From assembly GCA_944359725.1 (NCBI GenBank), contig CALVSY010000008.1:1-57166 (forward strand): a stretch of 57,166 nt of DNA, given 5' to 3'. This DNA comes from an uncultured Bacilli bacterium (lineage in GTDB: Bacteria > Bacillota_I > Bacilli_A > RF39 > UBA660). A program made the translations under genes and the position numbers. How positions within the stretch are numbered: the stretch's first letter is position 1; the number at the start of each line of letters is the position of its first letter. Below the pieces are notes generated by a model. It ran no database searches. It was not told the DNA's origin and saw nothing but the letters and a program-made list of their open reading frames with translations. Shown piece by piece: positions 1 to 57,166 of this stretch.

Positions 1-173
1 ATTGTAATCTTATTGCATCACACATCAATTCTGTTCCAAGAAAATCTTTAAATAATATTTCACCTTATGAGGCTTCTGTTAATTTCATTGGTAAAGAAAA
101 TTTAGACAAATTAAAAATCGATAAAATCAATTATGATGATATCGATTTAACAATTAAACTACTTAAAAAGTAG
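1..173 (+). CDS. IS30-family transposase, C-terminal end (partial)
   Basis: The reading frame enters from the left edge and ends at the TAG at 171-173. The 56 visible residues include HINSVPRKSLNNISPYE, which matches the C-terminal end of IS30-family DDE transposases (the INS-x-RxSLN-x-x-TPYE signature), followed by a charged tail. The catalytic residues lie outside the window, so I cannot tell whether the element is intact. It is the only visible part of an insertion sequence whose right end should fall within about 100 bases downstream; I could not place the terminal inverted repeat. Confidence 0.75.
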   Translation, partial: CNLIASHINSVPRKSLNNISPYEASVNFIGKENLDKLKIDKINYDDIDLTIKLLKK

Positions 174-404
174 TACCTTTAATTAAGCCAAAATACACTT
201 ATTTTTTCTAATACAATGTGGGATGTTTACCTTACAAAATTTTAAAAATAATAACTTCCCGCACTTTTTTGCGTGCTTTCTTTTCAACTTAACGACGTTA
301 TTTTATCATTTTTCTTTATAAAAGTATACCTTTTTTTCCTTTATTTATGGGATTTTCTAATTAAAAATCATTTTTTATTTTCTGCGGGAACTTTTCTTTA
401 AACC
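174..404. other. Intergenic, probable IS right flank
   Basis: There is no credible gene. The stretch is T-rich and contains an 8-bp inverted repeat, TTCCCGCA at 256-263 and TGCGGGAA at 383-390, and a short local hairpin around GCAC...GTGC at 261-276. The right end of the IS30 element must lie here, but I could not define it without the left end. Confidence 0.4.
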
Positions 405-526
405 TAACCGAAAAAAAAGCAATCCCAAAACTTCAGGATTGCTTGTTACTGCTTTCCAGCTAAATACTGCATTAGCTGGCTTTGATTATTACTGCTTTAC
501 TTCATCAGTTATAATTATAACTGACA
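405..526 (-). ncRNA. Candidate small RNA downstream of gmk, three hairpins
   Basis: On the minus strand a strong promoter (-35 TTGTCT at 555-560, 17-nt spacer, -10 TATTAT at 532-537) fires just past the gmk stop codon. The predicted transcript starts near 525 with a perfect 20-nt palindrome (505-524), then a hairpin with arms CCAGCTA/TAGCTGG (456-479), then a terminator hairpin AAGCAATCC/GGATTGCTT (417-444) with a U-run. No open frame is present. The middle part resembles the plus-strand RNA at 16022-16107 (shared AAGCAG, CCAG-Y-TAATG and AAAGCAG blocks). It may be an orphan antitoxin RNA, or simply a structured gmk 3' UTR. Confidence 0.5.
411..444 (-). terminator. Terminator of gmk / small RNA
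   Basis: Stem AAGCAATCC/GGATTGCTT followed on the minus strand by eight U residues. Confidence 0.8.
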
Positions 527-531
527 AATAC

Positions 532-560
532 ATAATACCATACATGACAAAAAAAGACAA
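532..560 (-). promoter_or_regulatory. Sigma-A promoter of the small RNA
   Basis: TTGTCT, 17 nt, TATTAT read on the minus strand. The spacing is ideal, and the site lies entirely downstream of the gmk coding region, so it must serve the small RNA rather than gmk. Confidence 0.6.
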
Positions 561-567
561 TACTTTT

Positions 568-1251
568 TTATAAATTTATATCATTATTTTTAAAATATTT
601 TTCATCCATTAGAAGTTCGTGTATTTCCTCTTCTGGATTATTTAAGTAAACTTCCTCGATTCTTTCTACCATGCATTTTTGAGATTCGATAATCGAGTTT
701 ACTTTTCTTGTTGCGGTATTTAAATCATCATTTACAACTACGTAATTATATTTTGTAACTTCGTTTATTTCTTTGTATGCTTCTTTAAATCTTTTAATTA
801 TTTTCTCATCAGTTTCGGTACCACGTTTTTTTAACCTATAAACTAAATCTTTCATAGAAGGAGGCATTAAAAATATAAATACAGCCTCTGGTACTTTATG
901 TTTTATTTTTAAAGCACCTTGTACTTCTATTACAAGTATTACGTCTATACCCTTATTTAAATACTCATTTATTTTATCTTTTGGAGTACCATAATAATTT
1001 CCATTATAAACGGCATACTCTAAAAACTCATCTTTCTTTACTTTTTCTTTAAACTCATCTTTAGTTACAAAAAAGTAATTTATACCGTTTTCTTCTCCTT
1101 CTCTTGGCGTTCTTGTTGTGCAAGAAATAGAAACCCAAAAATTATTATTGTATTCCTTTAGCCTTTCACAAACAGAGTCTTTACCACATCCAGAAGGACC
1201 AGATAAAACTATTAAACTTCCTTTTGTATTTGACTTTATTATTTCTGACAT
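568..1251 (-). CDS. gmk: Guanylate kinase
   Basis: Cytoplasmic enzyme that phosphorylates GMP (and dGMP) with ATP to GDP in purine nucleotide salvage and synthesis. The P-loop GPSGCGKD is at residues 18-25, and the GMP-binding region SCTTRTPREGEENGINYFF follows. The length, 227 residues, is slightly above the usual 205 because of an acidic C-terminal tail ending in KNNDINL. The start ATG has a good ribosome binding site (AGGAG). In B. subtilis gmk lies with rpoZ and priA; here it stands alone, followed by a small-RNA candidate and preceded by a terminator for the pilin gene. No key residue is missing. Confidence 0.96.
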   Translation of the reverse strand: MSEIIKSNTKGSLIVLSGPSGCGKDSVCERLKEYNNNFWVSISCTTRTPREGEENGINYFFVTKDEFKEKVKKDEFLEYAVYNGNYYGTPKDKINEYLNKGIDVILVIEVQGALKIKHKVPEAVFIFLMPPSMKDLVYRLKKRGTETDEKIIKRFKEAYKEINEVTKYNYVVVNDDLNTATRKVNSIIESQKCMVERIEEVYLNNPEEEIHELLMDEKYFKNNDINL

Positions 1252-1269
1252 TGTTCTCTCCTATTAACA

Positions 1270-1291
1270 AAAAAAGACCAAAATAGGTCTA
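1270..1291 (-). terminator. Terminator of the pilin-like gene
   Basis: Stem AGACC/GGTCT with a run of U on the minus strand, overlapping the stop codon of the pilin-like gene. Confidence 0.7.
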
Positions 1292-1483
1292 TTTACACGT
1301 TCCTTCACCAGGCTGTGAACCTTTTTGATATGTCTCACCAACTAATTCGCATGACGTTTTAGTTATAGAATCTTTTAAGTATCCTCCGAATACCTTTATT
1401 AAACTAACTGCTATAACAGTAACTAGTGCAATAATTAAAACATATTCAACTAGTGCCTGACCTTTCTTATTTAAATTATACAT
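1289..1483 (-). CDS. Flp/Fap-type (type IVb) pilin-like peptide
   Basis: A 64-residue protein. After a short basic leader comes GQALVEYVLIIALVTVIAV, which matches the Flp pilin N-terminal signature: Gly before the cleavage site, Glu at +5 with an adjacent Tyr, then a hydrophobic helix. The C-terminal part has two Cys (in TSCEL and GTCK) that could form a disulfide. Flp pilins are normally assembled by a Tad apparatus (TadA ATPase, TadBC, TadV peptidase), none of which is in this window. It is monocistronic with its own terminator. The family call rests on the N-terminal signature; the function as a pilus subunit is inferred. Confidence 0.8.
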   Translation of the reverse strand: MYNLNKKGQALVEYVLIIALVTVIAVSLIKVFGGYLKDSITKTSCELVGETYQKGSQPGEGTCK

Positions 1484-1577
1484 CTTATCACACCCTTATA
1501 TCATACTAATATTAGTTTATCATTTTATATTGGTATTTGTCAATCACTAAACTAAAACTAAATTAAAAGTGTAAAGT

Positions 1578-1606
1578 AAAACCAGTCTAATTAAAAGACT
1601 GGTTTT
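1578..1606 (-). terminator. Terminator of LRR surface protein 1
   Basis: Eleven-bp stem AAAACCAGTCT/AGACTGGTTTT immediately after the stop codon on the minus strand. Confidence 0.85.
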
Positions 1607-1607
1607 A

Positions 1608-2759
1608 TCATTGCCTTACAGTTGGTGTTGGTCTATTGGTAAACGTGTCTGTTTCATAACGAGTATCTGCACTAATAGAAATACTTGTTATAAAATTATT
1701 ATAATCATACTGCGCCCAAAAAGCTTCTTTCCCAATATATGTTAAACTATCTGGAAAATATAACTCGCCACTTAATGATAAGCTCATGTAAAAAGCTTGA
1801 TTTCCTATAGTTTTAAGATTATTTCCAAATTTTATTGATGATACTTGGTTTATCATAAATGCAGATTCCCCTATTTCTTCTAAACTATCTGGAAATACCA
1901 AATCACCAGTCATAAATTGACAATAAAAGAAAGCACAATCTCCGATTTTTTTTAGTGTAGATGGAAAACTTACACTTTTTACTATATTATAATCAGGATC
2001 AGCTGTCACATCATTATCAGTAACCGTTTTTTTTGATATTGCAAACGGTGAAAATCCTGTTGTAATATATCCTGTTTCACTTGCTTCTTGCATACTGGTA
2101 CCCGCAATTTCCGTTACTCCCTCAGGTATTACTAGATGTCCGTTATTCGATTTAACCTGTTCTATTCCTTTTTCTGATAATCCAGATACAGTTGTTGGTC
2201 CAGACCATGTAAATAAATCACTTTGCTCAGGCTCTTCAGGCTCTGTTACAGTGCTATCCGTTACCTGCTCATACGTTATCGTTATTGTAAATTCTGCATT
2301 AGCACTCGTACTTACAGAATCCTCATCCCACTGCACTTTTACATCCATGTTCTTTTGCTGTTCTATGTTTAATATATCTCCATTATCTACCCCACTATAA
2401 GTTACTGTTATATCTTCTGTTTCTAATCCATTTACCTTTATTCCTGTTACTTTTGCAGCCATCGTACCATTATTTTTTATCGTTACGTTTATGTTTGCAT
2501 ATGCTGTTGGATATTCTAAGTTTGGAACTTCTATACTTAGTTCTTTTCCTTCATTTATTATGTTTGCCTGGGCATTTTTACTTCCTTGTTCACTTATTTT
2601 ATTTACGCTTTCAAATATTATATCAAATTCTCCTTCTGCTGATGCCGTTCCTTTTATATCTAAGCTTTGAGAGAATAGTGCATATCCAACTGCCACACTT
2701 ATAAAAAGAGCTATTGCTCCTATTATTATTTTACTTTGTTTATTTATACTACTTTTCAT
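1608..2759 (-). CDS. BspA-type leucine-rich-repeat surface protein 1
   Basis: A 383-residue predicted exported protein. Residues about 9-32 form a hydrophobic export/anchor segment ending YALFSQSLDIKGTASA, which resembles the N-terminus of TasA/camelysin-like proteins. Residues 33-165 are a beta-rich region with FTITITYEQ-like strands. A conserved block DLFTWSGPTTVSGL then leads to GHLVIPEGVTEIAG and LRR_5-type repeats (FPSTLKKIGDCAF, FPDSLEEIGESAF, FGNNLKTIGNQAF, FPDSLTYIGKEAF). It ends RPTPTVRQ with no LPXTG motif and no C-terminal membrane segment. A close paralogue lies at 14821-15885. LRR_5 proteins often act in adhesion; the role here is inferred. Confidence 0.85.
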   Translation of the reverse strand: MKSSINKQSKIIIGAIALFISVAVGYALFSQSLDIKGTASAEGEFDIIFESVNKISEQGSKNAQANIINEGKELSIEVPNLEYPTAYANINVTIKNNGTMAAKVTGIKVNGLETEDITVTYSGVDNGDILNIEQQKNMDVKVQWDEDSVSTSANAEFTITITYEQVTDSTVTEPEEPEQSDLFTWSGPTTVSGLSEKGIEQVKSNNGHLVIPEGVTEIAGTSMQEASETGYITTGFSPFAISKKTVTDNDVTADPDYNIVKSVSFPSTLKKIGDCAFFYCQFMTGDLVFPDSLEEIGESAFMINQVSSIKFGNNLKTIGNQAFYMSLSLSGELYFPDSLTYIGKEAFWAQYDYNNFITSISISADTRYETDTFTNRPTPTVRQ

Positions 2760-2852
2760 TTTTTCTTCCTTTATTTTATTTTCTATTTATAGTATATCAT
2801 ATTTTAGTTTGTTAAAACACGAAATTTATGATAATATTTACATGGTGATACA

Positions 2853-3128
2853 ATGTTTACTTATATGAATGTAAAAGTTAAAGAAGCTAAAAACTTTAAA
2901 GATAGATTAATTGGTTTAATGTTTAAAAAAAACATAAAATATGGAATGTTTTTTAAACATTGCAGGAGCATTCATACGTTTTTTATGCTTGATGAAATAG
3001 ACGTTGTTGCAACTGATAAAAATAATAACATTATAAAAACTTATAAGCGTGTTAAACCATGGAGAATACTAGTTGCTCCAAAACCTACTAAAAACATATA
3101 TGAATTACCAAAAGGCACTTTAAAATAG
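2853..3128 (+). CDS. DUF192 family protein
   Basis: A 91-residue protein matching the DUF192 family: the pattern RLIGLMFKK, then GMFF, HTFFMLDEIDVVATD and a C-terminal YELPKGTL. Members form a small beta barrel of unknown function. Many have an N-terminal signal peptide; this one starts directly at the domain and is short for the family (usually 110-150). One of the few plus-strand genes in this part, it is divergent from LRR protein 1, and its 3' end faces that of the next minus-strand gene. Confidence 0.85.
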   Translation: MFTYMNVKVKEAKNFKDRLIGLMFKKNIKYGMFFKHCRSIHTFFMLDEIDVVATDKNNNIIKTYKRVKPWRILVAPKPTKNIYELPKGTLK

Positions 3129-3144
3129 TGTCTTTTAATATTTA

Positions 3145-3807
3145 CTAGTCTAATATGATATCTAATCCGTTTTCCCCATCAAATGTATATTTTTTATAAA
3201 ATTTAATGCCAATTTTTTTAAAATAATTGTACTCTTTTTTATTTTTACAATAAACATCAAACATATTTTCATGAGTTTCAGATGCATACATAATATCTTT
3301 ATCATTATAAAACATAATGTCTTCGACTGAATATGGAAACATCCAATCATAAACCGAATTTTTACTTAAAATTTCTTTTTTTAGTCTATCCGATAATTTA
3401 AAGAAATATCTTGTATATGATGGATCAGAAACTTTTTTTAAAATCATTTCCTCCTTATATTTATTTACAAATTCAGAAGTAATATAATTATAATATATCC
3501 AATTAATATGATCTTTTATTGCACGTTTTCCACCATCTGGACTTGTAAAATTATAAACTTCTTTTCCATAAATCTCAATATTATCTTTATATTTTTCGGA
3601 CATATATTCCAAATACTCTTTTGAATAATTTTTTGCAAGATCCTTTAAGGTACAATTTTCACCATTAAGAAAAATTTTTAAATATCTATTAGTTCTTTCT
3701 ATATATTGTTCAGTATGAATTGCCACTTCAAAAATGTTACTTTTATTAATTAAATACTCCATCAATTTTTGATAAGTTTCTCCTTTTACTTTTCCTTTAA
3801 TTAACAT
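3145..3807 (-). CDS. Hypothetical protein, SpoIIIAH-mislabelled family-like
   Basis: A 220-residue soluble protein with no membrane segment. The C-terminal part, DWMFPYSVEDIMFYNDKD followed by an S-x-x-HE motif and a stretch rich in aromatic residues, resembles a widespread family of small proteins often labelled stage III sporulation protein AH without support. I cannot assign a function. The start has a good AGGAG site. It is followed by the sortase operon in reverse order, with a terminator upstream of it, and appears monocistronic. The resemblance is from memory of the W-FP-x-x-x-EDI-x-FY pattern and needs a profile search. Confidence 0.6.
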   Translation of the reverse strand: MLIKGKVKGETYQKLMEYLINKSNIFEVAIHTEQYIERTNRYLKIFLNGENCTLKDLAKNYSKEYLEYMSEKYKDNIEIYGKEVYNFTSPDGGKRAIKDHINWIYYNYITSEFVNKYKEEMILKKVSDPSYTRYFFKLSDRLKKEILSKNSVYDWMFPYSVEDIMFYNDKDIMYASETHENMFDVYCKNKKEYNYFKKIGIKFYKKYTFDGENGLDIILD

Positions 3808-3861
3808 TTTAGCTCCTTCTTAAATCATTTTATTTTCATAAAAAGTATAACATAAGATAAC

Positions 3862-3892
3862 AAAAAAGAGCAAAATATGTTTACTTTGCCCT
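3862..3892 (-). terminator. Terminator of the sortase operon
   Basis: Imperfect stem AGAGCAAA/CTTTGCCCT with a U-run, overlapping the sortase stop codon. Confidence 0.6.
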
Positions 3893-4516
3893 TGCTTTTA
3901 CAACGTATCTTTCTTTACCACCTTTAGTACACGTAACTAAAGTTACTATTTTTTCATTAGGATCATCTGGTTGTGCTAAGTACGATGCATCATCAGCACT
4001 TTTAATGCCATATTCATAAACGTAATAATCAACACTTCTACCCGTTAAGTCGGTGACTGTCACAACGTCATTTTTTCTTAACCTATTAATTTTTATAAAG
4101 TAATTTCCTCGCATAAAATTATGTCCACCGATCGCAACGTTTCCATTTTCATTTAAGTCAGGTCCTGACATCTTAACTAACGCCGTGTTATATGCATCCT
4201 TAGTGTTTTCTTTTAAGATAGGTTCATAAAGATTAATCTTTTTAATTCTTAGTTTACCTAAAACGGTAAATTTAAAGCCACCGTAGGAAACAACTGCTTC
4301 TGTTACATTATCATCATTCTTTTCTATTTCCTCATCTATTTTATCAATAATACCCTTTGATAGTTCTTGCCTTTTTCTTTCTCTAAAATTACTGTATATA
4401 AATAGTGCAACCGCAACATATAATGCTATTACGATTAATACTATTAAAGTGTTAATTAGTTTTTCTTTATTAATTTTACTAAATAATTTATTGATCTTAG
4501 TTTTTATTTTATTCAT
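3881..4516 (-). CDS. Sortase, class not assigned
   Basis: A membrane-anchored cysteine transpeptidase of the sortase fold, 211 residues. The N-terminal cytoplasmic basic segment is followed by a transmembrane helix at about residues 22-42. Catalytic residues are visible: His132 in IGGHNF, Cys196 in TLVTCT and Arg203 in KERYVV. The family cleaves a sorting signal and joins the substrate to peptidoglycan or a pilin subunit. No protein in the window carries a recognisable LPXTG-plus-tail signal, so the substrate is elsewhere or atypical. It is the last gene of a three-gene operon with the WG-repeat protein and a small membrane protein. Confidence 0.9.
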   Translation of the reverse strand: MNKIKTKINKLFSKINKEKLINTLIVLIVIALYVAVALFIYSNFRERKRQELSKGIIDKIDEEIEKNDDNVTEAVVSYGGFKFTVLGKLRIKKINLYEPILKENTKDAYNTALVKMSGPDLNENGNVAIGGHNFMRGNYFIKINRLRKNDVVTVTDLTGRSVDYYVYEYGIKSADDASYLAQPDDPNEKIVTLVTCTKGGKERYVVKARAK

Positions 4517-4525
4517 CTAAAACAC

Positions 4526-4687
4526 CTACACTTTAATATAAGGCTTTAAAAAATCATAGCCAAAAAAGTATACTAATAAGCCTAAAACTACTAAAACGAT
4601 TAAGGAAATATATATACCTATCATAAATTTGTCTTTCTTTTTTTTAGGTTCTGAATCAGAAACATCTACCATTTGCATATCATTCAT
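4526..4687 (-). CDS. Small single-pass membrane protein
   Basis: A 53-residue protein in the chosen form: a short N-terminal segment, a lysine run (PKKKKDK), then one transmembrane helix of about 21 residues ending YFFGYDFLKPYIKV. I chose the ATG at 4685-4687 because AAGGTGAT precedes it at good spacing; a longer frame to 4708 would overlap the upstream gene. It lies between the WG-repeat gene and the sortase with tight spacing, so it is probably part of the same surface system. I do not recognise a family. Confidence 0.7.
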   Translation of the reverse strand: MNDMQMVDVSDSEPKKKKDKFMIGIYISLIVLVVLGLLVYFFGYDFLKPYIKV

Positions 4688-4697
4688 TTTTATCACC

Positions 4698-6581
4698 TTA
4701 ACTTTCACTAGAATTATCTACGTATATTAACTTACCTTCATAATTATAATACTCATTTTTAACGATTATATAATTATCGTAAGCTTTATAATCAGTATTA
4801 AACGAAGTAAGTGAAATCTCACTTAAATTTTCTGTTGTCAAAAGTGCATCTTTTGCATTAGTTGAAATTTTTATTATAGGATATGTATCATTAAATACAA
4901 CGTCTATGTAATGAAGATCATTTACCGTTTTGCCATTACTGTTATATAGAATAAATGAATTGTCTTTCTTTGCTGCATAAAATACGTTTTTCCTATTTGT
5001 AGAAGTTTTTTTCTTAACAACATCAGATGCCATCTTTACTTCTTCATTTTCAAAATCTATTATAACGTCTCCATCTTTATCTAACACACCATAACCATTA
5101 GTTGTTTTAGCGATCGCTTCTCCAAAAGAGTCAAATTCCAAAGCCTCATCATAGTGCTCATCATTTATTAAATTACCATATTCATTTATGTATCCAAATT
5201 TTCCATCACTAAACTTTACGATTGCAAAACCATTTTTAAACGCTTTTTCCACTTCAAAATCCGCTTCTATTTGTTTATATACCTCTCCTTCTGAAACAAG
5301 TGCTATATCGTTTTTTCTTCTTCTGGTGTTATAGGTGTAATACATAAATACGCCGTCTCCGTAAAAAGAGCTGTCTTCCGTTATGTTATCAGATATTTTT
5401 GCACCTGTTTTAGTGCTTATGTACTCATATTCATAATTATTATTAATCGCTCTTAAAACTCCAGCTTTAATAGATGGCATACTAAGACTATTTAAACTTT
5501 CTGATTCAAATATAACCTTATTATCATCTATGTACATATATCTTCTTGCACCACTATTAATAGTTTCATAAAACACGTTGTTTTCTTCTGGCACTATTTC
5601 GTTTAAAGTAGGAGAAGAAACACTTGTTCCATCCATTAAATTAACTATTTGACTAGTACCATTTACTTTTACAACTCCGTATCTATCATAATCATTTTCA
5701 GTTAGACTAGAAGATTTTACACTAATTGTTTTATCATCTTTATCTGTTAGTTTATAAGAAAACACTTCTTTTCCATCTAAGTTAATAATTCCAACGGTAT
5801 TATCATTAGTAAACGAATAACAACCATCTTCATATGTTATCAAATCATAATCAAACTCCGTTTTTTCTTTTAAACTACTATTTAGTATTCCATACTTTAA
5901 TCCGCTTTTAGTAACCTTAGATGCGATTATGTCCTCTCCTGCTCTATAAAGTGAAAAGTAAGTTCCCGCATTAACCGCTTCTTTTCCACCTTTATCAATT
6001 ATAAGAGTAAGGTTAGATGCGTCTTTTACGATTGCGTAACCATTTATGAATTCCTCACCATAAGAATACTTTGGATTTACTATTTTATTTCCAGTGTAAT
6101 CAATGTAACCATACTTATCATTTTGAACTATTCTAATAGGCTGATTATCTGATGCATAAACAATTAAATCATTTAAGGCATCCCCGGTTTTATTTATGAA
6201 AAACTCAAAGCCTATAAGCATTACTATTATTACGTATAGCATTACTTTTTTTACTATTTTTCTTGTCTTTGCATTTTTTATGTTAAAATCTTTTATTGAT
6301 GGTTTATACTCATCTAACTTCTTTTTAGAGGCATCTATTTCCACTTTACCTTGGGCGCTTGATACGTTTACTTTATTTAAAAATTCATCTAGCTTTTTAT
6401 CTTCTTTTTCCTCTTTTTCTTTATCAACTTTTACGTCCATAAAGTCAAGCATTTCATCAATTTCATTTGCAACTTTTTTATCCGCCTCAAAATCAAGCAT
6501 TTCAACGGTATCATCATCATTTGAGGAAGCATCATCAAAATCAAGCGTTTCAACTAATTCGTCTTTAACATCTTTTTTCAT
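4698..6581 (-). CDS. WG-repeat membrane protein with periodic LDF motifs
   Basis: A 627-residue protein. The first ~105 residues are acidic and cytoplasmic, with three copies of an E-(T/M)-LDF motif spaced exactly 16 residues apart (LDF at about 13, 29 and 45). One transmembrane helix lies near residues 112-130. The extracellular part contains WG/KWG-type beta repeats, seen as NDKYGYIDYTGNKIVNPKY, DGKFGYINEYGNLINDEHY and TNGYGVLDKDGDVIIDF. WG repeats form a propeller-like fold of unclear role. The start is the ATG at 6579-6581, seven bases after AGGAGG. It is first gene of the operon with a small membrane protein and sortase; a scaffold or sortase-linked surface role is inferred. Confidence 0.85.
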   Translation of the reverse strand: MKKDVKDELVETLDFDDASSNDDDTVEMLDFEADKKVANEIDEMLDFMDVKVDKEKEEKEDKKLDEFLNKVNVSSAQGKVEIDASKKKLDEYKPSIKDFNIKNAKTRKIVKKVMLYVIIVMLIGFEFFINKTGDALNDLIVYASDNQPIRIVQNDKYGYIDYTGNKIVNPKYSYGEEFINGYAIVKDASNLTLIIDKGGKEAVNAGTYFSLYRAGEDIIASKVTKSGLKYGILNSSLKEKTEFDYDLITYEDGCYSFTNDNTVGIINLDGKEVFSYKLTDKDDKTISVKSSSLTENDYDRYGVVKVNGTSQIVNLMDGTSVSSPTLNEIVPEENNVFYETINSGARRYMYIDDNKVIFESESLNSLSMPSIKAGVLRAINNNYEYEYISTKTGAKISDNITEDSSFYGDGVFMYYTYNTRRRKNDIALVSEGEVYKQIEADFEVEKAFKNGFAIVKFSDGKFGYINEYGNLINDEHYDEALEFDSFGEAIAKTTNGYGVLDKDGDVIIDFENEEVKMASDVVKKKTSTNRKNVFYAAKKDNSFILYNSNGKTVNDLHYIDVVFNDTYPIIKISTNAKDALLTTENLSEISLTSFNTDYKAYDNYIIVKNEYYNYEGKLIYVDNSSES

Positions 6582-6674
6582 CAGCACGCCTCCTTATTTT
6601 TATGTATACCTAAAACAATTTTATAATATTTTTATTCAAAATACAAGGTTAGTAAAAAAGAAGTGTAAAAGAAA

Positions 6675-6700
6675 AGAACAAGTTTTGTTAAACTCATTCT
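6675..6700 (-). terminator. Terminator of obg
   Basis: Stem AGAACAAGTTT/AAACTCATTCT with a U-rich tail on the minus strand, overlapping the obg stop codon. Confidence 0.6.
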
Positions 6701-7962
6701 TTAAATTCGAATATCATGTCCATGATCTGTACTTTATCACCGTTTTTGCATCCCATTTTTATAAGTTCTTCATCAATTCCCATACCTCTTAGTTTTCTTG
6801 CAAACCTTACTGCGCCTTCATCAGTAAACTTAGTCATTTTAAATAATTTTTCAACTTCTTTTCCTTTTACTACGTAAATATCATTATCACGGGTAATGGT
6901 AAATGGTTTTTCCTTTTTAAATTTATATAAAACGTGTGATTCGAAGTTCTCCTCATCAAATAAAGGTTCCTCTTTAATATTATCTAGTTCATCTGCTATT
7001 TTAACTAATACCTCATCTAAACCTTTATTTGTTATCGCACTTACTTCAAATACTTCTTTTTTATATTTATCTTTAAATCTTTGAAGGTTTTCATAAGCAC
7101 CTTCTAAGTCCATTTTATTAGCGATTATTACCTGCGGCTTTTTCATTAATTTAGGATCAAAGTCATAAAGCTCTTTGTTAATTACCTCATAATCTTCTAA
7201 TGGATCTCTTCCTTCAAGGCCTGACATATCAAGAACGTGTGCGATAACGCGGGTTCTTTCTATGTGTTTTAAAAACTTATCACCAAGACCTTCACCAAGT
7301 GATGCTCCTTTAATTAAACCAGGAAGGTCTGCTGCAACAAAGGTCCTACCATCAATCGTTCTTACAACTCCTAAGTTAGGATTTAAAGTAGTAAAGTGAT
7401 ATGCTGCTATCTTAGGCTTAGAACGTGATATTTTAGATAAAATAGTTGACTTACCAACCGATGGCATACCAACAAAACCAACATCAGCGAGTAATCGTAA
7501 TTCTACTTTTAAAGTTTTTTCCTCTCCTGGTTCTCCTTTTTCAGAAAAATTTGGAGCAGGATTAGAAGGAGTTGCAAAAGCGGTATTACCACGTCCTCCT
7601 CTTCCTCCTTTAGCAACTATTACACTATCATCTTTTTTAGTTAAATCAGCAATTATTAAACCAGTATCCATATCGGTTACCGTCGTTCCAACAGGAACTT
7701 TAATAACAACGTCCTGGGCGCCACGGCCATTTTTATTTTTACCCATTCCGTTAGCACCCTTTGGTGCTTTAATTAACTTATTGTATCTTAAATCAAGTAA
7801 TGTCTTTAATCCTAAATCAGTTTTAAATATGATGCTTGCGCCTCGTCCACCGTTACCACCGAAAGGTCCTCCGTCCGGAATAAACTTTTCTCTTCTAAAA
7901 GCGGTACAACCATCACCACCATTACCAGCTTTAACTTTTATTATTACCTCATCTACAAACAT
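6694..7962 (-). CDS. obg: GTPase Obg
   Basis: A ribosome-associated GTPase needed for large-subunit maturation and linked to stress and sporulation control. The N-terminal glycine-rich Obg fold is clear (GNGGDG, PFGGNGGRG, GGRGGRGN). The G domain contains GMPSVGKST (P-loop), DLPGLIKGAS (G3) and NKMD (G4). A C-terminal OCT domain ends MDMIFEFKE. The start is taken at the ATG at 7960-7962 because AAGGTG precedes it; upstream codons overlap the ribosome binding site. In B. subtilis obg follows spo0B in the rplU-prp-rpmA cluster; here trmB and an unknown gene intervene and spo0B is absent. Confidence 0.97.
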   Translation of the reverse strand: MFVDEVIIKVKAGNGGDGCTAFRREKFIPDGGPFGGNGGRGASIIFKTDLGLKTLLDLRYNKLIKAPKGANGMGKNKNGRGAQDVVIKVPVGTTVTDMDTGLIIADLTKKDDSVIVAKGGRGGRGNTAFATPSNPAPNFSEKGEPGEEKTLKVELRLLADVGFVGMPSVGKSTILSKISRSKPKIAAYHFTTLNPNLGVVRTIDGRTFVAADLPGLIKGASLGEGLGDKFLKHIERTRVIAHVLDMSGLEGRDPLEDYEVINKELYDFDPKLMKKPQVIIANKMDLEGAYENLQRFKDKYKKEVFEVSAITNKGLDEVLVKIADELDNIKEEPLFDEENFESHVLYKFKKEKPFTITRDNDIYVVKGKEVEKLFKMTKFTDEGAVRFARKLRGMGIDEELIKMGCKNGDKVQIMDMIFEFKE

Positions 7963-7967
7963 CGAAA

Positions 7968-9050
7968 TCACCTTCTTTCACAATAATTATTTTTTAGTTT
8001 TTTAACACTATTTAAAATATTTTCTTTAGCTCCATAGTAGATAAGATTATCATTGTTTAAAGGTTTTTCAACTTTTTTAACAAGTGCTTTCATCTCGTCT
8101 TCATTTAGCTTTCTATAAAAACCAGATATTTTTTCTTTATTTATCTTACCAATTCCAGTATAAAACTCAAGACTATCTAAATCAAGATAAAAGATTCTAT
8201 CACCAATTTGTGTTAAATAAATTATTTTTTGATTACTACCTTTAAGTGATAATACATCACCTAACTTATAATCACTTACGTCAATCCAATTTAATCTAGA
8301 TATTTTTGGATCAACATAACCAATTACCTCATAACTATTATTATTATCAATCGTTATTATATTATCAGTATCAATAACATGTTTTTGACCCATAAAATAA
8401 TCATATATCTTACTTTCGTTATCAATAATAAGTTTTGCAATTTTATATTTTTGATCATTTTCTTTTTTTAATACAATGTATAAATCATTTTCTTTTAAAA
8501 GAATACTGCCTTCTGTTAGTCGGTAAGAAAATAAACTCCAATCAATTTTATTAAGTTCTTTACAATATTTAGTTAATTTTTCAATTAATTTTTTATATTC
8601 ATTATAAGGCATATGATATGAAAAGTATTTAAATTCATCTTTAGTTATCTCATATATTTTGTTACATTTACAATAAGATGCAATATCTCTTTTATAATTA
8701 TAATGCACATAATATCTATTATCACCTTTACATTTACTTGATGTTGTTTCTTTAATTGCATATAATCCTTTAGAAGACTTACCTACCACTATAAAAGGCC
8801 TAGTTAGATGAGTTAAGTCCGGATTATTATAATCAGGAGTTTTAGCAATAATAACCATTCTAGGTTTTATATCTTCAAATTTTATCTTATCATGACATTT
8901 GTTTTTTTCTTCATCTAACGCTTCTTTTACATTATCATCACTTATTGCTTCTTTTTCATCCACAATTATTTTTTTATCAGTAGTTAAATTATTAATATCA
9001 TGTTTTTTAAACCAAGATTTTAAAAAATCTATTATTTTCTTTAAATGCAT
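7968..9050 (-). CDS. Uncharacterised 360-aa protein, possible PemK/MazF-like barrels
   Basis: I do not recognise a family. The first ~60 residues are charged. Residues about 60-105 (DIKPRMVIIAKTPDY, then RPFIVVGKSSKGLYAI) resemble the first strands of PemK/MazF-like SH3 barrels (promoter of the RP-x-hVV pattern). Two further segments look like weaker copies: GSILLKENDLYIVL and GDVLSLKGSNQKIIYL. There is no signal peptide or membrane segment. A strong site (GGGGGG-like) precedes the ATG. It sits between trmB and obg, 5 bases from the obg start, in a place where B. subtilis has spo0B; I see no histidine-kinase or Spo0B features. Confidence 0.6.
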   Translation of the reverse strand: MHLKKIIDFLKSWFKKHDINNLTTDKKIIVDEKEAISDDNVKEALDEEKNKCHDKIKFEDIKPRMVIIAKTPDYNNPDLTHLTRPFIVVGKSSKGLYAIKETTSSKCKGDNRYYVHYNYKRDIASYCKCNKIYEITKDEFKYFSYHMPYNEYKKLIEKLTKYCKELNKIDWSLFSYRLTEGSILLKENDLYIVLKKENDQKYKIAKLIIDNESKIYDYFMGQKHVIDTDNIITIDNNNSYEVIGYVDPKISRLNWIDVSDYKLGDVLSLKGSNQKIIYLTQIGDRIFYLDLDSLEFYTGIGKINKEKISGFYRKLNEDEMKALVKKVEKPLNNDNLIYYGAKENILNSVKKLKNNYCERR

Positions 9051-9080
9051 TTTATACCCCCCTTGAAAAAACTTTTTTAA

Positions 9081-9719
9081 CTAACCTTTAAAAGATGCAT
9101 CAACATAGTATATTTGTCTTTTTTCCTTGTAATACTGCTTTTCAAAATCAGTCATTACGTTTTTTATATTTCTTTCATCATTATGTAAATCTAAGCTTAC
9201 CTTATCAAAAACATACCAATATTTACTTAAGCTTTCTAGGGCTGATTGAAATAAGATTTTGTTATCCGTCTTTAAAATTATGTGCTTGTTTTTCTTAAAT
9301 ATTCTATCATATAACCTCAAGTAACTTTCATGAGTAAATCTTTTTTTCTCGTCTTGTCTTTTTGGCCATGGTTCTGAAAAAGTTAAATAAATAGTATCTA
9401 TTTCTTTACCAAAAATATTTATTATTTCCTTGGCATCAGCACATATCATTTTTAAATTATCAATTTTATTACCCTTTATCGTGTTAACGGCATAAGCGGT
9501 TTGTGACTCATCAAGTTCTAAACCAATAAAGTTAACCTTAGGATTTTGCAAAGCCATATTAATTATGAAACTGCCGCGTCCCATACCAAGCTCTAAGCAT
9601 ATTGGATTGTTATTTTTAAAAACCTTATTCCAATTATTTTTATATTTAAAAGGTTCTTTTACAACATAAGAACTGTTATTTAAAATATCTTTAGCACCTT
9701 TAATTACGTTATAACGCAT
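9081..9719 (-). CDS. trmB: tRNA (guanine-N7-)-methyltransferase
   Basis: Methylates N7 of G46 in the tRNA variable loop using S-adenosylmethionine. The SAM-binding motif CLELGMGRGSF and the family motif PWPKRQDEKKRFT are visible, along with FIGLELDESQ. The protein is 212 residues, typical for TrmB. I start it at the ATG at 9717-9719, placed after GAGGTGAT, rather than the upstream TTG. It lies between rpmA and the uncharacterised gene upstream of obg; the ~150-bp gap before it ends with the rpmA terminator, so it may have its own promoter. Confidence 0.95.
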   Translation of the reverse strand: MRYNVIKGAKDILNNSSYVVKEPFKYKNNWNKVFKNNNPICLELGMGRGSFIINMALQNPKVNFIGLELDESQTAYAVNTIKGNKIDNLKMICADAKEIINIFGKEIDTIYLTFSEPWPKRQDEKKRFTHESYLRLYDRIFKKNKHIILKTDNKILFQSALESLSKYWYVFDKVSLDLHNDERNIKNVMTDFEKQYYKEKRQIYYVDASFKG

Positions 9720-9845
9720 AAACAATCACCTCTTTATAAATTTTATCATATTTTAATTATAAATCAAATAAAACCTTATTACTAATATGTCAAAGTTTTG
9801 ATAGATATCATATAAGCTTTATTTTTTTTACAAAAAAGCAAATAA

Positions 9846-9873
9846 TTAAAAAAATTCTACAATCCGTAGAATT
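9846..9873 (-). terminator. Terminator of the rplU-prp-rpmA operon
   Basis: Stem AATTCTAC/GTAGAATT with an A-tract (U-run on the minus strand), directly after rpmA. Confidence 0.85.
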
Positions 9874-10153
9874 ATTTTTCTAAATATACACTTACTTGTT
9901 TCTTATCTTTACCACGACGTTCAAACTTAACATAACCAGTAATTAATGCGTATAAAGTATGATCTTTTCCCATACCAACGTTTTTACCTGGATATATTTT
10001 AGTTCCTCTTTGACGATATATAATTGATCCTGCTGGAATTAATTCTCCATCTGCTGCTTTAGCACCTAATCTACGTCCTTTACTATCACGTCCGTTACGA
10101 GTAGAACCTTGAGCCTTTACGTGTGCAAATAACTGGATTTGTAACTTTAGCAT
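9872..10153 (-). CDS. rpmA: 50S ribosomal protein L27
   Basis: Large-subunit protein near the peptidyl-transferase centre. [17 protein letters not shown] and [21 protein letters not shown] are diagnostic. The protein begins LKLQIQLFA, the Firmicute N-terminal extension that must be removed by the Prp protease before AHVKAQ to give functional L27. That protease is encoded directly upstream. The usual first mature residues AHKKAGGST read AHVKAQGST here. Third gene of the rplU-prp-rpmA operon, with AGGAGG before the ATG. Confidence 0.98.
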
Positions 10154-10165
10154 TTAAAGCACCTC

Positions 10166-10477
10166 CTATTTTATATTAGTTATCTTAATGTTTTTTTTAT
10201 AATCTTTTTCAAGTTCCTTTAGCATGTCTATCATGTTTAAAAAAACCTTATTGATGGTATCATCCGTTTTTAAAATATTAATTTCTAAATAGCCTTTCTC
10301 ATCTTTATAACTAACTTTTTTTTCATCTAGTTTTAAAGCTAAGTTAACGCTTGTAATTGAAATAGAACTTACCGCTGCGCAAACGATATCTTTTCCGTAA
10401 TCATCATAGTTTGCATGACCGGTAATCGATATAAAACGAACGTAATTACCATCTTTTTTAACTTTTACTTTAATCAT
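10166..10477 (-). CDS. prp: Ribosomal processing cysteine protease Prp
   Basis: Cysteine protease (YsxB/DUF464 family) that removes the N-terminal extension of L27. The catalytic pair is visible: His in SITGHANYDDYG and Cys in DIVCAAVSSI. The length, 103 residues, is normal. It lies between rplU and rpmA, the near-universal position in Firmicutes, and its substrate extension is present in the adjacent L27. Confidence 0.95.
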   Translation of the reverse strand: MIKVKVKKDGNYVRFISITGHANYDDYGKDIVCAAVSSISITSVNLALKLDEKKVSYKDEKGYLEINILKTDDTINKVFLNMIDMLKELEKDYKKNIKITNIK

Positions 10478-10492
10478 TTAAATCACCATAAA

Positions 10493-10792
10493 TTAAGCAT
10501 TAATTTTAGTAATAACAAGCTTAGTATATGGTTGACGGTGACCTTGCTTTTTATGTGAGCTTTTCTTTGGTCTGTACTTGAAGATTACTATCTTCTTTTG
10601 TTTACCGTGCTTTTCAACCTTAGCTTCTACGCTAGCACCTTTAACATAAGGTGTGCCAACTTTACTTCCAGCGATAACAACCTTATCGAAAGTATAAGTT
10701 TTACCTTTTTCGCAATCTAACTTTTCAACGTAAATACTGTCGCCTTCGCTAACTAAGTATTGTTTGCCACCAGTTTCAATAACTGCTTTCAT
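10493..10792 (-). CDS. rplU: 50S ribosomal protein L21
   Basis: Large-subunit protein. Signatures are the start [21 protein letters not shown], and the basic C-terminal [20 protein letters not shown]. The length, 99 residues, is normal. First gene of the operon rplU-prp-rpmA, preceded by AGGAGG and a structured leader. Confidence 0.98.
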
Positions 10793-10915
10793 ATTTTAGC
10801 CTCCTTCTTAATTAATAGACTCACCATTAAGGTACATAATTGTTTACTTTAAAACCTTTTCTGTGTGGTTGAAGAACAAGAAGTTCATTCAAACGAATTA
10901 ATTTTATCATATTAT
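10793..10915 (-). promoter_or_regulatory. L21-type mRNA leader (candidate)
   Basis: The ~120-base region upstream of rplU could fold, and its position and composition (a conserved-looking GUGUGGUU/AACCACAC-type segment near 10860-10875 and CCUUAAUGGUGAG near 10825) fit the Rfam L21 leader that precedes rplU in Firmicutes. I judge by position and partial sequence only; a covariance search would decide. Confidence 0.4.
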
Positions 10916-10921
10916 CATTAG

Positions 10922-11728
10922 TTAGTCAAACCTTTCTTTTAAAATACTTCTCTCACTATGATAATGACCATTTATGTAAAAGTAATTTTTCCTTCTTCTT
11001 TTAAATAAAGATAAGTTATTACCTTTAATATAATTATACTTATTAATATCAGGATAATAATAAATATATCTTTCAAATAATAACCGGTTAAATAAGTGTG
11101 GTATATCTTTATAAAGACTAATTAGCTTCTTTATTATGAAACTAAAAATTATTACGTAGCTAGCTTCTATTTTTACGTCTTTTAAAAGTATTGTTATAAC
11201 TATTAATATAATGATTAAAAGTGATACGTAAAACAAACATTTTAAAGACCTTTTATAAGGCATTAAAACGTTTAAGATAACGGATAATATCTTAGAACCA
11301 TCTAGTGGATAAATTGGTAATAAATTAAATAAAAAGATGGCTAAGCTATACTTATTTATCATAAAAAAAGAAGATGCATCTATGATATATGCTTTATTTA
11401 AAGTAAATAGTATTATAAATAAAAGGCCTTGTGCTAAAAAACCCGATATGCTAACTAAGAGTTCCTCTTTAAATGGTTTATCAATTACGTCATCATAAGT
11501 AATAAAGCCTCCACATAATGTTATATCTACACGTTTTACCTTCCATTTAAAAATTAAAGACGTTATTATATGACCTATTTCATGCATTATAATAACAAAT
11601 AAAAAAGATAAAACATCATAAAATAATCCCGATAAAAAAGAAATAAATATTATTAAAAGAAAAAAAGGCGAAAGCTTAACTTTTCTACAAATAGCTATCA
11701 TATGATAAATACTTTCCATCTTTTTCAA
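10922..11728 (-). CDS. spoIVFB: Sporulation site-2 metalloprotease SpoIVFB
   Basis: Intramembrane M50 zinc protease that cleaves the pro-sequence of sigma-K in the mother cell. The zinc motif HEIGH is at residues 49-53, and the third ligand region FNLLPIYPLDG is near 135-143 (Asp143). Several hydrophobic helices surround these. The C-terminal cytoplasmic segment contains SLFKRRRKNYF and ERSILKERFD, as in Firmicute SpoIVFB, but I see no full CBS domain. It overlaps spoIVFA upstream (11685-11728), so the true start could be an internal ATG such as the one at 11699-11701. Its substrate, pro-sigma-K, is encoded at 19.1 kb. Confidence 0.93.
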   Translation of the reverse strand: MKKMESIYHMIAICRKVKLSPFFLLIIFISFLSGLFYDVLSFLFVIIMHEIGHIITSLIFKWKVKRVDITLCGGFITYDDVIDKPFKEELLVSISGFLAQGLLFIILFTLNKAYIIDASSFFMINKYSLAIFLFNLLPIYPLDGSKILSVILNVLMPYKRSLKCLFYVSLLIIILIVITILLKDVKIEASYVIIFSFIIKKLISLYKDIPHLFNRLLFERYIYYYPDINKYNYIKGNNLSLFKRRRKNYFYINGHYHSERSILKERFD

Positions 11729-12293
11729 ATATTAAATATAACTTATCTTTACAATTACCAAGTATTTCTCCTTTTTCAACGTAATCATATAATTTAACTG
11801 ATACGTCACTTAAGTTACCATACGTTACGTTAAGTCCGTTTTCATCTTGAACTTTTATTAGGTTTTTATATTTTTCGTTTTTCTTTTCTTCTATTACTAT
11901 ACCACTTTTAATAGCACTAGCAGCATAATCAGAAGAAACAAAAAGCATGTAACCATTATTTTCTTTTTCTATTTTACTATAAGTTATCTTTTCATTTGAA
12001 ACAACTTTTGTTTCATCTTCTTTGGTATTTTTAAAAGGAACAACATCACCTAAGTAAGTTTTATATAAACTGTAGATTTTCGCAAAAGAAAGAGAATTGT
12101 TATAAACTACTTTTTTAAAGTTTTCTTTATTAGCACTACTTTGTCTTATAAATATTAAAGATGCTAAAAAAAGCGCTATTACGATTAAGGTCTTAATAAA
12201 TATGTTATAAAGAAACCTTTTAAGACTACCAGGTTTATCATTCTTTTTTTCTTTATTAACTTTCTTTTTATAAAACGTAAAAGCATCATTCAT
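11685..12293 (-). CDS. spoIVFA: Stage IV sporulation regulator SpoIVFA
   Basis: A 202-residue single-pass membrane protein: basic N-terminus, transmembrane helix at about residues 35-53, and an extracytoplasmic C-terminal domain. That domain (SGIVIEEKKNEKYKNLIKV, NGLNVTYGNLSDV, DYVEKGEILG) is a catalytically dead LytM/M23 fold as in SpoIVFA, which holds SpoIVFB inactive until the forespore signal arrives. The start is the ATG at 12291-12293 after AGGGTGAT. It overlaps spoIVFB and directly follows mreD; minC and minD, which lie here in B. subtilis, are absent. Confidence 0.88.
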   Translation of the reverse strand: MNDAFTFYKKKVNKEKKNDKPGSLKRFLYNIFIKTLIVIALFLASLIFIRQSSANKENFKKVVYNNSLSFAKIYSLYKTYLGDVVPFKNTKEDETKVVSNEKITYSKIEKENNGYMLFVSSDYAASAIKSGIVIEEKKNEKYKNLIKVQDENGLNVTYGNLSDVSVKLYDYVEKGEILGNCKDKLYLIFEKDGKYLSYDSYL

Positions 12294-12311
12294 TAGCATC
12301 ACCCTAATTTA

Positions 12312-12797
12312 CTAATATGCTTTAAAAGTTTTTTTATTCGTTATAACATGATTTACCAGTATAAATATTATGTATAATATTATAAAATACAAAGTATTTA
12401 TAATAATGCTACTCAAAAATATATTAACTATGTCTAAAATATATACGTTAGTGTATAAAAACGAAATAAGATAAATAAATAAACTATAAAATACGCAAGA
12501 TAAGTAATAAAAAATAAGCATTAAAAAGAAGTTTTTTCTATCATTTATAAAACTTGATGTTACGTATAAAATAAATGCATATAAAAAGCCATGTAAAAAG
12601 ATAAAATCAGTGTATAGAAGATCATATAACACCCCAAATATAAAGGTAATTATCATAAGCTTTTTTAAATCTAAATGAAAAATATTTACCAAAATAATTA
12701 GACTAATTATAAAAAAAGGAATAAAATTATTTATTAAATTAGGAATGATAGATTCTAATAATAATGAAATAAAAAGAAAAATAGAATATATAATCAT
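12312..12797 (-). CDS. mreD: Rod shape-determining protein MreD
   Basis: A 161-residue, almost entirely hydrophobic membrane protein with five or so transmembrane helices and few charges, matching MreD in length and composition (for example FIFGVLYDLLYTDFIFLHG). It works with MreC in the elongasome guiding lateral wall synthesis. It starts directly after the mreC stop and is followed by spoIVFA. Sequence conservation in this family is low, so the call leans on mreC adjacency. Confidence 0.88.
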   Translation of the reverse strand: MIIYSIFLFISLLLESIIPNLINNFIPFFIISLIILVNIFHLDLKKLMIITFIFGVLYDLLYTDFIFLHGFLYAFILYVTSSFINDRKNFFLMLIFYYLSCVFYSLFIYLISFLYTNVYILDIVNIFLSSIIINTLYFIILYIIFILVNHVITNKKTFKAY

Positions 12798-12798
12798 T

Positions 12799-13581
12799 TT
12801 ATCCCTCCGTTAAGTAAACACCTAAAAACATTAAATCGTTAAAGTTAACGTCTGACTTTACCCAAACCGTTCTTGATAATCCGTAATCATCAGTTTCTTC
12901 TTTAACTACCGCGCCTACGTAAATACCTTTATATAATGGATTATCAAAACCAGATAAAACAACACTATCACCTTTTTTTATATCCGCTTTACTTGTTATA
13001 CTTTCAACTTTAAAAAGATCTTTTTTATTATCATAATAAGATAGCATGCCAGATGCAGCCTCTTTTTGCGTTTCTACAAAAACAGATAGCATGTTATCAT
13101 CACTCACACTCGTTATTAACGTTACCTCACTTTGATTTTTTGATACCTTACCAATAAAACCAACAAGACCATTTTCATTTACTACTACAGAATCCTTTTT
13201 TATGTTACTATCATATCCCTTATTAACCCATACTTTGTTAAACCAAGTTTTAGATGTGTGATTTATCACTTCTGCTATTAAAAAGTTTTCGTTTCTTTCT
13301 TTAAAATCAAGTGCTTTTCTTAAATCATTGTTTTCATCTTGCAAATATTTTATTTTAGAATTAATCATTTTGTTAGAATAGTTTTTAGTAGAATAAACTT
13401 TATCTATAAAAAACTCATTTATTTTTGCTGATGCATTTTTAAAAAAACTTTCAAAAAACGTATAACGTCTATTAGAGACTACTAAAAAAGTACATATATA
13501 ACACACAAATATAAACAAAACAATAAATATTAAAATATTTTTGTTAGATCTTCTTCTTTTACCATTTATACTTTTTCTCAT
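12799..13581 (-). CDS. mreC: Rod shape-determining protein MreC
   Basis: Bitopic elongasome protein, 260 residues. A basic N-terminal tail precedes a transmembrane helix (ILIFIVLFIFVCYICTFLVV region), a coiled coil around residues 60-95 (KIKYLQDENNDLRKAL), then the two beta-barrel MreC domain with VWVNKGYDSNIKKDSVVV, NENGLVGFIGKVS and KKGDSVVLSG. It normally follows mreB; here mreB is missing and radC lies directly upstream with a one-base gap. Confidence 0.95.
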   Translation of the reverse strand: MRKSINGKRRRSNKNILIFIVLFIFVCYICTFLVVSNRRYTFFESFFKNASAKINEFFIDKVYSTKNYSNKMINSKIKYLQDENNDLRKALDFKERNENFLIAEVINHTSKTWFNKVWVNKGYDSNIKKDSVVVNENGLVGFIGKVSKNQSEVTLITSVSDDNMLSVFVETQKEAASGMLSYYDNKKDLFKVESITSKADIKKGDSVVLSGFDNPLYKGIYVGAVVKEETDDYGLSRTVWVKSDVNFNDLMFLGVYLTEG

Positions 13582-14277
13582 TTAAGCACCTTCTATTAAT
13601 CCATTTTCATAAAAACTATAATAATTATTTTCCCCTATTATTATGTGATCTATTACTGGTATCTTTTGAATATATCCTATTTCTACCAAGGTATTTGTTA
13701 TATTAATATCATCATTAGATGGTATTACGTTACCAGATGGATGATTATGAATGCATATTATGTATGCTGCTGATGCTAAATATGCTTCTTTAAACACTTC
13801 TCTTGGATGAATAAGACTTCTATTTAACGTTCCTTTAAACAAAAGTTTTTTATCTATTAATTTTTTTTGTGAGTTTAAATATAGACAGTAAAAATACTCT
13901 TGATTAACGCCAGAAAACTCTGATCTAAAATGATTAAATATCTTGTGAGCACTATTACATCTTAAATCATTTTCAAGTGGCTTAGATTCATACACTCTTC
14001 TTCCTAATTCTAAGGCCGCTAAAAACTCAATTGCCTTTACCGCACCTATTCCGTTTATGCTAATTAACTTACTTAATGATAATTTCTTTAAATCAGATAC
14101 ATCTTTAACTAATTTTAATACCTCACTAGCTAAGTATTTAGATGAATAATCGCGTGTGCCAGTTTTTAGTATTATCGCGATTAAATCAGACGTAGATAAA
14201 TTTTTAGCACCATACTTAACTAGTCTTTCTCTTGGTCTTTCATCTTGCGGCACGTCTTTAATAAGTACGTTACTCAT
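13582..14277 (-). CDS. radC: RadC-family JAB/MPN-domain protein
   Basis: A 231-residue protein of the RadC/YsxA family. An N-terminal helix-hairpin-helix region (SKLISINGIGAVKAIEF) is followed by a JAB1/MPN metal-binding domain with HNHPSGNVIPSNDD and the upstream GTLNRSLIHPREVFKEA. The original DNA-repair role is disputed; the biochemical function is unknown. Its place immediately upstream of mreC matches B. subtilis, where maf and spoIIB precede it. Eight bases overlap the upstream SPOR-like gene. Confidence 0.95.
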   Translation of the reverse strand: MSNVLIKDVPQDERPRERLVKYGAKNLSTSDLIAIILKTGTRDYSSKYLASEVLKLVKDVSDLKKLSLSKLISINGIGAVKAIEFLAALELGRRVYESKPLENDLRCNSAHKIFNHFRSEFSGVNQEYFYCLYLNSQKKLIDKKLLFKGTLNRSLIHPREVFKEAYLASAAYIICIHNHPSGNVIPSNDDINITNTLVEIGYIQKIPVIDHIIIGENNYYSFYENGLIEGA

Positions 14278-14728
14278 AATTCACCATTATATCCTCATAA
14301 CATGACAGTATCTGATTTTCAATTATCAGAAGCGAATTAGCATCTTCCGTTACATCAAGTAGTTTTTCATATTCATTTAAGTTTTGAATAAACTCATCAT
14401 TGTTAATACTTACCGTTTCGACAGTTGTTTTAACGTTTTTTGAATCATATATTTTTTTTATTTTCTCCATGTTATCAAGAGTTTTAGCAATACCAACATA
14501 AACGGTTACCTTATCTTCTTTTTCAATATAAATATAACGTTCAAAATCCATGGCAGAACGCTGCATCTCATCTACCGAATCATATGTACCAAACTTTAAC
14601 ATATAAACTTCATCATCATAACTAATAACGTTTTTGGTATCTACTTTCTCATACTTATCAAACGTTAATTTAGCTAGCAAAACACCTGCAAGTATTGCAA
14701 TTATTATTCCAATAATAGTCTTTTTCAT
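14270..14728 (-). CDS. SPOR-like membrane protein in the spoIIB position
   Basis: A 152-residue protein: an N-terminal transmembrane helix (about residues 4-22) and an extracytoplasmic domain containing YMLKFGTYDSVDEMQ, YIYIEKEDKVTVYVGIAKT and a following helix-strand, the layout of a SPOR domain that binds denuded glycan. In B. subtilis the gene spoIIB, a SPOR protein acting in septal wall thinning during engulfment, lies just upstream of maf-radC. The synteny suggests a SpoIIB equivalent, but the similarity is structural rather than obvious in sequence. Confidence 0.6.
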   Translation of the reverse strand: MKKTIIGIIIAILAGVLLAKLTFDKYEKVDTKNVISYDDEVYMLKFGTYDSVDEMQRSAMDFERYIYIEKEDKVTVYVGIAKTLDNMEKIKKIYDSKNVKTTVETVSINNDEFIQNLNEYEKLLDVTEDANSLLIIENQILSCYEDIMVNYE

Positions 14729-14780
14729 TTATATCACCCATCTACATAATAAGATAATATTCATTAAAAAAGTGTCGAAA

Positions 14781-14803
14781 AAAAGAACCAAAAAGGTTCT
14801 TTT
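14781..14803 (-). terminator. Terminator of LRR surface protein 2
   Basis: Stem AAAAGAACC/GGTTCTTTT followed by U residues on the minus strand. Confidence 0.85.
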
Positions 14804-14820
14804 AAAAATTATTTTGAATG

Positions 14821-15885
14821 TTAGTCTCTAACAGTTGGAGTTGGTCTACCAATAAATGTCGTGTCTTCATAAGTTGTATTTTTACTTATAGAAATACTAG
14901 CTATCTTGTTAATAGTAAGGTTACTATCTATCGCGAAAGCACCAAGTCCGATCGAAACAACACTATCTGGAATATAAAGCTCACCTGTAAGTCTTGTACA
15001 ATATGAAAAAGTCATATTTCCTATTTTTGTCAATGTAGAAGGAAATGTTATTTTAGTTATAAAATTTATTTCAGGATCATCTAAATAATCAATAAAACCA
15101 GAGTTAGTCATATCAAAATCATTTATATAAATAGGAGAAAAACCACCAATTAACTTACTACCAACTTGTTTTGCATCAGTTATCTCTGTTACTCCCTCAG
15201 GTATTATTAGGTGTCCTTCATTTTGTTTTATCTCTTTTATTCCTTTTTCTGTTAATCCAGATATCATTGTAGGTCCAGACCATATAAATAAATCACTTTG
15301 CACGAATATTGGTTCAGTTGTTACTTCTTCTTTATCTGTTTGTGTATATGTTAATTCATATGATAAGGTTATACTTTGTTTTTCATCTGGCAAGTCTTCT
15401 TCATCTAAATCATCTCTATACTTTATTGTTATAGTTACTTTTTTAGTTTGTCCTTTATTTAAAAGGTCTCCTATAGCAAGTTCTGTGCCATCATTTTTAT
15501 ATGTTACTCTAAAATCTAAATACTTTTCTTGTTCTTCTGTAAATGTTGGCATTACTATGTTTGATATTTCTGCGTTTATACTTCCTTCATTTACTAAATC
15601 CACGTCATAGACAACTTCATCTTTTGGATTATTTAAACTTACGTTTATGTTTGTTATTGAAGCACCGTTTTCTGCTACATTTGGTCTGTTTTTCTCACTT
15701 GCTTCTCCCTTTGTTTTTGCTTCACTTAGGTTTGCAAAATGGATATCCCAGTTTGCGGCATCTACGTTTGCACTACCGTTTATAGAAAGTAGGCCACTCA
15801 TTGCAGCATACGCAACACTTAAACCTACTACCGCAACTAAAAGCGATATTATAACTATCATTTTTGTCTTTCTTCGCTTTTCCAT
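14821..15885 (-). CDS. BspA-type leucine-rich-repeat surface protein 2
   Basis: A 354-residue exported protein paralogous to the one at 1608-2759. The N-terminal hydrophobic segment (VAVVGLSVAYAAMSGLLSI) is followed by a beta-rich region with NPKDEVVYDVDLVNEG and SITLSYELTY, then the shared block DLFIWSGPTMISGLTEKGI, GHLIIPEGVTEI, and shorter LRR_5 repeats (FPSTLTKIGNMTF, IPDSVVSIGLGAF). It ends RPTPTVRD, nearly identical to the tail of its paralogue. It has fewer LRR units than protein 1. Monocistronic with its own terminator; an adhesion or matrix role is inferred. Confidence 0.85.
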   Translation of the reverse strand: MEKRRKTKMIVIISLLVAVVGLSVAYAAMSGLLSINGSANVDAANWDIHFANLSEAKTKGEASEKNRPNVAENGASITNINVSLNNPKDEVVYDVDLVNEGSINAEISNIVMPTFTEEQEKYLDFRVTYKNDGTELAIGDLLNKGQTKKVTITIKYRDDLDEEDLPDEKQSITLSYELTYTQTDKEEVTTEPIFVQSDLFIWSGPTMISGLTEKGIKEIKQNEGHLIIPEGVTEITDAKQVGSKLIGGFSPIYINDFDMTNSGFIDYLDDPEINFITKITFPSTLTKIGNMTFSYCTRLTGELYIPDSVVSIGLGAFAIDSNLTINKIASISISKNTTYEDTTFIGRPTPTVRD

Positions 15886-15986
15886 TTCACACCTTCTTAC
15901 ATACTTATTTTAATCATTTATATATTATCATAATCTTATTTTAAATTCAATTTCTTTTATTAGTATGTGTAAATATACTTTTTATA

Positions 15987-16015
15987 TTGATATTATCTTT
16001 ATTTTTGGATATAAT
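15987..16015 (+). promoter_or_regulatory. Strong sigma-A promoter of the antisense RNA
   Basis: TTGATA (15987-15992), 17-nt spacer, TATAAT (16010-16015). It drives a short plus-strand RNA towards the small-peptide gene on the other strand. Confidence 0.75.
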
Positions 16016-16021
16016 AAAAGT

Positions 16022-16107
16022 GTAAGGAAGCAGCTTACTAGTTGTTTTCCAGTTAATGTTTATTAATGAAAAGCAGAGCTAGTATTTACTATGCTCTGCT
16101 TTTCTTA
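16022..16107 (+). ncRNA. Candidate antitoxin RNA, locus A
   Basis: Predicted ~85-nt transcript from the promoter at 15987-16015 to the hairpin at 16069-16103. It has no open frame. It contains TTACTAGTTGTTTTCCA (16035-16051), which recurs as an inverted copy in the leader of the convergent peptide gene (16227-16245). It runs into the 3' end of that gene, whose stop is at 16110-16112, so the two transcripts overlap at the shared terminator, as in type I toxin-antitoxin loci. Parts resemble the RNA at 405-526. Confidence 0.55.
16069..16103. terminator. Bidirectional hairpin, locus A
   Basis: Eleven-bp arms AAAAGCAGAGC/GCTCTGCTTTT with an inner stem TAGT/ACTA. U-rich on both sides, so it can end the plus-strand RNA and the convergent peptide mRNA. 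Confidence 0.8.
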
Positions 16108-16109
16108 CT

Positions 16110-16193
16110 TTATATAACAATCAATATGACTACTATTATAAGTAATATGATGACTAATTTTGGAGTAAATTTAATTTCAAATCTAAACCTCAT
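16110..16193 (-). CDS. 27-aa hydrophobic peptide, type I toxin-like
   Basis: The peptide begins MRFRFEIKFTPK and continues as an uninterrupted run of 15 aliphatic residues (Leu, Ile, Val) to the C-terminus. It is a basic head plus one membrane helix, the form of type I toxins. A GGTGAT site lies seven bases upstream of the ATG. The 120-base leader contains an inverted copy of a segment of the plus-strand RNA, so 5'-3' pairing within the mRNA is possible. It lies between yqeH and LRR protein 2. The family is not one I recognise, and a small constitutive membrane peptide cannot be excluded. Confidence 0.6.
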   Translation of the reverse strand: MRFRFEIKFTPKLVIILLIIVVILIVI

Positions 16194-16317
16194 AAGCATC
16201 ACCATCCCTTCTTATTCAAAAAGAAATGGAAAACAAAGTTAGTAAATCACTACTTCCTCATACTTATAATTCTCCATAACTTTTTAAAATCCCCTAAAAA
16301 AATGAAAAAAATATAAA

Positions 16318-16339
16318 AAAGTCAGAAAATTCTGACTTT
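16318..16339 (-). terminator. Terminator of the yqeH operon
   Basis: Stem GTCAGAA/TTCTGAC with a U-rich tail on the minus strand, overlapping the yqeH stop. Confidence 0.75.
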
Positions 16340-17345
16340 ATATTAAATTATTTCTTGAAAATACTTTAACGTTATCTTTTGTATATACATTAACTAAAGC
16401 ATCATCAACTATTTTACAAAAACATAAACCTGATATTACTATGTCTTTACCTTTTTTTAAATTAAAACTAGTTTTGTTTAAACATCTTAAATCATTATTG
16501 GTATTTAAATTTATTCTTTTTACTTTTATGTTATTTGATAAATAAATGGTAAAACTATTTTTTTTATCAGATAAATAATCTATTCTTGCATAATTATCTA
16601 TTATAATAGACTCATTTGGTTTCATTTGATAAGTTCTTGGTTTTATTTCTTTTACCGGACTTATTTTTTTTACGTCTTTTGCTTCTAAGTTGTAAAGAAA
16701 ATTATCATCTCTTACTATTCCTGGAGTATCGATTAATGTTAAATCATCACTTAGTTTTATTTTTATAACATCAAGCGTTGTAGCGGGCATATTACTTGTT
16801 GTAATATAACTTGTAACACTACTATATGATTTAATAATAGCATTTATTAAAGTAGATTTACCAGCGTTAGTATCTCCTACTAAATAAACGTTATTACTTG
16901 TTTTATTCTTATTTATTAAGTTCATAAGTACGTCTAAGTTATAATTTTTTGTTGCACTTACAAATATAATATCATTGCACTTTATATTAAAGTTTTCTTT
17001 TATATAATTAATTATTTTATATTCTTTAACTGATTTAGGAAGTAAGTCTTTTTTTGTTATTATTAAAATAACATTATTAAAATCATTAATTTCATTTAAT
17101 TTATCATCAAGCGATAGTATATCACATAAAAAAAGTACTAAATCTTTTTTTTCTTTTACCGCGTTATATATTTTTTCATAATTTTCTTTCTCATACGAGA
17201 TACTTTTATAATCACCATAATTCTTTATTCTAAAGCACCTTTTGCATACTAAAGCATCATTATAGTTTTCCTCATCTATATAACCTGGTTTATCTTTATT
17301 TTCATACTGCATTACACTTCCGCATCCTAAGCACTTCTTAGTCAT
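16338..17345 (-). CDS. yqeH: Circularly permuted ribosome-biogenesis GTPase YqeH
   Basis: GTPase needed for 30S subunit assembly. The N-terminal zinc finger is CLGCG...VCKRCF. G motifs are in permuted order: ITKKD (G4) near residue 95, then GDTNAGKSTLINAI (G1) near 157 and DTPGIV (G3). The C-terminal half is the RNA-binding part. The length, 335, is a little below B. subtilis YqeH (366). It overlaps the end of yqeG by eight bases, the same order as in B. subtilis. Confidence 0.95.
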   Translation of the reverse strand: MTKKCLGCGSVMQYENKDKPGYIDEENYNDALVCKRCFRIKNYGDYKSISYEKENYEKIYNAVKEKKDLVLFLCDILSLDDKLNEINDFNNVILIITKKDLLPKSVKEYKIINYIKENFNIKCNDIIFVSATKNYNLDVLMNLINKNKTSNNVYLVGDTNAGKSTLINAIIKSYSSVTSYITTSNMPATTLDVIKIKLSDDLTLIDTPGIVRDDNFLYNLEAKDVKKISPVKEIKPRTYQMKPNESIIIDNYARIDYLSDKKNSFTIYLSNNIKVKRINLNTNNDLRCLNKTSFNLKKGKDIVISGLCFCKIVDDALVNVYTKDNVKVFSRNNLI

Positions 17346-17859
17346 AATACCTACCCTTTATTAATATGTCTTTTTCTTTGAACGTTTTAAATATCTTCTT
17401 TTCTATTTGTCTGTTAAGCCAAGTTTCTCTTTCATCTATATCACTTATTGGATTAACCAAAATAGTTGTAATACCCATTTTATTTCCGCCTTGAATATCC
17501 GTTAAAAGCTGGTCTCCAATAGATGCTACTTCGTTTTTCTTTAAATTATATTTTCTTAAGATATACCTATATTTATAAGAAAATGGCTTTAAAGAAATAC
17601 ATGCTATATCAACGTCATAATAAGATCCAAACTTACCTACTCTTCTTGGAAAGTTATTAGAAAATAATATTACTTTAAAATCTTTTTTTAATTTATCAAA
17701 TAGCTTTTTAGTTTTTTCACATAAGACAACTTCTCTTGCAGGAGAAATGGTATTATCTAAATCAAACAAAAGACACTTAATACCCTTTTTCTTAAGCTTT
17801 TTATAATTTATAGTAAAAATACTTTCTTGATACATATCTGGAATAAATCTTTTAAGCAT
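17338..17859 (-). CDS. yqeG: YqeG-family HAD phosphatase
   Basis: HAD-superfamily phosphatase, about 173 residues; members dephosphorylate phosphatidylglycerophosphate. HAD motif I is LLFDLDNTI, motif II VILFSNNF, and motif III/IV K...GDQLLTDIQGGNKMG. The start is the ATG at 17857-17859, six bases after AGGAGG; it overlaps the prsW stop. Paired with yqeH as in Bacilli. Confidence 0.92.
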   Translation of the reverse strand: MLKRFIPDMYQESIFTINYKKLKKKGIKCLLFDLDNTISPAREVVLCEKTKKLFDKLKKDFKVILFSNNFPRRVGKFGSYYDVDIACISLKPFSYKYRYILRKYNLKKNEVASIGDQLLTDIQGGNKMGITTILVNPISDIDERETWLNRQIEKKIFKTFKEKDILIKGRYYD

Positions 17860-18757
17860 CATTATCCTCCTTTTTTTCATCTTTATTAAACGTTATTTTA
17901 TTATATCTTCTTATTCTTTCTTCTCTTATACTACTTTCGTAATATTCATTAATCGTCATTAAGTAATTATGATCAGTATCATACGCACCATTTTCTTCAT
18001 ATATATTATCATAGAAAAGCGTTTTTTTAATGAATCTAAATGCCACTATAAATAGTACAACCATAATTAAAATAAGCGGTGTAACTTGAAGTAATAAAAC
18101 TGATATACTACTTTCATAATTAACGTTTATAACACTTAAAAGATTCATTAATATATTAAAAGTGCCGTGAGTAAAAGACGCAAGTAAAATACCAAATAAA
18201 AAGTTTAAATACTTTTTACTTTTTACTTTTGAAAAACTTCCGAGTGAGATAAAATACCCAAGTATAATACCACATATTACGTGTAGTGGAACCGTTGTAA
18301 AATCCCTCATTAATGCAAGAGAAATTCCTTCTTGAACCGTGTTTTCAGAAAACGCATACATTATGTTTTCTAAACCTGCAAAAGAAAGTGAAATTAAGCA
18401 CATATAAACAAGTCCATCATATATATCGTCATAGTGCTTATTATCAAAGATAAATAAGAAAAATATCGCCATTTTAGAAAATTCCTCAATAAATGCCCAA
18501 ACATAAGTTAAAATAGCATTATTAGAAAAATATGGCATCACAAGTTCTTCTAAATAACCTGCAATGGCAACTGATAAAAAACCAGATAATAAACATATTA
18601 TTATGTTTTTTGAAGGCTCTTTTCTTTTTCTGTCCGTATATAAAACAAAACCAACTAATAATAATGCTGGAACTAAAGAAAAAAGTAAAACTACTAATCT
18701 TTCATAGAAGTAATAGTAATTATTAAATAAATCAAAATTAAAACTTAAATTTACCAT
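17852..18757 (-). CDS. prsW: PrsW-family intramembrane protease
   Basis: A 301-residue protein with about eight membrane helices. PrsW motifs are visible in order: AFIEEFSKMA (the EE pair), SFAGLENIMYAF (E), VPLHVICGIILGYF (H) and FTHGTFNIL (H). In B. subtilis PrsW makes the site-1 cut in anti-sigma factor RsiW. No anti-sigma gene is adjacent here. It is first in an apparent operon with yqeG and yqeH and has a soluble charged C-terminal tail. Confidence 0.92.
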   Translation of the reverse strand: MVNLSFNFDLFNNYYYFYERLVVLLFSLVPALLLVGFVLYTDRKRKEPSKNIIICLLSGFLSVAIAGYLEELVMPYFSNNAILTYVWAFIEEFSKMAIFFLFIFDNKHYDDIYDGLVYMCLISLSFAGLENIMYAFSENTVQEGISLALMRDFTTVPLHVICGIILGYFISLGSFSKVKSKKYLNFLFGILLASFTHGTFNILMNLLSVINVNYESSISVLLLQVTPLILIMVVLFIVAFRFIKKTLFYDNIYEENGAYDTDHNYLMTINEYYESSIREERIRRYNKITFNKDEKKEDNDA

Positions 18758-18770
18758 AATACTCCTTTCT

Positions 18771-19010
18771 TTAATTTAGAAAAAACAATTTTAAACTAGT
18801 TGTTTTTATATCGTCAGTTTCGTATACAACAACCTTGTATAGCAAAATATTATAAGTGGTCTCATTACCCTTTTTACTTTCTTTTAAATAAATACTTGGT
18901 TTATCATTTTCTGATGCTGTTTTATATGATATATAAGCTAAACCCGTATTTATTAAAAATAAAATTATAATAATCCAAAAAATAATATCACCAATTTTAT
19001 GTTTTTTCAT
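18771..19010 (-). CDS. Small membrane-anchored hypothetical protein
   Basis: A 79-residue protein with an N-terminal transmembrane helix (residues about 9-28) and a short extracytoplasmic beta-rich tail (NETTYNILLYKVVVYETD). AAAGGA precedes the ATG at suitable spacing. It ends 14 bases upstream of prsW and is divergent from sigK. I do not recognise a family. Confidence 0.65.
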   Translation of the reverse strand: MKKHKIGDIIFWIIIILFLINTGLAYISYKTASENDKPSIYLKESKKGNETTYNILLYKVVVYETDDIKTTSLKLFFLN

Positions 19011-19042
19011 ATTTATATGTCCTTTACCTTTTTTTATTATAA

Positions 19043-19072
19043 CATAAATGCCTATTAATTTTTCATATAATT
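19043..19072 (+). promoter_or_regulatory. Candidate sigma-E-type promoter of sigK
   Basis: CATAAAT at 19043-19049, a 14-nt spacer, then CATATAATT at 19064-19072. This fits the sigma-E pattern (-35 ATA, -10 CATA-x-x-x-T) better than sigma-A, since no TTGACA-like box is present. The predicted start would place the Shine-Dalgarno close to the 5' end. Confidence 0.4.
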
Positions 19073-19090
19073 TTAACAGGAGTGATAAAT

Positions 19091-19795
19091 TTGTTATTAA
19101 GTTTTTTAACGGAAATTATTAAAGGAATAATTATTGGAACTGGAAGTTATGGTAGTAAGACCTTTCCTGATCCTTTAAATAAAGACGAAGAAGAAATTTT
19201 AATAAATAAAATGCTTAATAAAGATAAGGATGCAAGAAATAAACTTATTGAACATAACTTAAGATTAGTTGCTCATATCGTAAAAAAGTATGATAACGGA
19301 AAAAACGACGTTGATGATTTGATAAGTATTGGAACCATTGGATTAATAAAAGGAATTGATACGTTTACCAATAAAAACGGAACAAGACTTACAACATATG
19401 CCGCAAGATGCATTGAAAACGAGATATTAATGCATTTTAGAAGTGATAAAAAAAATCAACGAAACATAAGTATAAATGAACTAGTAGGTTTTGATAAAGA
19501 TGGTAACGAAATATCATTTTTAGATATTTTAAAAACACCTAACCCAGACTATGTAAAAGACATAACTTTACAAGATAACATAAAATTACTTTATAATTAT
19601 ATAAACGTTTTAACAGATAGAGAAAAAGATATCATAATAAAAAGATATGGTTTATATAACACTAAAGAACAAACCCAAAAAGAAATCGCAAAAGAATTTA
19701 ATATATCAAGAAGCTACGTATCAAGAATTGAAAAAAGAGCCTTAACTAAAATATTAAGAGAATTTATAAGAAATAAGAAAGATATTATGATTTAA
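19091..19795 (+). CDS. sigK: RNA polymerase sigma-K factor with pro-sequence
   Basis: Late mother-cell sigma factor. The N-terminus LLLSFLTEIIKGIIIGTG is the hydrophobic pro-sequence removed by SpoIVFB, followed by FPDPLNKDEEE and the region 2 signature ARNKLIEHNLRLVAHIVKKY. Region 4 helix-turn-helix is TQKEIAKEFNISRSYVSRIE. I choose TTG at 19091 because AGGAG precedes it by eight bases; GTG at 19082 overlaps the site. The coding region is continuous, so no skin-type element interrupts it. A hairpin follows. Confidence 0.93.
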   Translation: MLLSFLTEIIKGIIIGTGSYGSKTFPDPLNKDEEEILINKMLNKDKDARNKLIEHNLRLVAHIVKKYDNGKNDVDDLISIGTIGLIKGIDTFTNKNGTRLTTYAARCIENEILMHFRSDKKNQRNISINELVGFDKDGNEISFLDILKTPNPDYVKDITLQDNIKLLYNYINVLTDREKDIIIKRYGLYNTKEQTQKEIAKEFNISRSYVSRIEKRALTKILREFIRNKKDIMI

Positions 19796-19802
19796 TTTAA
19801 AA

Positions 19803-19832
19803 AAGGATTAATGCTTATGAACATTAATCCTT
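19803..19832. terminator. Bidirectional terminator between sigK and the cadherin-like gene
   Basis: Stem AAGGATTAATG/CATTAATCCTT, flanked by A- and T-rich tracts; serves both convergent genes. Confidence 0.85.
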
Positions 19833-19842
19833 AAATTATATA

Positions 19843-20898
19843 TTATCTTTTAATTACGTATATTATTCCACCAACAAAACCAAATGCTATAACTGATAAT
19901 CCCATTATTATTAAAGGATTTTTATCTTCAACAGTAACTGTATTATTTTTCTTTGTAGTAGTTGTTTCCTTTTGGATATTTAAAGTATAAACTCTTTTTG
20001 TTCCATCTTCTGCCGTTACTGTTATTCTAACTTTTGAACCATTTTTTAAATTTTCATTACCGTCTATTTCAACTGTTGCATTCTCATCAGACAAAGTATA
20101 TTCAAGCGTTAAAGAATCAACATTTCTTCCAATTTTTACATTATAAGTAAACTTATCTTCCTGAAATTCAAAATCTTCGCATTCCTCAATTGTTAAATCA
20201 CTAAGCGTTGCATCTGCTGTTAAAGCTTCTCTTGTTATATTTATCGTATACGCTTTTTTAGTACCATCTTCTGCCGTTACCGTTATTGTTATCTCATTAT
20301 TTTCTCCTGCAACAAGCTCATCATCTGCTCCATTTACAATCATGTTAGCACGAGAATCTTCTAATCTTGCATCTACGTTTACCGTTCTTACAGTACTTGC
20401 AACATTTGCTTGATAAGTATATACATTTGCACTAAATGAAGGACTTAACGTTACTGCCTCATCATCATTGGTTGTTATATTAATTGATGCTAAATTAGCG
20501 TTACTAGATCTTGGAACCGTTGTTGTAGTTGTTGTGGTTGTAGTTGTATTTTGTTTTGAAGTCGTTCCACCACCAGTACTAGTACTTACACTTTTTTGTT
20601 CAACAACCGCACCATTACTGTTTGTTATTTTACAAGTCAAACTATTTTCAGAAGGTTTTAATACTACATATCCACTTGCTGAACTAACTAATCCATTATT
20701 ATTTCCACCAGAACTTTCAACACTTGATCCACCGGTACAACTTAATGTATAAGTGACATGCTCCATATCAGTTAATCCATCCCAACTAAACTTATAATTA
20801 TCTCCAACTTTTTCAAAAGACGAACCAGCATCAGCACTTATCATACCAGCAAACATAAATATAAAAGTTAATATAACACAACCAAAAAACTTTCTCAT
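19843..20898 (-). CDS. Wall-anchored-like protein with cadherin-like beta domains and a Thr run
   Basis: A 351-residue exported protein. A cleavable-looking signal peptide (to about residue 24, SADAGS) is followed by an immunoglobulin-like region with two Cys, a run of ten Thr near residue 120, and two cadherin-like (Cadherin_4) domains. Each of these ends with ITVTAEDGTK-(K/R)-(A/V)-YT-(I/L)-NI. A C-terminal transmembrane helix (IIMGLSVIAFGFVGGIIYVI) and KR tail anchor it. There is no LPXTG. The Thr run resembles linkers in DacA and PrsA here. Surface role inferred. Confidence 0.85.
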   Translation of the reverse strand: MRKFFGCVILTFIFMFAGMISADAGSSFEKVGDNYKFSWDGLTDMEHVTYTLSCTGGSSVESSGGNNNGLVSSASGYVVLKPSENSLTCKITNSNGAVVEQKSVSTSTGGGTTSKQNTTTTTTTTTTVPRSSNANLASINITTNDDEAVTLSPSFSANVYTYQANVASTVRTVNVDARLEDSRANMIVNGADDELVAGENNEITITVTAEDGTKKAYTINITREALTADATLSDLTIEECEDFEFQEDKFTYNVKIGRNVDSLTLEYTLSDENATVEIDGNENLKNGSKVRITVTAEDGTKRVYTLNIQKETTTTKKNNTVTVEDKNPLIIMGLSVIAFGFVGGIIYVIKR

Positions 20899-20944
20899 CC
20901 AATTACACCTCTTCTATTCTTCTATAATTTTAATATAAATAAAA

Positions 20945-20973
20945 AGATAAGTCAATTATTTAAGACTTACCTT
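20945..20973 (-). terminator. Terminator of ileS
   Basis: Stem AGATAAGTC/GACTTACCT with a U-rich tail on the minus strand. Confidence 0.7.
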
Positions 20974-20990
20974 TATATTTACTTAACATT

Positions 20991-23900
20991 TTAAGCATTT
21001 ACTTTTGTTGCATCTAATTTAACTTTTATTCCATTTAAATCGAACTCTTCCGTTAAATTATCTTTATTAATCAACTCTTTACTTAGAGTTTCTTTTTTTA
21101 TCATATCGCCAAAAGATTCTATTACTTTTTCAAATTCTTTTGGACCATTATAGTATAGTTTAATTCTGTCTGTAACATCAAAGTCTTTTTGTTTTCTTAA
21201 GTTTTGTACTTTAGATATTAATTCACGAGCAATACCCTCATTAATTAAATCTTCTGTTAAGTTTGTGTTTAAGATAATGAAGTTATTACCATCTTTTATT
21301 GCGTCATAGCCATCTTTTGCAGATACTCTTATATCTACCATTTCTTCGGTTACGTCGAATAACTCTCCATCAACATTGATAGTTACTGCCTCACCATTTT
21401 GAATAAACTTAACGTCTTCATCAGTTAGTTTTTTAAGTTCTTCTTGATAAAGTTTTATTTTAGGTCCAAATATCTTACCTACCACCTTAAAGTTTGGTTT
21501 AACTTCAAAATTCATGTACTTAGATAAATCAGATACGTAAGTTACGTTTTTAACGTTTAATTCTTCTTTTATTAACTCGTCTAAATTCCCAATTAGATCT
21601 TTATCTTTACCATCTATTAACACTTCACTAATTGGCTGTCTTACCTTTATTTTAACTTCTTCTCTTGCGTTTCTACCAAGTGAGATTATGCTTCTTACTA
21701 AATCCATTTTATTTTCTATTCTATCATCTACTAGTGATAAGTTAGCCTTTGGAAAATCACTTAGGTGAACTGATTCTTCATTAGTTAGGTTAGTATATAT
21801 TTCCTCAGCAGTAAATGATGCGATTGGTGCAATTATCTTACATAACCCAACTAAAACATCATAAGTTGTTTTATAAACCGTCTTTTTGCTATCATCTAAA
21901 TCATGAGCCCAGAATCTTTTTCTTGTTCTTCTTATGTACCAGTTAGATAAATCTTCACTTACAAAGTCCGTTACGCTTCTTACGACTCTTGTTAAATCAT
22001 ACTCATCATATGCTTTAGTTACGTAATCTAATAACTTATTGTATTTTGATAATAGCCATTTATCAATTTCTTCTAGTTTATCATAAGATACGCTAAACTT
22101 TCTTGGATCTACGTTATCAGTGTTTGCGTATAAAGCAAAGAAAGAATACGTGTTTTTAAAAGTATTAAAGAACTTAGAGTATACTTCTTTTAAGCCATCT
22201 TCATCAAATTTAATAGGAGTCCAAACCGGTGATACGTAAGGTAAGTACCATCTTATTGGATCCGCACCATTTTTTTCTATTAAACTAAATGGTTCAATTG
22301 CATTACCTCTTGATTTATGCATTTTTTGCCCGTTTTTATCAAGTAATAAATCATTTACCAAAACGTTTTTATATGGACTTTTACCAGTTACAAATACACT
22401 TATAACTAGTAGTGAATAGAACCAGCCTCTTGTTTGATCAATACCTTCTGCGATAAAGTCCGCTGGGAATTGTTCTTTAAATAAATCTTTGTTTTCAAAA
22501 GGATAATGATACTGCGCAAACGGCATCGAACCAGAATCAAACCAGCAGTCAATAACGTCTTTAACACGGGTCATTTCCTTTCCACACTTTAGACATTTAA
22601 TATGAATATCATCGACGTATGGACGGTGTAATTCAATTGTCTCATCTATTTTTTCTACCGCTTTTTCTTGTAATTCTTTTCTTGATCCTATCATTTCTTC
22701 ATGACCGCAAGAACATCTCCATAAAGGAAGTGGTGTTCCCCAGTATCTTTGACGGGATATTGCCCAATCCTTTAACTCCTCTAACCAGTTTCCAAAACGT
22801 TTTTCACCAACGTAAGAAGGATACCAATTAACCTTTTTATTTTCTTCTATTATCTTATCTTTTATTTTAGTTACTTCTAGATAAAATGATGGTTTTGAAT
22901 AATATAGAAGTGGTGATGAACATCTCCAGCAGTGAGGATAGTTATGTACTATTTTTTGCTTTTTAAATAACTTATCATTTTCTTTAAGGTATTTAATTAC
23001 TTCTAAATCAGCATCAAATACCCTCATACCTTTCCATGGACCATCCGTGTAACATCCATCTTCTCCAACTGGATTTAAATATGGTAAATTGTATTTTTTA
23101 CCAACGTTTGCATCATCCTCACCAAAAGCAGGTGCAATATGAACAACACCAGTTCCATCTTCCATGGTAACGTAAGTGTCACAAGTTACAAAAAACGCTT
23201 TTTTATTTACCGTTAAGAAAGGAAGTAACTGTTCATACTCTTGATATTCTAAATCTTTTCCTTTATACTCTTCTACTATTTTTACATCATCGCCTAATAC
23301 TTTATTCATTAAAGCTTTAGCTAGTATGAACTTATAACCTTTAGATTCTACCTTAACGTAAGTTTCATCTGGATTAACACATAAAGCAACGTTTGCAATT
23401 AAAGTCCAAGGAGTAGTCGTCCAAACAAGGAAGTATGCGTCTTCATCCTTTTTCTTCATTGGAACGATTACCGTATCTACTGATACTTCTTTATATCCTT
23501 GCGCAACTTCGTGAGATGCAAGTGACGTTCCACATCTTGGACAATATGGAGTTATTTTAACACCTTCATAAAATAATCCCTCATCAAAGAACTTCTTTAA
23601 TATCCACCACTCTGTTTCTATATAATCATTTTTATAAGTTATGTAAGAGTTTTTAGTATCAATAAACTGTCCCATTTCATCAGTTAACCTAGTAAATGCC
23701 TCTTCGTTTTTCCATACGGCTTCACGGCATTTTTTGTTAAACTGTTCAACACCATATTTTTCAATGTCTTTTTTACCGTTAAAACCAAGTTCTTTTTCTA
23801 CTTGCACTTCAACCGGTAATCCATGAGTATCCCATCCTATTTTTCTTAGTACTCTTTTTCCTTTCATCGTTTGATACTTACAAAAAGCATCTTTTAGGAA

Positions 23901-24092
23901 TTTAGCAACCATGTGATGAACACCAGGATTACCATTTGCCGTTGCAGGTCCATCATAGAAAACAAAGTTTTCGCAAGTCTTTCTATTATCTATCGTCTTT
24001 TTTAATATGTCTTCTTCTTTCCATTTTTTTAGTATTTCTTGTTCAGTTTCATACTCACTTTTCTTTGATAACTCTTTAAATATCTTACTCAT
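20991..24092 (-). CDS. ileS: Isoleucine--tRNA ligase, IleS2-like
   Basis: Charges tRNA-Ile. Class I signatures: PATANGNPGVHHMV (HIGH region) and KNGQKMHKSRGN (KMSKS region, with His in place of Ser). The editing domain contains TTTPWTLIANVALCVNP and GTGVVHIAPAFGEDD, and a zinc-binding CWRC/CxxC insertion is present (CLKCGKEM). At 1033 residues with no C-terminal Cys cluster it fits the longer, eukaryote-like IleS2 clade rather than the usual ~920-residue bacterial form. IleS2 enzymes are often less sensitive to mupirocin; this is known of the clade, not shown here. Regulated by the T-box upstream. Confidence 0.97.
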   Translation of the reverse strand: MSKIFKELSKKSEYETEQEILKKWKEEDILKKTIDNRKTCENFVFYDGPATANGNPGVHHMVAKFLKDAFCKYQTMKGKRVLRKIGWDTHGLPVEVQVEKELGFNGKKDIEKYGVEQFNKKCREAVWKNEEAFTRLTDEMGQFIDTKNSYITYKNDYIETEWWILKKFFDEGLFYEGVKITPYCPRCGTSLASHEVAQGYKEVSVDTVIVPMKKKDEDAYFLVWTTTPWTLIANVALCVNPDETYVKVESKGYKFILAKALMNKVLGDDVKIVEEYKGKDLEYQEYEQLLPFLTVNKKAFFVTCDTYVTMEDGTGVVHIAPAFGEDDANVGKKYNLPYLNPVGEDGCYTDGPWKGMRVFDADLEVIKYLKENDKLFKKQKIVHNYPHCWRCSSPLLYYSKPSFYLEVTKIKDKIIEENKKVNWYPSYVGEKRFGNWLEELKDWAISRQRYWGTPLPLWRCSCGHEEMIGSRKELQEKAVEKIDETIELHRPYVDDIHIKCLKCGKEMTRVKDVIDCWFDSGSMPFAQYHYPFENKDLFKEQFPADFIAEGIDQTRGWFYSLLVISVFVTGKSPYKNVLVNDLLLDKNGQKMHKSRGNAIEPFSLIEKNGADPIRWYLPYVSPVWTPIKFDEDGLKEVYSKFFNTFKNTYSFFALYANTDNVDPRKFSVSYDKLEEIDKWLLSKYNKLLDYVTKAYDEYDLTRVVRSVTDFVSEDLSNWYIRRTRKRFWAHDLDDSKKTVYKTTYDVLVGLCKIIAPIASFTAEEIYTNLTNEESVHLSDFPKANLSLVDDRIENKMDLVRSIISLGRNAREEVKIKVRQPISEVLIDGKDKDLIGNLDELIKEELNVKNVTYVSDLSKYMNFEVKPNFKVVGKIFGPKIKLYQEELKKLTDEDVKFIQNGEAVTINVDGELFDVTEEMVDIRVSAKDGYDAIKDGNNFIILNTNLTEDLINEGIARELISKVQNLRKQKDFDVTDRIKLYYNGPKEFEKVIESFGDMIKKETLSKELINKDNLTEEFDLNGIKVKLDATKVNA

Positions 24093-24099
24093 TTTTATT

Positions 24100-24355
24100 C
24101 CTCCTTTAAATAAAAAAAACTCACCCTTATATAAAGGATGAGATTATTCCCACGGTACCACCTTAATTCATATCTTTTGATATGCTCTTTACTTGTTTTA
24201 ACGCTAGTCAAGCGGTAATATCCTACTTATCTTCAGATAAACACATCAAGAAGTGATCCAAAACGCATGTTCCTTAATCATTTTCGCACCAAATAAATGA
24301 CTCTCTTTTAATTACTTATACGCCTTCGTCTTCCTCATTTGCTTTATACATTATA
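24100..24355 (-). promoter_or_regulatory. T-box riboswitch, specifier AUC (Ile)
   Basis: On the minus strand the leader has an AGAGAG bulge (24301-24306), a specifier AUC followed by A (24255-24257), the T-box AGGTGGTACCGTGGG (24149-24163) and a terminator stem CTCATCC...GGGTGAG with a U-run (24113-24143). Uncharged tRNA-Ile would stabilise the antiterminator and permit ileS transcription. The specifier agrees with the downstream gene. Confidence 0.93.
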
Positions 24356-24386
24356 TTCTATCAAACAAAAAATTATTTTGCAAGCA

Positions 24387-24587
24387 TTAATAAAATATCT
24401 TTTGTAATAATTTTATTTTATTATCTTTTATTTCAAACTTAGCACCTATTGGTATTATAACGTCTGGAATTTCATGGCTAAAAGTCTCACATTTATAAAT
24501 TGGAAAGTCATAATTTTCTGATACTTCTTTTTTAATATTTTCCATTTGAATATCAGTTACGCACCCAAAAGTGTAAATAAGATGCAT
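24387..24587 (-). pseudogene. C-terminal remnant of an S66 LD-carboxypeptidase (candidate)
   Basis: A 66-residue frame with no good ribosome binding site. Residues YDFPIYKCETFSHEI, then PDVIIPIGAKFEI, resemble the C-terminus of MccF/LdcA-type S66 peptidases (FP-x-x-x-x-FGHT-x-P-x-x-x-LPIG-x-x), including the His of the catalytic triad region (here SHE). The N-terminal Ser nucleophile domain is missing. It lies between the ileS leader and the divergent small gene at 24656. I read it as a gene fragment; a genuine small protein is possible. Confidence 0.45.
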
Positions 24588-24655
24588 ATATAATTTGTTC
24601 TTTTATGTAAATCGCTTTACTTATTATTATACAATGAATGTAAGGAGGAAATGTT

Positions 24656-24925
24656 ATTGAATATAATGAATCTTTTAAACAAAGGGTATCTCAAGTTTTA
24701 AACAATCCTAAAGTAGACAGTTTACTTTCTCAAAACAGTGAGTTTGTAGGTAGGTATTTAGATGATGCAAGACAAATAAAAATAGATCCAAGAAACGTAG
24801 TTGCTGCAATTGAATCTAAAAATCTAGAACCTCTTTACAACGAAGCAAAAAAACTTGTGGAAATTGATGAATTATATGGTGAATGGATAGATCAATATCG
24901 AAATCAAAATCAAATGCACATGTAA
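24656..24925 (+). CDS. 89-codon protein with apparent ATT start
   Basis: The frame is open from 24644 to the TAA at 24923-24925 and contains no ATG, GTG or TTG before codon 55 or so. A perfect AGGAGG (24643-24648) lies seven bases upstream of ATT at 24656, the best start. The product would read (M)EYNESFKQRVSQVLNNPK, then DSLLSQNSEFVGRYL, DPRNVVAAIES and a C-terminal IDQYRNQNQMHM. It is soluble, helical and mildly acidic. I know no family. Codon use matches its neighbours. A one-base frameshift from the ATG at 24651 is the alternative, but that ATG is only two bases from AGGAGG. A hairpin terminator follows. Confidence 0.65.
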   Translation: MEYNESFKQRVSQVLNNPKVDSLLSQNSEFVGRYLDDARQIKIDPRNVVAAIESKNLEPLYNEAKKLVEIDELYGEWIDQYRNQNQMHM

Positions 24926-24933
24926 AATATAAA

Positions 24934-24964
24934 AAGGATAAGTAGAAAAAATTTACTTATCCTT
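24934..24964. terminator. Bidirectional terminator between the ATT gene and sepF
   Basis: Stem AAGGATAAGTA/TACTTATCCTT followed by a T-run on the plus strand and preceded by an A-run. Confidence 0.85.
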
Positions 24965-24976
24965 TTTTGTTATCTT

Positions 24977-25375
24977 TTAAAAATCTTCTGATATATTTTT
25001 AGTTCTTCCTCTTTTAGGCTCGTCCTCATCGGTCATTTTACCTTGGACGTTTATGTTTTTAGGAGCGCATAAAAATATACCATCACCTAATTTTTGCATG
25101 GTTCCACCGATTGCGTATAAACATCCACTTACAAAATCAATTATTCTTTTACCTTGGTCTGGCGTTACTCTTTTTAAATTAACAACTACAGTATTTCTTT
25201 TCTTTAAGTAATCGGCAATTTGTTGTGATTCAGAGTATGCTCTAGGCTCTAGTAAAATCATCTTGCTTCCTTCAGATGCTTCTTCTCTATTTGCTTCTTC
25301 AACACTTAAAGTATAGTATTCATCTTCACTAGAAGCCTCACTTGTACCAAGTAATTTTTTTAGGTTAAATGCCAT
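24977..25375 (-). CDS. sepF: Cell division protein SepF
   Basis: Membrane-binding partner of FtsZ that anchors and aligns the Z ring. An N-terminal amphipathic helix (MAFNLKKLLG) precedes an acidic linker and the SepF core: ILLEPRAYSESQQIADYLKK, VVVNLKRVTPDQGKRIIDF, VSGCLYAIGGTMQKLGDGIFLCAP. The 132-residue length is normal. In many Firmicutes sepF is in the ylm cluster; here it stands alone between two terminators. Confidence 0.96.
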   Translation of the reverse strand: MAFNLKKLLGTSEASSEDEYYTLSVEEANREEASEGSKMILLEPRAYSESQQIADYLKKRNTVVVNLKRVTPDQGKRIIDFVSGCLYAIGGTMQKLGDGIFLCAPKNINVQGKMTDEDEPKRGRTKNISEDF

Positions 25376-25461
25376 TTTTATCCCTCCGTTATATTCTTAC
25401 TACTATCTATAAAAGTATTTTACCACATTTTAATTAAAAGTTAAACACTAATAACAAAAAA

Positions 25462-25483
25462 AGAAAAATTTTTACATTTTTCT
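25462..25483 (-). terminator. Terminator of the acidic hypothetical gene
   Basis: Stem AGAAAAAT/ATTTTTCT with U-run on the minus strand, just before the gene's stop. Confidence 0.6.
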
Positions 25484-25861
25484 TCTGTAATCACTTATTT
25501 TAATTATCTTATTAGAATCTTTATAATTATAATCAAAGGCGTCTTGATCATCTAAAATATCACTATCCGGATGTTTTTTAAAAGTACAATTTAAAAATGG
25601 GTCATTATAATTTTTTGGATCAAAGTTTTTATCATAAACGTATATTATTCTTTTACCATCTTCGTCAAACTGCGGTAAATCATTCTTTTTTCTTCTTACC
25701 TTTATTTTCTTTCTGCCATGAATTAAATCGTCCAAATCTTCGAAAAAAACTTTAAAAGCTTCTTTTAGTTTTTCTTCTAAATCATCATCGTCATCATAAT
25801 AATAACGATTATTTTCCCTATCTTCTATTACTTCATCCCATTTTTCAAAAAAATTTGACAT
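25472..25861 (-). CDS. Acidic hypothetical protein
   Basis: A 129-residue soluble protein with a very acidic stretch near residue 20-30 (YYYDDDDDLEEKLKEAF), a basic patch (GRKKIKVRRKKN) and a C-terminal Asp/Asn-rich part ending ISDYRRKM. No signal peptide or membrane segment and no family I recognise. The start is the ATG at 25859-25861, preceded by AAGGAG. It lies alone between sepF and efp. Confidence 0.65.
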   Translation of the reverse strand: MSNFFEKWDEVIEDRENNRYYYDDDDDLEEKLKEAFKVFFEDLDDLIHGRKKIKVRRKKNDLPQFDEDGKRIIYVYDKNFDPKNYNDPFLNCTFKKHPDSDILDDQDAFDYNYKDSNKIIKISDYRRKM

Positions 25862-25906
25862 AAACAACTTCTCCTTATAAACATTTTAACATACTTATAA
25901 AGAAAA

Positions 25907-25926
25907 AGAACCTCAAACTAGGCTCT
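25907..25926 (-). terminator. Terminator of efp
   Basis: Stem AGAACCT/AGGCTCT with a U-rich tail on the minus strand, overlapping the efp stop. Confidence 0.6.
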
Positions 25927-26475
25927 TGATACATATTTTCCATCTTTAGTTGACACAAGTACACTTTCACCTTCATTAATAAATAAAGGCACTTTTATTG
26001 TCATTCCGTTTTCTAGTGTTGCGTCTTTTTGTGCTCCGGATGATGTGTTTCCTTTAACGGCTTGCTCGGTTGCTGATACAACATAATCTATTTTCTCAGG
26101 TAAGTTAAGTCCGATTAACTCATCACCATAATAAATCATATCAACGCTTAGGTTTTCTTTCAAAAACTTAATATCATCACCGATTTGTTCTTTAGAAAGT
26201 TCTACTTGTTCATAAGTTTGCATGTCCATGAAGCTGTAGCTATCACCTGCTTGGTATAAATACTGCATAGGTTTTCTTTGAATGTGAGCTTGTGCTAATT
26301 TAACGCTACTGTTATATGTTTTTTCAACAATTGCACCCGTTCTTAAATTCTTAAGCTTCATTTTTACAAACGCAGCACCTTTTCCTGGTTTAACGTGAGA
26401 AAAATCTAAAACTTGAAATATGTTTCCTTCATCTTCAACGGTCATACCGTTTTTAATATCATTTACGTTAAACAT
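25918..26475 (-). CDS. efp: Elongation factor P
   Basis: Relieves ribosome stalling at polyproline stretches. The tip loop VKPGKGAAFVKMKLKNLRTG carries the conserved Lys that is modified in many species, and the signature QYLYQAGDSYSFMD and ATLENGMTIKVPLFINEGE are present. 185 residues, standard. I see no modifying enzymes (YmfI, EpmA) nearby. AGGAG precedes the ATG. Confidence 0.97.
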   Translation of the reverse strand: MFNVNDIKNGMTVEDEGNIFQVLDFSHVKPGKGAAFVKMKLKNLRTGAIVEKTYNSSVKLAQAHIQRKPMQYLYQAGDSYSFMDMQTYEQVELSKEQIGDDIKFLKENLSVDMIYYGDELIGLNLPEKIDYVVSATEQAVKGNTSSGAQKDATLENGMTIKVPLFINEGESVLVSTKDGKYVSRA

Positions 26476-26538
26476 AAATACTACTCCTTTCTTTTTTAAA
26501 CGCTAAAAAATAAGCTTTACTTTAGCTTACTTTAATAA

Positions 26539-26712
26539 TTATGCACTTTTAGTTTCTTTGTGAGCTGTATGAGTTCTACATCTTGGACAGAATTTATTAA
26601 TTTCCATACGTTCTGGGTCGTTTTTCTTGTTTTTTTGAACACGGTAATTTAACTCACCACATTTAGGGCATTTTAAAGTTACGTTTGCTCTGTTTTCGTT
26701 TTTCTTTGCCAT
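26539..26712 (-). CDS. rpmG: 50S ribosomal protein L33
   Basis: A 57-residue zinc-ribbon type L33: a CPKC pair near residue 15 and a CPRC pair near residue 42, with NYRVQKNKKNDPERMEINKF between. Presence of all four Cys marks the zinc-binding (C+) form. It begins MAKKNENRANVTL, a slightly longer N-terminus than usual. A strong GGAGG site precedes the ATG. It lies between efp and the PBP gene. Confidence 0.95.
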   Translation of the reverse strand: MAKKNENRANVTLKCPKCGELNYRVQKNKKNDPERMEINKFCPRCRTHTAHKETKSA

Positions 26713-26756
26713 AAATATTCCCCTCCTCCTAAATCAACTAAAGGTATTATATCAGA

Positions 26757-28790
26757 TTATTCGTAATTTTCAAAGAAAATATTGCAAATTCTTGATACAA
26801 TTCGTTTATTTACAGAAGAAGTATATGTTGTCACACCATTTTTATGAGAAACATGAGGTGATATTGCAATAATGCTCATTAAAGGATCATCATAAGGAGC
26901 GTATCCGATAAATGACTTTGTATAAGTTTCTTTATCAACCACACCATCGCCATCAGAATCATAAAAGCTTTCTGAGGTTCCGGTTTTACCCGCGGGTGTT
27001 GGAGCATCGCCCATGTATCCACGTCCTAGTGATCCTTCCATTACGCTTTTAAAGCCTTCTTTTACTCTTTTAAAATAAACATCATCTATGTTAACATTAT
27101 TTAAAACGGTTTTTTCATAACTTGATATAACGCCTCCTAACTCATTACCATCGGAAGATTCTCTTACTTCTTTTACCAAGTTTAATTTTAATCTATCGCC
27201 TTCGTTTATAATGGTGTTTAAATAACTAGAAAGTTGTAAAGCTGAGTACGTATCATACTGACCTATTGCAAAATTCAAAAGAAGTCCTGCATTTGATGTT
27301 TTACCTTTAAAGCCTTCTGTTTCAAAAGGTAAATCAATACCAGATTTAGAACCTAATCCAAGGCTTTCAAAAATACTTCTATAAGCGTTTAACGCACTAT
27401 CATCTATCTTAATTGGCATGTTGTAATAATAATTTACACCCGCAACTTTAAGTGCTACTTGAAACTGATATGAGTTAGAAGATAACTGAAGTGCTTTAAT
27501 GTCGTTTAATGCTCCAAGTGATCTTCTCCATGAACATTTTTCTTTTGTGTTTTTTAACTTTATGCACTTATCATAAAGTACGTCTCCTATTTGTAAGGCA
27601 CCAGTTTTATAACCAACAAGCATAGATGCTCCTTTAACGATTGATCCAGGAGTATCACTTCCAGTTAGTATGTTTGTTGTGTAATCACTTATTTTATATC
27701 CTTCTTGTGTCTTAGTAATTTGTTTAGATGCCATTGCAAGTATTTCACCTGTTTTAGGATCGGTTATAACAACTGATGTGTGATCATAATACTGAGTGTT
27801 AGCCTCACTTTTAGCATTTATTAGTTCTTCTTCAATTATTTTTTCTAGTTCTTGCTGTAAGTTTATGTCAATTGATAAAACTATGTCATTACCACGCTTG
27901 CCTTCTTTAACTAGTTTTTTCACCCCGTTTTTAACTTCGTATTCATCTTTTTTTCCACTTAACTCATCTTCATACTCTAATTCTAAATAACTTAAACCTA
28001 CCCGGTCAGAAAGCTCATATCCCTTAGATAAATACTTGCTTTTTAACTCTTCTGGAACACCTTGTGAAGTAGTTGATACACTTCCTAGTATTTGCCTTAA
28101 AGTATCACCATAAGGATATGATCTTTGCCATGATATTGATGCATCAAATCCTTTTAAATCATCTTTGTTTTGTAAAACATATGCATACTCATAATCACTT
28201 GCGCCTTCCTTTATTAACTTATCATCGTATGAATAACCATTATTCATCAAATAATAAATGTAGGCTGCTTCTTTATCTACATCATCATATTTAGATAACT
28301 CTTTATCAGTTATTCTTTTTATTTTTAAATCATATAAATCATCACTAGACAGTTTTCTTCTTTCATATAATTCGCGCTCTTCATCAGTTATTTTAGAATC
28401 AGCCTTTTTTTCATTATTTACGATCCAAAAATCCTTTAGTGCTTCATCCTTTAATCTAGTGTATGAAACATCTAGTTTTTGTGCTAGCTCGTAAGCCATT
28501 TCAATTTCATCTTCAGTTGTGGTGCCAGATTCTTTTTTATAAGTAATTACGTTTATACCCTCATTATCTACTATTACGTTATAATTTCTATCTAATATTC
28601 TTCCCCTTGGCATAGACGGACCATAAACGGTTTTTGTAGATAACTCCTCTAGTTTTTTTACCGATGCTTTTACATCAAAAAGTTGCAAATAAGAAATTCT
28701 AAATATCAAAACTAAAAACAAGATAAATATAAAAACTGATAAAACAATTATTCTTTTTTTAGTTATATCTTTTTCATCTTCTTTTTTCAT
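26757..28790 (-). CDS. Class B penicillin-binding protein (PBP2/PbpH-like)
   Basis: Monofunctional DD-transpeptidase, 677 residues. A cytoplasmic N-terminus and one transmembrane helix (about residues 15-37) precede the pedestal domain with PRGRILDRN. The transpeptidase motifs are SIVK (near 386), SSN (near 440) and KTG (near 605). The overall form suits the elongation-type PBP2A/PbpH group more than SpoVD/FtsI, as no PASTA domains follow KTG. Start taken at the ATG at 28788-28790 after AAAGGTGAT. It ends in IFFENYE with no extension. The nearby mre genes make an elongasome role plausible. Confidence 0.9.
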   Translation of the reverse strand: MKKEDEKDITKKRIIVLSVFIFILFLVLIFRISYLQLFDVKASVKKLEELSTKTVYGPSMPRGRILDRNYNVIVDNEGINVITYKKESGTTTEDEIEMAYELAQKLDVSYTRLKDEALKDFWIVNNEKKADSKITDEERELYERRKLSSDDLYDLKIKRITDKELSKYDDVDKEAAYIYYLMNNGYSYDDKLIKEGASDYEYAYVLQNKDDLKGFDASISWQRSYPYGDTLRQILGSVSTTSQGVPEELKSKYLSKGYELSDRVGLSYLELEYEDELSGKKDEYEVKNGVKKLVKEGKRGNDIVLSIDINLQQELEKIIEEELINAKSEANTQYYDHTSVVITDPKTGEILAMASKQITKTQEGYKISDYTTNILTGSDTPGSIVKGASMLVGYKTGALQIGDVLYDKCIKLKNTKEKCSWRRSLGALNDIKALQLSSNSYQFQVALKVAGVNYYYNMPIKIDDSALNAYRSIFESLGLGSKSGIDLPFETEGFKGKTSNAGLLLNFAIGQYDTYSALQLSSYLNTIINEGDRLKLNLVKEVRESSDGNELGGVISSYEKTVLNNVNIDDVYFKRVKEGFKSVMEGSLGRGYMGDAPTPAGKTGTSESFYDSDGDGVVDKETYTKSFIGYAPYDDPLMSIIAISPHVSHKNGVTTYTSSVNKRIVSRICNIFFENYE

Positions 28791-28860
28791 AAGCATCACC
28801 TTTTATTATTATGGGGATATTTGAAAATGGTATGCATATAATAAAATGGAGTTGAAAAAA

Positions 28861-29115
28861 ATGTATGATGTTTTAATAAAAGAATATTTAAAAAGATTAT
28901 CATTAAATGATATAGATAAATTTGCTTTAAAAAATGGTGTTACTTTAAAACCCGGCGAAAACAAAATAATATATGATTTTATAATGCAAAATTGGCAAGA
29001 AGTATATAAAGGAGATAGTAAAAAAGCTTTTTTGAAACTAAAAGAAAAAACATCTAAAGAAACATATGATGCCATAATTAAAATGTTTAATATGTTTAAA
29101 GATAAAATTAAATAA
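28861..29115 (+). CDS. DUF2624-like small protein
   Basis: An 84-residue soluble, lysine-rich helical protein: MYDVLIKEYLKRLSLNDIDK, then FALKNGVTLKPGENKIIYDF. This resembles the DUF2624 (YqfT) family of short Bacilli proteins in which an early helix is followed by L-x-x-x-E-x-x-x-I. The start is the ATG at 28861 because ATGGAG, nine bases upstream, supplies the ribosome binding site. It is divergent from the PBP gene. Function unknown. Confidence 0.65.
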   Translation: MYDVLIKEYLKRLSLNDIDKFALKNGVTLKPGENKIIYDFIMQNWQEVYKGDSKKAFLKLKEKTSKETYDAIIKMFNMFKDKIK

Positions 29116-29148
29116 TATTTTACATCTTAAAAAAACATTTAAATATGT

Positions 29149-29263
29149 TATTATGTATGTAGATGAAGGAAACTTTATAAAATAAAAAAGGAGCATTCAT
29201 ATTATTTGAATGCTAACCTAAATTTGGGCTGACACTAGCTTAAAGCTGGTGTCATTTTTTTAT
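29149..29263 (+). ncRNA. Candidate antitoxin RNA, locus B
   Basis: A -10 box TATTAT (29149-29154) with a weak -35 (CTTAAA) points to a plus-strand transcript from about 29161 to the terminator at 29231-29261. It contains a hairpin AGCATTCA/TGAATGCT (29192-29216 region) and the segment AATTTGGGC (29221-29229). The terminator stem overlaps the stop codon of the convergent 25-aa peptide gene. AATTTGGGC recurs, inverted, at 29371-29379 in that gene's leader. Confidence 0.5.
29231..29261 (+). terminator. Terminator of the locus B RNA
   Basis: Stem GACACTAGC/GCTGGTGTC followed by seven T on the plus strand. Confidence 0.85.
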
Positions 29264-29329
29264 TACTATTAGTGATAAAATGATGGTAATGTAACGAAAT
29301 ACTTTGATTACAAAGATTCGTTTTTTCAT
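29252..29329 (-). CDS. 25-aa hydrophobic peptide, type I toxin-like
   Basis: The peptide begins MKKRIFVIKVFRY and continues ITIILSLIVIKK: basic ends around one hydrophobic helix. It has a near-perfect Shine-Dalgarno (AGGAGGTGAT, 29336-29345), very strong for so small a gene. The leader (~60 nt) has ACCTTCT able to pair with AGGAGGT, which would hide the site, and AATTTGGGC able to pair with the mRNA's own 3' region. Its promoter is strong. The layout is that of a type I toxin; I do not recognise the peptide family. Confidence 0.62.
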   Translation of the reverse strand: MKKRIFVIKVFRYITIILSLIVIKK

Positions 29330-29396
29330 TCGTCTATCACCTCCTACTCCTTTTGGTTTAGAAGGTTCTCGCCCAAATTATAAATGTTCCAAGCGC

Positions 29397-29425
29397 ATAA
29401 TATCACATATTAAAATATAATGCAA
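29397..29425 (-). promoter_or_regulatory. Sigma-A promoter of the locus B peptide mRNA
   Basis: TTGCAT (29420-29425), 17-nt spacer, TATTAT (29397-29402) on the minus strand; start of transcription near 29390. Confidence 0.7.
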
Positions 29426-29562
29426 AACAGTTTATTGCACTATGTTTTATGTAAAAAGTTATTTTTTATATAGCAATTAATCTTTTTTTGTAATTATTAT
29501 TTTTTAATATTTAGTTTTTTTAATTAAAATATGTTATTATAAAAAAAGAAAGAAGGCGTTTT

Positions 29563-30684
29563 ATGATTAAAGTTGGTGTAATAGCAGAATATAATCCTTT
29601 TCATAACGGGCACTTATATCATTTAAATAAAGTAAAAGAAATGTTTCCTGATGCATATTTAATCCTTGTTTTAATTGGTAACTTTACCCAAAGAGCGGAC
29701 GCTAGCATAATAAACAAATGGGATAAAACTAAAATAGCACTTAAATATGGATATAACCTAGTTGTAGAACTTCCCTTTAACATAGCAACATCATCCGCAA
29801 GTATTTATGCTAAAGGAGCAATTGACATTTTAAATAAATTAGACTGCAATTACTTGGTTTTTGGCTCAGAAACTAACGATGTTTCACTATTTAAAAAATT
29901 GGTTAACATAACAAATGATAATAAGAATTATGAAGAAAAAATAAGAACGTACTTAAAAGAAGGATATAACTATCCTAAAAGCTGCTCACTTGCCTTAAGG
30001 GACATATCAAAAATAACGATCGACAAGCCAAACGACGTTTTAGCACTTGAATACGTAAGAAGCATAATTAATACTAATAGCAAGATAACTCCTATTAGCA
30101 TAAAAAGAACAAATGATTATAATGATAGTAAAATAAAAAGTGATATTACAAGTGCAACGTCAATTAGAAAAAACATAAATAATAAAAGTTTAATTAAAAA
30201 AACGCTTCCTTCTTACTCTTTTGATTTAATAAAAAACATTAATGAAAAAGATTATTTTACGTTATTAAAATATAAAATAATTATAAGTGATGATTTAATT
30301 GACATATTAGACGTTGATGAAGGTATTTTAAACAAACTAAAAAAGGTTGTTTTAGAGTCTCTTGACTTAAACGATTTAATAATGCGTGTAAAATCAAAAA
30401 GATATTCATATAACAGAATTAAAAGAATGCTTCTTCACATCCTTACTAATACCAAAAAAGATTATAGTGCAAGCATAAATTACATCCGGGTTTTAGGTTT
30501 AGATAATAAAGGAAAAGAAGTATTAAAAATCGTTAAAAAGAAAATAGACATACCAGTTATTACGAAGTATAAAAAGGAATATGATTCTTTATTTAAAGAT
30601 GATATAAAAGCTAGTAAATTATATTCCCTACTTTCTAATTATGACTATAAAGAAGAATATCAAAGTAGTATTAAAAAAGGCTAA
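29563..30684 (+). CDS. tmcAL: tRNA(Met) cytidine acetate ligase TmcAL
   Basis: Makes N4-acetylcytidine at the wobble position of elongator tRNA-Met from acetate and ATP (formerly YlbM/DUF795). The HIGH-like nucleotidyltransferase motif is AEYNPFHNGH at the N-terminus; GNFTQRADASIINKWDK and LPFNIATSSASIYAKGA follow, and the C-terminal helical region has RVLGLDNKGKEVL. 373 residues, typical. Convergent with spoVAE, sharing a terminator. Confidence 0.94.
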   Translation: MIKVGVIAEYNPFHNGHLYHLNKVKEMFPDAYLILVLIGNFTQRADASIINKWDKTKIALKYGYNLVVELPFNIATSSASIYAKGAIDILNKLDCNYLVFGSETNDVSLFKKLVNITNDNKNYEEKIRTYLKEGYNYPKSCSLALRDISKITIDKPNDVLALEYVRSIINTNSKITPISIKRTNDYNDSKIKSDITSATSIRKNINNKSLIKKTLPSYSFDLIKNINEKDYFTLLKYKIIISDDLIDILDVDEGILNKLKKVVLESLDLNDLIMRVKSKRYSYNRIKRMLLHILTNTKKDYSASINYIRVLGLDNKGKEVLKIVKKKIDIPVITKYKKEYDSLFKDDIKASKLYSLLSNYDYKEEYQSSIKKG

Positions 30685-30700
30685 CAAATGTTAGTCTTTT
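30675..30700. terminator. Bidirectional terminator between tmcAL and spoVAE
   Basis: Stem AAAAGGCTAAC/GTTAGTCTTTT spanning both stop codons. Confidence 0.8.
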
Positions 30701-31041
30701 GCTTTAAATATAAGAGTTAATATGAAACCAAACACGATTGCGGCAACTATTCCAACGGAAGTTAAACTAAACATACCAGCAAGTAAACCTAAAATACCTG
30801 ATTCATGAGCCTTTGCAAGTGCACCATGAATTAAAGAATGTCCAAAAGAAGTTATTGGAACTGATGCTCCTGCGCCAAACCAAGATAAAAACTTATCATA
30901 AAGTCCAAAAGAATCTAAAAACGCACCTATAACAACAAACATACTTGTAACATGTCCTGGGGTAAGCTTGGTGTTATCTAAAATTAACTGTCCTATTAAA
31001 CAAACTACTCCGCAGAATAAAAACGAATATAAAAATATCAT
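30691..31041 (-). CDS. spoVAE: Stage V sporulation protein AE
   Basis: Small integral membrane protein of the SpoVA dipicolinic acid channel, 116 residues, four hydrophobic helices. Signatures include PGHVTSMFVVIGAFLDSFGL and ITSFGHSLIHGALAKA, conserved in SpoVAC/SpoVAEb. It overlaps the end of spoVAD by four bases. Last gene of the spoVAC-AD-AE operon; expression in the forespore (sigma-G) is known for the family. Confidence 0.95.
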   Translation of the reverse strand: MIFLYSFLFCGVVCLIGQLILDNTKLTPGHVTSMFVVIGAFLDSFGLYDKFLSWFGAGASVPITSFGHSLIHGALAKAHESGILGLLAGMFSLTSVGIVAAIVFGFILTLIFKAKD

Positions 31042-32033
31042 TTAATCGCCTCCAAACATACCGCATGAGAAACACCAGGAATAGATAGTTTTTGGTTATT
31101 CATGGTAGGACTCATTAAAGCTCCAGTTGCAATAAGCAAGACCTTTTTTAACTTCCCTTTTTTCATCTTATTTAAAATATCAGTATAAGAAACTAAGGCA
31201 AGGCAGCACGGACCTGATCCTCCAGCGTTTACCTTGGTTTGTTTTTCTCTATCATAAATAATGGATGCTGAATCCTCTAATTTACCTTCAATGTCAAGCG
31301 CATAAGCGCTTTTAAAATACTCTATTAATATTTGTTTTCCATAAACTCCTAAATCACCAGTTAATATAAGATCATAATCATCAGGCTTAGTATTGGTGTT
31401 TTTTAAATGATTAAATAAAACTTCAGCAGCAGATGGTGCCATAACCGAGCCCATGTCATAAGGATCAGTTATTCCCATATCAATTGGCGTACCAACGGTT
31501 GCACTTACAACTTTAATATCTGTTTTTTCCTTTGTTAAAACGCATGATGCCGCACCAGTTACCGTAAAAGTAGACCTTAAAGGTTTAGGGCATCCATACT
31601 CAACCGGATTTCTATACTGCCTTTCCGCCGTCATGTTATGTGACGATATATTTAAAAGAGCGTTATTAACATCTTTATTTTGAAGTACACTTGATGCTAT
31701 TATAAATTCCTCACACAAACTTGCACAAGCGTTATAAACTCCTAAAAACGGTCTTTTAAACTTAACTGAAGAATATGCGTTTGCCGTTATTTGATTAAGA
31801 AGATCCGCTCCAATTATAAAATTTATATCATCCATTTTACAATTCGCTTTTTTAAGTGCTATATAACTTGCATCTTCAATCATTTTAATTTCTGCTTGTT
31901 CGAAAGTTTTTTCACCAGCGTAATAATCATTATAAGTCTTATCATAAAGTTTTCCAAAAGTTCCTTCTTTTTCATCTTTGCCCGCTACCGCGGATACACT
32001 TTTTATATAAACATTATTAAATTTTATCGTCAT
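31038..32033 (-). CDS. spoVAD: Stage V sporulation protein AD
   Basis: Soluble thiolase-fold protein of the SpoVA complex that binds dipicolinic acid. 331 residues; signatures VYIKSVSAVAGKDEKEG, FLGVYNACASLCEEFI, NMTAERQYRNP and GGSGPCCLALVSYTDIL. It lacks catalytic activity in known examples. Good GGAGG site. Middle gene of the operon. Confidence 0.97.
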   Translation of the reverse strand: MTIKFNNVYIKSVSAVAGKDEKEGTFGKLYDKTYNDYYAGEKTFEQAEIKMIEDASYIALKKANCKMDDINFIIGADLLNQITANAYSSVKFKRPFLGVYNACASLCEEFIIASSVLQNKDVNNALLNISSHNMTAERQYRNPVEYGCPKPLRSTFTVTGAASCVLTKEKTDIKVVSATVGTPIDMGITDPYDMGSVMAPSAAEVLFNHLKNTNTKPDDYDLILTGDLGVYGKQILIEYFKSAYALDIEGKLEDSASIIYDREKQTKVNAGGSGPCCLALVSYTDILNKMKKGKLKKVLLIATGALMSPTMNNQKLSIPGVSHAVCLEAIK

Positions 32034-32036
32034 ATG

Positions 32037-32477
32037 TTAACCTCCAAAAAATAAGTATCTTATTGTTCCAAACACGTATGCTGCAACAACGCCATATAAA
32101 ATTACGCTACCGGTAAGTTTAAAAGCATTAGCGCCTATTCCAGTTACAAAACCTTCTTTTTTATAATCTAGCATAGAAGATGTCATCGCGTGAGCAAAGC
32201 CGGTTATCGGAACGATAAGACCTGCTTTAGCTTTAGAAACCAAATTATCAAAAACACCCATCGCGGTTAAAAGTGAAGCCACAAAAATTAAAATAGTAAT
32301 CATAATAGATATGGCATCATTGTGTTTAACATTAAAGTTTTCTTCTAAAACAAAAACAATTACTTGTCCTAAAAAGCCTATTAATCCTCCAACTAAAAAA
32401 GCAACAATACCATTTTTTACTTTGTTTTCTTTTGGAATAATTTTACTTGTTAGTTTTTTATAACTTTCTTTATCCAT
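32037..32477 (-). CDS. spoVAC: Stage V sporulation protein AC
   Basis: Membrane protein of the SpoVA channel, mechanosensitive in B. subtilis. 146 residues with four hydrophobic segments; signatures NGIVAFLVGGLIGFLGQ, VPITGFAHAMTSSMLDYKKE and GFVTGIGANAFKLTGSVI. First gene of the operon. SpoVAA, AB and AF are absent here, which is common outside Bacillaceae. Confidence 0.96.
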   Translation of the reverse strand: MDKESYKKLTSKIIPKENKVKNGIVAFLVGGLIGFLGQVIVFVLEENFNVKHNDAISIMITILIFVASLLTAMGVFDNLVSKAKAGLIVPITGFAHAMTSSMLDYKKEGFVTGIGANAFKLTGSVILYGVVAAYVFGTIRYLFFGG

Positions 32478-32501
32478 ATTATCACCAGTATTAATATGAA
32501 A

Positions 32502-32530
32502 AAAAGTTTGGCAATTTATACCAAACTTTT
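32502..32530 (-). terminator. Terminator of the sufC-sufB operon
   Basis: Ten-bp stem AAAAGTTTGG/CCAAACTTTT with U-run on the minus strand. Confidence 0.85.
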
Positions 32531-32533
32531 TTA

Positions 32534-33451
32534 TTATTTTAAAAATCCCTTAATAATTTCTTCTTCCGCTTGTTTTTCACTTAAACCAAGACTCATTAAC
32601 TTCATTAGCTGCTCTCCTTGTATTTTACCTATGTATGCTTCATGAACAAGGTTTGCACTTGCATTTTTTGCAAATATTTCCGGTACTGCTTTTACTTTTG
32701 CATCATCTTTTATTATGGCATCACAAGATACGTGTGCATAACAATTTTTATCACCAGTTACGGTTGATTTAAATTCTTGGTATGAATTATCAGTTGCAAC
32801 CGAACGAGAAGTAACTTTGCATGTTGCACCATCACCTTTTAAGTTAACCAAAAAGTAAGTTTTCGCAGACTGATCATTGCTTGTTAATATTTTTTCTTTA
32901 ATAACTAACGTTGCACCTTCTTTAATAGTTGCCTTAGTAATTCTTTTCGTTGATGTTACACCTTTTATTTGAACGGAGTCCATCGTCATACTAGCATTTT
33001 TACCTAAGTTTATTTCTGTGTATGGATTAAGTATTTTCCTGCCGTCACCTGCGCCTTCAGCATAATGCTTTTCCGTATACTTAACATTCGCATTTTCTTC
33101 TATAAAAAACCTATGAATGCCGTCATGCTGACTATCTTTATGCTTATCATTATGAATACCACAACCAGCAAGAATTACAACGTTTGAGTTTTTACCAATG
33201 TGAAAATCATTGTAAACAACGTCTTTAAGTCCACTTTCGGTTATGATTACAGGTATGTGAACGATACCTAAAAGGGTGTTTTCTTTTACGTAAATATCAA
33301 TTCCTTTACCATCTTCCTTAGTTTTAATATCTATGTAATCATTTATTTTTCTAGTTACTGCCTTACCGTTTTTTCTTACGTTATATGCTTCGTTTTCCTT
33401 AAAAGTATTTGTATCTATTTCATCTAAAAGAGTTTTATCCTTTTCGTTCAC
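32534..33451 (-). CDS. SufB/SufD-like Fe-S scaffold protein (SmsB-like)
   Basis: A 305-residue member of the SufBD family: the right-handed beta-helix core has VVILAGCGIHNDKHKDSQHD, GKNASMTMDSVQIKG and HEAYIGKIQGEQLMKLMSLG. It is much shorter than canonical SufB (~465) and is the only SufBD subunit in the operon. I start it at the GTG at 33449-33451 because AAAGGAGGTGA precedes it; that overlaps sufC by 17 bases. With SufC it forms a two-gene scaffold like the minimal SmsCB systems described in archaea and some bacteria. Confidence 0.85.
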   Translation of the reverse strand: MNEKDKTLLDEIDTNTFKENEAYNVRKNGKAVTRKINDYIDIKTKEDGKGIDIYVKENTLLGIVHIPVIITESGLKDVVYNDFHIGKNSNVVILAGCGIHNDKHKDSQHDGIHRFFIEENANVKYTEKHYAEGAGDGRKILNPYTEINLGKNASMTMDSVQIKGVTSTKRITKATIKEGATLVIKEKILTSNDQSAKTYFLVNLKGDGATCKVTSRSVATDNSYQEFKSTVTGDKNCYAHVSCDAIIKDDAKVKAVPEIFAKNASANLVHEAYIGKIQGEQLMKLMSLGLSEKQAEEEIIKGFLK

Positions 33452-34157
33452 AACTTTCACCTCCTTTAGGACAATAATTACGCTTAAATATCTCACTTAA
33501 CATTTTATCTTTCGTGCCAGCATCTTTTATTTTTCCGTTTACAATTAATATTATTTGATCCGCGATGTTTAAAATACGCTCTTGGTGTGAAATAACAATA
33601 GTAATCCCACTATAAGATGCTTCTATTTCTTTAAACACTTCGTTTAAATTCTCAAAACTCCATAAATCTATTCCTGCTTCTGGCTCATCAAAAATAGCTA
33701 CTTTAGGATTCATCGCAATAACACTTGCAATTTCTATTCTTTTTAACTCCCCGCCGGATAATGATGCATCAACTTCCCTATCGATGTAATCCATCGCACA
33801 TAATCCAACTCTAGATAAAATAGCGCATGCATCATCCTTCGTTAACTTCTTTTTAGTTGCTATTTTAAGTAAGTCATAAACGGTTATCCCCTTAAAACGT
33901 ACCGGCTGCTGGAAAGCAAAACTAATGCCCATTTTAGCACGCTCATCAACACTAGTATCAGTTATGTCTTTTCCGTTAAAAATAATACGTCCAGAATCCG
34001 GTTTAACAAGCCCCATTATTATCTTGGCAAGCGTTGATTTACCAGAACCGTTAGGACCTGTTATTACGTAAAACTTGGTTTCATCAAGCGTTAAATTTAT
34101 ATTATCTAATATGTTTTTATTATCCCTTTTAAAACATATGTTTTTTAATTCTAGCAT
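33435..34157 (-). CDS. sufC: SufC-like ABC ATPase
   Basis: ATPase of the SUF iron-sulfur scaffold complex, 240 residues. Walker A GPNGSGKST, Q-loop AFQQP, signature LSGGELKRIEIA, Walker B VAIFDEPEAG and switch His in VISHQE are intact. The C-terminal tail RNYCPKGGESC has a Cys pair not usual in E. coli SufC. Gene order sufC-sufB with no sufD, sufU or sufS attached; a SufS candidate is 17 kb away at 50.3 kb. Confidence 0.9.
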   Translation of the reverse strand: MLELKNICFKRDNKNILDNINLTLDETKFYVITGPNGSGKSTLAKIIMGLVKPDSGRIIFNGKDITDTSVDERAKMGISFAFQQPVRFKGITVYDLLKIATKKKLTKDDACAILSRVGLCAMDYIDREVDASLSGGELKRIEIASVIAMNPKVAIFDEPEAGIDLWSFENLNEVFKEIEASYSGITIVISHQERILNIADQIILIVNGKIKDAGTKDKMLSEIFKRNYCPKGGESCERKG

Positions 34158-34220
34158 AATAACTCCTTTCTTTAAAAGCTATTAGAGTTAAAATAACTCT
34201 TGATATTAGTATACCATAAA

Positions 34221-34254
34221 AAAAGAATAATGAAATAAATTCACTATTCTTTTT
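34221..34254 (-). terminator. Terminator of the spoIIAA-sigF pair
   Basis: Stem AGAATAATGA/TCACTATTCT with U-rich tail on the minus strand, overlapping the sigF stop. Confidence 0.8.
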
Positions 34255-34924
34255 ACATCATCTTACTTTTCATTTTTGATAAGGCTTTTTTCTCCATTCT
34301 TGATACATAAACCTGATTTACTCCCATTTCTTTTGCAACTTCACTTTGGGTAAAATCATTATAGTATCTTTTTATCAGCAAGTCTTTTTCCTCGTTGCTT
34401 AGGTGAGTAAAGGCTTCTTTTAAATCAAGCATTTGTTCATTTGTTATGTTTTGTTTAATTGAAGTTACGTCAAGAAGCGTAATTTTTTTCTCGTCATCAT
34501 TTATTTGTTCATCTAAACTCTTAATTTTTTGACAAGCTTCTAATGCACTTATTACTTTTTCTTCTTTTACTTCTAACATTAAGGCAATGTCACGAATACT
34601 TGGTTTGTAACCCCTTACCTCAAAATGTTTATCAATGTATTCATTTATTTTCTTGCCTAACCTTGCCAAATCTTTGCTTACTTTTATATTTTTGTTTTCC
34701 CTTACGTAATTACTTACCCTTCCTACTATGTAAGTAAAGGCATAAGTAGAAAACTTTACACCTTTAGATTTATCAAAGTTTTTATATGCATCAATTAATG
34801 CCATCTTACCTTCTTGATATAAATCTTCTTTATCAACATAATTATTATACTTAGCACAAACACTATAAACTAAGTTACTATTTTGCTTAATTACTTCATC
34901 TAGTTCGTAAGAATAATCAACCAC
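34253..34924 (-). CDS. sigF: Sporulation sigma factor, SigF/SigG type
   Basis: Sigma-70 family factor, 223 residues. Region 2 is DLYQEGKMALIDAYKNFD and GVKFSTYAFTYIVGRV; region 3 contains KVSKDLARLGKKI and PSIRDIALML; region 4 helix-turn-helix is TQSEVAKEMGVNQVYVSR. This is the SigF/SigG/SigB group, and linkage to a SpoIIAA-like gene favours SigF. The gene starts on the last base of the spoIIAA stop. No anti-sigma gene (spoIIAB) lies between or beside them. Confidence 0.9.
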   Translation of the reverse strand: MVDYSYELDEVIKQNSNLVYSVCAKYNNYVDKEDLYQEGKMALIDAYKNFDKSKGVKFSTYAFTYIVGRVSNYVRENKNIKVSKDLARLGKKINEYIDKHFEVRGYKPSIRDIALMLEVKEEKVISALEACQKIKSLDEQINDDEKKITLLDVTSIKQNITNEQMLDLKEAFTHLSNEEKDLLIKRYYNDFTQSEVAKEMGVNQVYVSRMEKKALSKMKSKMM

Positions 34925-35241
34925 TATATCACAACCCTTTCAAAAACCTTTAGTTCGTTTTCTAAATTAACAAGTTTTTTAAGTTCCTTTACCTCTCCTC
35001 CAAACAAGAAAAACTCACCGTTAGTTTTCTTTAGTATTTTTCTTAGCCTTTTAATTTCCGTTACTCCTTCATTTGTTATACTATCTAAATTTCGAACGTT
35101 TAACACCACATACTTTATCCCAGAAGAAATAATCACCTCCTTAACTTCCTTGTTAAACGTATCTAAAGATTGGTCATTAAAGTCGCCGTATAATCTTACG
35201 AAAAGTACTCCTTTTCTAAACTCCATTAATACTTTTAACAA
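34924..35241 (-). CDS. spoIIAA: SpoIIAA-like STAS protein lacking the phospho-serine
   Basis: A 105-residue STAS-domain protein (anti-anti-sigma fold): GVLFVRLYGDFNDQS, YVVLNVRNLDSI, then TNEGVTEIKRLRK. In B. subtilis SpoIIAA the loop reads DSSG with Ser58 phosphorylated by SpoIIAB. Here the aligned residues are T-N-E-G, with Asn57 at the phospho-acceptor place and no Ser. The start is TTG, seven bases after AGGAGG. Directly abuts sigF. Either control of SigF has been rewired or the anti-sigma gene lies elsewhere. Confidence 0.85.
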   Translation of the reverse strand: MLKVLMEFRKGVLFVRLYGDFNDQSLDTFNKEVKEVIISSGIKYVVLNVRNLDSITNEGVTEIKRLRKILKKTNGEFFLFGGEVKELKKLVNLENELKVFERVVI

Positions 35242-35320
35242 CTTAATTCCTCCTACAAGATAATTTAAACACTTTTAAAACATAAAAAAAAGAGCTTCGA
35301 CACAAGCTTACAAAAGATTA

Positions 35321-35347
35321 AAAAATCACTTAATTTAAGCGATTTTT
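35321..35347 (-). terminator. Terminator of the decayed tandem-HTH gene
   Basis: Stem AAAAATCACTTA/TAAGCGATTTTT-like, U-rich tail, at the 3' end of the pseudogene. Confidence 0.7.
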
Positions 35348-35844
35348 ATTTCTTTATAAACGAATAGTTATCTTGCTTTTTATTTTCTTTGTCATCATAA
35401 AACGATCCAATTGTTTTATTTAATATATCATCTTTAATCATAGCAAAATCTTCTAGTAATATTTCTAGATACCTATTTCTTAAAACAAGTTCATCTTCAT
35501 ATTCTATTAATCTTTGTCTTATTGTCTCATAAGTACAATCATACTTTTCTGCTATCTTTCTATATGACATACCTTGACTCTTTAATTTATATATTTCTTC
35601 TATTGGTAATTCAATTATTCTTGTTCTAGGTTTTCTCTTCGGTTTTAGAGTTTCTAAATTATTTTGCTAACTATATTCTTTTAATCTTCTTAATATTGTC
35701 ATGAAGCTACAATTATATTCTTCTGCTATTTCTTCGTACGTTAGTCCCTTGCTTTTTTAATTCATAGATTTCTTCCATAGGAAATTTTTTATATTTTGTG
35801 TCGCTTATAAAATCTCTTTTTATTTTATCTAAATCAATATACAT
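35346..35844 (-). pseudogene. Decayed tandem-HTH repeat gene
   Basis: Starting at the ATG at 35842-35844 (after AAGGTGAT) the frame reads MYIDLDKIKRDFISDTKYKK and KFPMEEIYELKKQG, then an extra base near 35752 shifts the frame. In the restored frame TYEEIAEEYNCSFMTILRRL follows, ending at an in-frame TAG (35670-35668) where the intact paralogue has a Cys-Lys pair. After the stop the frame continues LPIEEIYKLKSQGMSYRK to a C-terminal tail like the paralogue's. Two independent lesions, so a pseudogene; the last 74 codons stay open and could be translated from an internal ATG. Confidence 0.85.
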
Positions 35845-35865
35845 GCTACTATCACCTTTTTCTTT

Positions 35866-36627
35866 TTATTTTTTTATATATTGAGTTATATTTTGTTTTC
35901 CTTTATCACTATAAGAAATGTTTTGTTCTTTACTTGATTTATTATCAATAATTTTATTAAAGTCATATAATAAAATTTCTAAATACTTATTTCTTAAAGC
36001 AAGTTCTTCATCATATTCTATTAACCTTCGTCTTATCGTACTGATAGAACAACTATATTTTTCTGCTATTTTTCTATATCTCATACCTTGCTTTCTTAAT
36101 TCATATATTTTTTCAATTGGCAATTCGACCGTTATACTACGAGGAGATCTTTCTGGTAGTTCAAAATGATTTTTTTTACAATAACACTTCATTCTTTTTC
36201 TTATTAGTGTTATAGAATAGTTATATTCTGTAGCTAGTTTTTCATACGTCATACCTTCTTTTTTTAATTCATAGATTTCTTTCATTGGTAAATTGATTTT
36301 ACTAGATTTTTCTGGGAATTCAAGATGGTTTTCTTCACAATACTCTTTTAATTTATTAGTTATCGTTGTAACACTTATACTATAATTATATTTTTCAGCT
36401 ATGTCCCAATAAGATGCACCTTGCCTTCTTAAATCAATCATTTGTTTAATTGGAATTTCTAATCTATGAATAATTTCTTCATTCATTAATATACCATTTT
36501 CAAAACAATATTTTTTTATATACTTAACTAACTTAAAATAATTAACATTATATTTTTTTATAATATCATTAATTTCTACTTTTTTATTTATAAAATCTAT
36601 ACATACTTTATCTAAGTCAATATACAT
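35866..36627 (-). CDS. Tandem helix-turn-helix repeat protein
   Basis: A 253-residue protein of four ~50-residue repeats at about 5-52, 57-105, 111-160 and 167-213. The consensus is LP-(I/M)-x-x-IYELR-x-QGM-x-Y, then I-A-E-K-Y-x-x-S-I-x-T-I-x-x-R-L-x-x-Y. Each is a resolvase-like helix-turn-helix. Repeat 1 is the most diverged. A charged C-terminal tail ends TQYIKK. There is no catalytic domain, so it is a DNA- or RNA-binding array rather than a transposase. GGTGAT precedes the ATG. It lies between sigF and gpsA next to a decayed duplicate. I do not know this family's role. Confidence 0.75.
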   Translation of the reverse strand: MYIDLDKVCIDFINKKVEINDIIKKYNVNYFKLVKYIKKYCFENGILMNEEIIHRLEIPIKQMIDLRRQGASYWDIAEKYNYSISVTTITNKLKEYCEENHLEFPEKSSKINLPMKEIYELKKEGMTYEKLATEYNYSITLIRKRMKCYCKKNHFELPERSPRSITVELPIEKIYELRKQGMRYRKIAEKYSCSISTIRRRLIEYDEELALRNKYLEILLYDFNKIIDNKSSKEQNISYSDKGKQNITQYIKK

Positions 36628-36690
36628 ACCATTATCACCTTTTTTTCTGATAAATTATTATACTTATTTGCCTAAAAAAAGCAATAAAAA

Positions 36691-36715
36691 AGAATCATTT
36701 AAAATTAATGATTCC
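36691..36715 (-). terminator. Terminator of gpsA
   Basis: Stem GAATCATT/AATGATTC with U-run on the minus strand. Confidence 0.8.
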
Positions 36716-36717
36716 CT

Positions 36718-37692
36718 TTATTCTTTCTCATTTAAGAAAGGAATTAAATCATCTACGCTTTTATAGCCAAATACCATGTTATAGATTAAATCAATAAATG
36801 GCATTTTTACCTTTCTTACCTTTATTAAACCATGAAGTGATTTTAAGGTGTATACTCCTTCTACAGTATGTGCATTTAGATACGCATCTAATTTTTCTTT
36901 ACTTGTTTTAGAACCCAATAACATTCCAAATGAATAGTTTCTAGAGCTATTAGAAGTACAAGTTAGTAAAACATCACCTATTCCAGCAAAAGAAAGAATT
37001 GTTTTTTCATTACCACCGAGCTTTTTAATTAACTTTCTAGCATCGTTTAAACTTTCGGTTAAGAACATCGCTCTGGTTGATTCTGATACCTTTAAACCAT
37101 CTAATATACCACCGGCAATTGCTATTACGTTTTTTAAAGAGCCACATAATTCAACACCAATAAAATCTTTTGTTGGTCTTAACTTTAATCTTTTGTTAGA
37201 TAATGCTTTTACAATACAATCTCTTGTTTTTACATTCGTAGTTGCAAGAGAAAGTCCAACAAGCTCATCAAGAGCCATGTCTTTTGCAAAAGTCGGTCCT
37301 GATAATACCGCTACTTTCTTTGTTTTAAGTTTCTTTTTTACAATATCCGATGCAAAATGATATGATTCTTGTTCTATTCCTTTCGATGCTATTAAAATAT
37401 GCTTATCTTTTACATAAGGTTTTATTTTATCACAAACGCTTGAAATAAACTTTGTTGCAACTGCAATTACTACTATGTCTGATCCTTCTATTGCTTTTTG
37501 TTCGTTTAAAGTATATAAAATGTTACCTGGCATCTTAACTCCTGGTAAAGCTCTTTCATTCATTTTTGTTTTTGTTAAAATATCTATTTCATCTTTAACA
37601 GCAGACCATATTATTACTTTGTTTTTATTTTCATTAAATCTTATAGCTAAGCCTAAAGCATAAGCTCCCGCTCCTAATATAGTTACGTTCAT
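36718..37692 (-). CDS. gpsA: Glycerol-3-phosphate dehydrogenase [NAD(P)+]
   Basis: Reduces dihydroxyacetone phosphate to sn-glycerol 3-phosphate for phospholipid synthesis. The Rossmann motif is ILGAGAYALGLA (GAGAYG-like, with A in the place of the second G), followed by the substrate-site block SLKNVIAIAGGILDG, conserved FTESLNDAR-like and VEGVYTLKSLHGL. 324 residues, normal. Monocistronic. The start ATG is preceded by AAGGAG-like sequence. Confidence 0.94.
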   Translation of the reverse strand: MNVTILGAGAYALGLAIRFNENKNKVIIWSAVKDEIDILTKTKMNERALPGVKMPGNILYTLNEQKAIEGSDIVVIAVATKFISSVCDKIKPYVKDKHILIASKGIEQESYHFASDIVKKKLKTKKVAVLSGPTFAKDMALDELVGLSLATTNVKTRDCIVKALSNKRLKLRPTKDFIGVELCGSLKNVIAIAGGILDGLKVSESTRAMFLTESLNDARKLIKKLGGNEKTILSFAGIGDVLLTCTSNSSRNYSFGMLLGSKTSKEKLDAYLNAHTVEGVYTLKSLHGLIKVRKVKMPFIDLIYNMVFGYKSVDDLIPFLNEKE

Positions 37693-37752
37693 TTTTTAAT
37701 CAACTCCTTTTATATTATATCATTAAAATATGAAGTTAATTATTAAGAATTA

Positions 37753-38673
37753 TTAGTTATACATTATTTTACTTATTCTTTCCTTCAAATTAACTAAAAA
37801 CTCTTGATCTTCTATTTTAGTTATTCCAAATACTTTCTTACCTAAGTCTTTTAATGAAGCTCCTAAGTGGTATAACTCTTTGTTATCAATAATTATAAAT
37901 CGATCATGAAAAATATTTGTATATTTTATTTTTAATAAAGGATACTCACTATTAAATTTATTAATATCAGTTTTTGTTAATTTACTTTTGTTTTCATCTG
38001 TTATTAAAAGCACCATAACGTTTACTTTCTTCTTAGATAGAATATCAAGTGTTACTTTATCTACATAATTATCTATTATTATGATTTCTTTATTTGCTTT
38101 ACTTATAATATCTACAAGCAAACTATAAGCATCATATATCTCTCCATCAAAGAACAATTTATTTTTCAAATCTTCCTTTCTATTAAATTTATCAAATAAT
38201 TCTTCTATTTTATTATCATGTTCTATTAACGCATTTTTTATATAGCTTGCATCATTTTCTATTTCTATTATTCTTCTAAAAACATCTTTATTTTCATTTA
38301 TAAACCTTCTCATATAAACAAACGCATTCATTATGTTTATACTTATTTTAGCGGCATTTTTTGTTCTTAAAACACTTGATAACATTGCAACGCCCTGCTC
38401 TTTAAATACATATGGAAGTTTTCTTATTCCACCATGATCTTTTATACTTGAAGTTTCAAATTGAAACTTCAAGTATTGAAATTCTTGCTTAGTTAACTGA
38501 AAATAAAAATTACTTGGGAATCTTTCTATGTTTCTTTTTACTGCCAAATTTATTGTTTTTGTTCCATTAGCACATCCATACAAAAATGCTAAATCACTAT
38601 CAAGCATAACCTGTTTTCCTCTTACTTCATATATTAAATCTTTTATATCTATATTTTTTATTATCTCATTCAT
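37753..38673 (-). CDS. ORF6N-domain protein with PLD-like C-terminus
   Basis: A 306-residue protein. The N-terminal ORF6N domain reads VRGKQVMLDSDLAFLYG, NIERFPSNFYFQLT and VFKEQGVAMLSSVLRTKNA, as in phage-type KilA/ORF6N proteins. A central coiled coil (about 140-175) follows. The C-terminal part has IIIIDNYVD and FHDRFIIIDNKELYHLGAS, which resembles a single HxK/HKD half-site of the phospholipase D superfamily, with Arg in place of Lys. Such proteins are spread on mobile DNA and chromosomes; function unknown. The gene contains a perfect 31-nt palindrome at 38445-38475. Confidence 0.8.
   Translation of the reverse strand: MNEIIKNIDIKDLIYEVRGKQVMLDSDLAFLYGCANGTKTINLAVKRNIERFPSNFYFQLTKQEFQYLKFQFETSSIKDHGGIRKLPYVFKEQGVAMLSSVLRTKNAAKISINIMNAFVYMRRFINENKDVFRRIIEIENDASYIKNALIEHDNKIEELFDKFNRKEDLKNKLFFDGEIYDAYSLLVDIISKANKEIIIIDNYVDKVTLDILSKKKVNVMVLLITDENKSKLTKTDINKFNSEYPLLKIKYTNIFHDRFIIIDNKELYHLGASLKDLGKKVFGITKIEDQEFLVNLKERISKIMYN
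38445..38475. repeat. Perfect 31-nt palindrome inside a coding region
   Basis: Arms TACTTGAAGTTTCAA and TTGAAACTTCAAGTA with a single central A. It encodes the YLKFQFETSS region of the ORF6N protein. Confidence 0.95.
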
Positions 38674-38677
38674 TATT

Positions 38678-38875
38678 TCATCTTATTTTTAAAATTTCTT
38701 TTATTATACGCTCATCAGATGGAATAATATCATACTTAAAAGTCATGATGTATAAATATTTAATCAGTTTTATTTTTTCTTTATTATTCATGCTTGAAAT
38801 TAATTTTAAAACGTCTTCACTTATACTTTTCTTCTTTGATAAAATACTTAAAATTATAAAGTCTTTTTCATCCAT
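38678..38875 (-). CDS. Small hypothetical protein upstream of the ORF6N gene
   Basis: A 65-residue helical protein: MDEKDFIILSILSKKKSISE and KLISSMNNKEKIKLIKYLY. I begin it at the ATG at 38873-38875 because AAGGAG precedes it; a longer frame reaches 38899. It ends four bases before the ORF6N gene and is probably co-transcribed. No family recognised. Confidence 0.6.
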   Translation of the reverse strand: MDEKDFIILSILSKKKSISEDVLKLISSMNNKEKIKLIKYLYIMTFKYDIIPSDERIIKEILKIR

Positions 38876-39020
38876 TTTAATCTCCTTTTTGAAGATCAAA
38901 AAAAGTGATCTTCGTTTGATTTTAACTTGCTTAAATGCCGCACACTAAAATCAAAACCAATCACTTAAATAAATAAAAACAAGTTAATGTAAATATTCTA
39001 TCATACATCGAAAGCAATAT

Positions 39021-39908
39021 CTAGCATTTTCTTGCAATTATTTCATCTTGATCATTTATATTACCTATTAATAAACTACTTTCATCGCTATGTAATTTAA
39101 CATTATCTTTTACTTTTGTCTCATCATAATTAGCATAACAGTACTTACATAAATTAAGGCAAGTATTATACTCTCCTATATCAACCATGCTTACGCACTT
39201 ACATTTACCCTTTCTTGCTTGCCAAGTTTTAAAATTTTCTTTACCAGTAAATTTGCTTGCAATTTCTTTAGTAACACAATCAAAGACCTTAAAACCATAT
39301 TCTTTTAAATTTCTTTTTTCCGCACAAGTTTGAACCGTCATACAATGATTTTTAGCACTTTTATAAAAATTTGTGCCAATTATTTTATAATCTTCATCCG
39401 TTAGAGTCTTGAATCTTAAATAAGGCATGTTATACCATACGTTTTGATACATATCTAAAAAAGATATTATTATCTTATCTACATATCCATCAAGCAATTC
39501 ACACATCTTATCAAAGTTTTTTACATGATACTCTAAAGTATAAACATCATTTATAAACACTGGATCATACCTTACCCAAAGTCTTTCCTTACCTATTTTT
39601 TTAGATAACTTTTTTATAGCTTCTATTATTTTCCCTTTAGGCGGAACATTTGGCTCTATATCCTTTTTATACGGTGTTATGGTGACATGAAATATAAATG
39701 GAATATTTATTTTATCCAAATCATTTAAAATTGGAATCGGGTTTTTACTGCAAAATACTATTAAGTCAACGTCCTTAAAATATATTTTAGATACCTTACT
39801 TTTGTAAAAAGGATTTCTAACGCATACGAATCCTTCTTTTAACCTGTTCATAAACCATTTAGAAAAGTATGCTACAACATCAGTTCTACCACTTACGTTT
39901 AATATCAT
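39021..39908 (-). CDS. DUF1848 protein with a C-terminal CX3CX2C cluster
   Basis: A 295-residue protein matching DUF1848: start ILNVSGRTDVVAYFSKWFMNR, FCSKNPIPIL, HVTITPYKKDIEP and VWYNMPYL. Near the C-terminus CLNLCKYCYANY has the CX3CX2C spacing of radical SAM enzymes, and KCKCVSM lies just before it. The radical SAM cluster is usually N-terminal; its position at the end suggests a permuted or non-canonical arrangement. Function not known. The start is the ATG at 39906-39908; an earlier TTG is closer to the ribosome site. Confidence 0.85.
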   Translation of the reverse strand: MILNVSGRTDVVAYFSKWFMNRLKEGFVCVRNPFYKSKVSKIYFKDVDLIVFCSKNPIPILNDLDKINIPFIFHVTITPYKKDIEPNVPPKGKIIEAIKKLSKKIGKERLWVRYDPVFINDVYTLEYHVKNFDKMCELLDGYVDKIIISFLDMYQNVWYNMPYLRFKTLTDEDYKIIGTNFYKSAKNHCMTVQTCAEKRNLKEYGFKVFDCVTKEIASKFTGKENFKTWQARKGKCKCVSMVDIGEYNTCLNLCKYCYANYDETKVKDNVKLHSDESSLLIGNINDQDEIIARKC

Positions 39909-40034
39909 AAATATCAATTCCTTTAAAGTAATTATAACAAAAAACTACTTGTTTACACAAAACATGTATATAAACTAATAGTTTCTTCAATTTTTTTGTA
40001 TTTTGATTTATAATTTATATGTAAAGGAGGATTT

Positions 40035-41690
40035 ATGTCAAAAAAAAGAAAAAACGTAGTAACTATGATATTATCCTTCATATTTACTATCTTTTTAACA
40101 ATTGGAAGCAGTTTTATAATATCTGATAGTTTGGATGCAGTAATAAAGCATCCTATAATAACCATATTAATGATGATAATTTCATTTATCATATTAAATG
40201 CTATTATAACTTTTTTATTTAATAAATTAGATAATTATGAGGCAAAAGAAAAAAAGATTGATAAAAAAACGGGTTTTATATCAAAAATGATTGATAAACA
40301 TCCTTTTTGGTTTTCACTTATTGTAATACTTTTATTTTGGCTTATATACATAATCGCTTTTTATCCTGCGATTATGTCACCAGATCCAAGTTTTCAAATA
40401 CTTCAGTTCTTTGGAATTGATAATAAATACTCTACTTATGTTAATTTAATAGATGAATCCGTTATAATAACAAACCATCATCCGGTTATTCATACTCTTT
40501 TAATAGGATCTTGTGTTAAATTAGGTGTAAGTATATTTAATAGTACCAACGTAGGATTATTTATCTATAGTATAATTCAAACGCTTATTTTAGCATCAAC
40601 GCTTTCTTACACCATTAAATTTTTAAAAGAAATAAACGTATCTGTAAATGTTAGAAAAGCCGTTTTATTTATATATGCACTAGTGCCAGTATTTCCTTTT
40701 TACGCAATGAGTCCTGTTAAAGACGTTATTTTTGGATGCTTAATAATTTTATACATAATATCAATTTATAAATTTATTAAGTTAAAAGATAAAATTAATG
40801 TAAAAACAATGATAAAAGAAATAATCTTAATGATCTTAATTACTTTATTTAGAAATAATGGTATTCACATAATTATTTTATCATTTCCTTTTCTTTTACT
40901 TCTAGGAAGAAAAAACTTAATGAAATACTTAATTATCTTTATAGTTGTTATATTAAGTTATTTTACTTATGATAAAGTTATTTTGCCACACTTTAAAATA
41001 ACCCCAGGAAGCGTGCGTGAGATGCTATCGATTCCTTTTCAGCAAACAGCAAGATACGTAATAAAAAATGATGATAAAATACCAAAAAAAGATAAAAAAG
41101 CAATTGATAAAATACTTAACTATGATACACTAAAAAAAAGATATGATCCAGAAAAAGCTGATGATGTAAAAAATAAATTTAACAAAGATGCAACTGATAG
41201 GGATTTAAAAAACTATTTCAAAGTCTGGTTTAAAGAGTTAAAAGATGATCCTAAAACATACGTAGAAGCAACCCTTAATAACACTTATGGATACTTCTAT
41301 CCGGTTAAAACAAATTGGTACATATACGTTAATGAAAATAAAACCATTAATAATTATGGTTTTGATTATCATTTTAATGATTTAAATGTTTTAAGAAGTG
41401 CCTTAATGGTTTATGGACTTGTATTTCCTTACATACCATTTTTAGGTTTAATCGTTAATATTGGATTTAATACATGGATACTTTTATTTATGATAGCATA
41501 CTTGATATACCGAAAAAAATATAAGGAAATCATTTACTTAATACCATCTATAATAGTTCTTTTGGTTTGCTTTGCATCTCCGGTTAACACGTATTTTAGA
41601 TACGCACTTCCAAACGTATTTGCAATGCCAACCATGCTTTTAATATTTTTAAGTATTAGAAAGGAAGAAAGTTTAAATGAAAAAAAATGA
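40035..41690 (+). CDS. DUF6020-like multi-pass membrane protein (GT-C-like)
   Basis: A 551-residue membrane protein with about 12 helices. A first loop contains YPAIMSPDPSFQILQFFG and TNHHPVIHTLLIG, the type of loop seen in GT-C-fold glycosyltransferases and DUF6020 proteins, with an Asp at the end of the first extracellular loop. A large soluble segment (residues 340-440) lies between late helices. It is co-transcribed with, and overlaps by 14 bases, a GT2 glycosyltransferase. A role in transfer of lipid-linked sugar to the surface is inferred from this pairing. Confidence 0.7.
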   Translation: MSKKRKNVVTMILSFIFTIFLTIGSSFIISDSLDAVIKHPIITILMMIISFIILNAIITFLFNKLDNYEAKEKKIDKKTGFISKMIDKHPFWFSLIVILLFWLIYIIAFYPAIMSPDPSFQILQFFGIDNKYSTYVNLIDESVIITNHHPVIHTLLIGSCVKLGVSIFNSTNVGLFIYSIIQTLILASTLSYTIKFLKEINVSVNVRKAVLFIYALVPVFPFYAMSPVKDVIFGCLIILYIISIYKFIKLKDKINVKTMIKEIILMILITLFRNNGIHIIILSFPFLLLLGRKNLMKYLIIFIVVILSYFTYDKVILPHFKITPGSVREMLSIPFQQTARYVIKNDDKIPKKDKKAIDKILNYDTLKKRYDPEKADDVKNKFNKDATDRDLKNYFKVWFKELKDDPKTYVEATLNNTYGYFYPVKTNWYIYVNENKTINNYGFDYHFNDLNVLRSALMVYGLVFPYIPFLGLIVNIGFNTWILLFMIAYLIYRKKYKEIIYLIPSIIVLLVCFASPVNTYFRYALPNVFAMPTMLLIFLSIRKEESLNEKK

Positions 41691-42618
41691 TAAGAAAATA
41701 GCAGTATTAATACCATGCTATAACGAGGCTAAAACAATAGAAAAAGTAGTAAAAGACTATAAAAGTGTGTTGCCTAATTCAGACATATACGTGTATGATA
41801 ATAACTCAAATGATAAAACCGATGAAATAGCTAAAAAAGCAGGAGCAATCGTAAGGTATGAGTACCGTCAAGGTAAAGGAAACGTAATAAGAACGATGTT
41901 TAGAGAAATAGATGCGGATTGCTATTTAATGATAGATGGAGATGATACATATCCAAAGGAAAACGCAAAAGAAATGTGCAACTTGGTTTTATCTGGTAAG
42001 GCTGACATGGTAATTGGAGACAGACTATCAAGTACTTACTTTACCGAAAACAAAAGACCATTTCATAACTTAGGCAATAAGACGGTAAGGTTTTTAATAA
42101 ACAAGTTATTTAAAAACAACATAAAAGATATTATGACCGGATATAGAGCGTTTTCATATGAATTTGTAAAATCATTTCCAGTATTATCAAAAGGCTTTGA
42201 AATAGAAACAGAAATGACTATTCATGCGGTAGATAAAAACTTCAAGTTAATAGAAGTTCCGGTAACTTATAGAGATAGACCAGAAGGAAGTGTATCAAAA
42301 CTTAATACATACTCTGATGGATTTAAAGTGCTTAAAACAATAGCTACATTATTTAAAGAATATAAACCAGCAGCATTTTTTAATATAATAAGCATAATAT
42401 GTTTAATAATAGCGTTAATATTAGGTATTCCGGTTGTAATAGAATACTTTAATACGGGGTTAGTACCTAGATTTCCTACTTTAATAGTTTCTGGAACAGC
42501 ACTTTTAGTTGCCCTACTTTTATGTATAACCGGGATAATTTTACAAGTAATAGTTAAAAAACATAAACAGTTATATGAACTTTACTTAAATTTAATAAAC
42601 AATAAGGAATCAAAATAA
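41677..42618 (+). CDS. Family 2 glycosyltransferase (polyprenyl-phosphate type)
   Basis: A 313-residue protein. The GT-A domain shows VLIPCYNEAKTIEKVV, VYDNNSNDKTDEIAKKAG, YEYRQGKGNVIRTMF and the metal motif MIDGDDTYP; RDRPEGSVSKLNTYSDGFKV follows. Two C-terminal transmembrane helices place it with DPM1/GtrB-like enzymes that load a sugar onto polyprenyl phosphate. The upstream overlapping GT-C-like protein would be the natural user of such a donor; this is inference. Confidence 0.88.
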   Translation: MKKNDKKIAVLIPCYNEAKTIEKVVKDYKSVLPNSDIYVYDNNSNDKTDEIAKKAGAIVRYEYRQGKGNVIRTMFREIDADCYLMIDGDDTYPKENAKEMCNLVLSGKADMVIGDRLSSTYFTENKRPFHNLGNKTVRFLINKLFKNNIKDIMTGYRAFSYEFVKSFPVLSKGFEIETEMTIHAVDKNFKLIEVPVTYRDRPEGSVSKLNTYSDGFKVLKTIATLFKEYKPAAFFNIISIICLIIALILGIPVVIEYFNTGLVPRFPTLIVSGTALLVALLLCITGIILQVIVKKHKQLYELYLNLINNKESK

Positions 42619-42633
42619 TTGATTCTTTTTTTT

Positions 42634-42650
42634 GTAAACGAATGGTTTAC
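42634..42650. promoter_or_regulatory. Inverted repeat, candidate operator
   Basis: GTAAAC-GAATG-GTTTAC, 6-bp arms with a 5-base gap, 22 bases upstream of a TATAAT box (42672-42677) in front of the XRE regulator. Position and symmetry fit autoregulation. Confidence 0.5.
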
Positions 42651-42694
42651 CCTTTTAATAAACAAAATTAGTATAATATAACTAGGTGGTAATT

Positions 42695-43498
42695 ATGGAT
42701 CAAGAAAGATTTGGTAAATTTATATTGAATTTAAGAAAAGAAAAAAATTTAACACAAAATGACGTTGCTCAAAAGCTAGGAGTAACTGACAAAGCCGTTT
42801 CAAAATGGGAACGAGGATTAGGTTGTCCTGATATTTCTCTTCTTGTTCCCTTAAGCAACATTCTTGGAATAAGTGTAAATGAACTCCTTTTACAAGAAAA
42901 AATAGATAATATTATAACTAAAGAAAAAGCTGAAAACGCTGTTAAACAAACCATTAAATTATCTGATAATAAAATTAAAAAAGGTATAAAGAAAAACAAA
43001 ATTTTAAAAGTAATAGTAATATTTATTTTAATACTTTTATTATTAATATCTATCTTAATAATAAATAAAGAAAATGATAAAAGAAAAAAAGAAGAAAAAC
43101 TAAACGAAATAGTGCTTAAAGTTCAAGATAATTTAAAAAGCAATGGCTTTAAAAAAGAAAACACCATAAAATTATCCAATTACGTTTTAACAAAAGATAA
43201 CATAACTTACGTAGTGCCTGATATAAAGTATCAAAAAAATGGTCTTGATATTTATAAAGAGGTATTATCTTATGAAGATTATAAAAATAAAAACGGAATT
43301 ACTATTTATTTTAGTGATAATGCCATCTATGCATATTCTAACCAAAATAAAATCAAAGTAAAATGCAGTATTAAAGGCAGTTACATAGATAATAAAGATA
43401 ATACTTATAAACTTAACTTTTACATAGAAAATAAAAACGTTATTAAAAAAAGAATATTAGATTCTAAAAATATATGGTTAACCATATATGGTAATTAA
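42695..43498 (+). CDS. XRE-family transcriptional regulator with transmembrane segment
   Basis: A 267-residue protein. The N-terminal HTH_3 domain is FGKFILNLRKEKNLTQNDVA and KLGVTDKAVSKWERGLGCPDI, then VNELLLQEKID. A basic stretch precedes one transmembrane helix (about residues 100-120: ILKVIVIFILILLLLISILI), and an extracytoplasmic beta-rich domain of ~140 residues follows. The arrangement would let an outside signal act on DNA binding. The start is the ATG at 42695 after AGGTGG. Convergent with metK. Confidence 0.88.
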   Translation: MDQERFGKFILNLRKEKNLTQNDVAQKLGVTDKAVSKWERGLGCPDISLLVPLSNILGISVNELLLQEKIDNIITKEKAENAVKQTIKLSDNKIKKGIKKNKILKVIVIFILILLLLISILIINKENDKRKKEEKLNEIVLKVQDNLKSNGFKKENTIKLSNYVLTKDNITYVVPDIKYQKNGLDIYKEVLSYEDYKNKNGITIYFSDNAIYAYSNQNKIKVKCSIKGSYIDNKDNTYKLNFYIENKNVIKKRILDSKNIWLTIYGN

Positions 43499-43522
43499 AC
43501 ACGTTTAATTACAACGATTTAA

Positions 43523-43553
43523 AAAAACTAAAGTTTAAATTACTTTAGTTTTT
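43523..43553. terminator. Bidirectional terminator between the XRE gene and metK
   Basis: Stem AAAAACTAAAG/CTTTAGTTTTT reaching the metK stop. Confidence 0.85.
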
Positions 43554-44574
43554 AATTAATAAAATGTCCAAACATTGCTTTTTTATAATAACAAGTATTT
43601 AATAAATCTAAATCTTTTATCATGTTTTTAGGAGTACACTTTTCATATAAATCATCTGGAGTTTTTATATCTCCTTTATTAGATGTTATGTAAATGGCAA
43701 GAGGCTTTTCTATTCCAATTGCATAACTAAGTTGAACCTTACACCATTTTAAGTTATACTTCTTTAAAAACTCTTTAGCAATTAATCTTGCTTTATAAGC
43801 TCCTGATCTATCTACCTTAGTTGGATCCTTACCACTAAAAGCGCCACCACCGACAGGCGCAAAAGATTGATATGTATCAACTACTATCTTTCTTCCGGTT
43901 AGTCCAGAATCTCCTTCAAATCCGCCTATTTTAAACCTACCAGTTGGATTTATTAAAAAGTTTTCAATTTCAATATCATATTCATTACATATTTTTATGC
44001 ATTCATCCTTTATTAGTTTATCAGTAAAGCTTCTGTTTTCTTCACTATTTTGGTAAGAAATAGTAAAATACTTTATCTTTAAAAGGTTCATTTCATCATC
44101 ATAATAACCCGTTATTTGTGCCTTGCCATCAGGCATTAAATCATTATATTTTCTTCTTACATCATCATACCAAATACTTAAGCGCTGTAAAATAACCATT
44201 GCAACAGGGAGCATTTCTTTAGTATCAGAACATGCAAAACCAAACATCATTCCCTGATCTCCCGCTCCTAATTTATCATCATTCGTAGCAAGTGCAATAT
44301 CAGAACTTTGAACACCTAAGTTATTTACTATTTCATAATTAGTACTATATCCAATATCTTTAAGTACGTCTTTTACAACGTTTTCTACATCTACTTTTGC
44401 ATGAGATGTAACTTCTCCCGTTATAAAAATCTTTCCTTTACCACCCATCACTTCAATAGCACATCTTGAATGTTTGTCTTCCTTTAAATAAGCATCTAAA
44501 AGTGCATCACTTATTTGATCACACACCTTATCAGGATGCCCTCGAAATACTATTTCATTTGAATATAACTTCAT
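43552..44574 (-). CDS. metK: S-adenosylmethionine synthetase, short form
   Basis: Makes S-adenosylmethionine from methionine and ATP. Signatures GHPDKVCDQISDA, KLGAGDQGMMFG, NPTGRFKIGGFEGDSGLTG and GGGAFSGKDPTKVDRSGAY are present. At 340 residues it is shorter than usual bacterial MetK (~385-400): the protein stops at FGHFIN, where others continue FGRE-x-x-W-E and about 25 residues. The first motif reads FRGHPDK rather than SEGHPDK. The start is the ATG at 44572-44574 after AAAGGAG. I see no SAM riboswitch upstream. Confidence 0.93.
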   Translation of the reverse strand: MKLYSNEIVFRGHPDKVCDQISDALLDAYLKEDKHSRCAIEVMGGKGKIFITGEVTSHAKVDVENVVKDVLKDIGYSTNYEIVNNLGVQSSDIALATNDDKLGAGDQGMMFGFACSDTKEMLPVAMVILQRLSIWYDDVRRKYNDLMPDGKAQITGYYDDEMNLLKIKYFTISYQNSEENRSFTDKLIKDECIKICNEYDIEIENFLINPTGRFKIGGFEGDSGLTGRKIVVDTYQSFAPVGGGAFSGKDPTKVDRSGAYKARLIAKEFLKKYNLKWCKVQLSYAIGIEKPLAIYITSNKGDIKTPDDLYEKCTPKNMIKDLDLLNTCYYKKAMFGHFIN

Positions 44575-44720
44575 AATTAACACTCCTTTTTATTACTATA
44601 TTATTATATCTTTTATTTGGTGTTTGGTGATTTAATAAAAGTATTTATTATTAGTTCAAATTTAAATCAAGTATTTATCAAACTTTTTCTTTTATCTTAC
44701 TAACTTAATTATATCAAAAA

Positions 44721-44746
44721 AATAACCACTTTAAAAAGTGATTATT
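44721..44746 (-). terminator. Terminator of the P-type ATPase gene
   Basis: Stem AATAACCACT/AGTGATTATT with U-run on the minus strand. Confidence 0.8.
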
Positions 44747-47348
44747 CATCTTTAAATAATTTTACTAATAAAGGTTTGATTAATTCTAATATTACAAATG
44801 AAATTATATTTATTAAAACAACATAAACAAACTGTTTGACAGTTATAATAGTAAGTCCAAATAACTTACCTACTGGTGTAAAGAATACAAGTATTTGAAT
44901 AACTAATAGAAATAATATACCAATGTTTAAATATTTATTAGAGAAAAAGCCTCTTTTTGAAATTCTTTCTTTTAATGATCTACAGTTATATGCAAATACG
45001 AACTCATTTATAATAATGCTTAAAAGTGCAAGTGTTTGTGCGAGTAATATTCCATCACTCTTAAAGTGGTGATAAACAATCAAACTAATTAGTGTTTCTA
45101 ATATAACAGATGCTATTAAAAAAGCACTAAAGAACCTTGTAAATATTCTTTTGTTTAAACCATTTGGTTTTCTTTTCATCGTACCTTTTGATGATTTTTC
45201 AAAAGCAAGTGTAATAGATGGAATTGTATCCGCAACCAAATCAATATATAAAACATGTATTGCAGAAATAATCGTATTTCCAGTAAATAAACCAAATAAT
45301 ATTATGGCAATCTCAGTAAAGTTACTAGACAAGTTATATAAAATATTACTTATAACGTTATCATATATTCTTCTTCCTTCTGATACTGCAGTTGTAATCG
45401 TTGTGAAACTATCATCCAAAAGAATTATATCCGCAACTCCTTTAGTAACGTCAGTACCAGATTTACCCATTCCAATTCCAACGTTAGCTAACTTTATCGC
45501 TGGAGCATCATTTACTCCATCTCCGGTCATAGCAACTACTTTTCCTGTTTTTTGAAGTGCTTTAACTAATTGTAATTTATTATCTGGACTAACGCGTGCA
45601 AAAACAGAATATTTTTTAGCATACTTAATTAACTCTTTTTCACTTAAATCATTCAATTCTGATGCGTTTATTCCCTCACTATCACTTTTGCATATTCCTA
45701 TTTCCTTTGCGATGGATAGTGCCGTAGGTAAATTATCACCCGTTACCATAATAGGTCTTATGTTAGCTTCCATACACGTTTTAATTGCATCTTTTACGTT
45801 TGGTCTTACTGGATCTTTAAGTCCAACAAGTCCAGTAAATACCAAGTCTTTTTCTTCTTTAAAATAATCTTCGTCTTTCAAAGGTTTTTCTTTTAATACT
45901 TTGTATGAATATGCAAGTACTTTTAAAGCTTCACTAGAATAAGTTTTTTCCTTTGATAAAATATCTTCTTTTAAAGCGTTTGTTAATTTAACTTCTTTAT
46001 TATCTATTAAAATAGACGATGATTGTTTTAACACTGATTCTAAACTACCTTTGTTAAACAAAACTAACTTATCACCCATTTTATAAACAGCACTCATCAT
46101 TTTACGATCTGAATCAAATGGTAATTCAATTACTTTTTTATAATCATCCATTTTAATATTATTTTCTTTAATATAATTTTTAAGTGCTACGTCAACTGAA
46201 TCACCAGTATAAATATTATCCTCGTTTAAATACGCACTGTTAGCATAAAATAATGGTTCAACTAACATTTTATTTTTTTGTGCGTCTTCTTTTTGCAATT
46301 CTTTATTATTAGTATACAACTTTATTACTTCCATTTGGTTTTTAGTTAAAGTGCCTGTTTTATCCGTACAAATAACCTCGGTTGCTCCAAGTGTTTCAAT
46401 GGCCGCTAAATTCCTTACGATGGATTTTTTCTTAGCCATTTGACTTACACCAATTGAAAGTGTTGCGGTAATCGCAATTGGAAGACATTCTGGTACACTT
46501 GCAACAATCATTGATATACAAAGCATTACGATATTTAACGTACTATAATTATTAATAACACCATAAATAAGTACGAAGAAAACCAAAAAAGCTGCAACAA
46601 ATGATATAAACTTACTTACCTTTTTTACTTTCATTTGTAGTGGCGTTACAGGTTCGGCATCAGTATCAACACTTGATGCTATTTTACCTAACTCAGTATT
46701 CATACCAGTTTTAACAACAATAGCATCTACTTTTCCACTTACTAAAACAGTGCCAGAATAAAGCATGTTTTTTCTTTCTGATATTAAACAATCTTTTTTT
46801 ATATCCTCATCATCTTTAGATACTGAATTACTTTCACCAGTTAGAATAGACTCATCACACTTAGCAAAAGATGCGTTTATTATTCTGGCATCAGCGGGTA
46901 CTTTATCGCCTGCCTCAAGCGTAATAAAATCACCTGGAACCAAATATTTAGAATCTATTTTCTTATATTTTCCGCCTCTTTTTACGTTCACATAAGAAAC
47001 TGAGTATTTCTTTAACTTACCAACGGCATCTTCCGCTTTAGACTCTTGTAAGTATCCCATAAAGCAGTTAACTAAAGTAGTACCTAAAATAACTATCGAA
47101 TCTAAAAAATCACCTTTTGTTGCTATTGCGTAAATTAAAGATAAAATTCCAACAATAATAAGTAAAATTATCATCATGTTTTTAAACTGGTCTAAAAATA
47201 TTTGTAACTTAGTTTTTTTATCCTTTTCTTTAAATTCGTTTTTTCCATTTTTTCTAAGTTTTAATTTTGCATCAGGATCACTTAATCCATTTAAAGACGT
47301 ATCATATTCACTAATTATGTCATTTATATTTTTTTTGTAGTCGTCCAT
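44742..47348 (-). CDS. P-type cation ATPase, PMCA/SERCA-like (calcium type)
   Basis: A 868-residue P-type ATPase. N-terminal cation ATPase domain (YDTSLNGLSDPDAKLKLRKN), actuator motif LTGES, phosphorylation motif ICTDKTGTLTKN, ATP-binding KGSLESVL, hinge MTGDGVNDAPAI, and two C-terminal helical bundles. The helix 4 ion motif reads VPECLP; SERCA/PMCA pumps have PEGLP, so Gly is replaced by Cys. Helix 6 reads YIDLVADTIPS where many calcium pumps have N-x-x-T-D. Calcium is likely; Mn2+ or Na+ cannot be excluded. Start is the ATG at 47346-47348 after GGTGAT. Confidence 0.93.
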   Translation of the reverse strand: MDDYKKNINDIISEYDTSLNGLSDPDAKLKLRKNGKNEFKEKDKKTKLQIFLDQFKNMMIILLIIVGILSLIYAIATKGDFLDSIVILGTTLVNCFMGYLQESKAEDAVGKLKKYSVSYVNVKRGGKYKKIDSKYLVPGDFITLEAGDKVPADARIINASFAKCDESILTGESNSVSKDDEDIKKDCLISERKNMLYSGTVLVSGKVDAIVVKTGMNTELGKIASSVDTDAEPVTPLQMKVKKVSKFISFVAAFLVFFVLIYGVINNYSTLNIVMLCISMIVASVPECLPIAITATLSIGVSQMAKKKSIVRNLAAIETLGATEVICTDKTGTLTKNQMEVIKLYTNNKELQKEDAQKNKMLVEPLFYANSAYLNEDNIYTGDSVDVALKNYIKENNIKMDDYKKVIELPFDSDRKMMSAVYKMGDKLVLFNKGSLESVLKQSSSILIDNKEVKLTNALKEDILSKEKTYSSEALKVLAYSYKVLKEKPLKDEDYFKEEKDLVFTGLVGLKDPVRPNVKDAIKTCMEANIRPIMVTGDNLPTALSIAKEIGICKSDSEGINASELNDLSEKELIKYAKKYSVFARVSPDNKLQLVKALQKTGKVVAMTGDGVNDAPAIKLANVGIGMGKSGTDVTKGVADIILLDDSFTTITTAVSEGRRIYDNVISNILYNLSSNFTEIAIILFGLFTGNTIISAIHVLYIDLVADTIPSITLAFEKSSKGTMKRKPNGLNKRIFTRFFSAFLIASVILETLISLIVYHHFKSDGILLAQTLALLSIIINEFVFAYNCRSLKERISKRGFFSNKYLNIGILFLLVIQILVFFTPVGKLFGLTIITVKQFVYVVLINIISFVILELIKPLLVKLFKDE

Positions 47349-47434
47349 TATTATCACCATTATTATTATAGCAAAGCAAATAAGTTTAATCTATTAAACT
47401 TTATTTTTTTAATAAAAAACATAAAAGTTTACGT

Positions 47435-47455
47435 AAAAAAGGCCTTTGCCTTTTT
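47435..47455 (-). terminator. Terminator of dacA
   Basis: Short stem AAAAAGGC/GCCTTTTT on the minus strand with U-run, just past the dacA stop. Confidence 0.75.
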
Positions 47456-48755
47456 AAATATTACCTGATAGTATGGTTTTAATTGATCTTTTATAAAGCT
47501 CTAAAATATTTGCTTTTTTAACCGTTTTGTTAACGGTAAGTTCTGTTTCATTTACAACTTTATTTCCTTCTTTTAATTTTAATACGCCTATTTTATCTCC
47601 TTTTTTAATTGGTAATTTTATCTTGTCTAGCTTCATTTCATAATTAAGATTTTTTTCATCTTCTCCAGTTTTTATTAAAACGCTAGCATCATTAATAGGT
47701 ACGATTTCGATTACTTCATCTTGTGCTTTATTAAGTTTTTTTCTTGATACTACCTCCCCTTTTTTTACCTCAACCTGCATTTTATATGAATTAAAACCAA
47801 AATCTAAAAGATTAGTCATTTGTTCATTTCTTGACTTGCTAGTTTCTGCTCCCATTATTACACCTATTATTCTCATACTATCTTTTTTAGCAGTGGCGGT
47901 AAGACAGTATCCAGCTTCTTTTGTATATCCTGTTTTAAGTCCGTCTGCACCTTCATACGTCTTGATTAATTTATTTGTGTTCACAAGCCAAAACTTATTA
48001 TCCGTGTTCTGCCTTAAATAATCTTCGTAAATAGTTGTATACTCAAATATTTTCTCATGTTTAACTAACTCTTGCGCCATAAGTGCCATGTCATATGCTG
48101 ATGAGTAATGATTTGCCTCATCAAGTCCAACGGCGTTTTTAAAATTCGTATCTTTAAGTCCTAATTCTTTGGCTTTTTTATTCATTTTTTCAACGAATTT
48201 ATCTTCGGTACCTGCTATTTTCTCTGCAAAAACAACCGTTGCGTCATTAGCAGAACCTATTGCAACCGCTTTAAATAAATCTTTAACACTCATCTTTTCA
48301 TTAGCCTGTAAAAATATTTGACTTCCACCCATCGATGCAGCATTTGCTGATGCAACTAAAGTATCGTTCCATTTTAAGTTTCCTTTTTCTATTTCTTCCA
48401 TGATAAGAATCATACTCATTATCTTGGTCATAGAAGCTGGTGCGTATCTATCGTGTGCGTTTTTCTCATACAACACCTCACCCGTTGATGCTTCTATTAA
48501 TATTGCACTTTTTCCATCAGTTAATATTCCATCACTTTCTTCTTCCTCAGAGCTTTTTGATGTATCAGTGCACTCTTCACCCGTGCAAGTAGATTCGTTT
48601 GATGTATCACTGTTTGTAGTGGTGTTTTCTTTAGTGGTAGTAGTCTCAGAAGTTGTTGTAGTTTCATTAGTTGTTGTAGAACTACTTTCAGCATTAACAG
48701 TAATAAAAGGAATTAAAAACAATATACAAAGTATTAAAAAACATATTTTTCTCAC
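47454..48755 (-). CDS. dacA: D-alanyl-D-alanine carboxypeptidase (PBP5/DacA-like)
   Basis: Extracellular serine DD-carboxypeptidase that trims peptidoglycan stem peptides. Signal peptide (residues 1-22, ending VNA), then a Thr/Ser/Glu-rich linker of ~50 residues with a Cys pair (CTGEEC). The S11 domain has SMTK (Ser108), SAN (169-171) and KTG (275-277). The C-terminal PBP5 domain ends with an amphipathic helix (ILELYKRSIKTIL) as membrane anchor. The long Thr-rich linker before the catalytic domain is unusual. 433 residues. Confidence 0.94.
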   Translation of the reverse strand: MRKICFLILCILFLIPFITVNAESSSTTTNETTTTSETTTTKENTTTNSDTSNESTCTGEECTDTSKSSEEEESDGILTDGKSAILIEASTGEVLYEKNAHDRYAPASMTKIMSMILIMEEIEKGNLKWNDTLVASANAASMGGSQIFLQANEKMSVKDLFKAVAIGSANDATVVFAEKIAGTEDKFVEKMNKKAKELGLKDTNFKNAVGLDEANHYSSAYDMALMAQELVKHEKIFEYTTIYEDYLRQNTDNKFWLVNTNKLIKTYEGADGLKTGYTKEAGYCLTATAKKDSMRIIGVIMGAETSKSRNEQMTNLLDFGFNSYKMQVEVKKGEVVSRKKLNKAQDEVIEIVPINDASVLIKTGEDEKNLNYEMKLDKIKLPIKKGDKIGVLKLKEGNKVVNETELTVNKTVKKANILELYKRSIKTILSGNI

Positions 48756-48889
48756 TCTTTCACCTCTAGTAAAAAATATGTTTTTATTTGTTTTTTATAC
48801 TTATTATTTTTGTATTAACTAATAAGTTTGCATTTACTATCCAATGTTTATTAATAAATTACCAACTAGTTGTATTAAATACAATAAAT

Positions 48890-49774
48890 TTATACTAACG
48901 CATATTCTCTATCTATTACGTTATCGCCTGTTACATATTCAAAGATAAATTTATTATCTTTCTTACATAAGATAATGCCTAATGTTGGATTTTGATCGGG
49001 CGTTTTTATATTTTTATCAATGTAGTTCATGTACGTTTTAATCTGTCCAAAATGCTCTTTTTTTAATTCTGTGTTTTTTAGTTCTAAAACAACAAAACGG
49101 TTATCTATATAATTAAATAATAAGAAATCCATGTAGTAATACCTATCTCCTATTTTTATCTTATATTCATTTTTTATAAAACTAAAGCAGGCACCTAATT
49201 CTTCTAAAAAAGATGGTAGTTGCTCTAATATTAATTGTCCCAGCATTTTTTCAGTTATATCGTTGGTATCATACATATTCTTAATAAGTATTGGATTCTT
49301 TATTAAATCTTCTGTTTTAGGTTCTTCTTTTTTTATTAACATCATTTTTGTTTTATCATCTAATCTTTCATATTCATTGTTTTTTATTTTTAATCTTAAT
49401 TCTCTATATGATATATTTTGATGTTCACAAATAAATATATAGTAGTTTATTTCATTAATATTTTTTAAAGGTAAAATAGCATTTATATGCGTCCAGCTTA
49501 ATTGGTGTGGCATAGCTACACCTTTTTGTATTAACAAATAAAACTGTCTCATTCTTTTCAAATTCGACGTACTATAACCTTTTCCTAATTCTTCTGTTAA
49601 CTTAGCTGAATACTTTTTTATTATCCCTTCACCATAATGACGTCCTGCTTCGCTTAAAAGTTTGCCAACGTTGTAATAAGTAGTTAAATCACTTCTATTT
49701 TTTGATATATCTTTTACTTTTTTATATACTTCGTTATTTATTAATTCGTTTTTTATTTCGTTATAATAGTTCAT
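48890..49774 (-). CDS. DUF1016 / YhcG-type PD-(D/E)XK nuclease-domain protein
   Basis: A 294-residue protein. An N-terminal winged region (TTYYNVGKLLSEAGRHYGEG, GYSTSNLKRMRQFY, LSWTHI) precedes the nuclease-like domain YYYMDFLLFNYIDNRFVVLELK, where Asp and E-x-K are the catalytic set, and GQIKTYMNYIDK. These match DUF1016 proteins found in plasmid, phage-defence and restriction-associated settings. Monocistronic, no other defence genes nearby. Good AGGAG site. Confidence 0.9.
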   Translation of the reverse strand: MNYYNEIKNELINNEVYKKVKDISKNRSDLTTYYNVGKLLSEAGRHYGEGIIKKYSAKLTEELGKGYSTSNLKRMRQFYLLIQKGVAMPHQLSWTHINAILPLKNINEINYYIFICEHQNISYRELRLKIKNNEYERLDDKTKMMLIKKEEPKTEDLIKNPILIKNMYDTNDITEKMLGQLILEQLPSFLEELGACFSFIKNEYKIKIGDRYYYMDFLLFNYIDNRFVVLELKNTELKKEHFGQIKTYMNYIDKNIKTPDQNPTLGIILCKKDNKFIFEYVTGDNVIDREYALV

Positions 49775-49796
49775 TTACACTCCTTTCTAACAATTT

Positions 49797-49820
49797 AAAA
49801 AGGAAGTTAATCTTCCTTTT
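49797..49820 (-). terminator. Terminator of ssb
   Basis: Ten-bp stem AAAAGGAAG/CTTCCTTTT overlapping the ssb stop on the minus strand. Confidence 0.8.
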
Positions 49821-50160
49821 CTTCTACTGTTTTAGCATTATGAGACGAAGATAAAAAAGTTACTCTTTCACCAATTATTTCAGTTACGTGTCTTACTTTT
49901 TCATCTTCTAACTCTATTTTTCTTGTCTGAATCCTTCCTTTTACGCCTAAAAGATCTCCTTTACGGCAGTATTCGGTCGTTGATTCAGCTACGTTACTCC
50001 ATAAAACACAATCAATGTAATCGGTGTCATACTCCCCGTTTGAATTTTTATACCCCCTTGGAACCGCAATGGTAATATTAGTAACATTTCTTCCAGTTTC
50101 CGTCTTTCTTAATTCTGGATCCCTTACTAATCTACCAACTACTACTAACTGATTTAACAT
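49807..50160 (-). CDS. ssb: Single-stranded DNA-binding protein, no acidic tip
   Basis: OB-fold ssDNA-binding protein, 117 residues: NQLVVVGRLVRDPELRKTETG, TDYIDCVLWSNVAE, CRKGDLLGVKGRIQTRK. Canonical SSBs end in a DDDIPF-type tip that recruits partner enzymes; this one ends NAKTVEEKED without it. It may be a secondary SSB like SsbB. It is away from rpsF-rpsR, the usual site of the main ssb. The start is the ATG at 50158-50160 after AGGAG; the upstream extension is not needed. Confidence 0.9.
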   Translation of the reverse strand: MLNQLVVVGRLVRDPELRKTETGRNVTNITIAVPRGYKNSNGEYDTDYIDCVLWSNVAESTTEYCRKGDLLGVKGRIQTRKIELEDEKVRHVTEIIGERVTFLSSSHNAKTVEEKED

Positions 50161-50278
50161 GTTTTCATCTCCTTTCAAACCGAATATACAACTTATTAAA
50201 GTCTTAATCAAAAAGCTAAAAAAGGCATTTAGAAAAATAATTATTTAAAAACAAAAATTTTGTATATAATAAAAAAAA

Positions 50279-50310
50279 GACTTTTGTAAAAATTTAAATA
50301 CAAAAATCCT
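50279..50310 (-). terminator. Terminator of sufS
   Basis: Imperfect stem AGACTTTTGTA/TACAAAAATCCT with long A-tract (U-run on the minus strand). Confidence 0.55.
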
Positions 50311-50333
50311 TTTTTGGTAATTCGTAAGACAAA

Positions 50334-51518
50334 TTACGACAAATTAAATACTTTTAAAACATCTACAAATTTATCTACTTCTTCTTTAGTATTATAAAAA
50401 TAAAAGCTTACTCTTAAGGTCTTATTTACTCCTAGCACTTCTGATAGTATTTTAGCACAATGACTACCGACCCTAATACAAATATGATTTTTATTTAAAT
50501 AGCTAGATACATATTTAATTGGCACGTTATCTATATTAAACGTAATAATTCCATTTTCTATATCTTTGTTATATATTATTATGTTTTTTATCTCACTTAG
50601 CTTTTTAATGGCATACTTTTTTAAGTTTATTTCATGCTCATGAATGTGTTTTATCCCAACTTTATTTATATAATCAATGGCAGCGCCAAGCCCCATTATG
50701 CCCGCTATATTTTGAGTTCCTGCCTCTAATTTTTGTGGTACTTCTTTATATAAAACGTTTTTATTACTATCAAAAAACGCGTTCATACCGCCACCGGTTA
50801 TTATTGGATTTACTTTACTTAAGTATTTTTCTTTTCCATATAAAACTCCTATTCCGGTTGGTCCTAACATTTTATGGGCAGAAAAAACTAGAAAATCACA
50901 ATCAATATCGGTAACATCTATCTTTTGATGAGGAGCACTTTGAGATGCATCTACTAAAACAAGTATACCTAGTTTATGAGCAAGATTACATATCTCTTTA
51001 ATAGGTCTTACATCCCCTATTACGTTTGTTACGTGTGAAATTGCTATTAACTTAGTGTTTTTATTTATTTTTTCTTTTACTTTTTTTAAAGAAACAGAAA
51101 AATCATCCTCTAAATCTATATAACTAATTGTTGCTCCATTTTTACTTAATATATTAAACAAAGGTAAAATAAGAGATGCGTGTTCTGATTTCGTTGTTAA
51201 AACCTCATCCCCCGATTTTAAGTACGATTTAAAAAATCCTTCTATTATCATGTTAAGTGACATTGTTGCACCAGAGGTAAAAACTATTTCATTAGGCGAT
51301 TTTGCATTAATAAACTTTGCAACTTTTTTTCGTACGTTTAATATCTTATCATCCACTAATAAACTTAAATCATAATCGCCACGAGAGCCATTAACACTAT
51401 AATTCTCATAATAATCATTAACCTCTTTTATAACACTATTAGGCTTAAACGTTGTTGCAGCATTATCAAAATAAATTACATCTTTGTTTAACATTTTAAA
51501 ATCATCTTTATAATTCAA
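50334..51518 (-). CDS. sufS: Cysteine desulfurase, SufS-type
   Basis: PLP-dependent class V aminotransferase that removes sulfur from cysteine for Fe-S assembly. IYFDNAATTFKPNSVIKEV opens the fold; SEHASLILPL, VDASQSAPHQKIDV and the PLP-lysine motif VFSAHKMLGPTGIGVLYG follow. The catalytic loop reads RVGSHCAKI (RAGHHCAQP in many SufS), with the Cys kept. TTG at 51516-51518 is chosen as it is eight bases from GGAGG. Not linked to the sufC-sufB pair at 33 kb; a SufU partner is not visible. Confidence 0.9.
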   Translation of the reverse strand: MNYKDDFKMLNKDVIYFDNAATTFKPNSVIKEVNDYYENYSVNGSRGDYDLSLLVDDKILNVRKKVAKFINAKSPNEIVFTSGATMSLNMIIEGFFKSYLKSGDEVLTTKSEHASLILPLFNILSKNGATISYIDLEDDFSVSLKKVKEKINKNTKLIAISHVTNVIGDVRPIKEICNLAHKLGILVLVDASQSAPHQKIDVTDIDCDFLVFSAHKMLGPTGIGVLYGKEKYLSKVNPIITGGGMNAFFDSNKNVLYKEVPQKLEAGTQNIAGIMGLGAAIDYINKVGIKHIHEHEINLKKYAIKKLSEIKNIIIYNKDIENGIITFNIDNVPIKYVSSYLNKNHICIRVGSHCAKILSEVLGVNKTLRVSFYFYNTKEEVDKFVDVLKVFNLS

Positions 51519-51610
51519 AAGCATCACCTCCATTTGGCTTATTATTAATTCATTAATATTTTATTCCTGAGGAAATTAAGAGCATTTGCTATTAACACTA
51601 TTAATTAAAA

Positions 51611-51634
51611 AAAGACAAGTTTTACCTCGTCTTT
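51611..51634 (-). terminator. Terminator of the amidotransferase gene
   Basis: Stem AAAGACAAG/CTCGTCTTT (one G-U pair) with U-run on the minus strand. Confidence 0.75.
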
Positions 51635-52338
51635 TTTCTTTTTTTATAACTATACTCTTCTGCGGCATCTACAAACCTGTTAAATATTTTATTGCTATTT
51701 TCATCATCAGTAATCAATTCAGGATGCCATTGCAAACCTATATTAAAATCACAATAAGGATTTTCTATAGCTTCTATTACACCGTCTTCAGCAATAGCTG
51801 ATACTTTATGAATCCCACTATCTTTAATAGCATAAGCATGTTTACTATTTACCATAATACAATTTTTACCAATAATATCTTTTAACTTACTATCGTACAA
51901 TTTTACTTTATGTACATACTTTTCTTTCGATTTATGCTCTACACCATTATATTCAATTTTTTTGTTTTCAATTTTTTCTTTACCATGTGCTGCCATTATT
52001 TGCATTCCAGCACATATCCCAAGATATGGAATATTGTTTTTAAAAGCATAAGCATATATAAATCTATCAAATCCAAAAAGTTTTAAAGCACCTGGTTTTA
52101 TTATTGCATCACACATCTTTATCGATGATACTATATCTTTTTTTTCACCAAAAGTTAAATCCGGTATGTTTCTTAATCTTACCTCTTGAAAGTTAGCTAT
52201 TTGTGTAGGAAATATTCCAACTGGTCTTGCACCTGCTTTAGAAATACTTTCTATAATTGGTGTTAAAACCTCATATATCATATCACCATCTTTATCCTCG
52301 TATGGATACTCTATAATACCAACAACTGGTTTATTCAT
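51622..52338 (-). CDS. Class I glutamine amidotransferase (peptidase C26, PuuD-like)
   Basis: A 238-residue gamma-glutamyl hydrolase-type amidotransferase. The catalytic Cys is in GICAGMQIM, and His/Glu are in LQWHPELI. A gamma-glutamyl-GABA hydrolase or similar role is likely from the family; the exact substrate is not shown. It begins at the ATG at 52336-52338 after AGGAGTG. It ends in a basic tail KKRKKTR. Neighbours (sufS, HIT) give no pathway hint. Confidence 0.88.
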   Translation of the reverse strand: MNKPVVGIIEYPYEDKDGDMIYEVLTPIIESISKAGARPVGIFPTQIANFQEVRLRNIPDLTFGEKKDIVSSIKMCDAIIKPGALKLFGFDRFIYAYAFKNNIPYLGICAGMQIMAAHGKEKIENKKIEYNGVEHKSKEKYVHKVKLYDSKLKDIIGKNCIMVNSKHAYAIKDSGIHKVSAIAEDGVIEAIENPYCDFNIGLQWHPELITDDENSNKIFNRFVDAAEEYSYKKRKKTR

Positions 52339-52477
52339 AAAATTCACTCCTTTTTATTAAGTAATGCATATAGTAGCGCAAACATGCGTTTTTGTCAAAT
52401 TTAACACTACTAATAAAAACATAAAATAATTAATAAAAATATTATTTTTATGATAAAATAAAATCAGAGGTGAAATT

Positions 52478-52876
52478 ATGAAAGATTGTATTTTTTGTAA
52501 GATAGTTAATGGCGAAATTCCTAGTATGAAAGTATATGAAGATGATTTATGCATGGCTTATTTAGATATTAATCCGGATACTGATGGTCATACGTTAATA
52601 ATTCCTAAAGAGCATTATGAAGATATTTACGAATTACCAAAGGATGTTTTAGAACATATATTTAACGTTTCAAAAAACTTAATGAATGATTTAAAAAATA
52701 AACTAAAGTGCAGTGGCTATACGCTTATGATTAACTACGGTAGTAGTCAGGAGGTAAAACATTTTCACTTGCATGTTAAACCACAATATAAAGATAAAAA
52801 ATTCGTTGAATTTATAAAACATAAAGAACTTTTAAAAGATATTAACGAAGTACACAAAATAATAAAAGAGGCTTAA
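52478..52876 (+). CDS. HIT-family nucleotide hydrolase/transferase
   Basis: A 132-residue HINT-like protein: DCIFCKIVNGEIPSMKVYED (with the CxxC zinc pair), YLDINPDTDGHTLIIPKEHY and the histidine triad HFHLHVKP. Family members hydrolyse AMP- or purine-linked substrates. Start ATG with AGAGGTG. Convergent with vanY and sharing its terminator. Confidence 0.93.
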   Translation: MKDCIFCKIVNGEIPSMKVYEDDLCMAYLDINPDTDGHTLIIPKEHYEDIYELPKDVLEHIFNVSKNLMNDLKNKLKCSGYTLMINYGSSQEVKHFHLHVKPQYKDKKFVEFIKHKELLKDINEVHKIIKEA

Positions 52877-52887
52877 AAGCCTCTTTT
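52864..52887. terminator. Bidirectional terminator between HIT and vanY-like genes
   Basis: Eleven-bp stem AAAAGAGGCTT/AAGCCTCTTTT overlapping both stops. Confidence 0.88.
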
Positions 52888-54040
52888 AATTTATACCCAA
52901 ATACTCTTCTAACGTAAGTTTACTTTCTTTTACTTTAGTTGCGGTATCAACTCCCAAATACCTTATGTGCCAAGGTTCATAGATATAACCTGTTATATTT
53001 GTTTTATCCTTTGGATATCTTACTATAAATCCATATAAATGGGCATTTTCCTCTATCCATTTAGCTTCTATAGTATCACTAAAAGATCGGTCAGTTGATC
53101 CAACGTCAAATGCAAGACCAGTTTGATGCTCAGAGTATCCAGGCTTTGCAGAGTACGTATTTGCAATTTCTTCTCCATCTTTTAAAACGTATTTTTGATG
53201 CAATATTTCTTGATCTTTATATGAACGATATCCAGAAATTAAAGTTAAATCAAGGTTTAATGCCTTAGCATCAGCTTGCATGTTTTCTAAAGCTTTTAGG
53301 GCTTCTTTATTAACTTTAGGATCATAGTCTTTTGGAAGTCCATACTTTTTATTTACAATTAAAATACCATTAACATATGTTAATCCGTCTTTAACTTCTA
53401 TTACAGGTTCTTTATTAACCTTTTTAATCATATCTTTTTTTACGTTAATCTTTCTATAAAGATATTCATTATAATCATCTGATACCGATGCCTTATAAGT
53501 TATTAAATAAGTACCAATTCTATTATTATTTAAATTAGAGTTTACTTTAACATTATCGCTTTGTTTATTATTAATTACTAAAGTTACGTACTCATCTTCA
53601 TATTTACTTCCATCATTTAAATTAATAGTGCTTTTTCCGTTTAATTTAAATGATGCATAATTATTACTGTGAGTTTTTTTATAATCATTAATTACTTTAT
53701 CACATGTTTTATTTTGTTTAGTTAACCTTACCAAAGTGTTATCCAAAACTTCAAAACCATCTTCTTGCAAGTTGTTATATAATGCTTTTTTTATGATTTT
53801 ATCATCTGTACTTACTTTGTAATTTTCTTTTATAACACATGATTTAAAGTAATTTGTAAAAGTAACGTTATTTTCTAATTCATAATTTTCTTTTTTTACT
53901 TTAAAACTATCTTCATATTTATCTGAAAAAAGTAAAGAAAAAAAAGTAATAGCATAAAACATAAACGTAAAAACAATAAATATAAGTATTAATAAATTAA
54001 ATATTTTTAACCTTTTACCTTTTATTTTAATTTTAAACAT
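52886..54040 (-). CDS. VanY-type D,D-carboxypeptidase (M15B)
   Basis: A 384-residue membrane-anchored zinc peptidase. An N-terminal transmembrane helix (residues about 12-34) is followed by a long immunoglobulin-like/linker region (residues 40-215, with ASFKLNGKSTINLNDGS and RIGTYLITYKASV), then the M15 domain: LTLISGYRSYKDQ, SAKPGYSEHQTGLAFDVG (zinc His/Asp) and YEPWHIRYLG. The Cys in CVIKENY and CDKVI may pair. Likely trims D-Ala from cell-wall precursors; no vanA-type genes are near, so housekeeping is likelier than resistance. Confidence 0.92.
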   Translation of the reverse strand: MFKIKIKGKRLKIFNLLILIFIVFTFMFYAITFFSLLFSDKYEDSFKVKKENYELENNVTFTNYFKSCVIKENYKVSTDDKIIKKALYNNLQEDGFEVLDNTLVRLTKQNKTCDKVINDYKKTHSNNYASFKLNGKSTINLNDGSKYEDEYVTLVINNKQSDNVKVNSNLNNNRIGTYLITYKASVSDDYNEYLYRKINVKKDMIKKVNKEPVIEVKDGLTYVNGILIVNKKYGLPKDYDPKVNKEALKALENMQADAKALNLDLTLISGYRSYKDQEILHQKYVLKDGEEIANTYSAKPGYSEHQTGLAFDVGSTDRSFSDTIEAKWIEENAHLYGFIVRYPKDKTNITGYIYEPWHIRYLGVDTATKVKESKLTLEEYLGIN

Positions 54041-54094
54041 TTATATCACCTTTATATCCATTTTTATTTTGCATTATTTTTATTTAATTTATTA

Positions 54095-54122
54095 GAAAAA
54101 AAGAAGCAAAATTTTGCTTCCT
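54095..54122 (-). terminator. Terminator of the YjcZ-like pair
   Basis: Perfect palindromic stem GAAGCAAAA/TTTTGCTTC with U-run on the minus strand. Confidence 0.85.
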
Positions 54123-54251
54123 TTAGCATATAAATGAACCAACTATTATAGCAAGTAAAATATATAATACTATTATTAATAAATAGCCATTACCGCTTCT
54201 TCTTGGGGTGCATCCACAAGAATTAGTAGTTGTCTGTGTGCAGCATGCCAT
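54123..54251 (-). CDS. YjcZ-like peptide with Cys-rich head
   Basis: A 42-residue peptide. The N-terminal part MACCTQTTTNSCGCTPRR has four Cys; the C-terminal part is a hydrophobic helix GYLLIIVLYILLAIIVGSFI, which matches the YjcZ/sporulation-peptide pattern (G-x-x-LIVVL-x-ILLxII-x-GA). AGGAGG lies ten bases upstream of the ATG. Second of two tandem peptide genes. The extra Cys-rich head is unlike usual YjcZ peptides and could cross-link. Confidence 0.75.
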   Translation of the reverse strand: MACCTQTTTNSCGCTPRRSGNGYLLIIVLYILLAIIVGSFIC

Positions 54252-54276
54252 AATCTATAAACCTCCTTTTTTTATA

Positions 54277-54360
54277 TTAAACGTAAGCACCTATTATGAT
54301 TACTAATAAAATAAATAGTACTAATATAATTCCAGCGCCAGATGCGTAATTGTTTCCCAT
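54277..54360 (-). CDS. YjcZ-family sporulation peptide
   Basis: A 27-residue peptide starting MGNNYASGAGIILVLFILL and ending IGAYV. It matches the YjcZ/YczN-type small sporulation peptides of Bacilli (SGYGG-x-GFALIVVLFILLIIVGA-x). AGGAGG precedes the ATG. A sigma-K-like promoter lies 30 bases upstream. Followed by the Cys-rich paralogue. Confidence 0.85.
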   Translation of the reverse strand: MGNNYASGAGIILVLFILLVIIIGAYV

Positions 54361-54390
54361 AATTCATTCCTCCTTTTTGTCTTTTCAAAG

Positions 54391-54418
54391 TATTTTATGG
54401 TAATCCTATAAAATGTGT
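54391..54418 (-). promoter_or_regulatory. Candidate sigma-K promoter of the YjcZ pair
   Basis: On the minus strand ACAC (54415-54418), a 15-nt spacer, and CATAAAATA (54391-54399), fitting the sigma-K pattern (-35 AC, -10 CATA-x-x-x-TA). Confidence 0.45.
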
Positions 54419-54438
54419 GATTATGTTTGTTAAAAAAG

Positions 54439-54467
54439 TTGCCAGAAAGCATATAATTTGTTATGAT
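54439..54467 (+). promoter_or_regulatory. Sigma-A promoter of the PrsA-like gene
   Basis: TTGCCA (54439-54444), 17-nt spacer, TATGAT (54462-54467), then AGGAGG (54484-54489) eleven bases before the ATG. Confidence 0.7.
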
Positions 54468-54499
54468 ATATAAGTAAATTGATAGGAGGCTAAACAAAA

Positions 54500-55759
54500 A
54501 TGGCAGAAAAAAAAGATACTAAACAAAAAAAAGATGCTACTAAAACTGCTAAAGAAAAAAAGATGGCAAAAGCATCTAAAAAAGTAAGTGAAACTAAAAA
54601 AGAAGTGAAAAAAACAGTTAGTAAATCAAAGCCAGTAAAAAAAGAAGAAGAAAAAAAGAAAACAGTAAAAGAAGAAAAAGTAGTTGATACTTATGCTTCT
54701 AAATTACAAAAGAATAAAAAAGAGTCAAAACTAAAAAGATGGTTTAATAATTTAACATTAGAACAATTAATAATCGGTGGAGTTATAATTATCGCGATAT
54801 TATTAATCGTATTAATTATCGTATCAACTAAAAACACCAAGACAAAAGATGGTGATGATATAGTTGTAAAACTAGATGGCATGACAATTACCGCTGATGA
54901 TTTATATGATGAGTTAAAAAATCAAGGCGGACAAACCATTGCAATTAACATGGTAGACGATTACATATTAAATAAAGAATACGAAACAACGGATGAAATG
55001 GAAGAATCCGCTGAAGCAACAATTGATAATTATAAAAGTACTTACGGAGATAACTATGAGTCATTCTTAGAATACAATGGTATCGCTAATGATAGTGAGT
55101 TAAAAGAATTATTAATTAGAAATAGTAAACTTTCAAGCGCAACTGATGATTATATTAAAGATAATTTGAAAGAAAAAGAAATGAAAGATTATTATGACAA
55201 TGAAATCGTTGGAGACATAGAAGCTAAACATATATTAATATCTTATAAAGAAGATGATAGCTTATCTGACGAAGAAAACGAAGCAAAAGAAAAAGAAGCC
55301 AAGGCTAAAGCAGAAGAAGTAATTGAAAAATTAAAAAATGGTGAAGATTTTGATAAGCTTGTAAAAGAATATTCTGAAGACGAATCAACCAAGGATAACG
55401 GTGGTGATTTAGGTTACTTTAACAAAGGTGACATGGTGCAAGAATTTGAAGATGCAGCTTACGCTTTAGATGTTAACGAATACACAACAGAACCTGTTAA
55501 AACAGAATATGGATATCATATAATTATGAAAACTGGTCAAAAAGAAAAACCAAGTTATGAAAAATCAAAAGATACTATTGAAGAAAAACTAGTAGAACAA
55601 AAAAAGGAAGAAGATTCAACAATAAGTGTTAAAGCAATGATCGCATTAAGAGAAAAATACAACATGCAAATAAAAGATAAAACTATAAAAAGTGACTATA
55701 ACGATTATATAAAAGAAGCTACCACAACTACGACTACAACTACTTCATCTAGTAACTAA
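54500..55759 (+). CDS. PrsA-like peptidyl-prolyl isomerase, membrane-anchored
   Basis: Post-translocation foldase, 419 residues. The first ~85 residues are cytoplasmic and extremely Lys/Glu-rich (KEKKMAKASKKVSETKKEV); a transmembrane helix lies at about 90-109, with no lipobox, so it is not a lipoprotein like B. subtilis PrsA. A SurA-N-like region (VKLDGMTITADDLYDELKN) precedes a parvulin domain (EIVGDIEAKHILISYKEDD, GGDLGYFNKGDMVQEFEDAA, VKTEYGYHIIM). The C-terminus ends with eight Thr and SSSN. The basic N-terminal tail is unusual for this family. Confidence 0.9.
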   Translation: MAEKKDTKQKKDATKTAKEKKMAKASKKVSETKKEVKKTVSKSKPVKKEEEKKKTVKEEKVVDTYASKLQKNKKESKLKRWFNNLTLEQLIIGGVIIIAILLIVLIIVSTKNTKTKDGDDIVVKLDGMTITADDLYDELKNQGGQTIAINMVDDYILNKEYETTDEMEESAEATIDNYKSTYGDNYESFLEYNGIANDSELKELLIRNSKLSSATDDYIKDNLKEKEMKDYYDNEIVGDIEAKHILISYKEDDSLSDEENEAKEKEAKAKAEEVIEKLKNGEDFDKLVKEYSEDESTKDNGGDLGYFNKGDMVQEFEDAAYALDVNEYTTEPVKTEYGYHIIMKTGQKEKPSYEKSKDTIEEKLVEQKKEEDSTISVKAMIALREKYNMQIKDKTIKSDYNDYIKEATTTTTTTTSSSN

Positions 55760-55765
55760 AAAAAT

Positions 55766-55797
55766 AAAACAGTTCATAAAAATTGAGCTGTTTTTTT
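55766..55797 (+). terminator. Terminator of the PrsA-like gene
   Basis: Stem AAAACAGTTCA/TGAGCTGTTTT with a run of seven T. Confidence 0.8.
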
Positions 55798-55798
55798 A

Positions 55799-56093
55799 AT
55801 ATAGAGTCTGTAAATAAATATCCCAATTCATTAAAAAATTGGGAAGAAAATTGGAATGCCATTTGTCCATTCTTTAATTATTCAGATTCTATAAGAAAGA
55901 TTATGTATACAACTAATACCATCGAATCATTAAATAGACAATTTAGAAAATATACTAAAACTAAAGCCGTATTCCCTACCGATGATTCATTAATGAAATG
56001 CTTAAAAATATAACTAAAAAATGGACTACTAGATATGGTAGTTGGGATTTAATTCTTGCTGAATTATCTATCATGTTTGACGGTAGAATTTAG
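55799..56093 (+). pseudogene. IS256-family transposase C-terminal remnant
   Basis: Residues KYPNSLKNWEENW, then IRKIMYTTNTIESLNRQFRK and FPTDDSLMKCL match the C-terminal part of IS256/Mutator transposases. At about 55998-56005 about 13 bases are missing, moving the frame; the rest, KNITKKWTTRYGSWDLILAE and FDGRI, ends at the TAG at 56091-56093. The N-terminal and catalytic parts are absent. It begins just past the PrsA terminator, so the element's left part has been lost. Confidence 0.88.
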
Positions 56094-56138
56094 TTCTTTG
56101 ACAATTTAAATTTATATGTTATTATTTATATAACAAAA

Positions 56139-56164
56139 AGAAGCAAGTTATTTAACTTGCTTCT
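56139..56164 (-). terminator. Terminator of recX
   Basis: Twelve-bp stem AGAAGCAAGTTA/TAACTTGCTTCT with U-rich tail on the minus strand. Confidence 0.85.
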
Positions 56165-56207
56165 AATCATGGATAGATACCATTTACACAGATTTTCTTA
56201 CACTCTC

Positions 56208-56981
56208 TTAATATACATCTTCTTTCATAACTTTATTAATATCATCTTTAGTATAACCTTTTAAATATAATTTCTGCATTATAAAATAATTTAATTTATC
56301 ACCATTATATTTACTTTTATACTTGTTATATAACCGTTCATAATCCTTTTTTAATTTCGTATCATCCGTTTTTATATCTAATAATGACATTTCATTTAAT
56401 ATGTCCTCTTTATAATATCCTAAATTAATAAAATGATTTATAAGTTTATTTTTTACAGAATTGTAACTTCCCTTTTTAATTTTTAGCTGTTTTTTTAATA
56501 ATTTATTTAATTTTTCTTTTATTAAACTATTATCTATTTTACTTATTTCTTCATCTATAATATCTTTATTTATATCATGCTTTAATAACTCATTTTTTAT
56601 CTTTATTGGTCCGTTTAAAGTAAGGTTTATTTGGTCATTTATAAAAGCTTTAGTAAATGGTACGTCATTTAAATAACCTTCACTAATAAGTCTTTTTACT
56701 ATGTTTTCTATAACTTTATTACTTACGTTTTTTTTGCTTAAATAATTTTTTATTTCTTTAATACTTCTCATTTTAATAGATATGTATTTTAAGGCTAAAA
56801 AGTAGTTTTTTTCCTCTTCGTTTTGTTTTAATAACGCATCTAACTTATCATCCGGTATTTCTTTATTAAAAAGTAAATTATTCTTTACTATTACATCTTC
56901 ATAAAGTTCTATTTCTTTATTATTATCTAAAGTTATTTTATATTTATCCTTACCAGTTTTTTTATATTTTAGTATTTTCAT
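56208..56981 (-). CDS. recX: Recombination regulator RecX
   Basis: Modulator of RecA filaments, 257 residues, made of helical repeats: YISIKMRSIKEIKNYLSKK, VIENIVKRLISEGYLNDVPF and LINHFINLGYYKEDIL. The basic start KYKKTGKDKYKITLDN forms the N-terminal strand region of Firmicute RecX. No recA nearby. AAGGAGGAC precedes the ATG. Confidence 0.92.
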   Translation of the reverse strand: MKILKYKKTGKDKYKITLDNNKEIELYEDVIVKNNLLFNKEIPDDKLDALLKQNEEEKNYFLALKYISIKMRSIKEIKNYLSKKNVSNKVIENIVKRLISEGYLNDVPFTKAFINDQINLTLNGPIKIKNELLKHDINKDIIDEEISKIDNSLIKEKLNKLLKKQLKIKKGSYNSVKNKLINHFINLGYYKEDILNEMSLLDIKTDDTKLKKDYERLYNKYKSKYNGDKLNYFIMQKLYLKGYTKDDINKVMKEDVY

Positions 56982-57060
56982 AAGTCCTCCTTAAAAATTA
57001 AATAAAGAAATATTTGTATATATAAATTATATTTTCATATTACCACACATACATTTGTTT

Positions 57061-57166
57061 GTAAATAATATTTTTTGCAGAACAAAATCAAAATTAAAAA
57101 TTTTGCGCATTGGTCGTCACCGATCAAGCATTCCTGCTTCATAGACTAAGTATTCTTACTTCTCAG
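57061..57166 (-). mobile_element. Candidate right end of an IS200/IS605 (TnpB-type) element
   Basis: Read on the minus strand the edge begins GAAGTAAGAATACTTAGTC, then ATGAAGCAGGAATGC and a hairpin around GCTTGATCGG...CGACCAATGC (57110-57132), ending near TTTGCGC. This resembles the 3' part of TnpB genes and the conserved right end (omega-RNA scaffold) of IS605-type elements, where ACTTAG-x-CTATGAAGCAGGAA is common. TnpB itself would lie beyond the window's right edge. I recognise it by pattern only. Confidence 0.45.

Follow-up and report, generated by a model that had tools for sequence, protein, structure and literature searches.

Does the interval of about 450 bp between a DUF2624-like gene and tmcAL carry a toxin gene with its own antisense RNA, and if it does, how widespread is such an arrangement among related genomes? 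In order to answer this, we read the interval within the window, i.e. the whole analysed stretch of 57,166 nucleotides, and compared it with homologous loci in related genomes. The sequence contains two convergent units: a peptide mRNA on the minus strand overlaps an RNA of ~100 nt on the plus strand (cassette span 29139-29430), and both units come with a separate terminator and an extended -10 promoter. We regard this cassette as very probably a chromosomal type I toxin-antitoxin-like locus, belonging to a family absent from all libraries searched. Its anatomy, its conservation, the covariation in the 5'-3' helix and the antisense hairpins and the selection on the peptide are directly supported by the data presented below.

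Anatomy of the locus

The elements of the interval and its neighbours are as follows.

28846-29115, plus: DUF2624-like gene, left neighbour of the cassette
29146-29154, plus: extended -10 of the convergent RNA, TGTTATTAT; TGnTAnnAT nearly invariant in 43 homologues
29161-29262, plus: predicted convergent (antitoxin-like) RNA, ~100 nt, three hairpins
29163-29178, plus: 5'-terminal hairpin of the convergent RNA, ATGAAG-GAAA-CTTTAT, outside the overlap
29180-29214, minus: intrinsic terminator of the peptide mRNA, AGCATTCAAATAATATGAATGCT plus U-run (stem 29214-29192; terminator scan, alignment A4)
29180-29390, minus: predicted peptide (toxin-like) mRNA, ~210 nt (alignment A4, 39 sequences)
29221-29229, overlap of both RNAs: GCCCAAATT on minus, AATTTGGGC on plus; distal half of a 9-bp pair
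29230-29262, plus: terminator of the convergent RNA (stem 29230-29254), with compensatory pairs
29252-29329, minus: peptide ORF, 25 codons, MKKRIFVIKVFRYITIILSLIVIKK
29336-29345, minus: Shine-Dalgarno sequence AGGAGGTGAT, exact match
29360-29366, minus: anti-Shine-Dalgarno ACCTTCT, opposing AGGAGGT in the leader hairpin
29364-29390, minus: 5' leader element GGAACATTTATAATTTGGGCGAGAACC, pairing with the 3' end (fold and family covariation)
29425-29420 and 29402-29397, minus: peptide mRNA promoter, TTGCAT, 17 nt, TATTAT, kept in homologues
29563-30684, plus: tmcAL (PF05636, E 1e-113), right neighbour, divergent from the peptide mRNA

The promoter of the peptide mRNA has a TG one base ahead of its -10 element, and the mRNA is predicted to run from a conserved 5' GGAAC near 29390 to the U-run. 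The leader element contains the motif AATTTGGGC (29371-29379, minus) to which a preliminary description of this DNA had drawn attention. That description had also proposed the 25-codon hydrophobic peptide with its Shine-Dalgarno sequence and promoter, the leader pairing of ACCTTCT with AGGAGGT, and a convergent RNA carrying AATTTGGGC. All of these were located as proposed, with the Shine-Dalgarno hairpin in the minimum free energy (MFE) structure and the peptide stop codon (29252-29254) inside the terminator stem of the convergent RNA. Our analysis adds that the peptide has been shortened relative to a family of 29-30 residues, that the mRNA has a terminator of its own and that its ends form a helix of ~25-27 nt. 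Within 800 bp, the only terminator-like sites are the two of the cassette, against 0.1 expected.

Predicted folding of the two RNAs

The minus-strand RNA has an MFE of -57 kcal/mol compared to -35.1 +/- 4.1 in dinucleotide shuffles (z -5.4), and in the window copy this structure contains the Shine-Dalgarno hairpin and the 9-bp closure together; the plus-strand RNA reaches z -6.0 against such shuffles. Over 45 homologues, folding predicts a mean unpaired probability of 0.16 for the Shine-Dalgarno sequence. Swapping the partners of the anti-Shine-Dalgarno/Shine-Dalgarno pair gave a weaker signal (16/2000 permutations) than the corresponding swap of the mRNA ends described below. A release of the Shine-Dalgarno sequence by 3' trimming found no support in equilibrium folding (unpaired 0.14 vs 0.16), in which it is still paired in the full-length, 3'-trimmed and leaderless forms of the mRNA alike.

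The preliminary description had placed particular weight on the 9-bp pair AATTTGGGC/GCCCAAATT (repeat I10). The pair is present and part of the MFE structure, but alone it lies within chance, with other perfect 9-bp A/T-only pairs found in 351 bp, and it belongs to a longer helix. The significance of the locus derives from the whole fold and from the homologues rather than from this pair alone.

A family of short peptides under purifying selection

The usual peptide of the family comprises 29-30 residues (MKKRIFVIKVLRYIxIILxLLxxxIxVIKK). With 25 residues, the window peptide is likewise cationic and hydrophobic and is without five core residues (LLAII) of the 30-residue homologues. It is probably a tiny membrane peptide acting as a toxin. 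A codon comparison of 59 loci gave a median dN/dS of 0.32, with 98.8% of pairs below 1, and the peptide ORF is therefore a selected protein-coding gene; a small hydrophobic peptide gene under selection is among the features by which type I toxin-antitoxin systems are recognised.

Searches of Pfam, NCBIfam and PADLOC with three peptides returned no match. This includes Fst-type toxins, for which no Pfam or NCBIfam Fst match appeared at E up to 1. Matches to TxpA, BsrG, BsrE and YonT were likewise absent, insofar as these toxins have models in the two libraries.

Covarying closure of the mRNA ends

In the homologous mRNAs, the 3' end is the pairing partner of a 5'-terminal stretch of ~27 nt, so that the helix spans ~25-27 nt and not 9 bp; across the family (alignment A4), the arms of the terminator also pair with the 5' leader. 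For 52 loci, the duplex formed with the own partner averages -34.9 kcal/mol vs -26.7 kcal/mol with swapped partners (0/2000 permutations), and RNAalifold recovers the helix unaided from 39 aligned mRNAs. Over the inner 11 pairs, to which the A4 pair counts refer (the MAFFT alignment offsets the leaders of different subfamilies by one base), 94.9% of cells are paired, and covariation amounts to 0.224 vs 0.124 in shuffled and at most 0.056 in slid alignments (0/500), shared ancestry being only partly removed from these counts as from the swaps. The outer part, GGAAC/GTTCC, was covered by the duplex swaps. Among nine cassettes with six peptide types, the matrix of own and swapped partners is strongly diagonal (-30.9 vs -14.6 kcal/mol, 0/20000). 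Compensatory changes in the two arms include GAGUGUCUACC/GGUAGACAUUC to GAGUGCUUGCC/GGCAAGUACUC; another arm change is GGAACAUU/AAUGUUCC to GGAUAUAU/AUGUAUCC. Closure of the full-length mRNA is predicted in 44 of 45 cases, the sole exception being the window copy.

The 9-bp pair as the key conserved element was rejected, since the loci L011, L012 and L019 keep the peptide without GCCCAAATT. Taken literally, these losses are the very observation that the preliminary description had named as speaking against its reading; the longer helix nevertheless persists, reaching -39.2 kcal/mol in L012. Dozens of homologues support the type I-like layout proposed there, with a masked ribosome site, 5'-3' closure and a convergent antisense RNA: they conserve two promoters, the Shine-Dalgarno hairpin, the peptide and two terminators, and they show covariation and purifying selection.

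The predicted convergent antisense RNA

Of 47 homologues, 44 have a hairpin at the predicted 5' end of the antisense RNA, its stem varying in sequence, and two further hairpins carry compensatory pairs. Together with the promoter, the terminator and the position, this conserved structure would suit a cis-encoded RNA complementary to the toxin mRNA, as in type I systems. A covariance model of this RNA built from one peptide type (R1) matches the window at 29142-29261 with 98.6 bits, the window sequence being part of its training set. At the locus, Rfam returned only chance matches, both at the gathering score and at E up to 5, and none of its antitoxin RNA families reached the gathering score.

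Among the loci fetched, the antisense RNA lies opposite nearly all intact peptides. Several R1 loci in two multi-copy genomes (at least L158, L166, L169, L170 and L179) retain the RNA and have lost the peptide, L161 and L167 at contig ends not being properly readable, and L020 and L023 have lost both. This is the asymmetry expected of an antitoxin. At L048 (identical to L072), an intact peptide is accompanied by an antisense-RNA gene cut at the contig edge by an IS-like sequence, which starts at ~1591, right after the stop codon of the cassette, and by eye reads as an IS3-type transposase end. Accordingly, the presence of the antisense RNA is not an absolute requirement at this site.

Two weaker R1 matches were recorded as well. 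In the window's own genome, a third match (G000:C12:27989-28108, L104) scores 38.7 bits; no intact peptide was found beside it, and it is likely an orphan antisense RNA. Within the window, positions 411-544 on the minus strand match with 24.3 bits (E 0.1), possibly by chance.

Distribution and proposed exchange of peptide types

Of 18 genomes from the genus, 9 contain copies related at the DNA level; among them is the window's own, which carries a second, intact copy with 86% identity on contig C3. R1 cassettes were found in 12 of these 18 genomes, and two genomes of 1.1 Mb from other genera harbour 14 and 12 R1 copies. Within the family, 85 of 291 genomes, representing 66 of 150 genera, encode the peptide. 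Its profile matched 147 of 288 genomes of an order sample, all from the same family among the matches listed, and a class-wide sample yielded only one genome from another family. The named relatives are metagenome-assembled genomes of the class Bacilli, and Candidatus Aphodocola excrementigallinarum is the nearest of them. Neither tblastn against phages and plasmids nor a scan of viral contigs detected a relative, and thus these searches give no link to prophages or plasmids. A literature search of open-licence PubMed Central papers found no description of the family.

Type I modules are hard to find, as their peptides are tiny and diverge fast. Here, it is the RNA chassis and not the peptide that constitutes the searchable family: the model built from one type also finds cassettes with other peptides. 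Peptides on the R1 chassis comprise the types MKKRIF..., MKTKTFIVKVLRLIAIILLLSTLLVLAIKK, MKKKDLLISFLILIIILLIVSVMILCIKK, MNKKDFLILALIIIILLLIVLLFVILK and MTKREFSQFIIIILLFILVFIILFK. A plain relationship links MKKRIF... and MKTKTFIVKVLRLIAIILLLSTLLVLAIKK, whereas MKKKDLLISFLILIIILLIVSVMILCIKK and MNKKDFLILALIIIILLLIVLLFVILK may be mutually related, and in total five or six peptide types appear to share one RNA chassis. Cassettes also occur in tandem arrays, including arrays with other peptide types. On balance, we favour the view that the dual-RNA design works as a chassis on which at least five or six types of short hydrophobic toxins can be exchanged, that it has spread to over a dozen copies in a genome of 1.1 Mb, and that it represents a major unrecognised type I superfamily of an uncultured gut lineage. 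If functional, at least a dozen latent toxin-antitoxin pairs would reside in gut genomes of only ~1.1 Mb. This would raise the questions of cross-talk between near-identical antitoxins, of toxin exchange on one regulatory frame and of the role of such dense arrays in bacteria with so few genes.

History of the site and alternative explanations

The cassette occupies the DUF2624-tmcAL junction in G000, G001 and G007, and a wreck is left in G016, where the toxin is frameshifted and the 5' half of the antisense RNA is gone; most other relatives having this junction show no cassette there. The position divergent from tmcAL, kept in four genomes, would fit a regulatory or leader peptide for tmcAL, or else a small membrane protein of structural function under the control of an antisense regulator, and small hydrophobic peptides are sometimes non-toxic. 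We consider such a non-toxic role unlikely, given the junctions without a cassette in most relatives and the cassettes at many other places, also in tandem with other peptide types. Even less probable, in our view, is a MITE-like repeat, a small transposable element in which peptide and promoters would be incidental. Inverted repeats of ~27 nt, a length of 250-300 bp and many dispersed intergenic copies do resemble such elements. However, the ORF is under purifying selection, the arms change together between types, and the homology runs beyond the repeats to both promoters, which are conserved outside them together with the antisense 5' hairpin; by eye, no target duplication was seen at the empty tmcAL sites.

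A different question is whether the window copy itself still works. The in-frame deletion of five residues from the hydrophobic core and a closure of -21.8 kcal/mol, the weakest of 52 loci, raise the suspicion of decay, and the copy may be weakened or decaying. In its strong form, this reading makes it the decaying remnant of a working family, with a shortened core that would be inactive (~11 vs ~16 hydrophobic residues) and a convergent RNA that would persist alone or silence other copies. We hold this for a serious possibility that falls slightly short of an even chance. It would also account for the change of the leader motif from GTGTCAGCC to GCGAGAACC and is in line with frameshifts in further copies, whether at this site (L020/L148 of G016) or at other positions (L014 and L023), and with the intact copy on contig C3. 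On the other hand, the deletion keeps the frame, as do short deletions in L013 and L015; promoter, Shine-Dalgarno sequence, start, stop and both terminators are intact, and the minus-strand RNA retains both locks in its fold (z -5.4).

Proposed mechanism and relation to known systems

For the type I toxin-antitoxin-like reading that we prefer, we infer transcription, toxicity, neutralisation, the involvement of RNase III and the activation step. The minus-strand mRNA would encode a single-span cationic membrane peptide and would be locked twice, with the Shine-Dalgarno sequence in the local leader hairpin and the first ~27 nt paired to the 3' end. The closed mRNA, presumably stable and untranslated, might constitute an inert pool beyond the reach of the antisense RNA. 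The convergent RNA of ~100 nt, transcribed from its own extended -10 promoter, would be complementary to the mRNA from the stop codon through the terminator. Its second hairpin repeats the mRNA leader sequence, and the antisense RNA would therefore rival the leader in pairing with the 3' arms. In a duplex with the antisense RNA, the toxin mRNA would become prone to decay by RNase III, as with SR4, SR5 and SR6. Once the antisense RNA falls, the mRNA could be processed or refold, and the peptide would be made and act on the membrane.

In Bacillus subtilis, bsrG/SR4, bsrE/SR5, yonT/SR6 and txpA/RatA likewise pair a small hydrophobic peptide with an antisense RNA that is convergent to its gene and overlaps it at the 3' end; yonT and SR6 also have extended -10 promoters and a 3' overlap of ~65 nt, and the 3'-overlapping antitoxins cause RNase III decay of the toxin mRNA (PMC5848175). 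The cassette differs in that its leader repeats the 3' end in inverted orientation, and the sections of this source used here describe no 5'-3' closure for the B. subtilis modules (PMC5848175). Such a long-distance interaction, which makes the full-length mRNA untranslatable, is known from aapA/IsoA of Helicobacter pylori and from hok/Sok, which also share local anti-Shine-Dalgarno hairpins, a peptide of ~30 residues and several chromosomal copies with the cassette, whose closure is based on prediction and covariation (PMC6733600). The closure characteristic of aapA is predicted for the cassette, which would work like aapA without being homologous to it. IsoA lies opposite the small ORF, whereas the antisense RNA of the cassette covers the stop codon and the 3' UTR and not the ORF body (PMC6733600); moreover, the cassette belongs to a different phylum than aapA/IsoA and hok/Sok and carries several peptide types on one RNA design.

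The Fst/Ldr system par of pAD1 resembles the cassette in its convergent promoters, the 3' overlap at the terminator, a 5' stem-loop masking the Shine-Dalgarno sequence and a 5' end held in a helix (PMC7472228). In contrast, par uses one shared bidirectional terminator and direct repeats (DRa/DRb), whereas the cassette has two separate terminators and inverted repeats (PMC7472228). No direct repeat family was found in 29100-29450 of the window; a short GTGTCA repeat is present in the homologues but not in the window copy itself. CD2517.1-RCd8 of Clostridioides difficile shares convergent overlapping genes and a hydrophobic peptide with a lysine-containing C-terminus, but the type I peptides of this species measure 34-59 residues and many reside in prophages, unlike the cassette with its lack of phage, plasmid or viral-contig matches (PMC6563280). 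By analogy, the design would unite antitoxins that overlap the 3' end, as in B. subtilis, with an mRNA closed between its 5' and 3' ends, as in aapA and hok, and its features suggest a new family that is a variant of type I systems. It would also serve as a Gram-positive example of an mRNA closed between its two ends, one in which natural covariation is rich.

Locus A and further observations in the window

The preliminary description had compared the cassette with a locus A of the same layout and an unrelated peptide. This is probably the locus at 15975-16270, with a minus-strand peptide MLMRFRFEIKFTPKLVIILLIIVVILIVI ending in FTPKLVIILLIIVVILIVI. It has the same inverted pairing of leader and 3' end (fold z -8.75; duplex of -26.2 kcal/mol). 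The comparison holds for the layout and for the peptide, but the unrelatedness is limited to the latter, as the RNA design is the same; R1 does not match locus A. The locus is repeated within its own genome, and three copies (L195-L197) share extra homology into a neighbouring gene which, by eye, looks like one for a TasA/camelysin-type secreted protein.

Elsewhere in the window, the minus strand at 24092-24380, upstream of an ORF of 1033 residues, contains GGTGGTACCGTGGG followed by a hairpin and a T-run. This arrangement looks like a T-box leader, and Rfam reported no T-box there at the gathering score. At 54123-54360, also on the minus strand, two adjacent small hydrophobic ORFs of 27 and 42 residues have good ribosome sites; they are not R1 cassettes, and we take them to resemble YjcZ-type small sporulation membrane proteins.
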